A DNA stretch of 44,661 bases. It comes from an uncultured Bacteroidales bacterium. Its GTDB lineage: Bacteria; Bacteroidota; Bacteroidia; Bacteroidales; P3. Numbering within the stretch: position 1 is the first letter of the stretch; every line of letters starts with the position of its first letter. The position numbers and the translations under genes are program-made. The notes under the pieces are model-generated. The model ran no database searches and had not been told where the DNA came from. It worked only from the letters and a program-made list of their open reading frames with translations. Below, piece after piece: positions 1 through 44,661 of the stretch. The stretch spans positions 1 through 44,661 of the forward strand of contig CAMVAA010000002.1 of NCBI GenBank assembly GCA_947165345.1, written 5' to 3'.

Positions 1-53
<53 letters not shown>

Positions 54-183
54 CGCGGGCAGGAAGGCGGCGGGACGGTGCGTATTCACATGAGGGTGTT
101 GATAATAAGTGTTGGCACGTTATTTGCACGAGGTGGAAAAGTAGTAATTTTGCATTTTGAAAAAAGCAAAGAAAGCGACCTGT

Positions 184-2769
184 ATGAATACCAACGTCAC
201 AGAGAACACCCGCAAGGCTACGAACTTCAGCCGCGACGAGGCTATGCGTCTAAAGAACGGGGGAATAGGTGTGGAGCACCTCTTCCTCGGACTGATGCGC
301 GTTCCGGAGGCGAGCGCCATAGGCATGCTGACCGGGATGGGAGTGGACTGCAACCAGCTGCGGGACCGTATAGAGCACCAGGTGAGCGCCGCCAGTGCGG
401 ACATACGCTATGCCTCGGACAGCGAGATACCCATGCTTCGGCAGACCGAGAAGGTGCTGAGGCTGAGCTACCTCGAGAGCATCAAGATGAAGGCCAAGGA
501 AATACACACATACCACCTGGTGCTGGCCATCCTTCAGGAGGGCGACAACCTGGTGAGCAACCTGCTGCAGAAGGCGGGGGTGGACTATGACCGCATGGCC
601 AAGGCTGTGCGTGGCCTTACGCAGGGGGACGACGAAGCCCCTACCCTACCCGACTTTGCGTCGCAGACCAGCGAGGACGACAACGACGACCCCTTCGCCG
701 ACCCCGACCTGGAGCGCACGGCCGCCAAGACGGAGAGCCGCAAGAAGAGCGGGACGCCGGCACTGGAGAGTTTCGGACGAGACCTGACCAAGCTGGCCGA
801 GCAGCAGAAGTTGGACCCCATAGTGGGCCGCAAGAAGGAGATGGACCGCATAGCACAGATTTTGTCGCGGCGGAAGAAGAACAACCCCATCCTCATCGGC
901 GAGAGCGGAGTGGGCAAAAGCGCCATAGCGGAAGGGCTGGCCATCCGCATTGCGTCGGGCGACGTGCCGCGGACGCTTTATGGGAAACGCCTTGTGAGCC
1001 TGGACCTCGCGAGCCTCGTGGCCGGCACAAAATACCGTGGCCAGTTTGAGGAGCGCATGAAGGCCATCATCACGGAGCTCGAGGCGCACCCCGAGATTAT
1101 CATCTTCATAGACGAGATACACACCATAGTGGGAGCCGGCTCGGCCAGCGGGAGTCTGGACGCGAGCAACATGTTCAAGCCGGCCCTCTCGCGTGGAGCC
1201 ATACAATGTGTGGGTACCACGACCCTTGACGAGTACCGTCAATATATAGAAAAAGACACAGCTCTGGAACGCCGCTTCCAGAAGGTCCTCGTGGAACCCG
1301 CCACGGCGGAGGAGACGATGGAGATACTGCAGAACATCAAGGACAAATATGAGGACCACCACCTGGTAAGATACAGCGACGAGGCTCTGCAGGCCTGTGT
1401 GGACCTTACGGAGCGCTATGTCTCGGACCGGCTGCAGCCAGACAAGGCCATAGACGCCATGGACGAAGCCGGAGCGCGAGTGCGTATAGCCAGCGTCCAT
1501 GTGCCGGAAGAGATACTGCGCCTCGAGGCCGAGGTGGCCCACGTGGCCGAACAGAAGAAGGAGGTGCTTGCCGGCAAACGCTATAGCGAGGCCGCGGAGT
1601 TGCGCGATGCGGAACGCGACCTCAACGCCAAACTCACGGACATGAAACGCCAGTGGGAGAACGAGGAGCGCGAGAAGCGCGTCGTGGTGCACCAAGCCGA
1701 CGTTGCAGCGGTGGTGGCCATGATGACCGGCGTGCCGGTGGAGCGCATAGCTGAGAGCGAGCAAGGGCGCCTACTAAACATGGAGAGCGAGCTGAAAGGT
1801 TCGGTGGTGGGTCAGGACGAGGCCATCGGGCAGATAGCCAAAGCCATACGCCGTAACCGAGCGGGACTGAAAGACCCCAACCGCCCCATAGGATCGTTCC
1901 TCTTCCTCGGTCCCACGGGTGTAGGAAAGACATATCTCACGAAGGTCCTCGCCAAGTACCTCTTCGACAGTGAGGCGGCGATGATTCGAATAGACATGAG
2001 TGAATACATGGAGAAGTTCGCCGTGAGCCGCCTGATAGGAGCCCCTCCAGGATATGTGGGCTACGAGGAGGGAGGTCAGCTAACGGAGCGAGTGAGACGC
2101 AAGCCATACTCGATAGTGTTGCTCGACGAAATAGAGAAGGCACACCCTGATGTCTTCAACGTGCTGCTGCAGGTTCTCGACGACGGGGTGCTGACCGATG
2201 GCATAGGACGCAAAGTGGACTTCAAAAACACAATCATCATAATGACGTCAAACATTGGCAGCCGACAGCTGAAGGACTTCGGCGTGGGGGTGGGATTCAA
2301 CACCGCTGCGCGCGTTGCCGAACGGGCTGCCATGGAGCGCGACGTCATAGAGAAGAGCCTGAAGAAGAGCTTTGCTCCGGAGTTCATAAACCGCATTGAC
2401 GACATCATATATTTCAACAGCCTACACCGAGAGGATATTCACAAGATTATCGACATCGAGTTGCGTGGCCTCTTCGAGCGCATCCGGAAGATGGGCTTTG
2501 AAGTGACTATGGACGAGAAGGCCAAGGACTTCCTTGTGGCCAAGGGGTGGGACGAGCAGTACGGGGCACGACCGCTAAGACGCGCCATACAGAGATATGT
2601 CGAGGACGATTTGGCCGACGAAATCATCAAGACCGACATCCTGCCGGGCGACACCATACACATCACCGCCGACGAGGATAGGATTAGCTTCGACGTAGAG
2701 AAGGGCGAGACCAGCCGACAGTTGATGGAAGCCGTCATGAACACGGAGTCCGAGGAGGTGGAAGGCTGA
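184..2769 (+). CDS. clpC: ATP-dependent Clp protease ATP-binding subunit, ClpC-like AAA+ unfoldase
   Basis: Two AAA+ modules (GESGVGKSAIAEGLA; GPTGVGKTYLTKVLA), GAPPGYVGYEEGGQLTERVRRKPYSIVLLDEIEKAHPDVFN; Clp N domain. ORF opens at TTG 157, ATG at 184 is more likely. Confidence 0.93.
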   Translation: MNTNVTENTRKATNFSRDEAMRLKNGGIGVEHLFLGLMRVPEASAIGMLTGMGVDCNQLRDRIEHQVSAASADIRYASDSEIPMLRQTEKVLRLSYLESIKMKAKEIHTYHLVLAILQEGDNLVSNLLQKAGVDYDRMAKAVRGLTQGDDEAPTLPDFASQTSEDDNDDPFADPDLERTAAKTESRKKSGTPALESFGRDLTKLAEQQKLDPIVGRKKEMDRIAQILSRRKKNNPILIGESGVGKSAIAEGLAIRIASGDVPRTLYGKRLVSLDLASLVAGTKYRGQFEERMKAIITELEAHPEIIIFIDEIHTIVGAGSASGSLDASNMFKPALSRGAIQCVGTTTLDEYRQYIEKDTALERRFQKVLVEPATAEETMEILQNIKDKYEDHHLVRYSDEALQACVDLTERYVSDRLQPDKAIDAMDEAGARVRIASVHVPEEILRLEAEVAHVAEQKKEVLAGKRYSEAAELRDAERDLNAKLTDMKRQWENEEREKRVVVHQADVAAVVAMMTGVPVERIAESEQGRLLNMESELKGSVVGQDEAIGQIAKAIRRNRAGLKDPNRPIGSFLFLGPTGVGKTYLTKVLAKYLFDSEAAMIRIDMSEYMEKFAVSRLIGAPPGYVGYEEGGQLTERVRRKPYSIVLLDEIEKAHPDVFNVLLQVLDDGVLTDGIGRKVDFKNTIIIMTSNIGSRQLKDFGVGVGFNTAARVAERAAMERDVIEKSLKKSFAPEFINRIDDIIYFNSLHREDIHKIIDIELRGLFERIRKMGFEVTMDEKAKDFLVAKGWDEQYGARPLRRAIQRYVEDDLADEIIKTDILPGDTIHITADEDRISFDVEKGETSRQLMEAVMNTESEEVEG

Positions 2770-2771
2770 CT

Positions 2772-4595
2772 ATGGCCGATGCACTGCTCACCGTAGAGAA
2801 CTTGACGAAGAGTTTCGGAGAGAAGATACTCTTCGAGGACATCTCGTTCGGCATCGGAGCCGGGCAGAAATCAGCCCTCATAGCCCGCAATGGGTTTGGA
2901 AAGAGTACACTGCTCAACATACTCATGACGGCCTACGGCCTTGAAGGGTACAACACGCTGCAGGACGATGGGCGCATCACATTCCGCAAGGGGCTTAGGT
3001 TGGCCTACCTGCCGCAGAGCGAGTGGCATACCACGGCCGGTATAGTAAGCGTAAAAGATTATGTCCACAATATTAAGCGTCCTGAGGAGGAGGACGAGTG
3101 GACCTTCGAGCAGCGCGTGGAAGAGGTCATGAGCCGCATGGGTGTCGACAGACTGATAGACCGCACACTCGACTCGCTCAGCGGCGGCGAGCTGAAGCGG
3201 GTGGCTCTGTGCCGACTACTGATGGACGACGTAGAGTTGCTCATACTTGACGAACCGACCAACCATCTGGACATAGAGATGATAGAGTGGCTCGAGGACT
3301 TTCTGTCTCGCCAGCGGATTGCCCTCCTCATGGTCACCCACGACCGGTACTTTCTCGACAATGTCTGCGACAACATATACGAGCTCGACAACGGGCGGAT
3401 GTACCACTACCGAGGCCGCTACGACTACTATGTGGAGAAAAAGGCCGAACGCGAAGCCAACGAACGTGCAGAGGTGGAGAAGGCTCGTAGCCTCTACCGC
3501 ACCGAGCTGGAGTGGATGCGCCGAATGCCCCAAGCTCGAGGCACGAAGGCTCAAGCTCGCATAGACGCCTTTTACGAACTAGAGGCCAAGGCTCACACCC
3601 GTTTCGACGACAGCCGTCCTCAGTTGACGGTGAAGACGGAACGCATAGGAGGCAAGATACTGGAGCTGTACAACATAAGCTATGGAAACCTGATAAATGA
3701 CTTCTCATACGTCTTCAAACGAGGCGAAAAGGTTGGCATAGTAGGTCCCAATGGGGTGGGTAAGAGCACGCTGCTGAACATCGTCACTGAACAGCTACGT
3801 CCGACGAGCGGTCATGTGGTGGTCGGTCAGACCATACAGTTCGGCTACTATACCCAGGGCGGCATGAAGGCTCCCGAGGACCGACGTGTGATAGACCTCG
3901 TGAAAGACATAGCCGAAGAGATTGAGACAGAAAGAGGGAAGAGCATGTCGGCCCACCAGTTTCTAACCTATTTCGGTTTCGACAATACCACGCAGTACAA
4001 CTACTTCGGCAACCTCAGTGGTGGCGAACGACGTCGCCTATACCTGTTGCAGGTACTCATAGCCAACCCCAACTTTCTGATTCTCGACGAGCCAACCAAC
4101 GACTTGGACATATACACGCTTCAGATACTGGAGCAGTTTCTGCAAAACTACAAAGGATGTCTGCTGATTGTGTCCCATGACCGTTCGTTTATGGACCACA
4201 TCGTGGACCACCTCTTTGTCTTCGAAGGAGGCGGACGAATACGCGACTACCATTCCAACTATACTCAGTACCGACTTGAACGGACACGCGCTGAACGTCT
4301 CGCTGCCGACCTACGCAAAGAGGAGACAGCAAAGAAAAAAGCCAGCGAACCGAATACTGCCAGTGGCGAGGTCAAACGTCGTGCGACATACAAGGAAAAG
4401 AAAGAATATGAGGCTCTAACCGAAGAGATAGAAAGCCTTAACGCAGAGCGTGCACTTTTGGAGCGTCAACTATCTGGCGGGGATGATGTTACTGCAGAGG
4501 AGATTACAAGAGCTTCGACACGCATCGGCGAGCTGATAGCGCTGCTCGACGAGAAAGAGATGCGTTGGCTCGAACTGGACGAGATTATCTCTTGA
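2772..4595 (+). CDS. ABC-F family ATP-binding protein (two ABC cassettes)
   Basis: Two Walker A / LSGGE signatures (DSLSGGELKRVALCRLL; GNLSGGERRRLYLLQVL), linker region, no TM domain. Confidence 0.93.
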   Translation: MADALLTVENLTKSFGEKILFEDISFGIGAGQKSALIARNGFGKSTLLNILMTAYGLEGYNTLQDDGRITFRKGLRLAYLPQSEWHTTAGIVSVKDYVHNIKRPEEEDEWTFEQRVEEVMSRMGVDRLIDRTLDSLSGGELKRVALCRLLMDDVELLILDEPTNHLDIEMIEWLEDFLSRQRIALLMVTHDRYFLDNVCDNIYELDNGRMYHYRGRYDYYVEKKAEREANERAEVEKARSLYRTELEWMRRMPQARGTKAQARIDAFYELEAKAHTRFDDSRPQLTVKTERIGGKILELYNISYGNLINDFSYVFKRGEKVGIVGPNGVGKSTLLNIVTEQLRPTSGHVVVGQTIQFGYYTQGGMKAPEDRRVIDLVKDIAEEIETERGKSMSAHQFLTYFGFDNTTQYNYFGNLSGGERRRLYLLQVLIANPNFLILDEPTNDLDIYTLQILEQFLQNYKGCLLIVSHDRSFMDHIVDHLFVFEGGGRIRDYHSNYTQYRLERTRAERLAADLRKEETAKKKASEPNTASGEVKRRATYKEKKEYEALTEEIESLNAERALLERQLSGGDDVTAEEITRASTRIGELIALLDEKEMRWLELDEIIS

Positions 4596-5664
4596 GGCAG
4601 AAATCTATTACTTCGTCGGTATACGGGCCGAAGACCGTCTGACCGACATGATAGCCGGCGTGGGAGCTGAATCCACCGATGTTGTATTCCACAACGACAG
4701 GTTTACCGTTTTTGTCAATTGCCATATCAATGGCGAAAAGATGGTGGTGAGGGATACTGCGAGCCACGTGGTGCGAAAGTTCGACAGCGCGGTTCCAGCT
4801 TGGCATGATGCAATCGGCATCGGGGAATGGGTAACGGTTACCATACTCGTCGAACATAGACTTGGCGAGCCGACCACTTTCGATGTCGAGTGCCACATAG
4901 CGACCACCGGCATGAGCGTTGTCCACTACAGCGTCCCTGCCTCCAAAGCGGAAGTATGCGCTCGTGACATGCGGCGCTTCGTCGACCACAGAGCGGTAGA
5001 CGACAATACGGATGGTGTTGGTAGCGGTGTTACAGTTGCGAGCCGTGAACGGATGTTGTTCCACCGCTTCCTGCAATATCCAGTCGCGTCCGTACTGCTG
5101 CAAGTACTCCGAGCTAAGTCTCACTCCTGACGAGGCTTGATAGTGGTCTCCGCTGCGGAAGAATTTCATCACTTTGTATCCGCATGAGGTGTCGACAGAA
5201 GGCTTGAGGATAAGGGCGTCATAGGGACACTCGTGCAGGATTCGCTGCGGTTCTTTGACAGGCGTGAAGTCGTATCCAAGGACTATGCTTCCGTTGATGC
5301 GAGCAAGTACGGAGACAGGTGTGTTCTCTGTTCCGACAAAGTGAGGAAACATGGTCTTGTCTTCATATACATCCCAATATCTGCGTGGGTTCAGCCGTTC
5401 TTCTATTATGCGGTGCAGGATGTCTTCGGGGATGATGTCTGGAGTCGGGCCACAGTAGTTTACAAACAGGCGGTAGATGTAGGGGTCCACGAGCGGAAAG
5501 AGGCGCTTCCAGCGACGGTGATATTCACCTTCGCCTTCCGCCCTACCCGTCGGAAAACCTGATTGTCGCAGGGCACGATAGCAGTATCTGCTGTACAACA
5601 TGTAGTCAGTCAACGGGTCTCCTATTATGGAGCGTGCTATCCTTTTGTATAATGGCTTGGCCAT
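4585..5664 (-). CDS. Sugar-transfer-associated ATP-grasp-like protein
   Basis: C-terminal IDMAIDKNGKPVVVEYNIGGFSSHAGYH resembles ATP-grasp_ST (PF14397-like); about 359 aa. Confidence 0.7.
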   Translation of the reverse strand: MAKPLYKRIARSIIGDPLTDYMLYSRYCYRALRQSGFPTGRAEGEGEYHRRWKRLFPLVDPYIYRLFVNYCGPTPDIIPEDILHRIIEERLNPRRYWDVYEDKTMFPHFVGTENTPVSVLARINGSIVLGYDFTPVKEPQRILHECPYDALILKPSVDTSCGYKVMKFFRSGDHYQASSGVRLSSEYLQQYGRDWILQEAVEQHPFTARNCNTATNTIRIVVYRSVVDEAPHVTSAYFRFGGRDAVVDNAHAGGRYVALDIESGRLAKSMFDEYGNRYPFPDADCIMPSWNRAVELSHHVARSIPHHHLFAIDMAIDKNGKPVVVEYNIGGFSSHAGYHVGQTVFGPYTDEVIDFCLKR

Positions 5665-5696
5665 GATGTTTTACAGTACGGTAGAGCCAGTTTTCC

Positions 5697-5728
5697 AAAG
5701 ATGGACGCGGGAGGCCGCGTCCATCTTT
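5697..5728 (-). terminator. Perfect 14-bp hairpin, candidate terminator downstream of gcvP
   Basis: AAAGATGGACGCGG-GAGG-CCGCGTCCATCTTT. Confidence 0.6.
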
Positions 5729-5783
5729 GATGACTGGCGTGGGGTGCGGTGATACGCACACCCACATTGTCAGTTTTCACCTT

Positions 5784-8633
5784 TTATTCGGCCCATACGG
5801 CCTGCAGATTACGGTCGCCGTAGGCGTCGTCTATCTTGCTGATGGTGGGCCAGTACTTCTCGCAGTGGGGCTGCGGGAAGGCGGCTTTCTGGCGGCTATA
5901 GGGCAGAGTCCACTCATCGGCGCAGACCACCTGCATAGTGTGCGGGGCGTTGCAGATCGGGTTGTTCTTCTCGTCGCTCTTGCCGGTCATGATATCGTCG
6001 ATTTCCTGACGGATGGCGATCATGGCGTCGCAGAAGCGGTCGAGTTCGCTCAGCGGCTCGCTCTCAGTAGGCTCGACCATGAGAGTGTTGTGCACCGGGA
6101 AGGCCACAGTGGGAGCGTGGAAGCCATAGTCCATGAGGCGCTTGGCGACGTCGCCAACGCTGACCTTGAGGCTGAACTCGCTGAAGTCGACGATCATCTC
6201 GTGGCCACACATGCCGTTCTTGCCGGTGTAGAGTATCTTATAGTACTTCTGCAGACGGGCGCGGAGGTAGTTGGCGTTGAGAATGGCGTGGACGGTGGCC
6301 GAGGTGAGGCCTTCGCCACCGAGCATAAGGAGGTATCCGTAGGTGATGGGCAGGAGCATGGCGCTGCCATAGGGGGCTGCGGCCATGGTGTTGCCCTGCT
6401 TGCCTCCGACCTCGACGACGGGGTGGGTGGGCAGGAAGTCGACCAGTTTCTGGCTGACGCAGATGGGGCCAACGCCGGGACCGCCACCGCCGTGAGGCAT
6501 AGCAAAGGTCTTGTGCAGATTGAGGTGGCAGACGTCGGCACCCATGCGGCCGGGGCTTGTGAGGCCAACCTGGGCATTCATATTGGCGCCGTCCATATAG
6601 ACAAGAGCGCCCATGCTGTGGATGATATTGATGATATCGAGGATGCCCTCTTCGAAGGCACCGTGGGTCGACGGGTAGGTGATCATCAGGCAGCTGAGAG
6701 TGTCCTTATACTGCTCGGCTTTGGCGCGCAGGTCGTCAATATCGACGTCGCCGCGTTCGTTGCACTTGACAACTACTACAGTCATGCCGGCCTTGGCAGC
6801 GGAGGCGGGGTTGGTGCCGTGGGCAGAAGCCGGGATGAGGCATACGTTGCGCTGGCTCTGGCCGTTGGCGATGTGGTAGTTGCGGATAACGGTGAGGCCG
6901 CTGTATTCGCCATAGGCGCCGCTGTTGGGCTGCAACGAGCAACCGGCAAAGCCTGTGATGACGGCGAGTCGGCGCTCGATGTCGTGAATCATCTCGAGGT
7001 AACCCTCGGCCTGGTCAGCGGGGACGAAGGGGTGCATACCACCGAACTTGCTCCAAGAGAGGGGCATCATTTCGGCGGCGGCATTGAGCTTCATGGTGCA
7101 GGATCCGAGAGGTATCATGGCACGGTTGAGGGAGAGGTCTTTCTCCTCGAGGCGTTTGATGTAGCGCATCATGGAGGTCTCGTCGTGGTAGGAGTTGAAG
7201 ACTTTCTCACGGAGGTAGGCGCTCTTGCGTTTGAGGTCGGCGGGGATGGCCTCGTCGGCTATGTGGCAGCAGCAGCCTTTGCACTCGAGGGGTTGTGCCT
7301 TCTTGCCTGCAGCTTCGGCGAGGCAGGCGACGATGGCGTCGAGGTCGGTCTTCTCTGTAGTTTCGTCGATGGAGATGCCGATGCACTCGTCGCAGATGTA
7401 ACGGAAGTTGATTTCGTGCTTGAGGGCCACTTCACGTACTTTGGCGGTGGGCACAGGGCACTGGAGGGCGAGGGTATCGAAGTAGACCTTGTTCCACTGC
7501 TTGTAGCCATACTGCTCCAGCTCGGCAGCGAGGCGGTGGGCACGGCCGCAGATGCGAGTGGCTATGTTGCAGATGCCTTCGGGGCCATGCCAGACGGCAT
7601 AGAAGCCGCTCATATTGGCCACGAGTGCGGCAGCGGTGCAGATATTGGAGGTGGCTTTGTCACGTTTAATGTGCTGTTCGCGCATTCCGAGGGCCATGCG
7701 GAGGGCGGGGTTGCCCTTGGCATCGACGCTCCATCCGATGATACGGCCGGGGAACTGACGTTTGAAGGCGTCGGTGAAGGCGAAGAAGCCGGCATGGGGA
7801 CCGCCGAAGCCCATCGGCAGACCGAAACGCTGCGCGTTGCCAACAGCGCAGTCAGCGCCCATCTCGCCGGGAGTCTTCATGAGGGCGAGAGCCATGAGGT
7901 CGGTAGCCATGCAGACAAAGATGCCTTTCTCATGGCACTTGGAGATGAAGTCCGTCCAATCCTGGGCCTCACCAAATTGGTTGGGATACTGCACAAAAGC
8001 GGCGAAGTATGACCCGTCGAGTTCGGTCTGGGCGGCTTTGCCGGTGACAACCTCGATGCCACGTGGGGCGGCGTTGGTCTTCATGACAGCCAAAGTCTGA
8101 GGCAGGATACCCTCATCGACAAACACCTTGCAGACGCCGTCCTTCTGGGCCTGGCGGCTGCGGCTATTGAAGAACATAATCATTGCCTCGCCAGCGGCGG
8201 TAGCTTCGTCGAGAAGGCTGGCGTTGCTGAGCGGCATGCCAGTCATGTCGGCCACCATGGTCTGGTAGTTCATCAGGGCTTCGAGACGGCCCTGCGAGAT
8301 CTCGGTTTGGTAAGGGGTGTAGCTTGTGTACCAGCCCGCATTCTCGAAGACGTTGCGCATGATGACGGCGGGCGTCACTGTGCCATAGTAGCCCATGCCG
8401 ATATAGCTGCGGTAGAGCTTGTTCTTTTTGGCCAGCGAGCGGCAACGGTTGAGGAAGGCATACTCGCTGATGCCCTCTTCAAGGGCGAGAGGCTGCTCGG
8501 CGCGGATAGCGGCCGGCACGGTCTTCTCTATGAGTTCATCCAAGCTGCTTACACCGATGGTGCCAAGCATTTTCTGCATATCGGCATCGCTCGAGACGCC
8601 GTTATGACGTGATGCAAAATGATCCTTTTTCAT
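5784..8633 (-). CDS. gcvP: Glycine dehydrogenase (aminomethyl-transferring), single-chain P protein
   Basis: 949 aa; NLHKTFAMPHGGGGPGVGPI PLP-lysine motif; typical N and C halves. Confidence 0.97.
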   Translation of the reverse strand: MKKDHFASRHNGVSSDADMQKMLGTIGVSSLDELIEKTVPAAIRAEQPLALEEGISEYAFLNRCRSLAKKNKLYRSYIGMGYYGTVTPAVIMRNVFENAGWYTSYTPYQTEISQGRLEALMNYQTMVADMTGMPLSNASLLDEATAAGEAMIMFFNSRSRQAQKDGVCKVFVDEGILPQTLAVMKTNAAPRGIEVVTGKAAQTELDGSYFAAFVQYPNQFGEAQDWTDFISKCHEKGIFVCMATDLMALALMKTPGEMGADCAVGNAQRFGLPMGFGGPHAGFFAFTDAFKRQFPGRIIGWSVDAKGNPALRMALGMREQHIKRDKATSNICTAAALVANMSGFYAVWHGPEGICNIATRICGRAHRLAAELEQYGYKQWNKVYFDTLALQCPVPTAKVREVALKHEINFRYICDECIGISIDETTEKTDLDAIVACLAEAAGKKAQPLECKGCCCHIADEAIPADLKRKSAYLREKVFNSYHDETSMMRYIKRLEEKDLSLNRAMIPLGSCTMKLNAAAEMMPLSWSKFGGMHPFVPADQAEGYLEMIHDIERRLAVITGFAGCSLQPNSGAYGEYSGLTVIRNYHIANGQSQRNVCLIPASAHGTNPASAAKAGMTVVVVKCNERGDVDIDDLRAKAEQYKDTLSCLMITYPSTHGAFEEGILDIINIIHSMGALVYMDGANMNAQVGLTSPGRMGADVCHLNLHKTFAMPHGGGGPGVGPICVSQKLVDFLPTHPVVEVGGKQGNTMAAAPYGSAMLLPITYGYLLMLGGEGLTSATVHAILNANYLRARLQKYYKILYTGKNGMCGHEMIVDFSEFSLKVSVGDVAKRLMDYGFHAPTVAFPVHNTLMVEPTESEPLSELDRFCDAMIAIRQEIDDIMTGKSDEKNNPICNAPHTMQVVCADEWTLPYSRQKAAFPQPHCEKYWPTISKIDDAYGDRNLQAVWAE

Positions 8634-8648
8634 TTATAAATATGTTGT

Positions 8649-10151
8649 TTATTTGTTTTTCCTGTGGAAGAATCGCAGCACCTGCTCGTTGTCGACGGTA
8701 GTGATGCGAATAATGTAATAACCCGTCGGGTAGCGGCGCATGTTGATGCGACCACGGCGGGGCTTTCCGGTCTGCACGCACAGGCCAGCGTCGTTGTAAA
8801 GTGCCACGCTCACAATGTCGTTCTTGTCCATCGGCACCTCGAGGCGTCGCTTGTCGGCATTGTACACCACGGCGTCTTGCGAGCCTATGGGTTCCGCCAC
8901 GTCGTTCACCTCGTAATATTCATATATCACCTCTATGCCGTCCTTGTAGATGGTGTCGTGTATATACTCCGTCTGGCGCACCACGTCGGCGGGCTGCACG
9001 AGGGCGGTGTACGTAGCTGTGTCGCCAGCCACCACGCGGCGCGGGTTGTCGCTGTTGCCGTCGCTCCATCCGCGGAAGCCGTAGCCAGCGTAGCACACCG
9101 CCACGAGGGTGACGGTGTCGCCCGGGGTGTATGTGCCACCGCCGTAGACCTCGCCGGCCATGGGGTTGCTCACTGCACCTACGATGTCGACCGTGCAGGG
9201 TTCGATGGCTTTGATGGTGCGTATCTTGCTCCATCCTTCAGCCTCGCCGTAGCGGTCGGTGCTGATACACGGCACGTTGAGGACCGTAGTGCGACTCAGT
9301 CCACCGAAGACCTCGCTTCCGAGTGCAGGCGGCACTATGGCTTTCGACGTCAGGACTTTCATATTGACACACTGATAGAACGCCCTCTGGTCGATGCGTT
9401 CCACACGGCCCGGTATCTCGAGGCTCGTGGTAGCATGGCACTGAGCGAAGGCATAGGGGCCTATCGTGCGCACCGATGCCGGCAGCCGCAGGTCGCCCTT
9501 GATGGCATAGCAGAAGGCGAAGGCATATTCGCCAATGTACTCCACCGACGGCGGAAGCGCCCACTCGCTGTTCACCATGTTCATACCGACGAAGGCGTAG
9601 TCGGGTATACGTTGCACCCGGTTGCCGAAGCTCAGCTTGTGCAGTTTTTTGCAGCCCATGAAGACGGCGCCGCTGCGGCTGCCGCCCATGGTCTCGCAAG
9701 ACACGGCGTTGTATACCAGCTCAGTGATGCCCGAGCAGCCGAAGAATGCGGACCGGCCGATGGAGACCACGTTCTCGCCGATGGTCACCACCCCTTTTAT
9801 GCCGCTGCAGTTACTGAAGGCATAAGAGCCTATCTCCACCACCGTAGTCGGGAGGGTGAGGCCACTGATTTTGGCACATCCAGCGAAAGCCCGTTCGCCA
9901 ATAGACACCACGGTGTATTTCACGCCGAAGTATTCCACCTCGGCCGGCATGTCGAGCACCCCGTTGGGGGCATTGTGACCCGTCCAGCGATAGGTGCCGC
10001 TCTCGTTGGGTGCGCAAACCTCAGCGGTTTTGCGCTCCTCGTCGATAATATTGAAATAGAGGGAATAGCCCTGCATGGGCACTTCGAAGTCGAAGGCCCA
10101 TGCAAAGCATACCATACCCTGCATCAACAGGGCAAGAAACAATCGTTTCAT
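8649..10151 (-). CDS. BspA-like leucine-rich-repeat surface protein with T9SS-like C-terminal tail
   Basis: Signal peptide MKRLFLALLMQGMVCFAWA; LRR_5 repeats (VVSIGERAFAGCAKISGLTLPTTVVEIGSYAFSNCSGI); C-terminus GRINMRRYPTGYYIIRITTVDNEQVLRFFHRKNK. Upstream ORF extension (to 10358) is spurious. Confidence 0.85.
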   Translation of the reverse strand: MKRLFLALLMQGMVCFAWAFDFEVPMQGYSLYFNIIDEERKTAEVCAPNESGTYRWTGHNAPNGVLDMPAEVEYFGVKYTVVSIGERAFAGCAKISGLTLPTTVVEIGSYAFSNCSGIKGVVTIGENVVSIGRSAFFGCSGITELVYNAVSCETMGGSRSGAVFMGCKKLHKLSFGNRVQRIPDYAFVGMNMVNSEWALPPSVEYIGEYAFAFCYAIKGDLRLPASVRTIGPYAFAQCHATTSLEIPGRVERIDQRAFYQCVNMKVLTSKAIVPPALGSEVFGGLSRTTVLNVPCISTDRYGEAEGWSKIRTIKAIEPCTVDIVGAVSNPMAGEVYGGGTYTPGDTVTLVAVCYAGYGFRGWSDGNSDNPRRVVAGDTATYTALVQPADVVRQTEYIHDTIYKDGIEVIYEYYEVNDVAEPIGSQDAVVYNADKRRLEVPMDKNDIVSVALYNDAGLCVQTGKPRRGRINMRRYPTGYYIIRITTVDNEQVLRFFHRKNK

Positions 10152-10197
10152 CGTTCTGTCATTTGATCTGACATTCGTCACACTATGTTTCGACGAC

Positions 10198-11820
10198 TCA
10201 CACCTTGGGACCGGCGGCCACGAGGGCTTTGCCGGCTGCGTTGTGGGTGAACTTGTCGAAGTTCTTCTCAAAGCGAGCCGCAAGGTCGCGGGCTTTCTCG
10301 TCCCACTGCGCTGCGTTGGCGTAGGTGTCGCGCGGGTCGAGAATCTTCGGGTCCACACCCGGCAGCGCTGTAGGCACTTCGAAGTCGAAGTAGGGTATCT
10401 TCTTAGTCTCGGCCTTCAGGATGCTGCCGTCGAGGATGGCGTCGATAATTCCACGCGTATCTTTAATACTGATACGCTTGCCGGTGCCGTTCCATCCGGT
10501 GTTCACCAGATAGGCCTTGGCGCCGCTCTTCTCCATGCGTTTCACCAGTTCCTCGGCATACTTGGTGGGATGCAGCTCGAGGAATGCCTGACCGAAGCAG
10601 GCGCTGAATGTCGGCGTCGGCTCGGTGATGCCACGCTCGGTGCCGGCCAGCTTGGCCGTGAAGCCGCTGAGGAAGTAGTATTTGCACTGCTCGGCGGTGA
10701 GGATGCTCACCGGAGGGAGCACGCCGAAGGCGTCGGCCGAGAGGAAGATGACATTCTCGGCGGCGGGGCCGGCGCTCTTGCCGTGGACCGGCATCACTAT
10801 CTTCTCGATGTGGTCTATGGGGTAGCTCACGCGGGTGTTCTCGGTGACGCTCTTGTCGGCGAAGTCAATCTTGCCGTCGGCGGCCACGGTGACATTCTCC
10901 AGCAGGGCGTTGCGGCGGATGGCGTTGTAGATGTCAGGCTCGCTGTCCTTGTCGAGGTTGATGACCTTGGCGTAGCAACCGCCCTCGAAGTTGAAGACGC
11001 CCTCGTCGTCCCAGCCGTGCTCGTCGTCGCCAATGAGGAGACGCTTGGGGTCGGTGGAGAGGGTGGTCTTGCCGGTGCCGCTCAGGCCGAAGAAGATGGC
11101 CGTATGCTGTCCCTGCATGTCGGTGTTGGCCGAGCAGTGCATGGCGGCGATACCGCGCAGCGGCAGGTAGTAGTTCATCATCGAGAACATGCCTTTCTTC
11201 ATCTCGCCGCCGTACCAGGTGTTGAGGATCACCTGCTCGCGCGAACTGACGTTGAAGGCCACGCAGGTCTCGCTGTTCAACCCCAACTCTTTGTAGTTCT
11301 CCACCTTGGCCTTGCTGGCGGTGTAGACGGTGAAACTGGGCTGGAAGTCCTTGAGCTCGTCGGCGGTGGACTTGATGAACATGTTGCGCACGAAGTGGGC
11401 CTGCCAGGCCACCTCCATAATGAAGCGCACGGCGATGCGGGTGTCCTTGTTGGCGCCGCAGAAGGCGTCGACCACGAAGAGTTCCTTGCCGCAGAGTTCC
11501 TTGACGGCCAGGTTCTTCATCTTGCCCCACACCTCCTCGCTCATCGGGTGGTTGTCGTTCTTGTACTCGTCGCTGGTCCACCAGACGGTGTCCTTCGACT
11601 GTGCATCCATCACAATATATTTGTCCTTGGGCGAGCGGCCGGTGTAGATACCGGTCATCACGTTCACGGCGTCCAGCTCTGTGAGCTGACCTTTGTCATA
11701 GCCCGTGAGAGCGGGATCCATCTCGAACTTGAACAGGTCTTCGTACGAGGGGTTGTAGTGGATGCCTTTGACACCGGTGATACCCAGTGTTTCAAGGTCT
11801 TTTCTGATTTTCTCGTTCAT
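10198..11820 (-). CDS. pckA: Phosphoenolpyruvate carboxykinase (ATP)
   Basis: 540 aa; [28 protein letters not shown] kinase motif. Confidence 0.97.
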
Positions 11821-11856
11821 ATTATTTTTTTTATTGTTGATTTCACTGATTATTCT

Positions 11857-13323
11857 CTATTCACCTTTCATTGTCATCTTGTACAAATTGACCGATCCAT
11901 CGATGTCCTTTTCTGCAGCAGAGTTGCCATACTTGTCCACGTCGAAGACGTTTTTCGGCGAGCGAGTGATACTCAAAGGACCGCCGACGCATCCGCCGTC
12001 GCATGCCATGCCTTCGAAGAAGTTGGCGGTCTCTTTCTTGGCTCGCAACAGGGCTAAATGCTGACGGCACTGGTCTATTCCGTTCATAACGCAGGGGTTC
12101 ACCCCTTCCAGCCCCAGCTTTTCGGCCACATGGACCACACCTTGGGCTATACCGCCGCTCTTTGCGAAGATACGTCCATAGAAGGAAGCATTGTCTAGGT
12201 GGGTGTCCTCACATTGCGTTGTGTCGATTCCACGTGCGTCGAGGAATGCCTGCAACTCTTCAAAGCTCATCACACAATCAATCATTCCCTGGGTCTTCTC
12301 GAGCGTATACTCGAATTTCTTGGCGGCGCAAGGACCGATAAAGACAACTTTAGCGGTGGGGTCGCTACGCTTTATAAGACGTGCGGTAGTAATCATCGGT
12401 GAGGGCGATGTAGAGATGGCGTCTTTGAACTCGGGAAAATTGGTCTCTATGAAACGCACAAAAGCTGGACAACAACTAGTTGTCATAACAGGGCTGTCGC
12501 TCTCTGAGGCTTTGTGCTGGAATTCACGAGCTTCAGTATAGAGGGTGATGTCGGCACCGAGGGCAGCTTCCACTACCTGATGGAAACCTAGTCGCTTGAT
12601 AGCGGTGACCACCTGTTCGATACGGCCGAACCGGCATTGTCCGACAATGGCAGGAGCAATGACAGCATAGACACGGTATTTAGAATTGTTTTCCGACTGT
12701 TTCAACATGTCGATAATGTCGAGTACTAACGAACGGTCAGTAATGGCACCGAAGGGGCAACTAACCACACAGGCACCGCAGGAAATGCATTTGTCGTTGT
12801 CGATGACAGCCTTGTCGTCCTCTTTTCGTATGGAAAGAGCCTTGGGCTTGCAACTCTTGATACAAGGGCGTTTCTGGGCTATGATTGCACTGTAGGGACA
12901 GGCTGCAGCACATTTGCCACACTCAATGCACTTCTCTTTATCGATATGGCATCGGTGGTTGACAATAGTGATGGCACCCTTGGGGCAAACCTCCTTGCAG
13001 GAATGCATCATGCAGCCTCTGCACGCCTCGGTGACAAGCATACCGGCTGCGGGACATTCGTCGCAAGCAATTTCCATCACCTGAACAGGGTTGGGATTAT
13101 CCTTATTGCCGCCCATGGCCATGTGGATTCGCTCCTGGACAATGGCGCGTTCTTTGTATATACAGCAGTTAAGTTCCGATTTAGGGCCCGGACTTATAAG
13201 TTTTGGTATCTCCAAGTATGCCTCGTCGAGCCCCCCATCGTATGCGCGACGGATGACCTCTTTGAGGACTTTATATTTAATCCATTGTACGTTAGTATCG
13301 AATAGTTTCTGCTCCATAATCAA
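11857..13323 (-). CDS. [FeFe] hydrogenase catalytic-domain protein, group-B-like monomeric form
   Basis: Two C-x2-C-x2-C-x3-C ferredoxin-type motifs; H-cluster motifs TTSCCPAFVRF, IGPCAAKKFE, GMACDGGCVGGP. Confidence 0.85.
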   Translation of the reverse strand: MIMEQKLFDTNVQWIKYKVLKEVIRRAYDGGLDEAYLEIPKLISPGPKSELNCCIYKERAIVQERIHMAMGGNKDNPNPVQVMEIACDECPAAGMLVTEACRGCMMHSCKEVCPKGAITIVNHRCHIDKEKCIECGKCAAACPYSAIIAQKRPCIKSCKPKALSIRKEDDKAVIDNDKCISCGACVVSCPFGAITDRSLVLDIIDMLKQSENNSKYRVYAVIAPAIVGQCRFGRIEQVVTAIKRLGFHQVVEAALGADITLYTEAREFQHKASESDSPVMTTSCCPAFVRFIETNFPEFKDAISTSPSPMITTARLIKRSDPTAKVVFIGPCAAKKFEYTLEKTQGMIDCVMSFEELQAFLDARGIDTTQCEDTHLDNASFYGRIFAKSGGIAQGVVHVAEKLGLEGVNPCVMNGIDQCRQHLALLRAKKETANFFEGMACDGGCVGGPLSITRSPKNVFDVDKYGNSAAEKDIDGSVNLYKMTMKGE

Positions 13324-14483
13324 TCGTAGTTCACGGTTACATTTTTACCCATCTTGCTAAGGTTGGCGGCCAAACGCTCGACGAGTTTGAGTTTCATAGT
13401 TATATCAATATCAAGTCCCTGATGGGCAGCGTTGACATTCTGTCCGACAAAGAACACCACGTGCGTGGCTTCCTCGAAGATGATGTTCGCCAGCAGCGAA
13501 CCGCCATCTTTCTTGGCATAAGTCTTTGGTGTAAGGTCTTTCTCTGAAACGTATTTCTCTGATAGCGACAATAGGCGTCGCAGCGTGATAACGCCCTCTG
13601 TGACAAGGTCGATGCCGTCAATGAATCCTATGGGAGGTACATCTTTGTCAGGAAAGTCGAAGCTGGTCTTCAACTGTCGACCGATACAACGAGCCACTAC
13701 CTGTGAGGTAGTGCCGCCGCATACTATGCGTTTGTCGGCGTCCATCATGAACCGATGGACATATTCCTCGTCTTTTTCCTTGTCTACAGGCGGACCAACC
13801 ATGATATGCACCATTGTACGAGGACGCATGCGAATAGCAGCCACCGTAGTGTCGTCGCCCGGCTTGTCAAGATATAGGTCATTGCATGCCGAAGCAAGAA
13901 GACAGGCCGCGGCTCGGGCCGACATGTGGGCGTCGATGTTGTGGTCGAGGTGTTCCATTATTTCCTTGCGCTGCCATCCGAAGTTCAGCATCTGTCCGAT
14001 GCCGGCATGTATAGTGCCGTCACTCATCACGAAGACCATGTCTCCCTCATCAAGTTCAAGTTCAGTGACAAACACGCGCTTGTTGTAAACGTTCATTTCC
14101 TCACGAGGAAAATCGCAAGTATGACCGTGATGGTACCAGATAGCCTCAGGGTTGTCGAACTCAAATAGGTGTCCCCTACCCTCATTGTTAACGTGTATGA
14201 TAGAGAAAGTGCTGTAGGCAACGCCACGCTCTTTGCATACAGGTAGCGTCTGGATGATGGTACCGACACAATCCTCTATATCGGCACCGCCGGCCACCAT
14301 CGTGCAAAGTATCTTGCTCGTGAGCGTGGATAGTATGTTGGCTTTCACTCCGCTTCCAAGTCCGTCGGCAAGCACCAACGTCGTCCACTCACCATCCGAG
14401 GTCAACTCCACGTTATCCCCGCAGAGTTCCTCGCCATAGTGGTTCAGCGAAGTGTATCCGTATTCTACACAGAGTTTTTTCAT
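13320..14483 (-). CDS. SpoIIE/PP2C-family serine phosphatase (hydrogenase-associated)
   Basis: TTLVLADGLGSGVKAN and GDMVFVMSDGTIHAG, GDDTTVAAIRM motifs; 4-bp overlap with downstream hydrogenase gene. Confidence 0.87.
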   Translation of the reverse strand: MKKLCVEYGYTSLNHYGEELCGDNVELTSDGEWTTLVLADGLGSGVKANILSTLTSKILCTMVAGGADIEDCVGTIIQTLPVCKERGVAYSTFSIIHVNNEGRGHLFEFDNPEAIWYHHGHTCDFPREEMNVYNKRVFVTELELDEGDMVFVMSDGTIHAGIGQMLNFGWQRKEIMEHLDHNIDAHMSARAAACLLASACNDLYLDKPGDDTTVAAIRMRPRTMVHIMVGPPVDKEKDEEYVHRFMMDADKRIVCGGTTSQVVARCIGRQLKTSFDFPDKDVPPIGFIDGIDLVTEGVITLRRLLSLSEKYVSEKDLTPKTYAKKDGGSLLANIIFEEATHVVFFVGQNVNAAHQGLDIDITMKLKLVERLAANLSKMGKNVTVNYD

Positions 14484-14485
14484 AT

Positions 14486-14520
14486 TTCACCTTTCACTAT
14501 TCACCAATCACTTGTCACTT
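14486..14520 (-). repeat. Heptamer tandem array (5 units; TCAC at 14487, 14494, 14501, 14508, 14515)
   Basis: Exact 7-bp spacing; on minus strand each unit carries GTGA; overlaps last codons and stop of the hydS-like gene. Confidence 0.8.
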
Positions 14521-16268
14521 ACCTTTGCCGTTTTCCAATCTTTCGGACGTCCGTCCACTCCAAGATCTCCCTGACCGTCGGTGAGTGTTTTCTTTAATTT
14601 AAGCAGTGCCACTTTAGTCTCAGCGGTTGTCTCGCCCAATAGTGAGGCAATCTCTTGCGCCACACGCATCTGCTTCATAATAAGGTCATCGGTGGTGGAT
14701 ACGGTGTCCATGCGCACTTGCTCCAACTTCTTGTCATAGTTCACCATCTCGGAAATATCCTTCATCAGGCCAAATAGCAGGTTCTGCTCACTTAGCAGGC
14801 TTACTGTCAGGCTCAGATACCGGTCGGTGGCATTGATGTGCAGACGCGGATTCTCCACGCGTTGTTTCTTCGAGTAAGCGTTGTAGAAGTCTATAGGCTG
14901 GAAACTTTCCGAAACAGGACGGCCTACCACACTCTCGGGAGTGCCGGTGAGGCCCAGCATCTTCATGGCCGATGCGTTGATGTCCACGATATTCATGTCG
15001 GGGTCGACAAGCATCACGCCTTCAGGCGAGTTTCGGACAATATCCACAGCCAGGCTTTCTGCGCGCTTGCGCATGTAGGGCAGGCATATATCGATGTCGG
15101 CATAGCCGTTCACCACGGCCCAGGCTTTTTCGCGGCAGGTGCGATAGCCGCAGGCACCACAATCAAGCTCGTCGGCTTTGGTAAATTTGCCGGTACGGTG
15201 CAGCACATCCTCAATCTCTTTGTCGCTGGCTGGACGACTCTTGGCACGCAGACGCGGATGGGCGTAAGCCAACGACACCCCTGCGTCGGCCGCAGGCAGA
15301 TGTTTGCGTGTAGCCATCTCGTGTTCCACATAGCGGTCGATATCTGCCTCAGCCTTAATCATACCGCCATCGTGTGCAATAGAGCAAGGTCCGTTGATGC
15401 AGCCACCGGGACACACGTTCATCTCTATGAACACGTGGTCCATAGACTCAATGTTTTCCAACACATCGGCAATACGGTCCACGCCGTCCACTGTCATGTA
15501 TCGGTAGCCTTCCGGCAAAGCGTCGAACGAGCGTATAATGCCCTGCGTTACAGGATAAGCTTTCGCGCGGTTGGCGATGTCGCACTCGTCGCCTACCGTA
15601 AGTTTGTTTATAGTATTCAGGTCTATGCCGTTTTCTTCAAATAGCTGCAACAGTTCCTCGAAAGTAATGACGGCATCTATGGCGTGTTCATCGGCCTCGC
15701 GTTTTTTTGCTATACAAGGACCGACGAAGACTATTTTCAAGTTTGGGTCGTTGCGGCGCAACATTTTTGCATGTGCCACCATCGGCGAGTCGACAGGGGC
15801 CAGATAGGGCAGAGCTTTGGGATAGTACATCTGTATCAGGCGACAGGCTGCCGGACAAGCCGACGTGATAAAGTTGCGCATTTCGCCTTTGGCCAGCACT
15901 CGTTTGTACTCTTCGGTGACGGCTTGTGCGCCGATGGCCGTCTCTTCGGCTATAGCAAAACCTAGTTTGGCAAGCGCTATGCGTAATACCGAGAAGTCAT
16001 CCTGTACAAGACTGCTGATAAACGACGGCGCCACCGTAGCAGCCATACGGGCACCACTCTTGAGCAACTCGCGCACCACAGGTAGCTCGCTATGCTCTAT
16101 CTTGGCATGCTGGGGGCATACCTTGGTGCAATGGCCACATAGGATGCAGTGCTCCTCGATGATTTGCGCGTGATGGTCCTTGATGTTGATGGCCTTCACC
16201 GGGCATTCGCGTAGGCAACGGTAGCAGTCTTTACATCGTACAGTCTTGAATTCCAAATACTCGGACAT
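14508..16268 (-). CDS. hydS: Sensory [FeFe] hydrogenase, group-C (HydS)-like, with C-terminal PAS domain
   Basis: N-terminal 2x[4Fe-4S]; H-cluster motifs TSACPAACR, VGPCIAKKRE, MNVCPGGCINGP; CGACGYRTC cluster; PAS (RNSPEGVMLVDPDMNIVDINASAMKMLG). Confidence 0.87.
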   Translation of the reverse strand: MSEYLEFKTVRCKDCYRCLRECPVKAINIKDHHAQIIEEHCILCGHCTKVCPQHAKIEHSELPVVRELLKSGARMAATVAPSFISSLVQDDFSVLRIALAKLGFAIAEETAIGAQAVTEEYKRVLAKGEMRNFITSACPAACRLIQMYYPKALPYLAPVDSPMVAHAKMLRRNDPNLKIVFVGPCIAKKREADEHAIDAVITFEELLQLFEENGIDLNTINKLTVGDECDIANRAKAYPVTQGIIRSFDALPEGYRYMTVDGVDRIADVLENIESMDHVFIEMNVCPGGCINGPCSIAHDGGMIKAEADIDRYVEHEMATRKHLPAADAGVSLAYAHPRLRAKSRPASDKEIEDVLHRTGKFTKADELDCGACGYRTCREKAWAVVNGYADIDICLPYMRKRAESLAVDIVRNSPEGVMLVDPDMNIVDINASAMKMLGLTGTPESVVGRPVSESFQPIDFYNAYSKKQRVENPRLHINATDRYLSLTVSLLSEQNLLFGLMKDISEMVNYDKKLEQVRMDTVSTTDDLIMKQMRVAQEIASLLGETTAETKVALLKLKKTLTDGQGDLGVDGRPKDWKTAKVSDK

Positions 16269-16286
16269 GATTCTATAGCTATTGTC

Positions 16287-16586
16287 TTAGTTAATAAATA
16301 GTTTGGGGTAGATTTCTTTGGCGAACAGTTCTTCCGCATTGCCAGCATTGACACTGTGCAAGATGAACCCTTCCGGGGTTTCCTCCACATGCGGTCCACG
16401 TTCCGAGGGTTCCATACCTTCGCATCCGACGTTTACACCCAATGCGCAGTGACCGAGGCAAAAGCTTGCTTGCAAATCAATGACGTCTTCCACATCATAT
16501 TTTTTCAGCACTTCCTTGAATGCTTCAATGACTTCGTACGACCCTTTCAGATGGCATGAACTGCCGACACATACTTTGATTGTCAT
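16287..16586 (-). CDS. (2Fe-2S) thioredoxin-like ferredoxin (NuoE-like)
   Basis: KVCVGSSCHLKGS...ASFCLGHCALGVNVGCEG. Confidence 0.85.
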   Translation of the reverse strand: MTIKVCVGSSCHLKGSYEVIEAFKEVLKKYDVEDVIDLQASFCLGHCALGVNVGCEGMEPSERGPHVEETPEGFILHSVNAGNAEELFAKEIYPKLFIN

Positions 16587-16632
16587 ATTAATTATTAATG
16601 TATTAGTTTTTTTAGTTTCAAGTAGTTTTAAC

Positions 16633-16688
16633 CTGTGAGCTTTAAGTGTTCAGTGTGAGTGTGGACACCTACTACTTAAAGCTCACAG
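16633..16688. repeat. Perfect 15-bp inverted repeat with 26-nt loop between ppdK and ferredoxin gene
   Basis: CTGTGAGCTTTAAGT (16633-16647) / ACTTAAAGCTCACAG (16674-16688). Confidence 0.85.
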
Positions 16689-16701
16689 CTTAGTGTTTTT
16701 T

Positions 16702-19473
<2,772 letters not shown>

Positions 19474-19531
19474 CTCGATTAAATTATTTGTTATTAATTG
19501 ATTAGTTACTATTTTCTCCAAAACGAGATTG

Positions 19532-19561
19532 CAAAGGTACGCTTTTTTTTGGACATGACAA
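19532..19561 (-). promoter_or_regulatory. Bacteroidetes-type sigma promoter for ppdK (TTG-N19-TACCTTTG)
   Basis: Minus-strand TTG (19561-19559), 19-nt spacer, TACCTTTG (19539-19532); matches TTTG/TAnnTTTG consensus. Confidence 0.75.
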
Positions 19562-19602
19562 GCTTTTTTTATAAAAAGATTTCAACATCTACGTACAGAG
19601 CC

Positions 19603-19637
19603 AAGTGTTAAGTGGTAAGTGACAAGTGTTAAGGTGA
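19603..19637. repeat. Heptamer tandem array: AAGTGTT AAGTGGT AAGTGAC AAGTGTT AAGGTGA
   Basis: Five consecutive 7-mers in ppdK/tolC divergent intergenic region. Confidence 0.85.
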
Positions 19638-19645
19638 TGGGGTAG

Positions 19646-19666
19646 AAATGTTAAATTTTAACATTT
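19646..19666. promoter_or_regulatory. Operator-like palindrome
   Basis: AAATGTTAAA-T-TTTAACATTT, perfect 10-bp arms with 1-nt centre, in divergent intergenic region. Confidence 0.55.
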
Positions 19667-19770
19667 GAGAAAAGTTTTTTAGCAGCGACTTCCTGTTGTA
19701 AGACAGGTAGTTTAGAACAAAATTCGGGCGGTTGGAATTATAATTATGCCACGTTATCGGCTTTTCTTTG

Positions 19771-19778
19771 TACCTTTG
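19771..19778 (+). promoter_or_regulatory. Candidate -7 box TACCTTTG upstream of tolC-like gene
   Basis: TAnnTTTG match 46 bp upstream of the ATG at 19824; no clear -33 element found. Confidence 0.5.
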
Positions 19779-19823
19779 CAGCCGCTACGCGAGTGGCGGA
19801 ACAAAAATAACTACTTAACAACT

Positions 19824-21314
19824 ATGGCATTAAAGAGAATACTGACTATATCGGCGGCACTTGTGGTGTCGTGTACGATGGTGTGGGGGCAGGAGACGCT
19901 GACGCTGACGGACTGCCGCCAGCGGGCGCTGGAGGCCAACCGCGGGCTGAAGCAGGCCCAGGCGAAGCGCGAGCAGAGCGCCGCGCTGCAGAAGGTGGCC
20001 CTGTGGCAGATGCTGCCCAAGGTGAGCGCCAACGGAGGGTATATGTGGATGGAGAAGAGCGTCAAGCTGCTCAGCGACGAGCAGAAGGAGCGGTTGAGCC
20101 ACATCGGCGACGACCTTCAGGCCGACATCAGCGAGGCGATACACAGCGAGCTGTCGGACCTGAACATAGGCCCCGTCACCATCGGCGACGCGCTGGCCAA
20201 CCGGTTCGACGCGGCCATGACGTCGGCCGACCTCAGCGGCAAGGTGAACGCCATGGGCAACGAGATAATAGACGGCCTGACCACCGACACGCGCAACACC
20301 GGCGTGGCGGCGGTGACGCTGACGCAGCCGCTCTATATGGGCGGCAAGCTGGCGGCGGCCTACCGTACGGCGCGCCTGGCGGCCCACCTGAGCGGGGTGC
20401 AGTACGACCAGAAGCGCGAGGCCACCCTGGTGGCGGTCGACGAGGCCTACTGGCAGGTAGTGAGCGTGAAGCACAAGCAGCGGCTGGCGCAGCGCTACGC
20501 CGCCCTGCTCGACACGCTGGAGCGAAATGTGCAGCTGGCGGTGGAGGCTGAGATGGCCACGAAGGGCGACCTGGCGAAGGTGCGTGTGAAGCGAAACGAG
20601 GCGCAGATGAGCCTAGCCAAGGCCACCAACGGGCTGGCGCTGGCCAAGATGCTGCTGGCCGAGCGGTGCGGCATGCCGCTGGACAGCCGCTTCGACGTGG
20701 GCGACGGGCAGGACATGATGGCTGCGGGCCGACCCGAGACCAAGGACAGCACGGCGACGACGGCCGGCATAGAGCGGCGCGCCGAGATGAAGATGCTGCG
20801 CATAGCCGACAGCATAGCCCGCGAGGGGGTGCGGATAGCGGCGAGCACGCTGCAGCCGAACATAGTGCTCACGGGAGGATACCTGATGAGCAATCCCAAC
20901 GTCTTCAACGGGTTCAGCAACGAGTGGGGCGGGACGTGGATAGCTGGCGTGGCGGTCAACGTGCCGCTGATACACCCCGGCGGCATCTACGCCATCAAGG
21001 CGGCCAAGGCCAAGCGGCGCGAGGTGCAGTACCAGATGGAGGAGGCCCGCGAGATGATCAACCTGCAGGTCGAGAAGCTGCGCTTCGAGCTGGATGTGGC
21101 CTACAAGAAGCTGGCCCAGGCGGAGAGCAACATGGAACAGGCGGAGGAGAACCTGCGGCTGGCCGACGAGAGCTTCAAGGCCGGCATGTGCAGCAGCAGC
21201 GACCTCATGGCGGCCCAGACGGCATGGATGCAGGCCGAAGGAGAGGTGATAGACGCCCGGATAGAGATAGAGATGGACAAGGTTTATCTGAGGCAGGCGG
21301 AGGGGGAGAGTTGA
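19824..21314 (+). CDS. TolC-family outer membrane efflux protein
   Basis: Signal peptide MALKRILTISAALVVSCTMVWGQ; ETLTLTDCRQRALEANRGLKQAQA; duplicated coiled-coil repeat. Confidence 0.9.
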   Translation: MALKRILTISAALVVSCTMVWGQETLTLTDCRQRALEANRGLKQAQAKREQSAALQKVALWQMLPKVSANGGYMWMEKSVKLLSDEQKERLSHIGDDLQADISEAIHSELSDLNIGPVTIGDALANRFDAAMTSADLSGKVNAMGNEIIDGLTTDTRNTGVAAVTLTQPLYMGGKLAAAYRTARLAAHLSGVQYDQKREATLVAVDEAYWQVVSVKHKQRLAQRYAALLDTLERNVQLAVEAEMATKGDLAKVRVKRNEAQMSLAKATNGLALAKMLLAERCGMPLDSRFDVGDGQDMMAAGRPETKDSTATTAGIERRAEMKMLRIADSIAREGVRIAASTLQPNIVLTGGYLMSNPNVFNGFSNEWGGTWIAGVAVNVPLIHPGGIYAIKAAKAKRREVQYQMEEAREMINLQVEKLRFELDVAYKKLAQAESNMEQAEENLRLADESFKAGMCSSSDLMAAQTAWMQAEGEVIDARIEIEMDKVYLRQAEGES

Positions 21315-21377
21315 GGGTTAAGGGTTATGAGTTAAGAGTTAAGAGTTATGAGTTAAGAATTATGAGTTAAGGGTTAA
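21308..21377 (+). repeat. Heptamer tandem array, 10 units of GRRTTAN (GAGTTGA GGGTTAA GGGTTAT GAGTTAA ...)
   Basis: Ten contiguous 7-mers; first unit contains the tolC stop codon TGA. Confidence 0.9.
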
Positions 21378-21431
21378 GTTGTTTTACTACCAAATAATAT
21401 TTCAGTACTAAATTTTTACTACAGAAGAATT

Positions 21432-22418
21432 ATGAAAGAGACAAGCAAATCGCTTTTGGCGGGACTGGCGGTGGTGATAGTGACCATCGGAATAGTGGCC
21501 CTGGTGGGCTTGCTGGCCATACGTCCCGAGAAAGAACTCGTGAGCGGGGAGGCTGACGCGTCGGAGTATCGCGTGAGCAACATGGTGCCGGGCCATATAG
21601 ACACCATCTACGTGACTGAGGGTCAGCGCGTGAGGCGCGGCGACACGCTGGCGCACATAGCGAGTCGTCAGATTGACGCCAAGATGCTGCAGGCGACGGC
21701 GGCCCAAGACGCGGCGACGGCGCAGAGCCGCAAGGCGCGCCACGGGGCGCGGAGCCAGCAGGTGGAAATGGCGCGCCAGGTGTGGCAGAAGGCGCAGGCC
21801 GCGGAGGAGGTGTACAGGAAGAGCTACGAGCGCGTGAAGGGGCTGAAGGAGAAGGGGGTGGTGAGCACGCAGCAGTACGACGAGATAGAGGCCAAGTACA
21901 AGGTGGCGCAGGCCGACTGTGCGGCCGCCGAGCAGCAGTACCTCATGGCCCGCGAGGGCGCGCAGCGTGAGGACATCACGGCGGCGGCGGCCTTGGTGGA
22001 CCGCGCCGGAGGCGCGGTGGCCGAGGTGCAGAGCTACCTGGACGACAGCTACCTGACGGCGCCCTGCGACGGCGAGGTGGTGGAGCTCTTCGCCAAGGTG
22101 GGCGACCTGATAGGGACCGGAAGCCCGGTGGCGAGCATTCTGGACATGGGCGACACGTGGTTCTACTTCGCGGTGCGCGAAGACCTGCTGCGGGGCATCA
22201 ACAGCGGTGCGACGGTGCAGGTGCGAATACCGGCCCTCGGGGACCAGACATACCCGTGCACCGTAAGGCGCATACAGGCGATGGCGAGCTACGCCACGTG
22301 GCACGCGACGAAAATCACGGGGCAGCACGACGTGAGGAGCTTCGACGTGAAGGCGGTGCCGCAGAGCCCGATAGAGGGCCTCAAGCCCGGAATGACGGCC
22401 ATACTGGTGACAGACTGA
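21432..22418 (+). CDS. HlyD-family secretion/efflux periplasmic adaptor
   Basis: N-terminal TM, biotinyl-lipoyl halves (GHIDTIYVTEGQRVRRGDTLAHI; APCDGEVVELFAKVGDLIGTGSPVASI), coiled coil. Confidence 0.9.
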   Translation: MKETSKSLLAGLAVVIVTIGIVALVGLLAIRPEKELVSGEADASEYRVSNMVPGHIDTIYVTEGQRVRRGDTLAHIASRQIDAKMLQATAAQDAATAQSRKARHGARSQQVEMARQVWQKAQAAEEVYRKSYERVKGLKEKGVVSTQQYDEIEAKYKVAQADCAAAEQQYLMAREGAQREDITAAAALVDRAGGAVAEVQSYLDDSYLTAPCDGEVVELFAKVGDLIGTGSPVASILDMGDTWFYFAVREDLLRGINSGATVQVRIPALGDQTYPCTVRRIQAMASYATWHATKITGQHDVRSFDVKAVPQSPIEGLKPGMTAILVTD

Positions 22419-22446
22419 ACAGAGGAACCGACAAAGCGACAGGAAA

Positions 22447-23595
22447 GTGCTAAGAGTTATAGTCAGAGAGCTGAGGCGGATATGGCTGTTTCCGCGCTAC
22501 CTGGTGATACTCACGCTGGGGGCGGTCTTCTCGTTCGTCTTCTTCGCGACGGTGAGCGGGGAGGGTCAGCCGCAGGAGCTGCCCGTGGCGGTGGTGGACA
22601 TGGACGGGACGTACCTCTCGCGGCGCCTGTGCCACGAGATTGACGCCACGCCGGCGGTGCACATCAAAGCCCTGTACACCAACCACACAGAGGCGCGTAA
22701 AGCCATGCAGAGAGGCGAAGTGTTCGCCTTCTACGAGATACCGGAAGGGATATACAACGACCTGCTGCAGTTCCGGTCGCCGCACCTGACCCTCTACACG
22801 AACCAGGCCTACCTGCTGGCTGGCTCACTGAGCTACAGGCAGCTGGCCACCATGGGGCACCTGGCCACGGGCGCGGTGCAGCGGGAGGTGCTGAGGAAGA
22901 AAGGCTTCAAGGACGACGAAATCATGGGCATCATACAGCCCGTCGCACTGGAGACCCACGCCGTGGGGAACGCGACGGGCAACTACCAGATATACCTCAT
23001 GACGACACTGATACCGGGCATAGTGGCCCTGATGGCCATGCTGCACACGGCCTACGTGATAGGGCGCGAGCGCCAGGAGCGGACCGTGAAGTCGTGGATG
23101 CGCAAAGCGGGTGGCGACGCCGTGAAGGCCATGGTGGGTAAGGCGCTGCCATACACCCTGCACTACACGCTGCTGCTGCTGGTGGCCGAGGTGGTGATGT
23201 ACGGCCCGATGCACTTCCCGATGCAGGGGAACTGGCCGCTGCTGATGCTCGTGTCCCTGCTGACGGTGACGGCGGCCCAGAGCGCGGGCTGCTTCCTCAT
23301 GGGGTGCATACCCGACCCGTCGGTGGCCATGAGCCTCACCTCGGCCTACGGCACACTGGCCTTCACGATGTGCGGCTTCTCCTTTCCGGTGGACGCCATG
23401 CCGCTCCCGATGCAGCTCTTCAGCATGCTCTTCCCGCTGCGCCACTACTGGCTGGCGATGAGGGACATCACACTCTACGGGAGCGGACTGGAACAGTGCT
23501 GGCCGGAAGTGTGCGTGCTGGCCGCCTTCGTGCTGCTGCTGCTCATCGGGGCGGCGATGCTCGGACGCCAATTCGAAAGGAGGGTGGCATGCTGA
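22447..23595 (+). CDS. ABC-2 type transporter permease (GTG start)
   Basis: N-terminal TM, VAVVDMDGTYLSRRLCHEIDATPAV extracytoplasmic domain, C-terminal TM cluster. Confidence 0.85.
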   Translation: MLRVIVRELRRIWLFPRYLVILTLGAVFSFVFFATVSGEGQPQELPVAVVDMDGTYLSRRLCHEIDATPAVHIKALYTNHTEARKAMQRGEVFAFYEIPEGIYNDLLQFRSPHLTLYTNQAYLLAGSLSYRQLATMGHLATGAVQREVLRKKGFKDDEIMGIIQPVALETHAVGNATGNYQIYLMTTLIPGIVALMAMLHTAYVIGRERQERTVKSWMRKAGGDAVKAMVGKALPYTLHYTLLLLVAEVVMYGPMHFPMQGNWPLLMLVSLLTVTAAQSAGCFLMGCIPDPSVAMSLTSAYGTLAFTMCGFSFPVDAMPLPMQLFSMLFPLRHYWLAMRDITLYGSGLEQCWPEVCVLAAFVLLLLIGAAMLGRQFERRVAC

Positions 23596-24779
23596 AACAC
23601 ACGGCTGCAAGCCTGAGAGACATCTGGGACGTGCTGACGGCGGAAGTGAGGCGCGTATTCAGCGACAAGACGACAATCGTCATCTTCTTCCTCGCCACAG
23701 CGGTCTATCCGCCGCTCTACTACTACATCTACCACCAGGAAGTGCTGACCGCGATGGCGGTGGCGGTGGTGGACCTCTCGCGGAGCGAGGAGTCGAAACG
23801 CTTCGTCCACAAAATAGACGCCACGCCGGAGCTGCGCGTCGCCTACCGCCCCCCTACCCTGCCGCAAGCCGAAGAACTGCTGGCGGCGCACAAAGTGGAG
23901 GCCGTGTTCCTGTTTCCGGCGGACTACGCCGAGCGGATAGCCAAGCGGCAGACGGCGACGGTCACGTGCATATCGGACATCGGCTCCTTCATATACTACA
24001 AAAACGCACTGCTGGCCGGAAGCGCCGTGCTGCTGGACGAAATGGAGACCATACAGCTGGCGCACCAGGCCGCCGACGGACTGACCGGCGCGGCGGCCGA
24101 AATACAGGTACAACCCGTAGGCTTCGACGACGTCAAACTCTTCAACCCCACGGGCGGCTACGCACAGTACTTCATACCGGCACTGCTGCTCCTCGTCATC
24201 CACCAGACCCTCTTCTTCGGCATCTGCGTCCTGTGCGGCGACGCCAACGAAAACCGCAAAGCCCTGCACCTCATACCCCCTCACCTGCGGCGGCGCTCCA
24301 TATACCGTGTCACACTGGGCCGGCTGCTCTGCTTCCTCCTCATATACATCCCCATCACACTGTTTGACCTCTGTTTAGTGCCGCGCCTGTTCGGCATACC
24401 CCAGATAGGCAGCCCCGCGGACACCATACTCTTCCTCCTCCCCTTCGTCGTCTCCGTCATCTGCTTCGCCATGACATTCGGCAACCTCTTCAGCCGCCAG
24501 CGCATGAGCACCCTCCTCTCCGCACTCTTCTTCTCCGTCATCCTCTTCTTCCTCAGCGGCATGGTCTGGCCGCAGAGCAACATGCCCCACTTCTGGCTCG
24601 CCTTCTCCTACCTCTTTCCCTCCACACCCGGCATACAAGGCTTCGTGCGCATCAGCTCCATGGGCGCCACCCTCACCCAGGTCCGGGGCGAATACCTGGC
24701 CCTGTGGATACAGGCAGGCGCTTACTTCTTAACCGCCTGCCTCTCCCTGCGATACATCAACAAATACCGTAAAATATGA
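23589..24779 (+). CDS. ABC-2 type transporter permease (second copy)
   Basis: VAVVDLSRSEESKRFVHKIDATPELRVAY paralogous to preceding gene; ATG at 23589 overlaps previous stop. Confidence 0.85.
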   Translation: MLKHTAASLRDIWDVLTAEVRRVFSDKTTIVIFFLATAVYPPLYYYIYHQEVLTAMAVAVVDLSRSEESKRFVHKIDATPELRVAYRPPTLPQAEELLAAHKVEAVFLFPADYAERIAKRQTATVTCISDIGSFIYYKNALLAGSAVLLDEMETIQLAHQAADGLTGAAAEIQVQPVGFDDVKLFNPTGGYAQYFIPALLLLVIHQTLFFGICVLCGDANENRKALHLIPPHLRRRSIYRVTLGRLLCFLLIYIPITLFDLCLVPRLFGIPQIGSPADTILFLLPFVVSVICFAMTFGNLFSRQRMSTLLSALFFSVILFFLSGMVWPQSNMPHFWLAFSYLFPSTPGIQGFVRISSMGATLTQVRGEYLALWIQAGAYFLTACLSLRYINKYRKI

Positions 24780-25864
24780 ACCCGAAGGAGACAATAGACA
24801 ACCACCTGCGCGAGTGGCAAACCACGCTGCGGCGCCTGCAGCCCTACAGCACCTGGCGCGCCATCTGGCTCGGCGTCATCTCCTCCATAATCATATCGGC
24901 CGTCGTCATACTCGGCAACCTCTCCCCCGTAGACCACCGCCCCGGACCCGGATTCCACACCACCTACCTCTGCATCTGCAACCTCTTCCTCTTCCTCCTC
25001 CTCTACATCTTCAACTTCTGGATGGCTCGCCGACAACTGCAAAGCAAATGGCTCATGGCCCTCGGCCTCGCCGGCTCCCTCGCCATCGCCGCACTCTTCG
25101 GCACACTCGCCTATCACACCGAAAACCTCCTCTACCAAACAGCCTTCTACCCACTGGCCATATTCATCATCGTCGACGGCACCATGGCCGTCATCGTATA
25201 CCTCATCAGCCTCCTCCTGAACAACATCACCGTCCACCAGCAGACACTCATCGAAAACGAACACCTCCAGTCCGAAAACCTCCGCATACAACACGAAACC
25301 CTCGTCCAGCAAATCTCCCCCCACTTCCTCTTCAACAGCCTCAACACCCTCGACGCCCTCATCGGCACCGACGACCAGCGCGCACACCACTACCTCCAGC
25401 AACTCGCCAACTCCTTCCGCTACACCATGCAGCACAACAAAGTGGTCACCCTGCGCGACGAAATGGAATTCGCCCACGCCTACATCTACATGATGCAGAT
25501 ACGCTACGGCCAGGCACTCCGCATACAGGAAAACATCGACCCCGCACTCCTCGACAGCCTCGTCGCACCCATCAGCATACAAATGCTCATCGAAAACGCC
25601 ATCAAACACAACATCGTCTCCTCTCGCCACCCACTCACCATCACCATCGCCACACACACACCCGCCGCCCCCGGACAACCCCACACCGTCGCCGTCGCCA
25701 ACCACCGCCAGCCAAAAGCCGATCACGACACCTCCTCCGGCATCGGCCTTCCCAACCTCAGCCACCGCTACCGACTCCTCTTCGACAGCGACATACTCGT
25801 CACCGAAACCCCAGAAACCTTCACCGTCCAAATACCCCTGAAACCAAACACAATTGAAAATTGA
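24776..25864 (+). CDS. LytS/YehU-family sensor histidine kinase
   Basis: Four predicted TM segments; QISPHFLFNSLNTLDALI His box; ATPase region. Start overlaps previous stop (ATGA). Confidence 0.9.
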   Translation: MNPKETIDNHLREWQTTLRRLQPYSTWRAIWLGVISSIIISAVVILGNLSPVDHRPGPGFHTTYLCICNLFLFLLLYIFNFWMARRQLQSKWLMALGLAGSLAIAALFGTLAYHTENLLYQTAFYPLAIFIIVDGTMAVIVYLISLLLNNITVHQQTLIENEHLQSENLRIQHETLVQQISPHFLFNSLNTLDALIGTDDQRAHHYLQQLANSFRYTMQHNKVVTLRDEMEFAHAYIYMMQIRYGQALRIQENIDPALLDSLVAPISIQMLIENAIKHNIVSSRHPLTITIATHTPAAPGQPHTVAVANHRQPKADHDTSSGIGLPNLSHRYRLLFDSDILVTETPETFTVQIPLKPNTIEN

Positions 25865-26079
25865 AAATTGACAATTGACAATTGAAACCCGCCACCCATA
25901 ACCCATAAACCGTAAACCTTAAACCGTAAACCTTAAACCTTAAACCTTACCCCGCTAACCGCTGACTGCTGACCGCTGACCTTAAACCTTAAACCGTAAA
26001 CCTTAAACACTAAACCTTACCCCGCTAACCGCTAACCCTAAACCGTAAACCGTAAACCGTAAACCGTAAACCTTACCCC
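25851..26079 (+). repeat. Heptamer array, (AATTGAM)5 followed by (CNTAAAC/GCTGACC)n mosaics
   Basis: ATTGA at 25853, 25860, 25867, 25874, 25881; then runs of CTTAAAC/CGTAAAC/GCTGACC; lytS stop lies in unit 2. Confidence 0.9.
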
Positions 26080-26092
26080 TTCCCCCTCCCCC

Positions 26093-26863
26093 ATGAAAAA
26101 AATAGTCATCGTAGAAGACGAAGCCATCGCCGCCGACCACCTCCAGCGACTCATCGCCCTCACCATGCCCGACACCACCGTCGTCGCCGTCCTCCAGTCC
26201 ATCGAAGAAAGCATCGAACACTTCTCCCACAACCCACCCCCCGACCTCGTCTTCATGGACATCCACCTCGCCGACGGACTCGCCTTCCACATCTTCGACA
26301 GCGTCCCCGTACCCTGCCCCATCATCTACACCACCGCCTACGACCAGTACGCCCTCCAAGCCTTCAACGCCAACGGCATAGACTACCTCCTCAAACCCAT
26401 CGACGCCGACGGACTCCGGCACGCCATGCACAAACTGAACATCCTCAGCCGACAACCCGCCGCCGCAACACCCGACACCGCACACAGCCAGACACCCCAA
26501 ACCAAATACCGCTCACACTTCCTCATACCCGTGCGCGACAAACTCATACCCATCGAAGTCAGCCAGATAGCATGCCTCTACCTCGAAGACAAAATCACAC
26601 GCGCACTCCTCCTCAACGGACGACGACAAATCTTCGACCACCCCCTCGACACCATCATGGAACAACTCGACCCCAACCACTTCTTCCGCGCCAACCGACA
26701 GTACATCGTCTCCCACAGCGCCATTCAGGAAATCTCCGTCTGGCCCATCGGCAAACTCGCACTCACACTCGCCGTCAACACACCCGGCCGCATCATAGTC
26801 AGCAAAGCCAAAGCACCCGAATTCAAACAATGGTACAGCCACAACCAGACAGTTGAGAATTGA
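26093..26863 (+). CDS. LytTR-family response regulator
   Basis: MKKIVIVEDEAIAADHL receiver; LVFMDIHLADG; C-terminal LytTR (HFFRANRQYIVSHSAI). Confidence 0.92.
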   Translation: MKKIVIVEDEAIAADHLQRLIALTMPDTTVVAVLQSIEESIEHFSHNPPPDLVFMDIHLADGLAFHIFDSVPVPCPIIYTTAYDQYALQAFNANGIDYLLKPIDADGLRHAMHKLNILSRQPAAATPDTAHSQTPQTKYRSHFLIPVRDKLIPIEVSQIACLYLEDKITRALLLNGRRQIFDHPLDTIMEQLDPNHFFRANRQYIVSHSAIQEISVWPIGKLALTLAVNTPGRIIVSKAKAPEFKQWYSHNQTVEN

Positions 26864-26959
26864 CAATTGACAATTGAAAATTGAAACCCGCTGACCTTAA
26901 ACCGTAAACCCTTAACCTTAAACCCTAAACCTTAAACCGTAAACCGTAAACCTTACCCC
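26852..26959 (+). repeat. Heptamer array, GTTGA/(ATTGA)4 then CTTAAAC/CGTAAAC/CCTAAAC units
   Basis: GTTGA 26852, ATTGA 26859, 26866, 26873, 26880; lytR stop in unit 2. Confidence 0.9.
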
Positions 26960-26969
26960 ACCCCCCCTC

Positions 26970-27013
26970 GGGGCAGCGAAGGGGCAGCGAAGGGGTAGAG
27001 AGGGGGTAGAGAG
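26970..27013 (+). repeat. 11-bp tandem array: (GGGGCAGCGAA)2 (GGGGTAGAGAG)2
   Basis: Four contiguous 11-mers. Confidence 0.9.
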
Positions 27014-27016
27014 GCT

Positions 27017-27116
27017 GCTGCACTTTGCAGTCCACGCAAGGGAAGCGCGCAACTGCCGAAGGCTATCGGCCTATGGCTTCGGCAATTACCTCGTCCGCCC
27101 CCGTGCCAAGTGCAGC
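27017..27116. other. Nested inverted repeats in long intergenic region (structured RNA candidate)
   Basis: GCTGCACTT (27017-27025)/AAGTGCAGC (27108-27116) enclosing TGCCGAAG (27054-27061)/CTTCGGCA (27077-27084). Confidence 0.4.
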
Positions 27117-27227
27117 CCCCCCCCCTTCGCCCCATCGCCCACTCAACCCGCACACGGCCGCAGGCGCTACCGGAAGCGCACTCGCAACTCTGCAGAAACT
27201 TTTTTTTCACATTTCAAAAATTATCAC

Positions 27228-27235
27228 TATCTTTG
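27228..27235 (+). promoter_or_regulatory. Candidate -7 box TATCTTTG upstream of DUF3127 gene
   Basis: TAnnTTTG match in A/T-rich sequence ~70 bp before ATG 27306. Confidence 0.55.
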
Positions 27236-27305
27236 CAGATTGGTGCAAGGAAAGCCTTGACCATATAACGTATTGACAATTAACAACAATATAAAAACAT
27301 AAACA

Positions 27306-27755
27306 ATGGAGATTACTGGCAAGTTGATACAGCTTCTGCCCAACGTAGAAGGCGAGTCGGCCCGCGGACACTGGGTCCGCGGCGGTTTTGTGATTGAGAC
27401 AGGCGACGACTACCCCCGCAAGGTGGCCTTCACCCTCTTCGGCGAAGAGCGCATCGCAATGGTGCAGAACATACCGATGGGCACCATGGTGCAGGTGACC
27501 TTCAACCCCGAAAGCCGCGAGTTCAACGAGAAGTGGTATACCGACCTTCGCGCCAGCCGAGTGCAGCCCTTCGTCCCGGGACAGATGCCGGCACAGGCCA
27601 CCGGTTACCAGTGGGCCGGCCAGCCGAGCCAAGCGCAGCCGGTGGCCCCACAGGCAGCCCCAGCCGCCGCCCAGCCCGACCCCGCCGCCCAGATGCCAGG
27701 CTTCGCCTCGGCCCCCAAGATGGACTCCAACGGCGAGGACGACCTGCCCTTCTGA
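27306..27755 (+). CDS. DUF3127 domain protein (OB-fold-like, Bacteroidetes)
   Basis: MEITGKLIQLLPNVEGESARGHWVRGGFVIET...YPRKVAFTLFGEERI. Confidence 0.8.
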   Translation: MEITGKLIQLLPNVEGESARGHWVRGGFVIETGDDYPRKVAFTLFGEERIAMVQNIPMGTMVQVTFNPESREFNEKWYTDLRASRVQPFVPGQMPAQATGYQWAGQPSQAQPVAPQAAPAAAQPDPAAQMPGFASAPKMDSNGEDDLPF

Positions 27756-27779
27756 CAGCGACAAACACACGTGCCACTC

Positions 27780-28328
27780 ATGGACAGCAAAAGCGAGACA
27801 AGACGCCGCATGCGCGAACTGAAACGCCAGGTGACGCCCGACGAAAAGCTCCGCCGCAGCGCGGCGGTCATGGAACGGCTGAAGCAAACGCCACAGTTTG
27901 CGGCCGCACACACCGTGTTGCTCTATTGGTCCATGGCCGACGAGGTGCAGACCCACGACCTCGTGGACGCGATATGCAGACAGAAGACCATGCTGCTGCC
28001 CTGCGTGGACGGCGACCGTCTTCGGCTGCGCCGCTACACCGGACGCGACTGCCTGGTCAAAGGGGAGCAGTTCGGCATCGAAGAACCGCGCGGACCCGAA
28101 TGGACAGACCTGGACGCCATAGACGCCATTGTCGTGCCCGGTGTCGCCTTCGACAGGCACCGCAACCGCATGGGTCGCGGTCGCGGGTTCTACGACCGGC
28201 TGCTGAAATCGACACCCAAGGCCTGGAAAGCCGGTGTCGCTTACGACTTCCAGGTCCTGGACGACATACCCGTGGAACAACACGACGTCAAGATGGACAC
28301 CGTCATCGGCGAGAGCTTCACCGTGTGA
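27780..28328 (+). CDS. 5-formyltetrahydrofolate cyclo-ligase
   Basis: VVPGVAFDRHRNRMGRGRGFYDRLL; about 182 aa. GTG at 27771 is an alternative start. Confidence 0.92.
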   Translation: MDSKSETRRRMRELKRQVTPDEKLRRSAAVMERLKQTPQFAAAHTVLLYWSMADEVQTHDLVDAICRQKTMLLPCVDGDRLRLRRYTGRDCLVKGEQFGIEEPRGPEWTDLDAIDAIVVPGVAFDRHRNRMGRGRGFYDRLLKSTPKAWKAGVAYDFQVLDDIPVEQHDVKMDTVIGESFTV

Positions 28329-28378
28329 GCACCCCACCCACCGACAACAACACCAACCCACAAAACAACGTACCCAAG

Positions 28379-28879
28379 ATGCCGATGTTCTACACACCCA
28401 AACCGCGGCAGTTCCACTACAAGCCACGCTTCTACGACCCCGAGAAAGAACGGTGGGAGGCCCTGAAACAGAAATACGCCGACGAACACCGCGACGACAG
28501 GACGCAAAACACGGCGGCGGCGGACGTGGCCGACAAAGACCTGGAATACTTCCAGCGGCGTGTGCGCGAGCTGGACCGCGAAGAGCGCCACCGCGGCAGC
28601 CGGCTGACATGGAAGGACCTATTCCGCAAACGCGAGATGCCTCAGTTCCGCTACACACCGAGGTTCAGCTCCGCGGACGGCGAAGCCTCGGGCAACCACG
28701 TGGACGGCGACGCGGCCACCACACATTACACCCTGACCGACGAACGCCACAAAGGCAAGCGGATACAACGCCGCTTCGCGCTGAACGACGACCAGGGCGA
28801 CAAAGAGCCGGTTCCTGCCGCGAGAATACTGCTGTACACCGCGTTGGTATGTCTGCTGCTCTACTGGGTACTGTTTTGA
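28379..28879 (+). CDS. Hypothetical protein with C-terminal TM segment
   Basis: MPMFYTPKPRQFHYKPRFYDPEKERWEALKQKY...ARILLYTALVCLLLYWVLF; in-frame GTG at 28325 possible. Confidence 0.75.
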   Translation: MPMFYTPKPRQFHYKPRFYDPEKERWEALKQKYADEHRDDRTQNTAAADVADKDLEYFQRRVRELDREERHRGSRLTWKDLFRKREMPQFRYTPRFSSADGEASGNHVDGDAATTHYTLTDERHKGKRIQRRFALNDDQGDKEPVPAARILLYTALVCLLLYWVLF

Positions 28880-28958
28880 TGACTGCTGACCGCTCCCCTT
28901 AAACCGTAAACCCTAAACCCTAAACCTTAAACCTTAAACCCTAAACCCTAAACCTTAC
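28880..28958 (+). repeat. Heptamer array (GCTGACC then CTTAAAC/CGTAAAC/CCTAAAC units)
   Basis: tgactgctgaccgctccccttaaaccgtaaaccctaaaccctaaacc... Confidence 0.88.
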
Positions 28959-28966
28959 AAAAACTG

Positions 28967-29311
28967 ATGCTGATAGAGGTTTTACAATCGAAAATACACC
29001 GTGTAACGGTCACAGAAGCCGACTTGGACTACATCGGCTCCATCACCATCGACGTCGCCCTCCTCGAGGCTGCCGGCATAGTCGAAAACCAGAAAGTCGA
29101 GATTTACAACATCACCAACGGCGAACGCTTCGCCACCTACGCCATCCGCGGCCAGCGCGGTAGCGGAGTCATAGGCATCAACGGCGCTGCCGCACACAAG
29201 GCCCGCGTCGGCGACCTTATCATCATTGCAGCCTATGCCCAAATGTCCCCCGACGAAGCCGCCGCCTGGCACCCAACCGTCATATTCCCCAAAAACAACA
29301 GGCTCGCCTGA
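28967..29311 (+). CDS. panD: Aspartate 1-decarboxylase
   Basis: [29 protein letters not shown] self-processing G-S site. Confidence 0.96.
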
Positions 29312-29336
29312 GTGACAAAACCAAACAACAGAACGA

Positions 29337-30392
29337 ATGGGAAAAAAGGATGACAAAAGACCAACCCGGTGGGGCGATGTGCTGAGACTCGTATTCTTTC
29401 TCGGCATTGGCATCTTTTTCATCTACCGCTTCCTGATCAAATTGGAACCCGAGCAGAAAGCCGCCATCTGGCAGTCTTTCGTGAACGCCGACTACGCCTG
29501 GGTCGCAGTGGCAATGCTCACCTGTACTCTGAGCCACTACATCAGGGCGTTACGCTGGCGTCTGCTTTTCCAGACAATCGGACACACACCCACACGCAAC
29601 CACATATTCGGCTCGGTCATCGTCGGATACCTGGCCAACCTGGCTTTCCCTCGGGCCGGTGAGGTGGTACGCTGCGCGACTCTTCGCACCAGCGAAGGCA
29701 TCCCGATGGAGAAATCCATTGGAACCGTCGTGACTGAGCGCATCATAGACATGATGGTCTTCGTGCTTATTGTGGCCGTCGGTATGCTGGCAATGTTCGG
29801 ACAGGCAAAAGACTGGCTCTACAACACACTATCGGAACGTTACGAGCACCTGCCAAGCATGTGGACCTTGGGCATCACCACCGTGGTCGGCATCGCCACA
29901 TTGCTGGCAGCCTACAAACTGTTCTGGAAACGACTGCTCAAATATTCTTTATTCAAGAAAATAGACGACCTGGTACGCGGAATGGGCGACGGAGTGAAAA
30001 GCATACTGCACCTCGGAGCACGCAGGACAGCATTGTTTGTTGCCTACAGCGTGGTGATATATTCATTGTATATTCTCGGCGGCTACATCATCTTCCAAGC
30101 TTTCGGAGCAACCCGGGGGCTAGGATTGGGCGCAGCCTTTGTGGTGTACCTCTTCGGAACAGTAGGCATGACTTTTTCGCAGGGAGGCATTGGTGTGTAC
30201 CCCGTGCTGGTACAGGTGGCATTGGAAATATACGGCATCAGCATGGAAACCGGAGCAGCATGCGGATGGCTGCTCTGGGGATCGCAACAAGCGGTCATCG
30301 TGAGTCTTGGAGCCGTATACACCGTTTACTTCAGCGTGATAAAACGAAGATACAACAAAAAACAGCAGATATGGAAAAAACCAGATGTTTGA
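29337..30392 (+). CDS. Lysylphosphatidylglycerol synthase TM / flippase-like (UPF0104) membrane protein
   Basis: GYLANLAFPRAGEVVRC motif, multiple TM segments. Confidence 0.85.
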   Translation: MGKKDDKRPTRWGDVLRLVFFLGIGIFFIYRFLIKLEPEQKAAIWQSFVNADYAWVAVAMLTCTLSHYIRALRWRLLFQTIGHTPTRNHIFGSVIVGYLANLAFPRAGEVVRCATLRTSEGIPMEKSIGTVVTERIIDMMVFVLIVAVGMLAMFGQAKDWLYNTLSERYEHLPSMWTLGITTVVGIATLLAAYKLFWKRLLKYSLFKKIDDLVRGMGDGVKSILHLGARRTALFVAYSVVIYSLYILGGYIIFQAFGATRGLGLGAAFVVYLFGTVGMTFSQGGIGVYPVLVQVALEIYGISMETGAACGWLLWGSQQAVIVSLGAVYTVYFSVIKRRYNKKQQIWKKPDV

Positions 30393-31300
30393 TTATCGGA
30401 TCAGGACCAGCGGGCTACACGGCAGGTATCTATACCGGACGTGCTGACCTGAAACCCATGCTTTTCGAAGGCGAGCAGCCGGGTGGTCAGCTCACCATCA
30501 CAACAGAGATAGAGAACTTTCCCGGGTACCCCGAAGGCATTGCAGGAACGGCTATGATGGACGACCTGCGCCGCCAAGCGCAACGCTTCGGATGCGACAT
30601 ACGCAGCGGCTACATAGTCCGCGTGGACCTCAGCCATCGTCCGTTCCATGCAACCGACGACCACGGTAATGAGATTGAGGCTGAGACAATAGTGGTAGCC
30701 ACCGGTGCCAGCGCCAAATGGATGGGCATAGACAGCGAGAAGGAATTCTACGGGGCCGGCGTATCGGCATGCGCCACCTGCGACGGTCCGTTCTACAAGA
30801 ACCAGACGGTGGCGGTGGTCGGCGGCGGTGACACCGCATGCGAAGAAGCCTCCTACCTCTCCACCTTGTGCAGCAAGGTCTATCTCGTCCACCGCCGCGA
30901 CGAGCTACGTGCCTCGAAGGCCATGCAACACCGAGTACTCACGAACCCCAAGATAGAGCCCCTCTGGAACAGCCGCATAAGCCGCATACTCGGCACAGAG
31001 TTGGACGGCGTCACCGGCATCGAACTGGAAGATACAAAAACAGGTGCCAAAAGCGAGCGCGATGTGACAGGCGTATTTGTTGCCATTGGCCACCAGCCTA
31101 ACACCGCCTTCCTTGGCGGACAGGTGGAGCTGGACCCACAGGGATACATCAAAGTGCAAAGCCCCTCGTCGGCAACCAACGTGGAGGGTGTCTTCGCTGC
31201 AGGCGATGTGTGCGACCCGAACTATCGCCAAGCAATCGTGGCCGCCGGCCGCGGATGCATTGCAGCCATGGACGTGGAACGTTTCCTTCAAGAGCACTAA
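30371..31300 (+). CDS. trxB: Thioredoxin reductase
   Basis: GSGPAGYTAGIYTGRADL; CATCDG redox motif; FAAGDVCDP; starts inside preceding gene. Confidence 0.96.
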   Translation: MEKTRCLIIGSGPAGYTAGIYTGRADLKPMLFEGEQPGGQLTITTEIENFPGYPEGIAGTAMMDDLRRQAQRFGCDIRSGYIVRVDLSHRPFHATDDHGNEIEAETIVVATGASAKWMGIDSEKEFYGAGVSACATCDGPFYKNQTVAVVGGGDTACEEASYLSTLCSKVYLVHRRDELRASKAMQHRVLTNPKIEPLWNSRISRILGTELDGVTGIELEDTKTGAKSERDVTGVFVAIGHQPNTAFLGGQVELDPQGYIKVQSPSSATNVEGVFAAGDVCDPNYRQAIVAAGRGCIAAMDVERFLQEH

Positions 31301-31305
31301 AGCCT

Positions 31306-33390
31306 ATGGCCGCCATGCCACAGCAAACAGTTGGAAAGACAACGGGTCGCAAGGTTTCCGCCTTGCGACTCCTGTTGCTTTTACTGCTCGTGTCGGCCCC
31401 GGCGGCACTGGACGCCCAAGAAATCATAATAGCACGTCCCGGTTCGAGCCGTACTGTTACTGGTACTGGACAAAACCTGAACGGGTCATTCATGGCCACT
31501 GCTGACTCCACCCTGACGGGTGACAGCACCTCGACCACGGGGCTGCAATACCACACCGACGTGCCAGACTCCCTGCTGCGTGTCGGAGTGTACATGTTCC
31601 ACTACCGCCGCTCCAGCGTGAAGATAGACAAAATCGAGAACCCCCTGCTCGCCCCGACAGGAATAGAATACTCTGACCCTCTCGACGCCATCAACGGAGC
31701 CTACTATATCGGCAAAGGCATCCTCGGCCACCCTCACACAAACATCATCACTTCTGCTGCCGACGGCTTGGACCAGGTCCTGCAACCGGACCCCAACATA
31801 GGCTACACTGTTCGCCCTTGGAACGTAGCACTGTACCAAACCAAGTCTCCCTACACCCTGCTGAGTTACAACTCCTCGCTCAACAAGGACTACCTCGTCA
31901 AGGTTGGCCACACGCAAAACATCATGCCGGGATGGAACGTCTCTCTCAACTACAGGCTCATTCGCCCCGAAGGCATCTACACCTCCAGCGGAGCCAAAAA
32001 CCACTATGTCTACACCACCACCAACTACTTCTCCCGCGACGCACGGCTGCAGGGTAGCGCCGGCATTATATGGCAGAAATTCATGATCGACGAGAACGGG
32101 GGCATCACCGACGACAGCTACTTCACACAACGCCTTCAGAGCAACCGCGCCGGCGTTCCCGTGAGTCTCACCGGAGCCGGCACCATACACAACGAACTCG
32201 GTGCCTTCGCCCACGGAAGCTACAATCTGGTGAGGCAGTTCGAGAAGGAGCGCCACCGCGACAGCATAGTGGTCCACACCGAACAAGACTCCATCTGGCT
32301 GGATACCATCGAGGTAACCGATACACTGCGGGTGCGAACACCTCACGTGTTGAACGCCGGCGTCTTCGGCTTCGACATCAACTACGACCGCCGGAAACGG
32401 CTGTTCATCGACTCCACATGGTGGCAGGAAGCATCAGCCTCTATCTTCTGGACCAACGACGCCTATCCCGACCACCGCTGGCGCAACCCGTTGAAAATGA
32501 CGGCCGGCATCACACCGAGGCGTATTGTCGCTGTCGTCGAAGGCGACACGTCTCGCATGCTCTCGTGGCTCGACCCCTTTGCCAAAGCCACCCTGCGTCT
32601 CGACCGCTGGCGGGTCGACGTCGGAGGCGAAATGCGCGGAGCCATGAACTCCGACGGTCGCCCCGACAGCCGCTTCCATGCCGAAGCGACATGTTTCTTC
32701 GACAGCGCAGAAGCCACCCGTCTCAGCCTGAGTGCCGTGTCCCAACGTAAAAGCCCCGACGTAAGGATGATACACGATGCACAGCTCCACCACGGCCTGG
32801 CTCTCAAAGCCATCGAAACCCAGCGCTACGGACTCCTTTTCCAGCATCGTGAGACCGTGAAACTCGACCTGCGGGCCAACCACTACAGCCACAACACCTG
32901 GTACGACACCCTCCTCTCCGTCCATCAGGGCTCGCGGCCTTTCTGGGTCTACCAAGCCATCCTCACCCTGCACCTGAAAGCCGGATGGCTCAACATCGAC
33001 ATGCAACACGCCCTCCAGCACTCCACCGACAGCATACAGATGCCCGTCCCCATGCTGGCCACCAAGAACTCCCTCTACGCCGACTTCACCCTTTTCAGCC
33101 GCACCATCCGCGCACAAGTCGGCGTCGACATCCGATACCACACCGCCTACCTCGCACCCTCCTACGACCCCTCGACCGGCCTCTTCGTCCACCAAGACGA
33201 GGTCTCCATCGGCAACTACCTCTGGGCCGACATCTTCGTGAACCTCAACATCAAACGGGCCAGCTTCTACGCCAAAGCCGGCCACATCAACGCCATCTGG
33301 GAAACCAACCCAACCTACTTCACCCTCCCCCACTACCCCGGACAGCGCTTCGGCTTCTTCTGGGGTATAACATGGCACTTCTTCGACTAA
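31306..33390 (+). CDS. Putative porin (Bacteroidetes outer-membrane beta-barrel)
   Basis: Signal peptide with LLLLLLLVSAPAALDAQ; beta-rich; C-terminal aromatic FFWGITWHFFD. Confidence 0.75.
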   Translation: MAAMPQQTVGKTTGRKVSALRLLLLLLLVSAPAALDAQEIIIARPGSSRTVTGTGQNLNGSFMATADSTLTGDSTSTTGLQYHTDVPDSLLRVGVYMFHYRRSSVKIDKIENPLLAPTGIEYSDPLDAINGAYYIGKGILGHPHTNIITSAADGLDQVLQPDPNIGYTVRPWNVALYQTKSPYTLLSYNSSLNKDYLVKVGHTQNIMPGWNVSLNYRLIRPEGIYTSSGAKNHYVYTTTNYFSRDARLQGSAGIIWQKFMIDENGGITDDSYFTQRLQSNRAGVPVSLTGAGTIHNELGAFAHGSYNLVRQFEKERHRDSIVVHTEQDSIWLDTIEVTDTLRVRTPHVLNAGVFGFDINYDRRKRLFIDSTWWQEASASIFWTNDAYPDHRWRNPLKMTAGITPRRIVAVVEGDTSRMLSWLDPFAKATLRLDRWRVDVGGEMRGAMNSDGRPDSRFHAEATCFFDSAEATRLSLSAVSQRKSPDVRMIHDAQLHHGLALKAIETQRYGLLFQHRETVKLDLRANHYSHNTWYDTLLSVHQGSRPFWVYQAILTLHLKAGWLNIDMQHALQHSTDSIQMPVPMLATKNSLYADFTLFSRTIRAQVGVDIRYHTAYLAPSYDPSTGLFVHQDEVSIGNYLWADIFVNLNIKRASFYAKAGHINAIWETNPTYFTLPHYPGQRFGFFWGITWHFFD

Positions 33391-33456
33391 CCACACCTGC
33401 TAACGACCATGACGAAAAACAACCACCCCACAAAAGCCCCTCTCACCTAACACCCC

Positions 33457-33522
33457 CTCTACCCCCTCTCTGGGTCCTCTCTGGGTCCTCTCTACCCCCT
33501 CTCTACCCCCTCCCTACCCCCC
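33457..33522 (+). repeat. 11-bp tandem array, 6 units CTCTACCCCCT/CTCTGGGTCCT
   Basis: Six contiguous 11-mers; reverse complement matches GGGGTAGAGAG units at 26992-27013. Confidence 0.9.
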
Positions 33523-33556
33523 AACTGAAAACAAAAACTGAAAACAAAAACTGAAC
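33523..33556 (+). repeat. 13-bp tandem array, AACTGAAAACAAA x2 plus partial, abutting ATG
   Basis: 33523-33535, 33536-33548, AACTGAAC 33549-33556, then ATG. Confidence 0.88.
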
Positions 33557-34150
33557 ATGCCCCTCATCTTCGCCACCAACAACAAACACAAACTGCAGGA
33601 AGTGCGCGCAGCCCTGCCCGCTGGGATAGAGGTACTTAGCCTCGAGCAGACAGGCCTCGCCGGCGAAATACCCGAAACGGCCGACACCCTCGAAGGCAAC
33701 GCCCTCCAGAAAGCCATGTGGGTCTACTCCCGCACCGGCCTCTCCTGCTTCGCCGACGACACCGGCCTCGAAGTCGACGCGCTCGGCGGCGCTCCAGGCG
33801 TCTACTCCGCACGCTATGCCGGCGAACACTGCTCCTTCGACGACAACATCGACAAACTGCTCCACGCCCTCGACGGCCAGACAAACCGCCGGGCACAATT
33901 CCGCACCGTCATCTGCCTCCTCGAAAACGACGGCTCCTCCAATCCCGTCAAACCCCGCTACTTCGAAGGCTGCGTCAAAGGAACCATCCTCACCGAGCGC
34001 CACAGCAACGGCGAAGGCTTCGGCTACGACCCCGTCTTCATGCCCGACCGCTTCGCCGTCAGCTTCGCCGAAATGCCACTCAGCGTGAAAAACACCATCA
34101 GCCACCGCGGCCTGGCCGTCAAGAAACTGGCCGAATACCTTGACCGATGA
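33557..34150 (+). CDS. rdgB: RdgB/HAM1 non-canonical purine NTP pyrophosphatase
   Basis: IFATNNKHKLQEVRAAL; CFADDTGLEVDALGGAPGVYSARYAGE; FGYDPVFMP. Confidence 0.95.
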   Translation: MPLIFATNNKHKLQEVRAALPAGIEVLSLEQTGLAGEIPETADTLEGNALQKAMWVYSRTGLSCFADDTGLEVDALGGAPGVYSARYAGEHCSFDDNIDKLLHALDGQTNRRAQFRTVICLLENDGSSNPVKPRYFEGCVKGTILTERHSNGEGFGYDPVFMPDRFAVSFAEMPLSVKNTISHRGLAVKKLAEYLDR

Positions 34151-34683
34151 AACAAGTCTATCCCATAACCATCCAAAGCGGCATGTCGCAGAGCGGCAGC
34201 TACGTCCTCATGCTCTGCGAACCCGAAAGCGAAACCCAGGTCCCCATCATCATCGGACAGTACGAAGCCCAGAGCATACTCCTTGCTCGCGAAAACATCA
34301 AGACCGGCCGGCCAATGACACACCAGCTCATCGCCGACATCATGGACACCTTCGGCCTCCACCTCACTCGCGTCACCGTCGACAAACTCGTCGAAGGCGT
34401 CTTCCACTCCACTCTCCACATCACCGACGGCTTCAGCGAGCACCACCTCGACAGCCGCACCTCCGACGCCGTCGCACTCGCTCTCCTCACCGACACACCC
34501 ATCTTCATGGACGACAACGTGTTGACCGACGCCGGCATGCAGAACAACTCCGACCACACCGACACCGACATCGATGCCCTCGAAGCACAACTCCACCTCT
34601 GCGAAGAAAACGAAGAATACGAACGCGCCGCCGAAATCCAAGCCAAAATCGACAAACTTCGCTCCCACACCCCCAACCCTTAA
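34147..34683 (+). CDS. Bifunctional nuclease (DUF151) family with C-terminal UVR-like motif
   Basis: VPIIIGQYEAQSILLA...DSRTSDAVALAL; C-terminal LHLCEENEEYERAAEIQAKIDKL. Confidence 0.88.
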   Translation: MKQVYPITIQSGMSQSGSYVLMLCEPESETQVPIIIGQYEAQSILLARENIKTGRPMTHQLIADIMDTFGLHLTRVTVDKLVEGVFHSTLHITDGFSEHHLDSRTSDAVALALLTDTPIFMDDNVLTDAGMQNNSDHTDTDIDALEAQLHLCEENEEYERAAEIQAKIDKLRSHTPNP

Positions 34684-34810
34684 CACTTAACACCCACCAC
34701 ACATTTAGCTTAACTACTTAACTACTGCCTACTGTCTACCAAACCCATAACTCTTAACTCATAACCCTTAACTCATAACCCTTAACTCATAACTCTTAAC
34801 TCTTAACTAA
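34675..34810 (+). repeat. Heptamer array (CTTAACA, CTTAACT, ATAACTC units)
   Basis: TAA at 34748, 34755, 34762, 34769... period 7; upstream CDS stop TAA is within the first units. Confidence 0.88.
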
Positions 34811-34815
34811 TTCGA

Positions 34816-35712
34816 ATGCCCAACCTCCGACCATACATCCTCCCCATCGCCATCCTCATCGGCCTCCTCTTCCACCGCATCTGCGGCGCACTCTCCTTTC
34901 TTGCGCCATTCCTCATCTTCTCCATCCTCCTCCTCACCTTCACCGCCGTCGACCTCCGGCGGCTGCGCGTCAAGCCTCTGCACGTATGGCTCCTCGCCTT
35001 CCAACTCGTCGTAAGCATCGGCCTCTACACCGCCATCACACTCCTCGGCGGCAACCACATCATCGCCGAAGGCGTCCTCATCGGCATCCTCTGCCCCGTC
35101 GCCTCCTCCGTCGCCGTCGTAGCCTGCATCCTCGGCGCCGACCGCGAAACCGTCACCACCTACACCATCCTCGACAACATCGTCGTCGCCGTCGTTGCGC
35201 CTGTCGCCTTCACCCTCATCGGCGACCACCCCGAACTGCCGCTTGGCGAAAACATGCTTCTCATCCTCAGCAAAATAGGCTCCACCCTCGCCCTCCCCTT
35301 CTTCCTCGCCGCACTCCTGCAGTTCCTCATGCCGCGCGCCAACGCATTCCTCGCTCGCTACAACCACATCGGATTCTACCTCTGGGCCATGGCACTCACG
35401 CTCACCCTCGGTCAGACCATCGACTTCATCTTCCTCCACGGACAGGGCAACCTCTCCGCCATCGTCTGGCTCGCCGGCCTCGCCCTCCTCTTCTGCATCA
35501 TCCAGTTCGCCCTTGGCCGTCGGCTCGGACGACACTACGGCGACACCGTCGCCGGCGGACAACTCCTCGGACAGAAAAACAGCGCCATGGGCATCTGGAT
35601 GGCCAACACCTTCCTCAACCCACTCGCCTCCGTATTCATGGCCTTCTACAGCGTCTACCAGAACCTCTTCAACGCCTGGCAAATGGCCCACCAAAAGAAA
35701 ACCCAGAAATAA
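34816..35712 (+). CDS. BASS (bile acid:Na+ symporter)-like transporter
   Basis: About 9-10 TM; GILCPVASSVAVVACILGAD; GQKNSAMGIWMANTF. Confidence 0.75.
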   Translation: MPNLRPYILPIAILIGLLFHRICGALSFLAPFLIFSILLLTFTAVDLRRLRVKPLHVWLLAFQLVVSIGLYTAITLLGGNHIIAEGVLIGILCPVASSVAVVACILGADRETVTTYTILDNIVVAVVAPVAFTLIGDHPELPLGENMLLILSKIGSTLALPFFLAALLQFLMPRANAFLARYNHIGFYLWAMALTLTLGQTIDFIFLHGQGNLSAIVWLAGLALLFCIIQFALGRRLGRHYGDTVAGGQLLGQKNSAMGIWMANTFLNPLASVFMAFYSVYQNLFNAWQMAHQKKTQK

Positions 35713-35728
35713 ACCCACCAACTCCCCA

Positions 35729-35859
35729 CTTAACACTTAACACTAAACACTTAACACTAAACACTTACCATTTGGCTTAACTACTTAACTCCTTAACTAC
35801 TGTCTCCCCATTACCACTCACCAAATAACTCATAACTCTTAACTCATAACTCTTAACTC
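35729..35859 (+). repeat. Heptamer array (CTTAACA/CTAAACA, CTTAACT, ATAACTC units)
   Basis: TAA at 35826, 35833, 35840, 35847, 35854; next unit becomes the ATG of the following CDS. Confidence 0.88.
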
Positions 35860-36645
35860 ATGCCCAAAGCAGCCTTCTTCGACATCGACGGCACCCTGCT
35901 CAGCTTCCAGACCCATCGCATCTCCGACGGGACCGTCCGTGCATTCCAGCGTCTGCACAGCGCCGGCGTCCGCACCTTCCTCTCCACCGGTCGCCCCGAA
36001 GTGCTCATCCCCGACTTCCCGCTCCACTTCGACGGCTACATCACCATGAACGGCGCACTCGTCTACCTCGACGACGGCCGCCGCCGCACCATCCTCCTCT
36101 CCCGTCCCATCCCCGACAGCGACGTCCAGGCCTGGCTCGACATCGCACAGCGCGACAACCTCTGCACCATGGTCTTCACACAGCAAGGCATGCTCCTCTC
36201 CCAACTCAACGACACAGGCCTCAAACTGCGGCAGCAACTCGAATTCAAACTCCCGCCCGTCGTCGACATCGACGAAATGCGCCACCTCGAAATCTTCCAA
36301 ATCATAGCCCTCATGCCCGCCAGCATGGACGCCTCCGTCGCCCATGCTCTCCCCCACTGCCGACTCCCACGCTGGCATCCCGCCTTCACCGACATCGTCG
36401 CCGACGGCAACAGCAAAGCCGTCGGCATGGACGCAATCTGCCGCCACTTCGGCATCCACCAGGCCGACACCATCGCCTTCGGCGACGGCGCCAACGACAT
36501 CGAGATGCTGCGATGGGCCGGCATCGGCATCGCCATGGGCAACGCCGACGACACCGTCAAGGCCGCCGCCGACATGGTCACCTCCGACGTCGACCACGAA
36601 GGCATCGAACAGGCCGTGGAGCATATCCTGAACGTCAAACCATAA
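35860..36645 (+). CDS. HAD-superfamily Cof-type phosphatase
   Basis: AFFDIDGTLLSF; FGDGANDIEMLRWAGIGIAMGNA. Confidence 0.93.
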   Translation: MPKAAFFDIDGTLLSFQTHRISDGTVRAFQRLHSAGVRTFLSTGRPEVLIPDFPLHFDGYITMNGALVYLDDGRRRTILLSRPIPDSDVQAWLDIAQRDNLCTMVFTQQGMLLSQLNDTGLKLRQQLEFKLPPVVDIDEMRHLEIFQIIALMPASMDASVAHALPHCRLPRWHPAFTDIVADGNSKAVGMDAICRHFGIHQADTIAFGDGANDIEMLRWAGIGIAMGNADDTVKAAADMVTSDVDHEGIEQAVEHILNVKP

Positions 36646-36657
36646 AACTCCCCCGCC

Positions 36658-36864
36658 ATGAAAAACAACGACGATGAGTTGCAACGCGCTCAACAGCTGC
36701 TCGACAGCTACCTCGACCTATCCGTCGACCAGCAGGAGGACGACTCCTTTGTCGCACGCGGCAACGGCTTCTGCGACCGCAAATACAGCGACGACTTCAT
36801 CCAGATGCGCATTGCCCAACTCACCGCTCGCGTCGCCGAACTGAAAAAGAACCAAAAAAAATAA
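36658..36864 (+). CDS. Small hypothetical protein (68 aa)
   Basis: Fits between neighbours in a co-directional run; charged helical. Confidence 0.6.
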   Translation: MKNNDDELQRAQQLLDSYLDLSVDQQEDDSFVARGNGFCDRKYSDDFIQMRIAQLTARVAELKKNQKK

Positions 36865-36869
36865 CCGCC

Positions 36870-38288
36870 ATGCTGTTCGAAATACTGTACTTCATCCTGA
36901 TTGCCAGTTCCATCGTGCTCGTCATCACCGAAAACCGGCGCCCCGGCATCGCCATCTTCTGGGTCATGATGCTCACCCTCCTCCCAGTCGTCGGCCTCGT
37001 CCTCTACCTTATCTTCGGCAAGGACCATCGCAGCCACCGCGTCATCCGCGAAGACGAGATGCGTCAGCTCTCCACCCTCCGCGACGCCGCCTGCAGCAGC
37101 ACCATCGTCGACAGCCCAGCCGAACCGAAATACCGCAAGCTCGCCTCCATGATGCGCCACGCCAACGACGCCCCCCTCTTCGACGGCAACAACGTCAAGA
37201 TCTACACCGACTTCGGCCCCATGTTCGACGACATGCTTGCCGACATCGCCGCCGCCAAACACTACATCCACATCCAGTTCTACATCATCGAGGACGACGA
37301 AGTCGGCCGTCAGCTGGCCGACCTGCTCATCTCCAAGGCCCAGCAGGGCGTCGACGTGCGACTCATGTTCGACAGCTTCGCCAACCTCTTCGTCCGCGAC
37401 AGCTACTACGACAAGATGCGCCGCGGCGGCGTCCGCGTCCAGTCGTTCCTCAAATTCATACCTTCCCTCTTCTCCCGCGACGTCAACTGCCGCACCCACC
37501 GCAAGATTGTCGTCGTCGACGGCCACACCGGCTACACCGGCGGCATGAACATCGCCCGCCGCTACCGCGACGGCATCCACCACGGCGTCTGGCGCGACAC
37601 ACACATCCGCATCTGCGGCCCCGCCGTCTCTCAACTCGAAGTAGCACTCCTCGCCGACTGGCGCTTCTGCACCAAAGAGCTCCTCGCCGACCGGCTCTAC
37701 TTCCCCTCCGTCCCTGCCCTGTCCTCTCCCGACCACCACTCCCTCTGCCAGATCGTCACCTCCGGCCCCATGGACGACTGGAACACCGTCATGCAGGGCA
37801 TGGTCCAGGCCATTGCCCAAAGCAGCCGCTACCTCTACATCCAAACCCCCTACTTCATCCCCACCGAACCCATCCTCCTCGCACTCCGCAACGCCGCCAT
37901 CGCCGGCGTCGACGTGCGCATCATGCTCCCTGCCACCGCCGACCGCGGCGCCTTCATGGTCTACGCCTCCGAGTCCTACTTCAAAGAAATCATGCAGGCC
38001 GGCGTGAAAGTCTATCTCTACTCCAAAGGCTACCTCCACGCCAAGACCATGGTCATCGACGACGACTTCGTAACCATCGGCTCCACCAACATCGACAGCC
38101 GCAGCATGGAACAGAACTTCGAAGTCAACGCCTTCATCTACGACCCCGCCAAGGCCATCGAACAGCGCGACATCTTCTTCCGCGACATGGAGCTCTGCCA
38201 GCTCGTCGACCCCGTTCAGTGGAACCGCCGCTCACGCTGGCGCAAGTTCGTCGCCTCTCTCTGGCGCCTCTTCACACCACTCCTCTGA
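36870..38288 (+). CDS. cls: Cardiolipin synthase (two HKD motifs)
   Basis: HRKIVVVDGHTGYTGGMN and HAKTMVIDDDFVTIGSTNID. Confidence 0.94.
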   Translation: MLFEILYFILIASSIVLVITENRRPGIAIFWVMMLTLLPVVGLVLYLIFGKDHRSHRVIREDEMRQLSTLRDAACSSTIVDSPAEPKYRKLASMMRHANDAPLFDGNNVKIYTDFGPMFDDMLADIAAAKHYIHIQFYIIEDDEVGRQLADLLISKAQQGVDVRLMFDSFANLFVRDSYYDKMRRGGVRVQSFLKFIPSLFSRDVNCRTHRKIVVVDGHTGYTGGMNIARRYRDGIHHGVWRDTHIRICGPAVSQLEVALLADWRFCTKELLADRLYFPSVPALSSPDHHSLCQIVTSGPMDDWNTVMQGMVQAIAQSSRYLYIQTPYFIPTEPILLALRNAAIAGVDVRIMLPATADRGAFMVYASESYFKEIMQAGVKVYLYSKGYLHAKTMVIDDDFVTIGSTNIDSRSMEQNFEVNAFIYDPAKAIEQRDIFFRDMELCQLVDPVQWNRRSRWRKFVASLWRLFTPLL

Positions 38289-38312
38289 TCACACCACAAC
38301 ACACACATATCC

Positions 38313-39695
38313 ATGAAAGAACAGAAACGCGAAAACTTTGGCTCCAAGCTGGGCATCATCATGGCCACCGCCGGCTCCGCCCTCGGCCTGGGCAACATAT
38401 ACCGTTTCCCCTGCGAAGCCGGTGCCAACGGTGGCGGCGCCTTCCTCATCGTCTACCTCGTCATAGCCCTCGCCATCGGCACCCCGCTCATGATCGCCGA
38501 ATTCGTCATCGGCCGCCGCGCCAAACAAGGCCCCATCGGCGCCTTCCGCCTCCTCGGCCGCGGCCGCGAAGGTCAGCGCCGCACCCCATGGACCCTCGTG
38601 GGCTACCTCGGCGTCGTCTGCGCCTTCCTCATCCTCGCCTTCTACACCACCGTCGCCGGCTGGACCCTCGGCTACCTCGGCAAGGCGGCCGCCAACCACT
38701 TCAGCGGCCAGGACATGACACAGATTTCGCAGCAGTTCACCGACTTCACCAACCACCCCTGGCTGCCCATCGTATGCCAGCTCGCCTTCCTTGCCCTCAC
38801 GGCCTTCGTCGTGGCACGCGGCGTGAAGCAGGGCATCGAGCGCTGGTCCAAGCTCCTCATGCCCCTCCTGCTCGTCATCATGGTCATCCTCTGCGTCAAG
38901 TCGCTCACCCTCCCCGGCGCCGCCGAAGGCCTCCGCTTCCTCTTCGCGCCCGACTTCTCCAAGCTGACGCCTCATGTCATCGTCAGCGCACTCGGCCAGA
39001 GCTTCTTCTCTCTCTCCATCGGCATGGGCGCCCTCATCACCTACGGCTCCTACATCTCCCGCTCCGACAACCTCGTCACCACCGCCACCAGCGTCGCCCT
39101 CGCCGACACCTTTGTCGCCATCCTCGCCGGCATCGTCATCTTCCCCGCCGCCTTCTCCTTCGGCATCCGCCCCGAGGCCGGCGCCTCCCTCGCCTTCACC
39201 ACCCTCCCCCTCGTCTTCCAGCAGATGACCGGCGGCTACTTCTTCTGCCTCATCTTCTTCCTCCTCCTCGTCATCGCCACCCTCACCTCCACCATCTCGC
39301 TCCTCGAAGTGATTGTCACCGCGCTGACCGAGGAGCTCCACCTCTCCCGCACCGCCGCCGCCATTGCCGGCACCATCGGCACCGCCGTCATCGGCGTCCT
39401 CGCCACACTCAGCTTCCGCACCGCAAGCCCCATCCACATCAGCGGCCGCTCCTTCTTCGACCTCCTCGACCACGTCACCGCACTCTACCTCATGCCCATC
39501 GGCGGACTCCTCATCGTGCTCTTCGTCGGGTGGCGCATGCGCCGCAAAGACATGCTCGACGAACTCTCCTCCGGCCTCGTCTCCGAAGGCTCCGCCTCGC
39601 GCGCCTCCCGCTTCCTGGCCACCTCCATCCGCTTCATCATCCGCTACATCGCACCCGTAGCCATTCTGGTCATCTTCATCAACCAGCTAACCTGA
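38313..39695 (+). CDS. NSS/SNF-family sodium-dependent transporter
   Basis: LGIIMATAGSALGLGNIYRFPCEAGANGGGAFLIVYL. Confidence 0.94.
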   Translation: MKEQKRENFGSKLGIIMATAGSALGLGNIYRFPCEAGANGGGAFLIVYLVIALAIGTPLMIAEFVIGRRAKQGPIGAFRLLGRGREGQRRTPWTLVGYLGVVCAFLILAFYTTVAGWTLGYLGKAAANHFSGQDMTQISQQFTDFTNHPWLPIVCQLAFLALTAFVVARGVKQGIERWSKLLMPLLLVIMVILCVKSLTLPGAAEGLRFLFAPDFSKLTPHVIVSALGQSFFSLSIGMGALITYGSYISRSDNLVTTATSVALADTFVAILAGIVIFPAAFSFGIRPEAGASLAFTTLPLVFQQMTGGYFFCLIFFLLLVIATLTSTISLLEVIVTALTEELHLSRTAAAIAGTIGTAVIGVLATLSFRTASPIHISGRSFFDLLDHVTALYLMPIGGLLIVLFVGWRMRRKDMLDELSSGLVSEGSASRASRFLATSIRFIIRYIAPVAILVIFINQLT

Positions 39696-39697
39696 CC

Positions 39698-39830
39698 CCC
39701 ACACGAAACCCACCCCCATGTGGGTCATATTCTCTCATGCCGGAGGCATGTAATACTATTAACCCCACACGAAACGTAGTGCCGTGTGGGGTATGGCTAA
39801 ATCGCCTTTTTTCGCGTGTCGAAGACACGC
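39698..39830. repeat. Compound multi-hairpin element in convergent intergenic region
   Basis: ACCCAC-CCCCAT-GTGGGT; CATGCC-GGA-GGCATG; CCCCACAC-N13-GTGTGGGG; GCGTGTC-GAA-GACACGC. Confidence 0.8.
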
Positions 39831-39858
39831 CACAACCATTAATAATCTTCAGTACTCC

Positions 39859-41304
39859 TCACCGCTCCCGGTGGACCACGTCGACCGTCACCTGCGGGTA
39901 CTGTGCTCTGAGCCACTGCGCCATGCGCTCCGCGCAGTACACCGACCGATGCTGCCCGCCCGTGCACCCGAAGGCCACGGAGAGGTGTGTGAAGCGCCGC
40001 TCGAGATATTTGTCCACGCTCTGCCCCACTATGGCGCGCGCATGGTCGAGGAAAGTGTCCACCGCCGGCTCGCGCTCAAGGAATTCTATCACCGGACGGT
40101 CTTTGCCCGTATAGGCGCGGTACTGCTCGTAGCGCCCCGGGTTGGGCAGCGCGCGGCAGTCGAAGATGTGGCCGCCGCCATTGCCCGTCGGGTCCTCCGG
40201 CAGTCCCCGTTTGTAGCTGAAGCTCTGCACCGTGACCGTCAGCTGTGCGCTCCCAACCGCCTCGTCCGCCGGACCGCTGCCCGTTGCGCCCCAGCGTGCC
40301 GGCGCGAGCGCGCTCATCGCCTCCACCACGGCCGTCAGCTCGGCGTATGGCTCGAGCACCTCGCGGTGGTCTTCGGCCAGCCGCCGCAGGTTGCCCAGCC
40401 CGAGGGGGATGCTCTGCACGAAATAGGGCTTGCGTTGGTAGAGCCCGCGGAAGCCGTAGGCACCGAGGGTCTGTAGTATGCGCACAAGCACATAGTGCCA
40501 GAAGCGCTCCATGAACCTGGGGTCGCCGTGCAGCGCCACGTAGCCCTTCAGCAGGTCCGTCCTGACAGCCTCGGGCAGGTCGCTCTTGGCGCTGTAGAGC
40601 AGCGACGCCACATCGTACTGCGCCGCCCCGCGACGCCCTCCCTGGAAGTCTATGTATCTCAGTTGGGGCTCGCCGGCTTGCTCTGTCACCATGATGTTGC
40701 GGGGGTTGAAGTCGCGGTACATGAAGTAGTTGCAGTCCGCCTCAAGCAGGCTGTCGGTGAAGCGCTCGAAGTCGTCCTGCAGCCGGTCTTCGTCGAAGGG
40801 AATGTCCGCCAGCTTGAGGAAGTGGTATTTGAAGTAGCTGAGGTCCCACAGTATGGCCCTCCGGTCGAACGCCGGACGCGGGAAGCCGACAGCGAAGTCC
40901 GCGTCCCGTCCCCCTTTCTGTATCGCGTCGAGGTCGGCCAGGGCCCGGCTGTAGAGGGCATGCATGTCGGCGTCGAAGCCTCGCCCAGCCCGCCGCTTGT
41001 CAAGCAGGATAGTGTACAGCGACGTGTCGCCCAAGTCCTCCTGCAGGTAGTGGCGCCGGTCGGCGTCCACGGCATATATCTCCGGCACCGGCAGCCCCTT
41101 GCTGTGCAGATGGCTGCCGAAGCTGAAGAAAGCCTCGTTCTCGCGCAGGTCCGTGGCGACGGTGCCCACACAGCAGCGCGTGGCGCCCCGCAGCCGGAAA
41201 TAGCGCCTCGACGAGGCACTCTCGCCGCTCAGGGCGAGCACCTCGGCACACGGCTCGCCGGCCCACCCGGCGAACAGCTGCACAAGTCGGTCTGTGTCGC
41301 TCAT
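39859..41304 (-). CDS. Fusion: aminoglycoside-phosphotransferase-like (AmgK-like sugar kinase) + RapZ C-terminal domain
   Basis: APH motifs (YLQEDLGDTSLY; FMYRDFNPRNIMV; RYIDFQGGRRG) then SFSYKRGLPEDPTGNGGGHIFDCRALPNPGRYEQYRAYTG...VAFGCTGGQHRSVY. Confidence 0.87.
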   Translation of the reverse strand: MSDTDRLVQLFAGWAGEPCAEVLALSGESASSRRYFRLRGATRCCVGTVATDLRENEAFFSFGSHLHSKGLPVPEIYAVDADRRHYLQEDLGDTSLYTILLDKRRAGRGFDADMHALYSRALADLDAIQKGGRDADFAVGFPRPAFDRRAILWDLSYFKYHFLKLADIPFDEDRLQDDFERFTDSLLEADCNYFMYRDFNPRNIMVTEQAGEPQLRYIDFQGGRRGAAQYDVASLLYSAKSDLPEAVRTDLLKGYVALHGDPRFMERFWHYVLVRILQTLGAYGFRGLYQRKPYFVQSIPLGLGNLRRLAEDHREVLEPYAELTAVVEAMSALAPARWGATGSGPADEAVGSAQLTVTVQSFSYKRGLPEDPTGNGGGHIFDCRALPNPGRYEQYRAYTGKDRPVIEFLEREPAVDTFLDHARAIVGQSVDKYLERRFTHLSVAFGCTGGQHRSVYCAERMAQWLRAQYPQVTVDVVHRER

Positions 41305-41696
41305 TCCTGGCCGTTTTCGGCTTCGGGCTGTTCGGCCTCGTGCTGGGCTCTCACCTCGTCAATCATGCGGCACTTACCCGAGAAGGCGGCGCCCGGCTCT
41401 ATGGAAAGCTTGTTGATGAGGATGTCGCCCCGCACCCGGGCCGTGGTGTGCAGCGAAAGCAGCTCCTTGACCGAGAGGTTGCCGTTGACGGTGCCTATGA
41501 TGTTGGCGTTTTGGCACAGCACGTTGCCGTTGACGACGCCCGAGTCGCCCACAACGAGTTTGCCATTGAGCTGTATGTTACCTTCGAGGACACCGTCGAG
41601 ACGGAAGTCACCAGTGGCGACGATGTCGCCTTTGATGCGGGTGCCATCGGTGATGATGTTGATGGCTGTGGTTTCAGTTTCCATTGTTTTTGCCAT
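41301..41696 (-). CDS. Bactofilin (polymer-forming cytoskeletal protein)
   Basis: TRIKGDIVATGDFRLDGVLEGNIQLNGKLVVGDSGVVNGNV right-handed beta-helix repeats. Confidence 0.92.
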   Translation of the reverse strand: MAKTMETETTAINIITDGTRIKGDIVATGDFRLDGVLEGNIQLNGKLVVGDSGVVNGNVLCQNANIIGTVNGNLSVKELLSLHTTARVRGDILINKLSIEPGAAFSGKCRMIDEVRAQHEAEQPEAENGQE

Positions 41697-41698
41697 TG

Positions 41699-44512
41699 TT
41701 ATTTGTTTTGTTTATTTTGATTGTCAAGGTAATACTTTCTGAAGAATGCCATATACGCCTCTATGTTCTTGCGGTTGTAGAAGGTGGCGTAGTTCTGCGT
41801 GGAGATGAAGAACTCGGTGTGGTCGCTGTCGGCATAGCGGCGCAGCGGGCTCTCCTCCTGCTGCAGGTGGCGGTAGTAGCCGAAGGCTTCGGCGTCGCTC
41901 ACAAAGCGGTGGATGGTGATGAGCTGGGTCGAGTCGGTGAAGAGCAGGGCGTTGACGCTGTAGCCCTTGTTGGAATAGTACTGCGAGTTGAAGTCGGCAA
42001 GGCGGTATTGTAGCTCCGTGGCCTTCACAGTACGGTCGTTGACTACGATGACTACGTAGTACTGCTGGTTTTGTCGGTAGCGGTATACGAGCGACTCGGG
42101 CGGCAGCTCGTCGTCCGCCGCGGCCGAGCCCGAGGCGGCCTGCTGGGCCGTAGGCTGGCTTTTGACCGTCCTGTTGTCGGCAACCGTCACATAGCCCGTC
42201 TCTTCCACGTCCACCAGCAGGCTGTCGCTGCGGAGCATCTCCAGCTGCGCTTCGGCTATCGGACGCAGGCTGTCGCTCGCGGCGCTGTGCTCCACGATGT
42301 CTTCCATGATGGTGATAGCCTGGGCCACGTCGCCGCGCCTGGCCAGCGCGAGGCTCTTCCAGAAGCGGAAGCGCGGCAGCATCGGGTTGGCGGGATAGTA
42401 TTCCTCGGCCTGCTCGGCCAGGCTGACCACCGAGGCGTAGCGCCGCCGCGTATAGAGGTCATAGAGTTCGGCGTAGTCGTCCTCGACACGCTGCGAGCGG
42501 GCTATGATTTCGCGGTAGTATTCGTTGTCGCGTATGAGGTTGGCGTAGTCGCTGTCGGGGAAGCCGAGCAGCACCATGTCCCTGTAGTAGTTGGCCTGGG
42601 GCGTGTTGCCCTGGCGGTCATAGATGAGATACAGCATGTAGAAGGTCTGCACAATCTCGTCGTACGAGGTGTAGTCCTTGGCCAGACGGAGATAGCACTC
42701 CAGGGCCCGCGGTTCGTTGTGCAGGGCGTCGTAGAAGATGTATCCGGCGCCGAGCAGGGAGAGGGAGTTGAGCGAGTCGATGGAGTCGTAGTCATGCGGC
42801 GTGGAGGGCAGGTCCTTCAGGTAGTAGGCCACGGAGTGGGGGTCGTTGGGGTTGCCGAGGCCCGAAGTGGTGGCGGTGCTGTCCGCTGTCGTGCTGTCGC
42901 TCTTGGCGGCGTCGTCCCCCTCGGTGTCGTCGGCAGGACCGTCCATAGCCATCGTGGAGAGCACACTCCGGTTCGACAGGGCCCACATGTCCTCCAGCGT
43001 TCGCAGACCCCATTTCTTACGGAAGGCCTCCTTGCCCTTTTGGACGGTGTTCTTGTTGTAGAAGTACCAGTCGCCCACCAGTCCCCCGTCCTGCGCCTTG
43101 CTCTCCGCGAGTATTTCCTCGAGGAGGGCCTTCTCGCGGGCCTCCTCCTCGCGCTTGCGCAGCGTGTCGATAGTGGCGTTTATGAGGGCCATCCGCTCCG
43201 CCTCGGGCATGGCGGCGACCGCCAGTAGGCTGTCGTTGCGCTGGTAGACGTGGGTGAAGGCCACCAGCTCGGTGAGGGTGTTATGGCGCTGACGTATTGC
43301 CTGATAGCGCGGGTAGTCGCGGTCTATGATGGCCATGGCGGTGTCGTAGTAGAGCTGGGCGCCGTCGTAGTCCTCGTAGAGGTCGTACAGCACGTCGGCC
43401 AGCCTGATGGCGGACCGGGCCTTCTGCGCCTTGTTGGTCGTGGAGACGGCACAGCTCTTGCGGAAATTGTCGCAGGCCTTCTGGGCATCCTTCACACCCA
43501 TATACATCTCGCCCTTGGCATAGTAAATCTGGTCGCGGTACTCCTCGTTCTTGCGGTCGTCGAGCATCTTGTCGAGCTGGCGCTCTATGCGGGCAATGTC
43601 GCTGTGTTCGAGGTCGGCGCACGACGCCTCGCCCAGGCGCGCGTTGAACTCCATGACATACTCCGGAGCGTAGGAGAGCACCTGGCGGTAGTATTTGGCC
43701 GCCACAGGCCGCTTGCCGAGTTCCTGGTAGATCTGGGCCAGTATGAATGTCAGGCGGGCTTTGGTACGCCGTGACGATGTGCTCTCGAGGGCCAGGTGGA
43801 TGTTCTCCACTGCCTTCTTGTATTTCTTTTGCGGCAGGGTGGCCTCGACCAAGGCGCAGTACAGCTTGTCGCGCTGCGACCGGCTGAAGTTCCCCTTGGC
43901 CAGGTTGGCGGCGAGCTGGTCGAGGGCGGCCTCGGCCTCGGCATAGCGGCGCTCGGCCGCGAGGCAGCGGGCCAGGAGCACGGCCCCCTCATCTCCGGCC
44001 CGTGTGCCGGAGAACTGGTTCACGAGTATGTTGCAGGTGTTCGCGGTCGAGATGTAGTCCTGCTTGTAGAAGGTGGCGTAGGCCGTGAGGAGGTAGCACT
44101 CCTTGATGTACGGCACATGCTCCTCCCCTCCGACATATATGCTGTGCTTCTTGATGCCCTTGACGCCTTTCTCGATGGCGCGGTCCATCTCGGGGTTCAC
44201 GCTGCGCGCATTGTCGGCGGTGCCAAGAGGTTCAACGGTGAGCAGCTGCGTATAGTCGTCGACAACGGACTTGTAGAGCTTCTCCCGTCCGGCCTTGAGC
44301 GACTCGTTGCCGTTCCACCACACGTTGTAGTGGCACGTCGTGTTGTGGTACTTGATATTGGCCCACTTGGCTTTCTGGGTGGAGCAGGAACAAAGAATAG
44401 ACAAAGACAACACAGACAACAGAGACAACATGGAAAGTGCTGCATGCACTCTCCCCCTCCGGCGCGTGGGGCGCCGGAATGGTTGTCCGGGTTGTTGGAG
44501 TTGTCGTTTCAT
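41699..44512 (-). CDS. PorW/SprE-like TPR lipoprotein (T9SS/gliding associated)
   Basis: Lipoprotein signal LSILCSCST; KWANIKYHNTTCHYNVWWNGNESLKAGREKL; many TPRs; ORF extension past 44512 judged spurious. Confidence 0.82.
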   Translation of the reverse strand: MKRQLQQPGQPFRRPTRRRGRVHAALSMLSLLSVLSLSILCSCSTQKAKWANIKYHNTTCHYNVWWNGNESLKAGREKLYKSVVDDYTQLLTVEPLGTADNARSVNPEMDRAIEKGVKGIKKHSIYVGGEEHVPYIKECYLLTAYATFYKQDYISTANTCNILVNQFSGTRAGDEGAVLLARCLAAERRYAEAEAALDQLAANLAKGNFSRSQRDKLYCALVEATLPQKKYKKAVENIHLALESTSSRRTKARLTFILAQIYQELGKRPVAAKYYRQVLSYAPEYVMEFNARLGEASCADLEHSDIARIERQLDKMLDDRKNEEYRDQIYYAKGEMYMGVKDAQKACDNFRKSCAVSTTNKAQKARSAIRLADVLYDLYEDYDGAQLYYDTAMAIIDRDYPRYQAIRQRHNTLTELVAFTHVYQRNDSLLAVAAMPEAERMALINATIDTLRKREEEAREKALLEEILAESKAQDGGLVGDWYFYNKNTVQKGKEAFRKKWGLRTLEDMWALSNRSVLSTMAMDGPADDTEGDDAAKSDSTTADSTATTSGLGNPNDPHSVAYYLKDLPSTPHDYDSIDSLNSLSLLGAGYIFYDALHNEPRALECYLRLAKDYTSYDEIVQTFYMLYLIYDRQGNTPQANYYRDMVLLGFPDSDYANLIRDNEYYREIIARSQRVEDDYAELYDLYTRRRYASVVSLAEQAEEYYPANPMLPRFRFWKSLALARRGDVAQAITIMEDIVEHSAASDSLRPIAEAQLEMLRSDSLLVDVEETGYVTVADNRTVKSQPTAQQAASGSAAADDELPPESLVYRYRQNQQYYVVIVVNDRTVKATELQYRLADFNSQYYSNKGYSVNALLFTDSTQLITIHRFVSDAEAFGYYRHLQQEESPLRRYADSDHTEFFISTQNYATFYNRKNIEAYMAFFRKYYLDNQNKQNK

Positions 44513-44516
44513 AGAG

Positions 44517-44661
44517 TTAGACGTTGAACCTGAAGTGCATGATGTCGCCGTCCTGGACGACATAGTCCTTGCCCTCGACGCCCATCTTGCCGGCCTCGCG
44601 CACGGCGGCTTCGCTGCCATACTTGATGTAGTCGTCATACTTGATGACTTCGGCGCGGATG
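44517..44661 (-). CDS. ychF: YchF/Obg-like ATPase, C-terminal fragment (runs off window)
   Basis: Translation ends ...[37 protein letters not shown]. Confidence 0.93.

Follow-up and report, generated by a model that had tools for sequence, protein, structure and literature searches.

A predicted phosphatase-linked [FeFe]-hydrogenase sensory cassette in a gut Bacteroidales genome and its kinship with the HydS cluster of R. albus

Group C [FeFe] hydrogenases encoded near a phosphatase have been proposed to act as H2 sensors (PMC5037454, PMC6776011), and the original prediction for the locus described here invoked the same idea, in agreement with that proposal. The HydDB classification names group C3 'phosphatase-linked (putative)' and group B 'colonic-type (putative)' (PMC5037454). 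Among the closest described systems is the pRUMAL01 cluster of R. albus 7 (RUMAL_RS17350-RS17385), whose annotated order is rex, adhE, a phosphotransferase gene, two ferredoxin genes, HydS, SpoIIE and a hydrogenase (HydA2). This cluster is 111-fold lower in co-culture with an H2 consumer, and the fermentation stoichiometries of R. albus track the H2 level (PMC6776011). Deletion of hfsA or hfsB in Thermoanaerobacterium gives a higher ethanol yield and higher adhE expression (PMC5707799; see also PMC11837493). The HydS protein of Thermotoga maritima is known to carry alanine at the proton-relay cysteine position (PMC10055695), with the two substitutions Cys to Ala and Met353 to Gly both reported (PMC10055695, PMC8163306).

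We analysed a 44,661-nucleotide stretch of DNA (the window; contig CAMVAA010000002.1 of assembly GCA_947165345.1) from a rumen/gut Bacteroidales genome that is 74% complete. Positions 11857-16586 of its minus strand hold a cassette of four genes, encoding a 2Fe-2S protein, a PAS-bearing HydS, a SpoIIE-type PP2C phosphatase and a group B [FeFe] hydrogenase, which were identified with Pfam and NCBIfam profiles (Table 1). Four open reading frames had been predicted at these positions and on this strand, and all are present. Their tight packing is borne out by gaps of 18 and 24 bp on either side of HydS, exactly as predicted, and the predicted 4-bp overlap between the phosphatase and second hydrogenase genes holds only for a TTG start at 13323; an in-frame ATG at 13317 would leave a 2-bp gap instead. 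The top PDB match of the 2Fe-2S protein is the C-terminal part of an Fe-hydrogenase alpha chain (7p5h_A, E=5.5e-9).

Table 1. Features of the cassette and its flanks, in window coordinates.
Feature	Coordinates	Strand	Details
Bacteroidetes-type promoter, TTG-N19-TACCTTTG	19532..19561	-	upstream of ppdK
ppdK, pyruvate phosphate dikinase	16702..19521	-	TIGR01828 1195 bits
Imperfect stem-loop	16629..16692	.	28-nt arms, 82%; ppdK-fdx gap
Thioredoxin-like [2Fe-2S] protein (HydC/NuoE-type), gene 1	16287..16586	-	99 aa; PF01257 E=8e-6
HydS, group C (phosphatase-linked, C3-type) sensory [FeFe] hydrogenase	14508..16268	-	586 aa; PF02906 159 bits, PF04060 and PAS
HydS A137-C138 in TSACP	15855..15860	-	Ala at proton-relay Cys position (CpI C299); cluster ligand Cys retained
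HydS C-terminal [4Fe-4S] motif Cx2Cx4Cx16C	15084..15161	-	residues 370-395; PF04060 39.7 bits
HydS PAS domain	14724..15053	-	PF13426 33.9 bits (cut-off 27); PF00989
HydS C-terminal helix (putative signalling)	14583..14711	-	most conserved HydS segment, 29/43 invariant (31 proteins)
SpoIIE-type PP2C protein phosphatase	13320..14483	-	387 aa; PF07228 47.5 bits
Uncharacterised phosphatase C-terminal alpha/beta domain	13323..13817	-	~165 aa; GPP...VCGGTT...GxDLxTEGxxTL...VG..N.AH
Group B (colonic-type, B1) monomeric [FeFe] hydrogenase	11857..13317 (to 13323 if TTG start)	-	488 aa from TTG; PF02906, TIGR04105
pckA, PEP carboxykinase (ATP)	10198..11820	-	TIGR00224 804 bits; 36 bp downstream of hydrogenase

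Scanning 84,980 species genomes yielded 80 loci of this kind, all from Bacteroidales/Bacteroidetes metagenome-assembled genomes and many of them from the rumen and other gut sites. The ferredoxin-like gene lies directly before HydS in all 80, the SpoIIE phosphatase follows HydS in all 79 testable loci, and the group B hydrogenase follows the phosphatase in 69 of 76 (37/37 close relatives and 32/39 sister loci). Because the order and strand of the first three genes are kept in every testable locus, the arrangement is not due to chance. The close relatives retain all four genes in 37 of 37 cases, with high protein conservation, and the testable sister loci often have AdhE (25/37) or Rex (27/37) encoded upstream. 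More remote Bacteroidales cassettes, at roughly 30-35% identity, mostly show the same order, often with a second 2Fe-2S gene. HydS and SpoIIE also remain adjacent in seven loci without a following group B gene (L115, L117-L122); in the Candidatus Colimorpha locus (L115, 3317-7502) that shorter cassette is convergent with HydABC-type hydrogenase genes. Genome G101 (L166-L167) presents a large H2/fermentation gene neighbourhood, in which rex-adhE-fdx-hydS-spoIIE-hydB is followed by apparent 4-hydroxybutyrate/succinate-semialdehyde genes and then by DRTGG-PHP-HATPase-DRTGG-RsbW-HydD.

The assignment of HydS to group C draws on several features. Its N-terminus has two [4Fe-4S] motifs matching Fer4, and its C-terminal Cx2Cx4Cx16C motif has the same form as in PMC8163306. 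The H-domain motifs TSACP, GPCIAKK and EMNVCPGGC are all present, the H-cluster ligand cysteines and the A137-C138 pair are invariant in 31 aligned HydS sequences, and glycine replaces Met353. In a tree built from 38 [FeFe] hydrogenase rows, with references drawn from Bacteroidales only and groups labelled by domains and motifs, HydS falls inside the C clade (99/95) with group D as its sister (99/96) and groups A and B outside, and two histidine kinase (HK)-linked group C proteins form a separate clade. One row, L172_4705, had been labelled C by a loose cysteine pattern; that label is wrong and the row is group B, as shown by a gene that follows SpoIIE and by where the row branches in the tree. 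The neighbour of HydS is a Ser/Thr phosphatase, a SpoIIE-type PP2C, and not a histidine kinase fusion, which is the mark of group C3. The predicted group-C-like character of the first hydrogenase is thus upheld by the C-terminal motif, the PAS domain, the Ala and Gly substitutions and the place in the tree. A translated match of a remote HydS in genome G113 (L018) has one internal TGA stop.

Within HydS, conservation is uneven across the 31 proteins, with 28 of 60 residues invariant in the Fer4 region versus only 5 of 110 in the PAS domain. The C-terminal region contains helices at residues 506-543 and 549-563 in an AF2 model whose confidence is low there (pTM 0.55, weak in the first 58 residues and at the C-terminus) and which was used for secondary structure only. 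In phosphatase-linked HydS proteins the helix ends in LLGETTAET, or LLGEN-type in remote relatives, and this LLGE-type end is absent from the two HK-linked and roughly twenty group D HydS proteins compared. From these sequences we infer that the helix may be the contact between HydS and the phosphatase.

The second hydrogenase passes the TIGR04105 (FeFe_hydrog_B1) model with 533.7 bits against a curated cut-off of 450, groups with other B-like enzymes in the tree, and has intact catalytic motifs (TSCCP, GPCAAKK, EGMACDGGC), so that its predicted group-B-like nature also stands. The original prediction noted the lack of a kinase and of a HydEFG maturase in the window, and neither is seen among the cassette and its neighbours; elsewhere in the genome are an RsbW-like kinase and the three maturases, HydE (511 bits, contig C4), HydG (499 bits, C88) and HydF (421 bits, C75), all above curated cut-offs. 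The original prediction was to be given up if the genome lacked hydEFG or if phylogeny placed both hydrogenases outside groups B and C; it survives because all three maturases are present and both enzymes lie within B/C. The same genome has a HydABC-like set of the bifurcating type on contig C32. A gcvP gene for the glycine cleavage P-protein lies at 5784-8633 of the window, about 3 kb beyond the cassette, and the glycine cleavage H-protein has been reported as necessary for H-cluster maturation (PMC12752695); the proximity is probably coincidence.

The phosphatase retains the metal-site motifs GDN, DGLGSG, SDG and GDDT, and the metal-binding residues D23, D40, D155, D210 and D211 are invariant in aligned relatives. 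Its AF2 model (pLDDT 81.6) has as top fold match the B. subtilis SpoIIE phosphatase (5mqh, E=2e-14), and from motifs and fold together the enzyme is predicted to be catalytically competent. The domain that follows had no accepted match in Pfam, NCBIfam or PDB profile searches; weak hits to DUF436 (E=0.02), MutT (E=0.002, in 3 of 14 members) and phosphoheptose isomerase (E=0.14) were considered and not accepted, and the PDB fold search with the whole model was driven by its PP2C part and did not resolve this domain. A phylum-wide search finds it in SpoIIE-length frames only, and the R. albus homologue covers it as well. It is a candidate for the part that chooses the target. In Acetoanaerobium noterae (L190, 9989-11170) a phosphatase of this type, ending in the same C-terminal domain, is encoded beside CoA-transferase-like genes, with no adjoining HydS.

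A Bacteroidetes-type promoter lies upstream of ppdK. No TAnnTTTG element was seen in the examined gaps from ppdK down to pckA, leaving the cassette with no recognisable promoter of its own, and ppdK is probably the first gene of the transcription unit in the source lineage; a single unit from ppdK to pckA would fit this layout. The stem-loop between ppdK and fdx may be a partial terminator or processing site. Several relatives have a different hairpin-like sequence at the same place, and several in which the cassette is not beside ppdK carry TAnnTTTG upstream of fdx. Conservation of the gap is poor, and inspection of the relatives' alignment by eye revealed no shared operator motif in it. Among testable close relatives PckA is encoded downstream in 22 of 29 and PpdK upstream in 15 of 26. 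Between gcvP and pckA (8649-10358) the window also encodes a leucine-rich repeat protein of the BspA type that has an InlB B-repeat-like domain and weakly matches a secretion tail.

A kinase that might oppose the phosphatase can be proposed from elsewhere in the genome. Contig C47 (L009, 231-2543) encodes in succession a DRTGG-like protein, an RsbW-like HATPase and a group D-type sensory hydrogenase with SSFCP, ITPC and Cx2Cx4Cx16C motifs and no PAS domain; the RsbW-like ATPase is the likeliest candidate. This trio is conserved in 30 of 30 loci, is convergent with and adjacent to the cassette in two (L074, L075) and lies about 10 kb downstream of it in G101. The module occurs in 19 of 27 cassette genomes compared with 65 of 267 without the cassette (Fisher p=2.6e-6) and with 26 of 83 genomes having HK-linked group C enzymes (Fisher p=6e-4), figures that are uncorrected for shared ancestry and suggestive only. 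A STAS anti-anti-sigma protein was also considered as the phosphatase target and set aside, the only STAS domains found being in a SulP-like transporter on C4 and in a self-contained Rsb cassette on C15. The latter (L041, 14-1824) is a separate unit with a HAMP-SpoIIE phosphatase and an RsbW-like kinase, and the STAS protein nearby.

The explanation that we favour, and consider probable, is that the locus is a sensory cassette with a group C3, phosphatase-linked [FeFe] hydrogenase, homologous to the HydS-phosphatase-HydA2 cluster of R. albus. It builds on the gene identities, intact motifs, conservation and homology observed here. The signal would be H2: at an H-cluster of low turnover, HydS would bind it or be reduced by way of its ferredoxin-like clusters, and the state of the H-domain would pass through the Cx2Cx4Cx16C cluster and PAS region to the conserved C-terminal helix, which would contact and gate the phosphatase. 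In the presumed direction of control the phosphatase would dephosphorylate a partner protein, to which its own C-terminal domain would direct it, and this would adjust how strongly the co-encoded ferredoxin-linked group B hydrogenase is expressed or how active it is, and likewise tune neighbouring fermentation enzymes, ppdK/pckA here and adhE in relatives and R. albus. Counted in its favour are the domains and motifs, the tree, the maturases, the homology and shared order with R. albus, the 111-fold change, the hfs deletions, the invariant Fdx-HydS-SpoIIE run with its usual group B gene, the helix specific to the phosphatase-linked class and the phosphatase fold. Counted against it are the adhE-less, 74% complete genome, the 65 of 84 kinase-module genomes without a cassette, a literature in which we found no biochemical evidence for H2 sensing or phosphatase control in any C3 member, and the report that the C-terminal cluster of the group D TamHydS is unresponsive to H2 (PMC13104023). 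The cassette could instead be an ordinary conserved operon whose signalling role was lost in the source lineage, a remnant after loss of adhE, which along with the R. albus phosphotransferase was not found beyond a weak partial match to adhE; with every motif intact and all four genes kept so faithfully by close relatives, we find this extremely unlikely.

What HydS responds to may also be read differently. The 2Fe-2S gene that always adjoins HydS, a Fer4 region far more conserved than the PAS domain, and the frequent upstream homologue of the NADH sensor Rex would all suit a protein that senses ferredoxin/NADH redox poise and not H2, its state being set by electrons supplied through the 2Fe-2S protein and the Fer4 clusters, and the H-cluster acting as a mere electron sink that tunes it. 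The H-cluster ligand cysteines would be needless in such a sensor, yet they are kept, and R. albus fermentation follows H2 (PMC6776011); we regard this reading as rather unlikely. Since T. maritima and T. mathranii HydS turn over H2 at a low rate (PMC10055695, PMC8163306), HydS might be a hydrogenase that catalyses slowly, or might form a complex together with the group B enzyme, the phosphatase then being a separate co-transcribed regulator, but the PAS domain, a C-terminal helix specific to the phosphatase-linked class, and the persistence of HydS-SpoIIE pairs where no group B gene follows, make that very unlikely. A further reading extends the sensory cassette and does not exclude it: the cassette would be half of a partner switch, and its phosphatase would remove phosphate from a protein to which the RsbW-like kinase of the DRTGG-RsbW-HydD module adds it. 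The presence of the module in the source genome, the constancy of the trio, its occasional place next to the cassette and the co-occurrence, uncorrected for kinship, speak for this; the module is also common without the cassette, and the sole small STAS protein found in the 74% complete genome sits with its own RsbW and phosphatase, so that we treat the partner switch as possible but tentative. Doubtful, and bolder still, is a push-pull form in which C3 HydS gates the SpoIIE phosphatase and group D HydS the RsbW-like kinase, both acting on one shared protein selected by the phosphatase C-terminal domain; H2 (or redox) would then set the phosphorylation of that protein from both sides.

In the gut, H2 is reported to come mainly from group B hydrogenases (PMC12578642), and the predicted sensory cassette bears on how fermentative bacteria of gut and rumen gauge H2 and adjust how much of it they release. 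The HydS helix, the phosphatase C-terminal domain and the kinase candidate are testable additions to the known system, and together with the cassette they make the target of a C3 phosphatase directly testable. We have not found described in the literature an LLGE-type ending specific, among the proteins compared, to phosphatase-linked HydS, the conserved phosphatase C-terminal domain, an RsbW-like kinase and group D hydrogenase as candidate partners of such a cassette, or a cassette that lies between ppdK and pckA and lacks a recognisable promoter.

Compared with B. subtilis SpoIIE and RsbU, the cassette phosphatase shares the PP2C fold and metal-site motifs, but has the extra C-terminal domain, and its control, if any, would come from a separate hydrogenase protein. 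HydS resembles its T. maritima namesake in the Ala at CpI C299, the Gly at M353, the H-cluster ligands, the PAS domain and the C-terminal cluster, and differs at the M497 position, which is Asn here and Ser in T. maritima. The hfsABCD genes of Thermoanaerobacterium, likened here by description alone, have a similar published order of HfsA, PAS hydrogenase HfsB, serine phosphatase HfsC and ferredoxin-linked hydrogenase HfsD (PMC11837493), although HfsA is described as a partial match to FeFe-hydrogenase large subunits and not as a 2Fe-2S protein. The HydS of the cassette adjoins the gene of a Ser/Thr phosphatase and its second hydrogenase belongs to group B, with no essential difference seen from the HydDB C3 and B classes. 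The R. albus 7 cluster shares the order Fdx-HydS-SpoIIE-hydrogenase and homology of all four proteins, with identities of 44% (Fdx2), 39% (HydS), 45% (phosphatase, full length) and 52% (HydA2); its second hydrogenase also passes TIGR04105 (577 bits), its HydS C-terminal helix is nearly identical, and its leading rex-adhE pair is shared with sister Bacteroidales loci. The window cassette, unlike it, has one 2Fe-2S gene instead of two and, sitting between ppdK and pckA, lacks rex, adhE and an APH-like phosphotransferase gene in front. In the 74% complete source genome rex has a homologue on contig C43, outside the cassette, no phosphotransferase homologue was found and adhE has only a partial match of 25% identity, so the target set of R. 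albus has not been kept here. In sequence the window cassette lies nearer to R. albus than does that of G183, a relative in the same family whose cassette proteins are 29-37% identical to Clostridial ones, which suggests that cassettes of the R. albus type and those of Bacteroidales may be linked by lateral transfer. The original prediction implied that a Bacteroidales version with a second hydrogenase was new; this does not hold, as the same order with a TIGR04105 hydrogenase occurs in R. albus and in many Bacteroidales. Being homologous to the described R. albus cluster, with the same order, the cassette is, as judged from its sequence, a Bacteroidales member of that system and not a new type.
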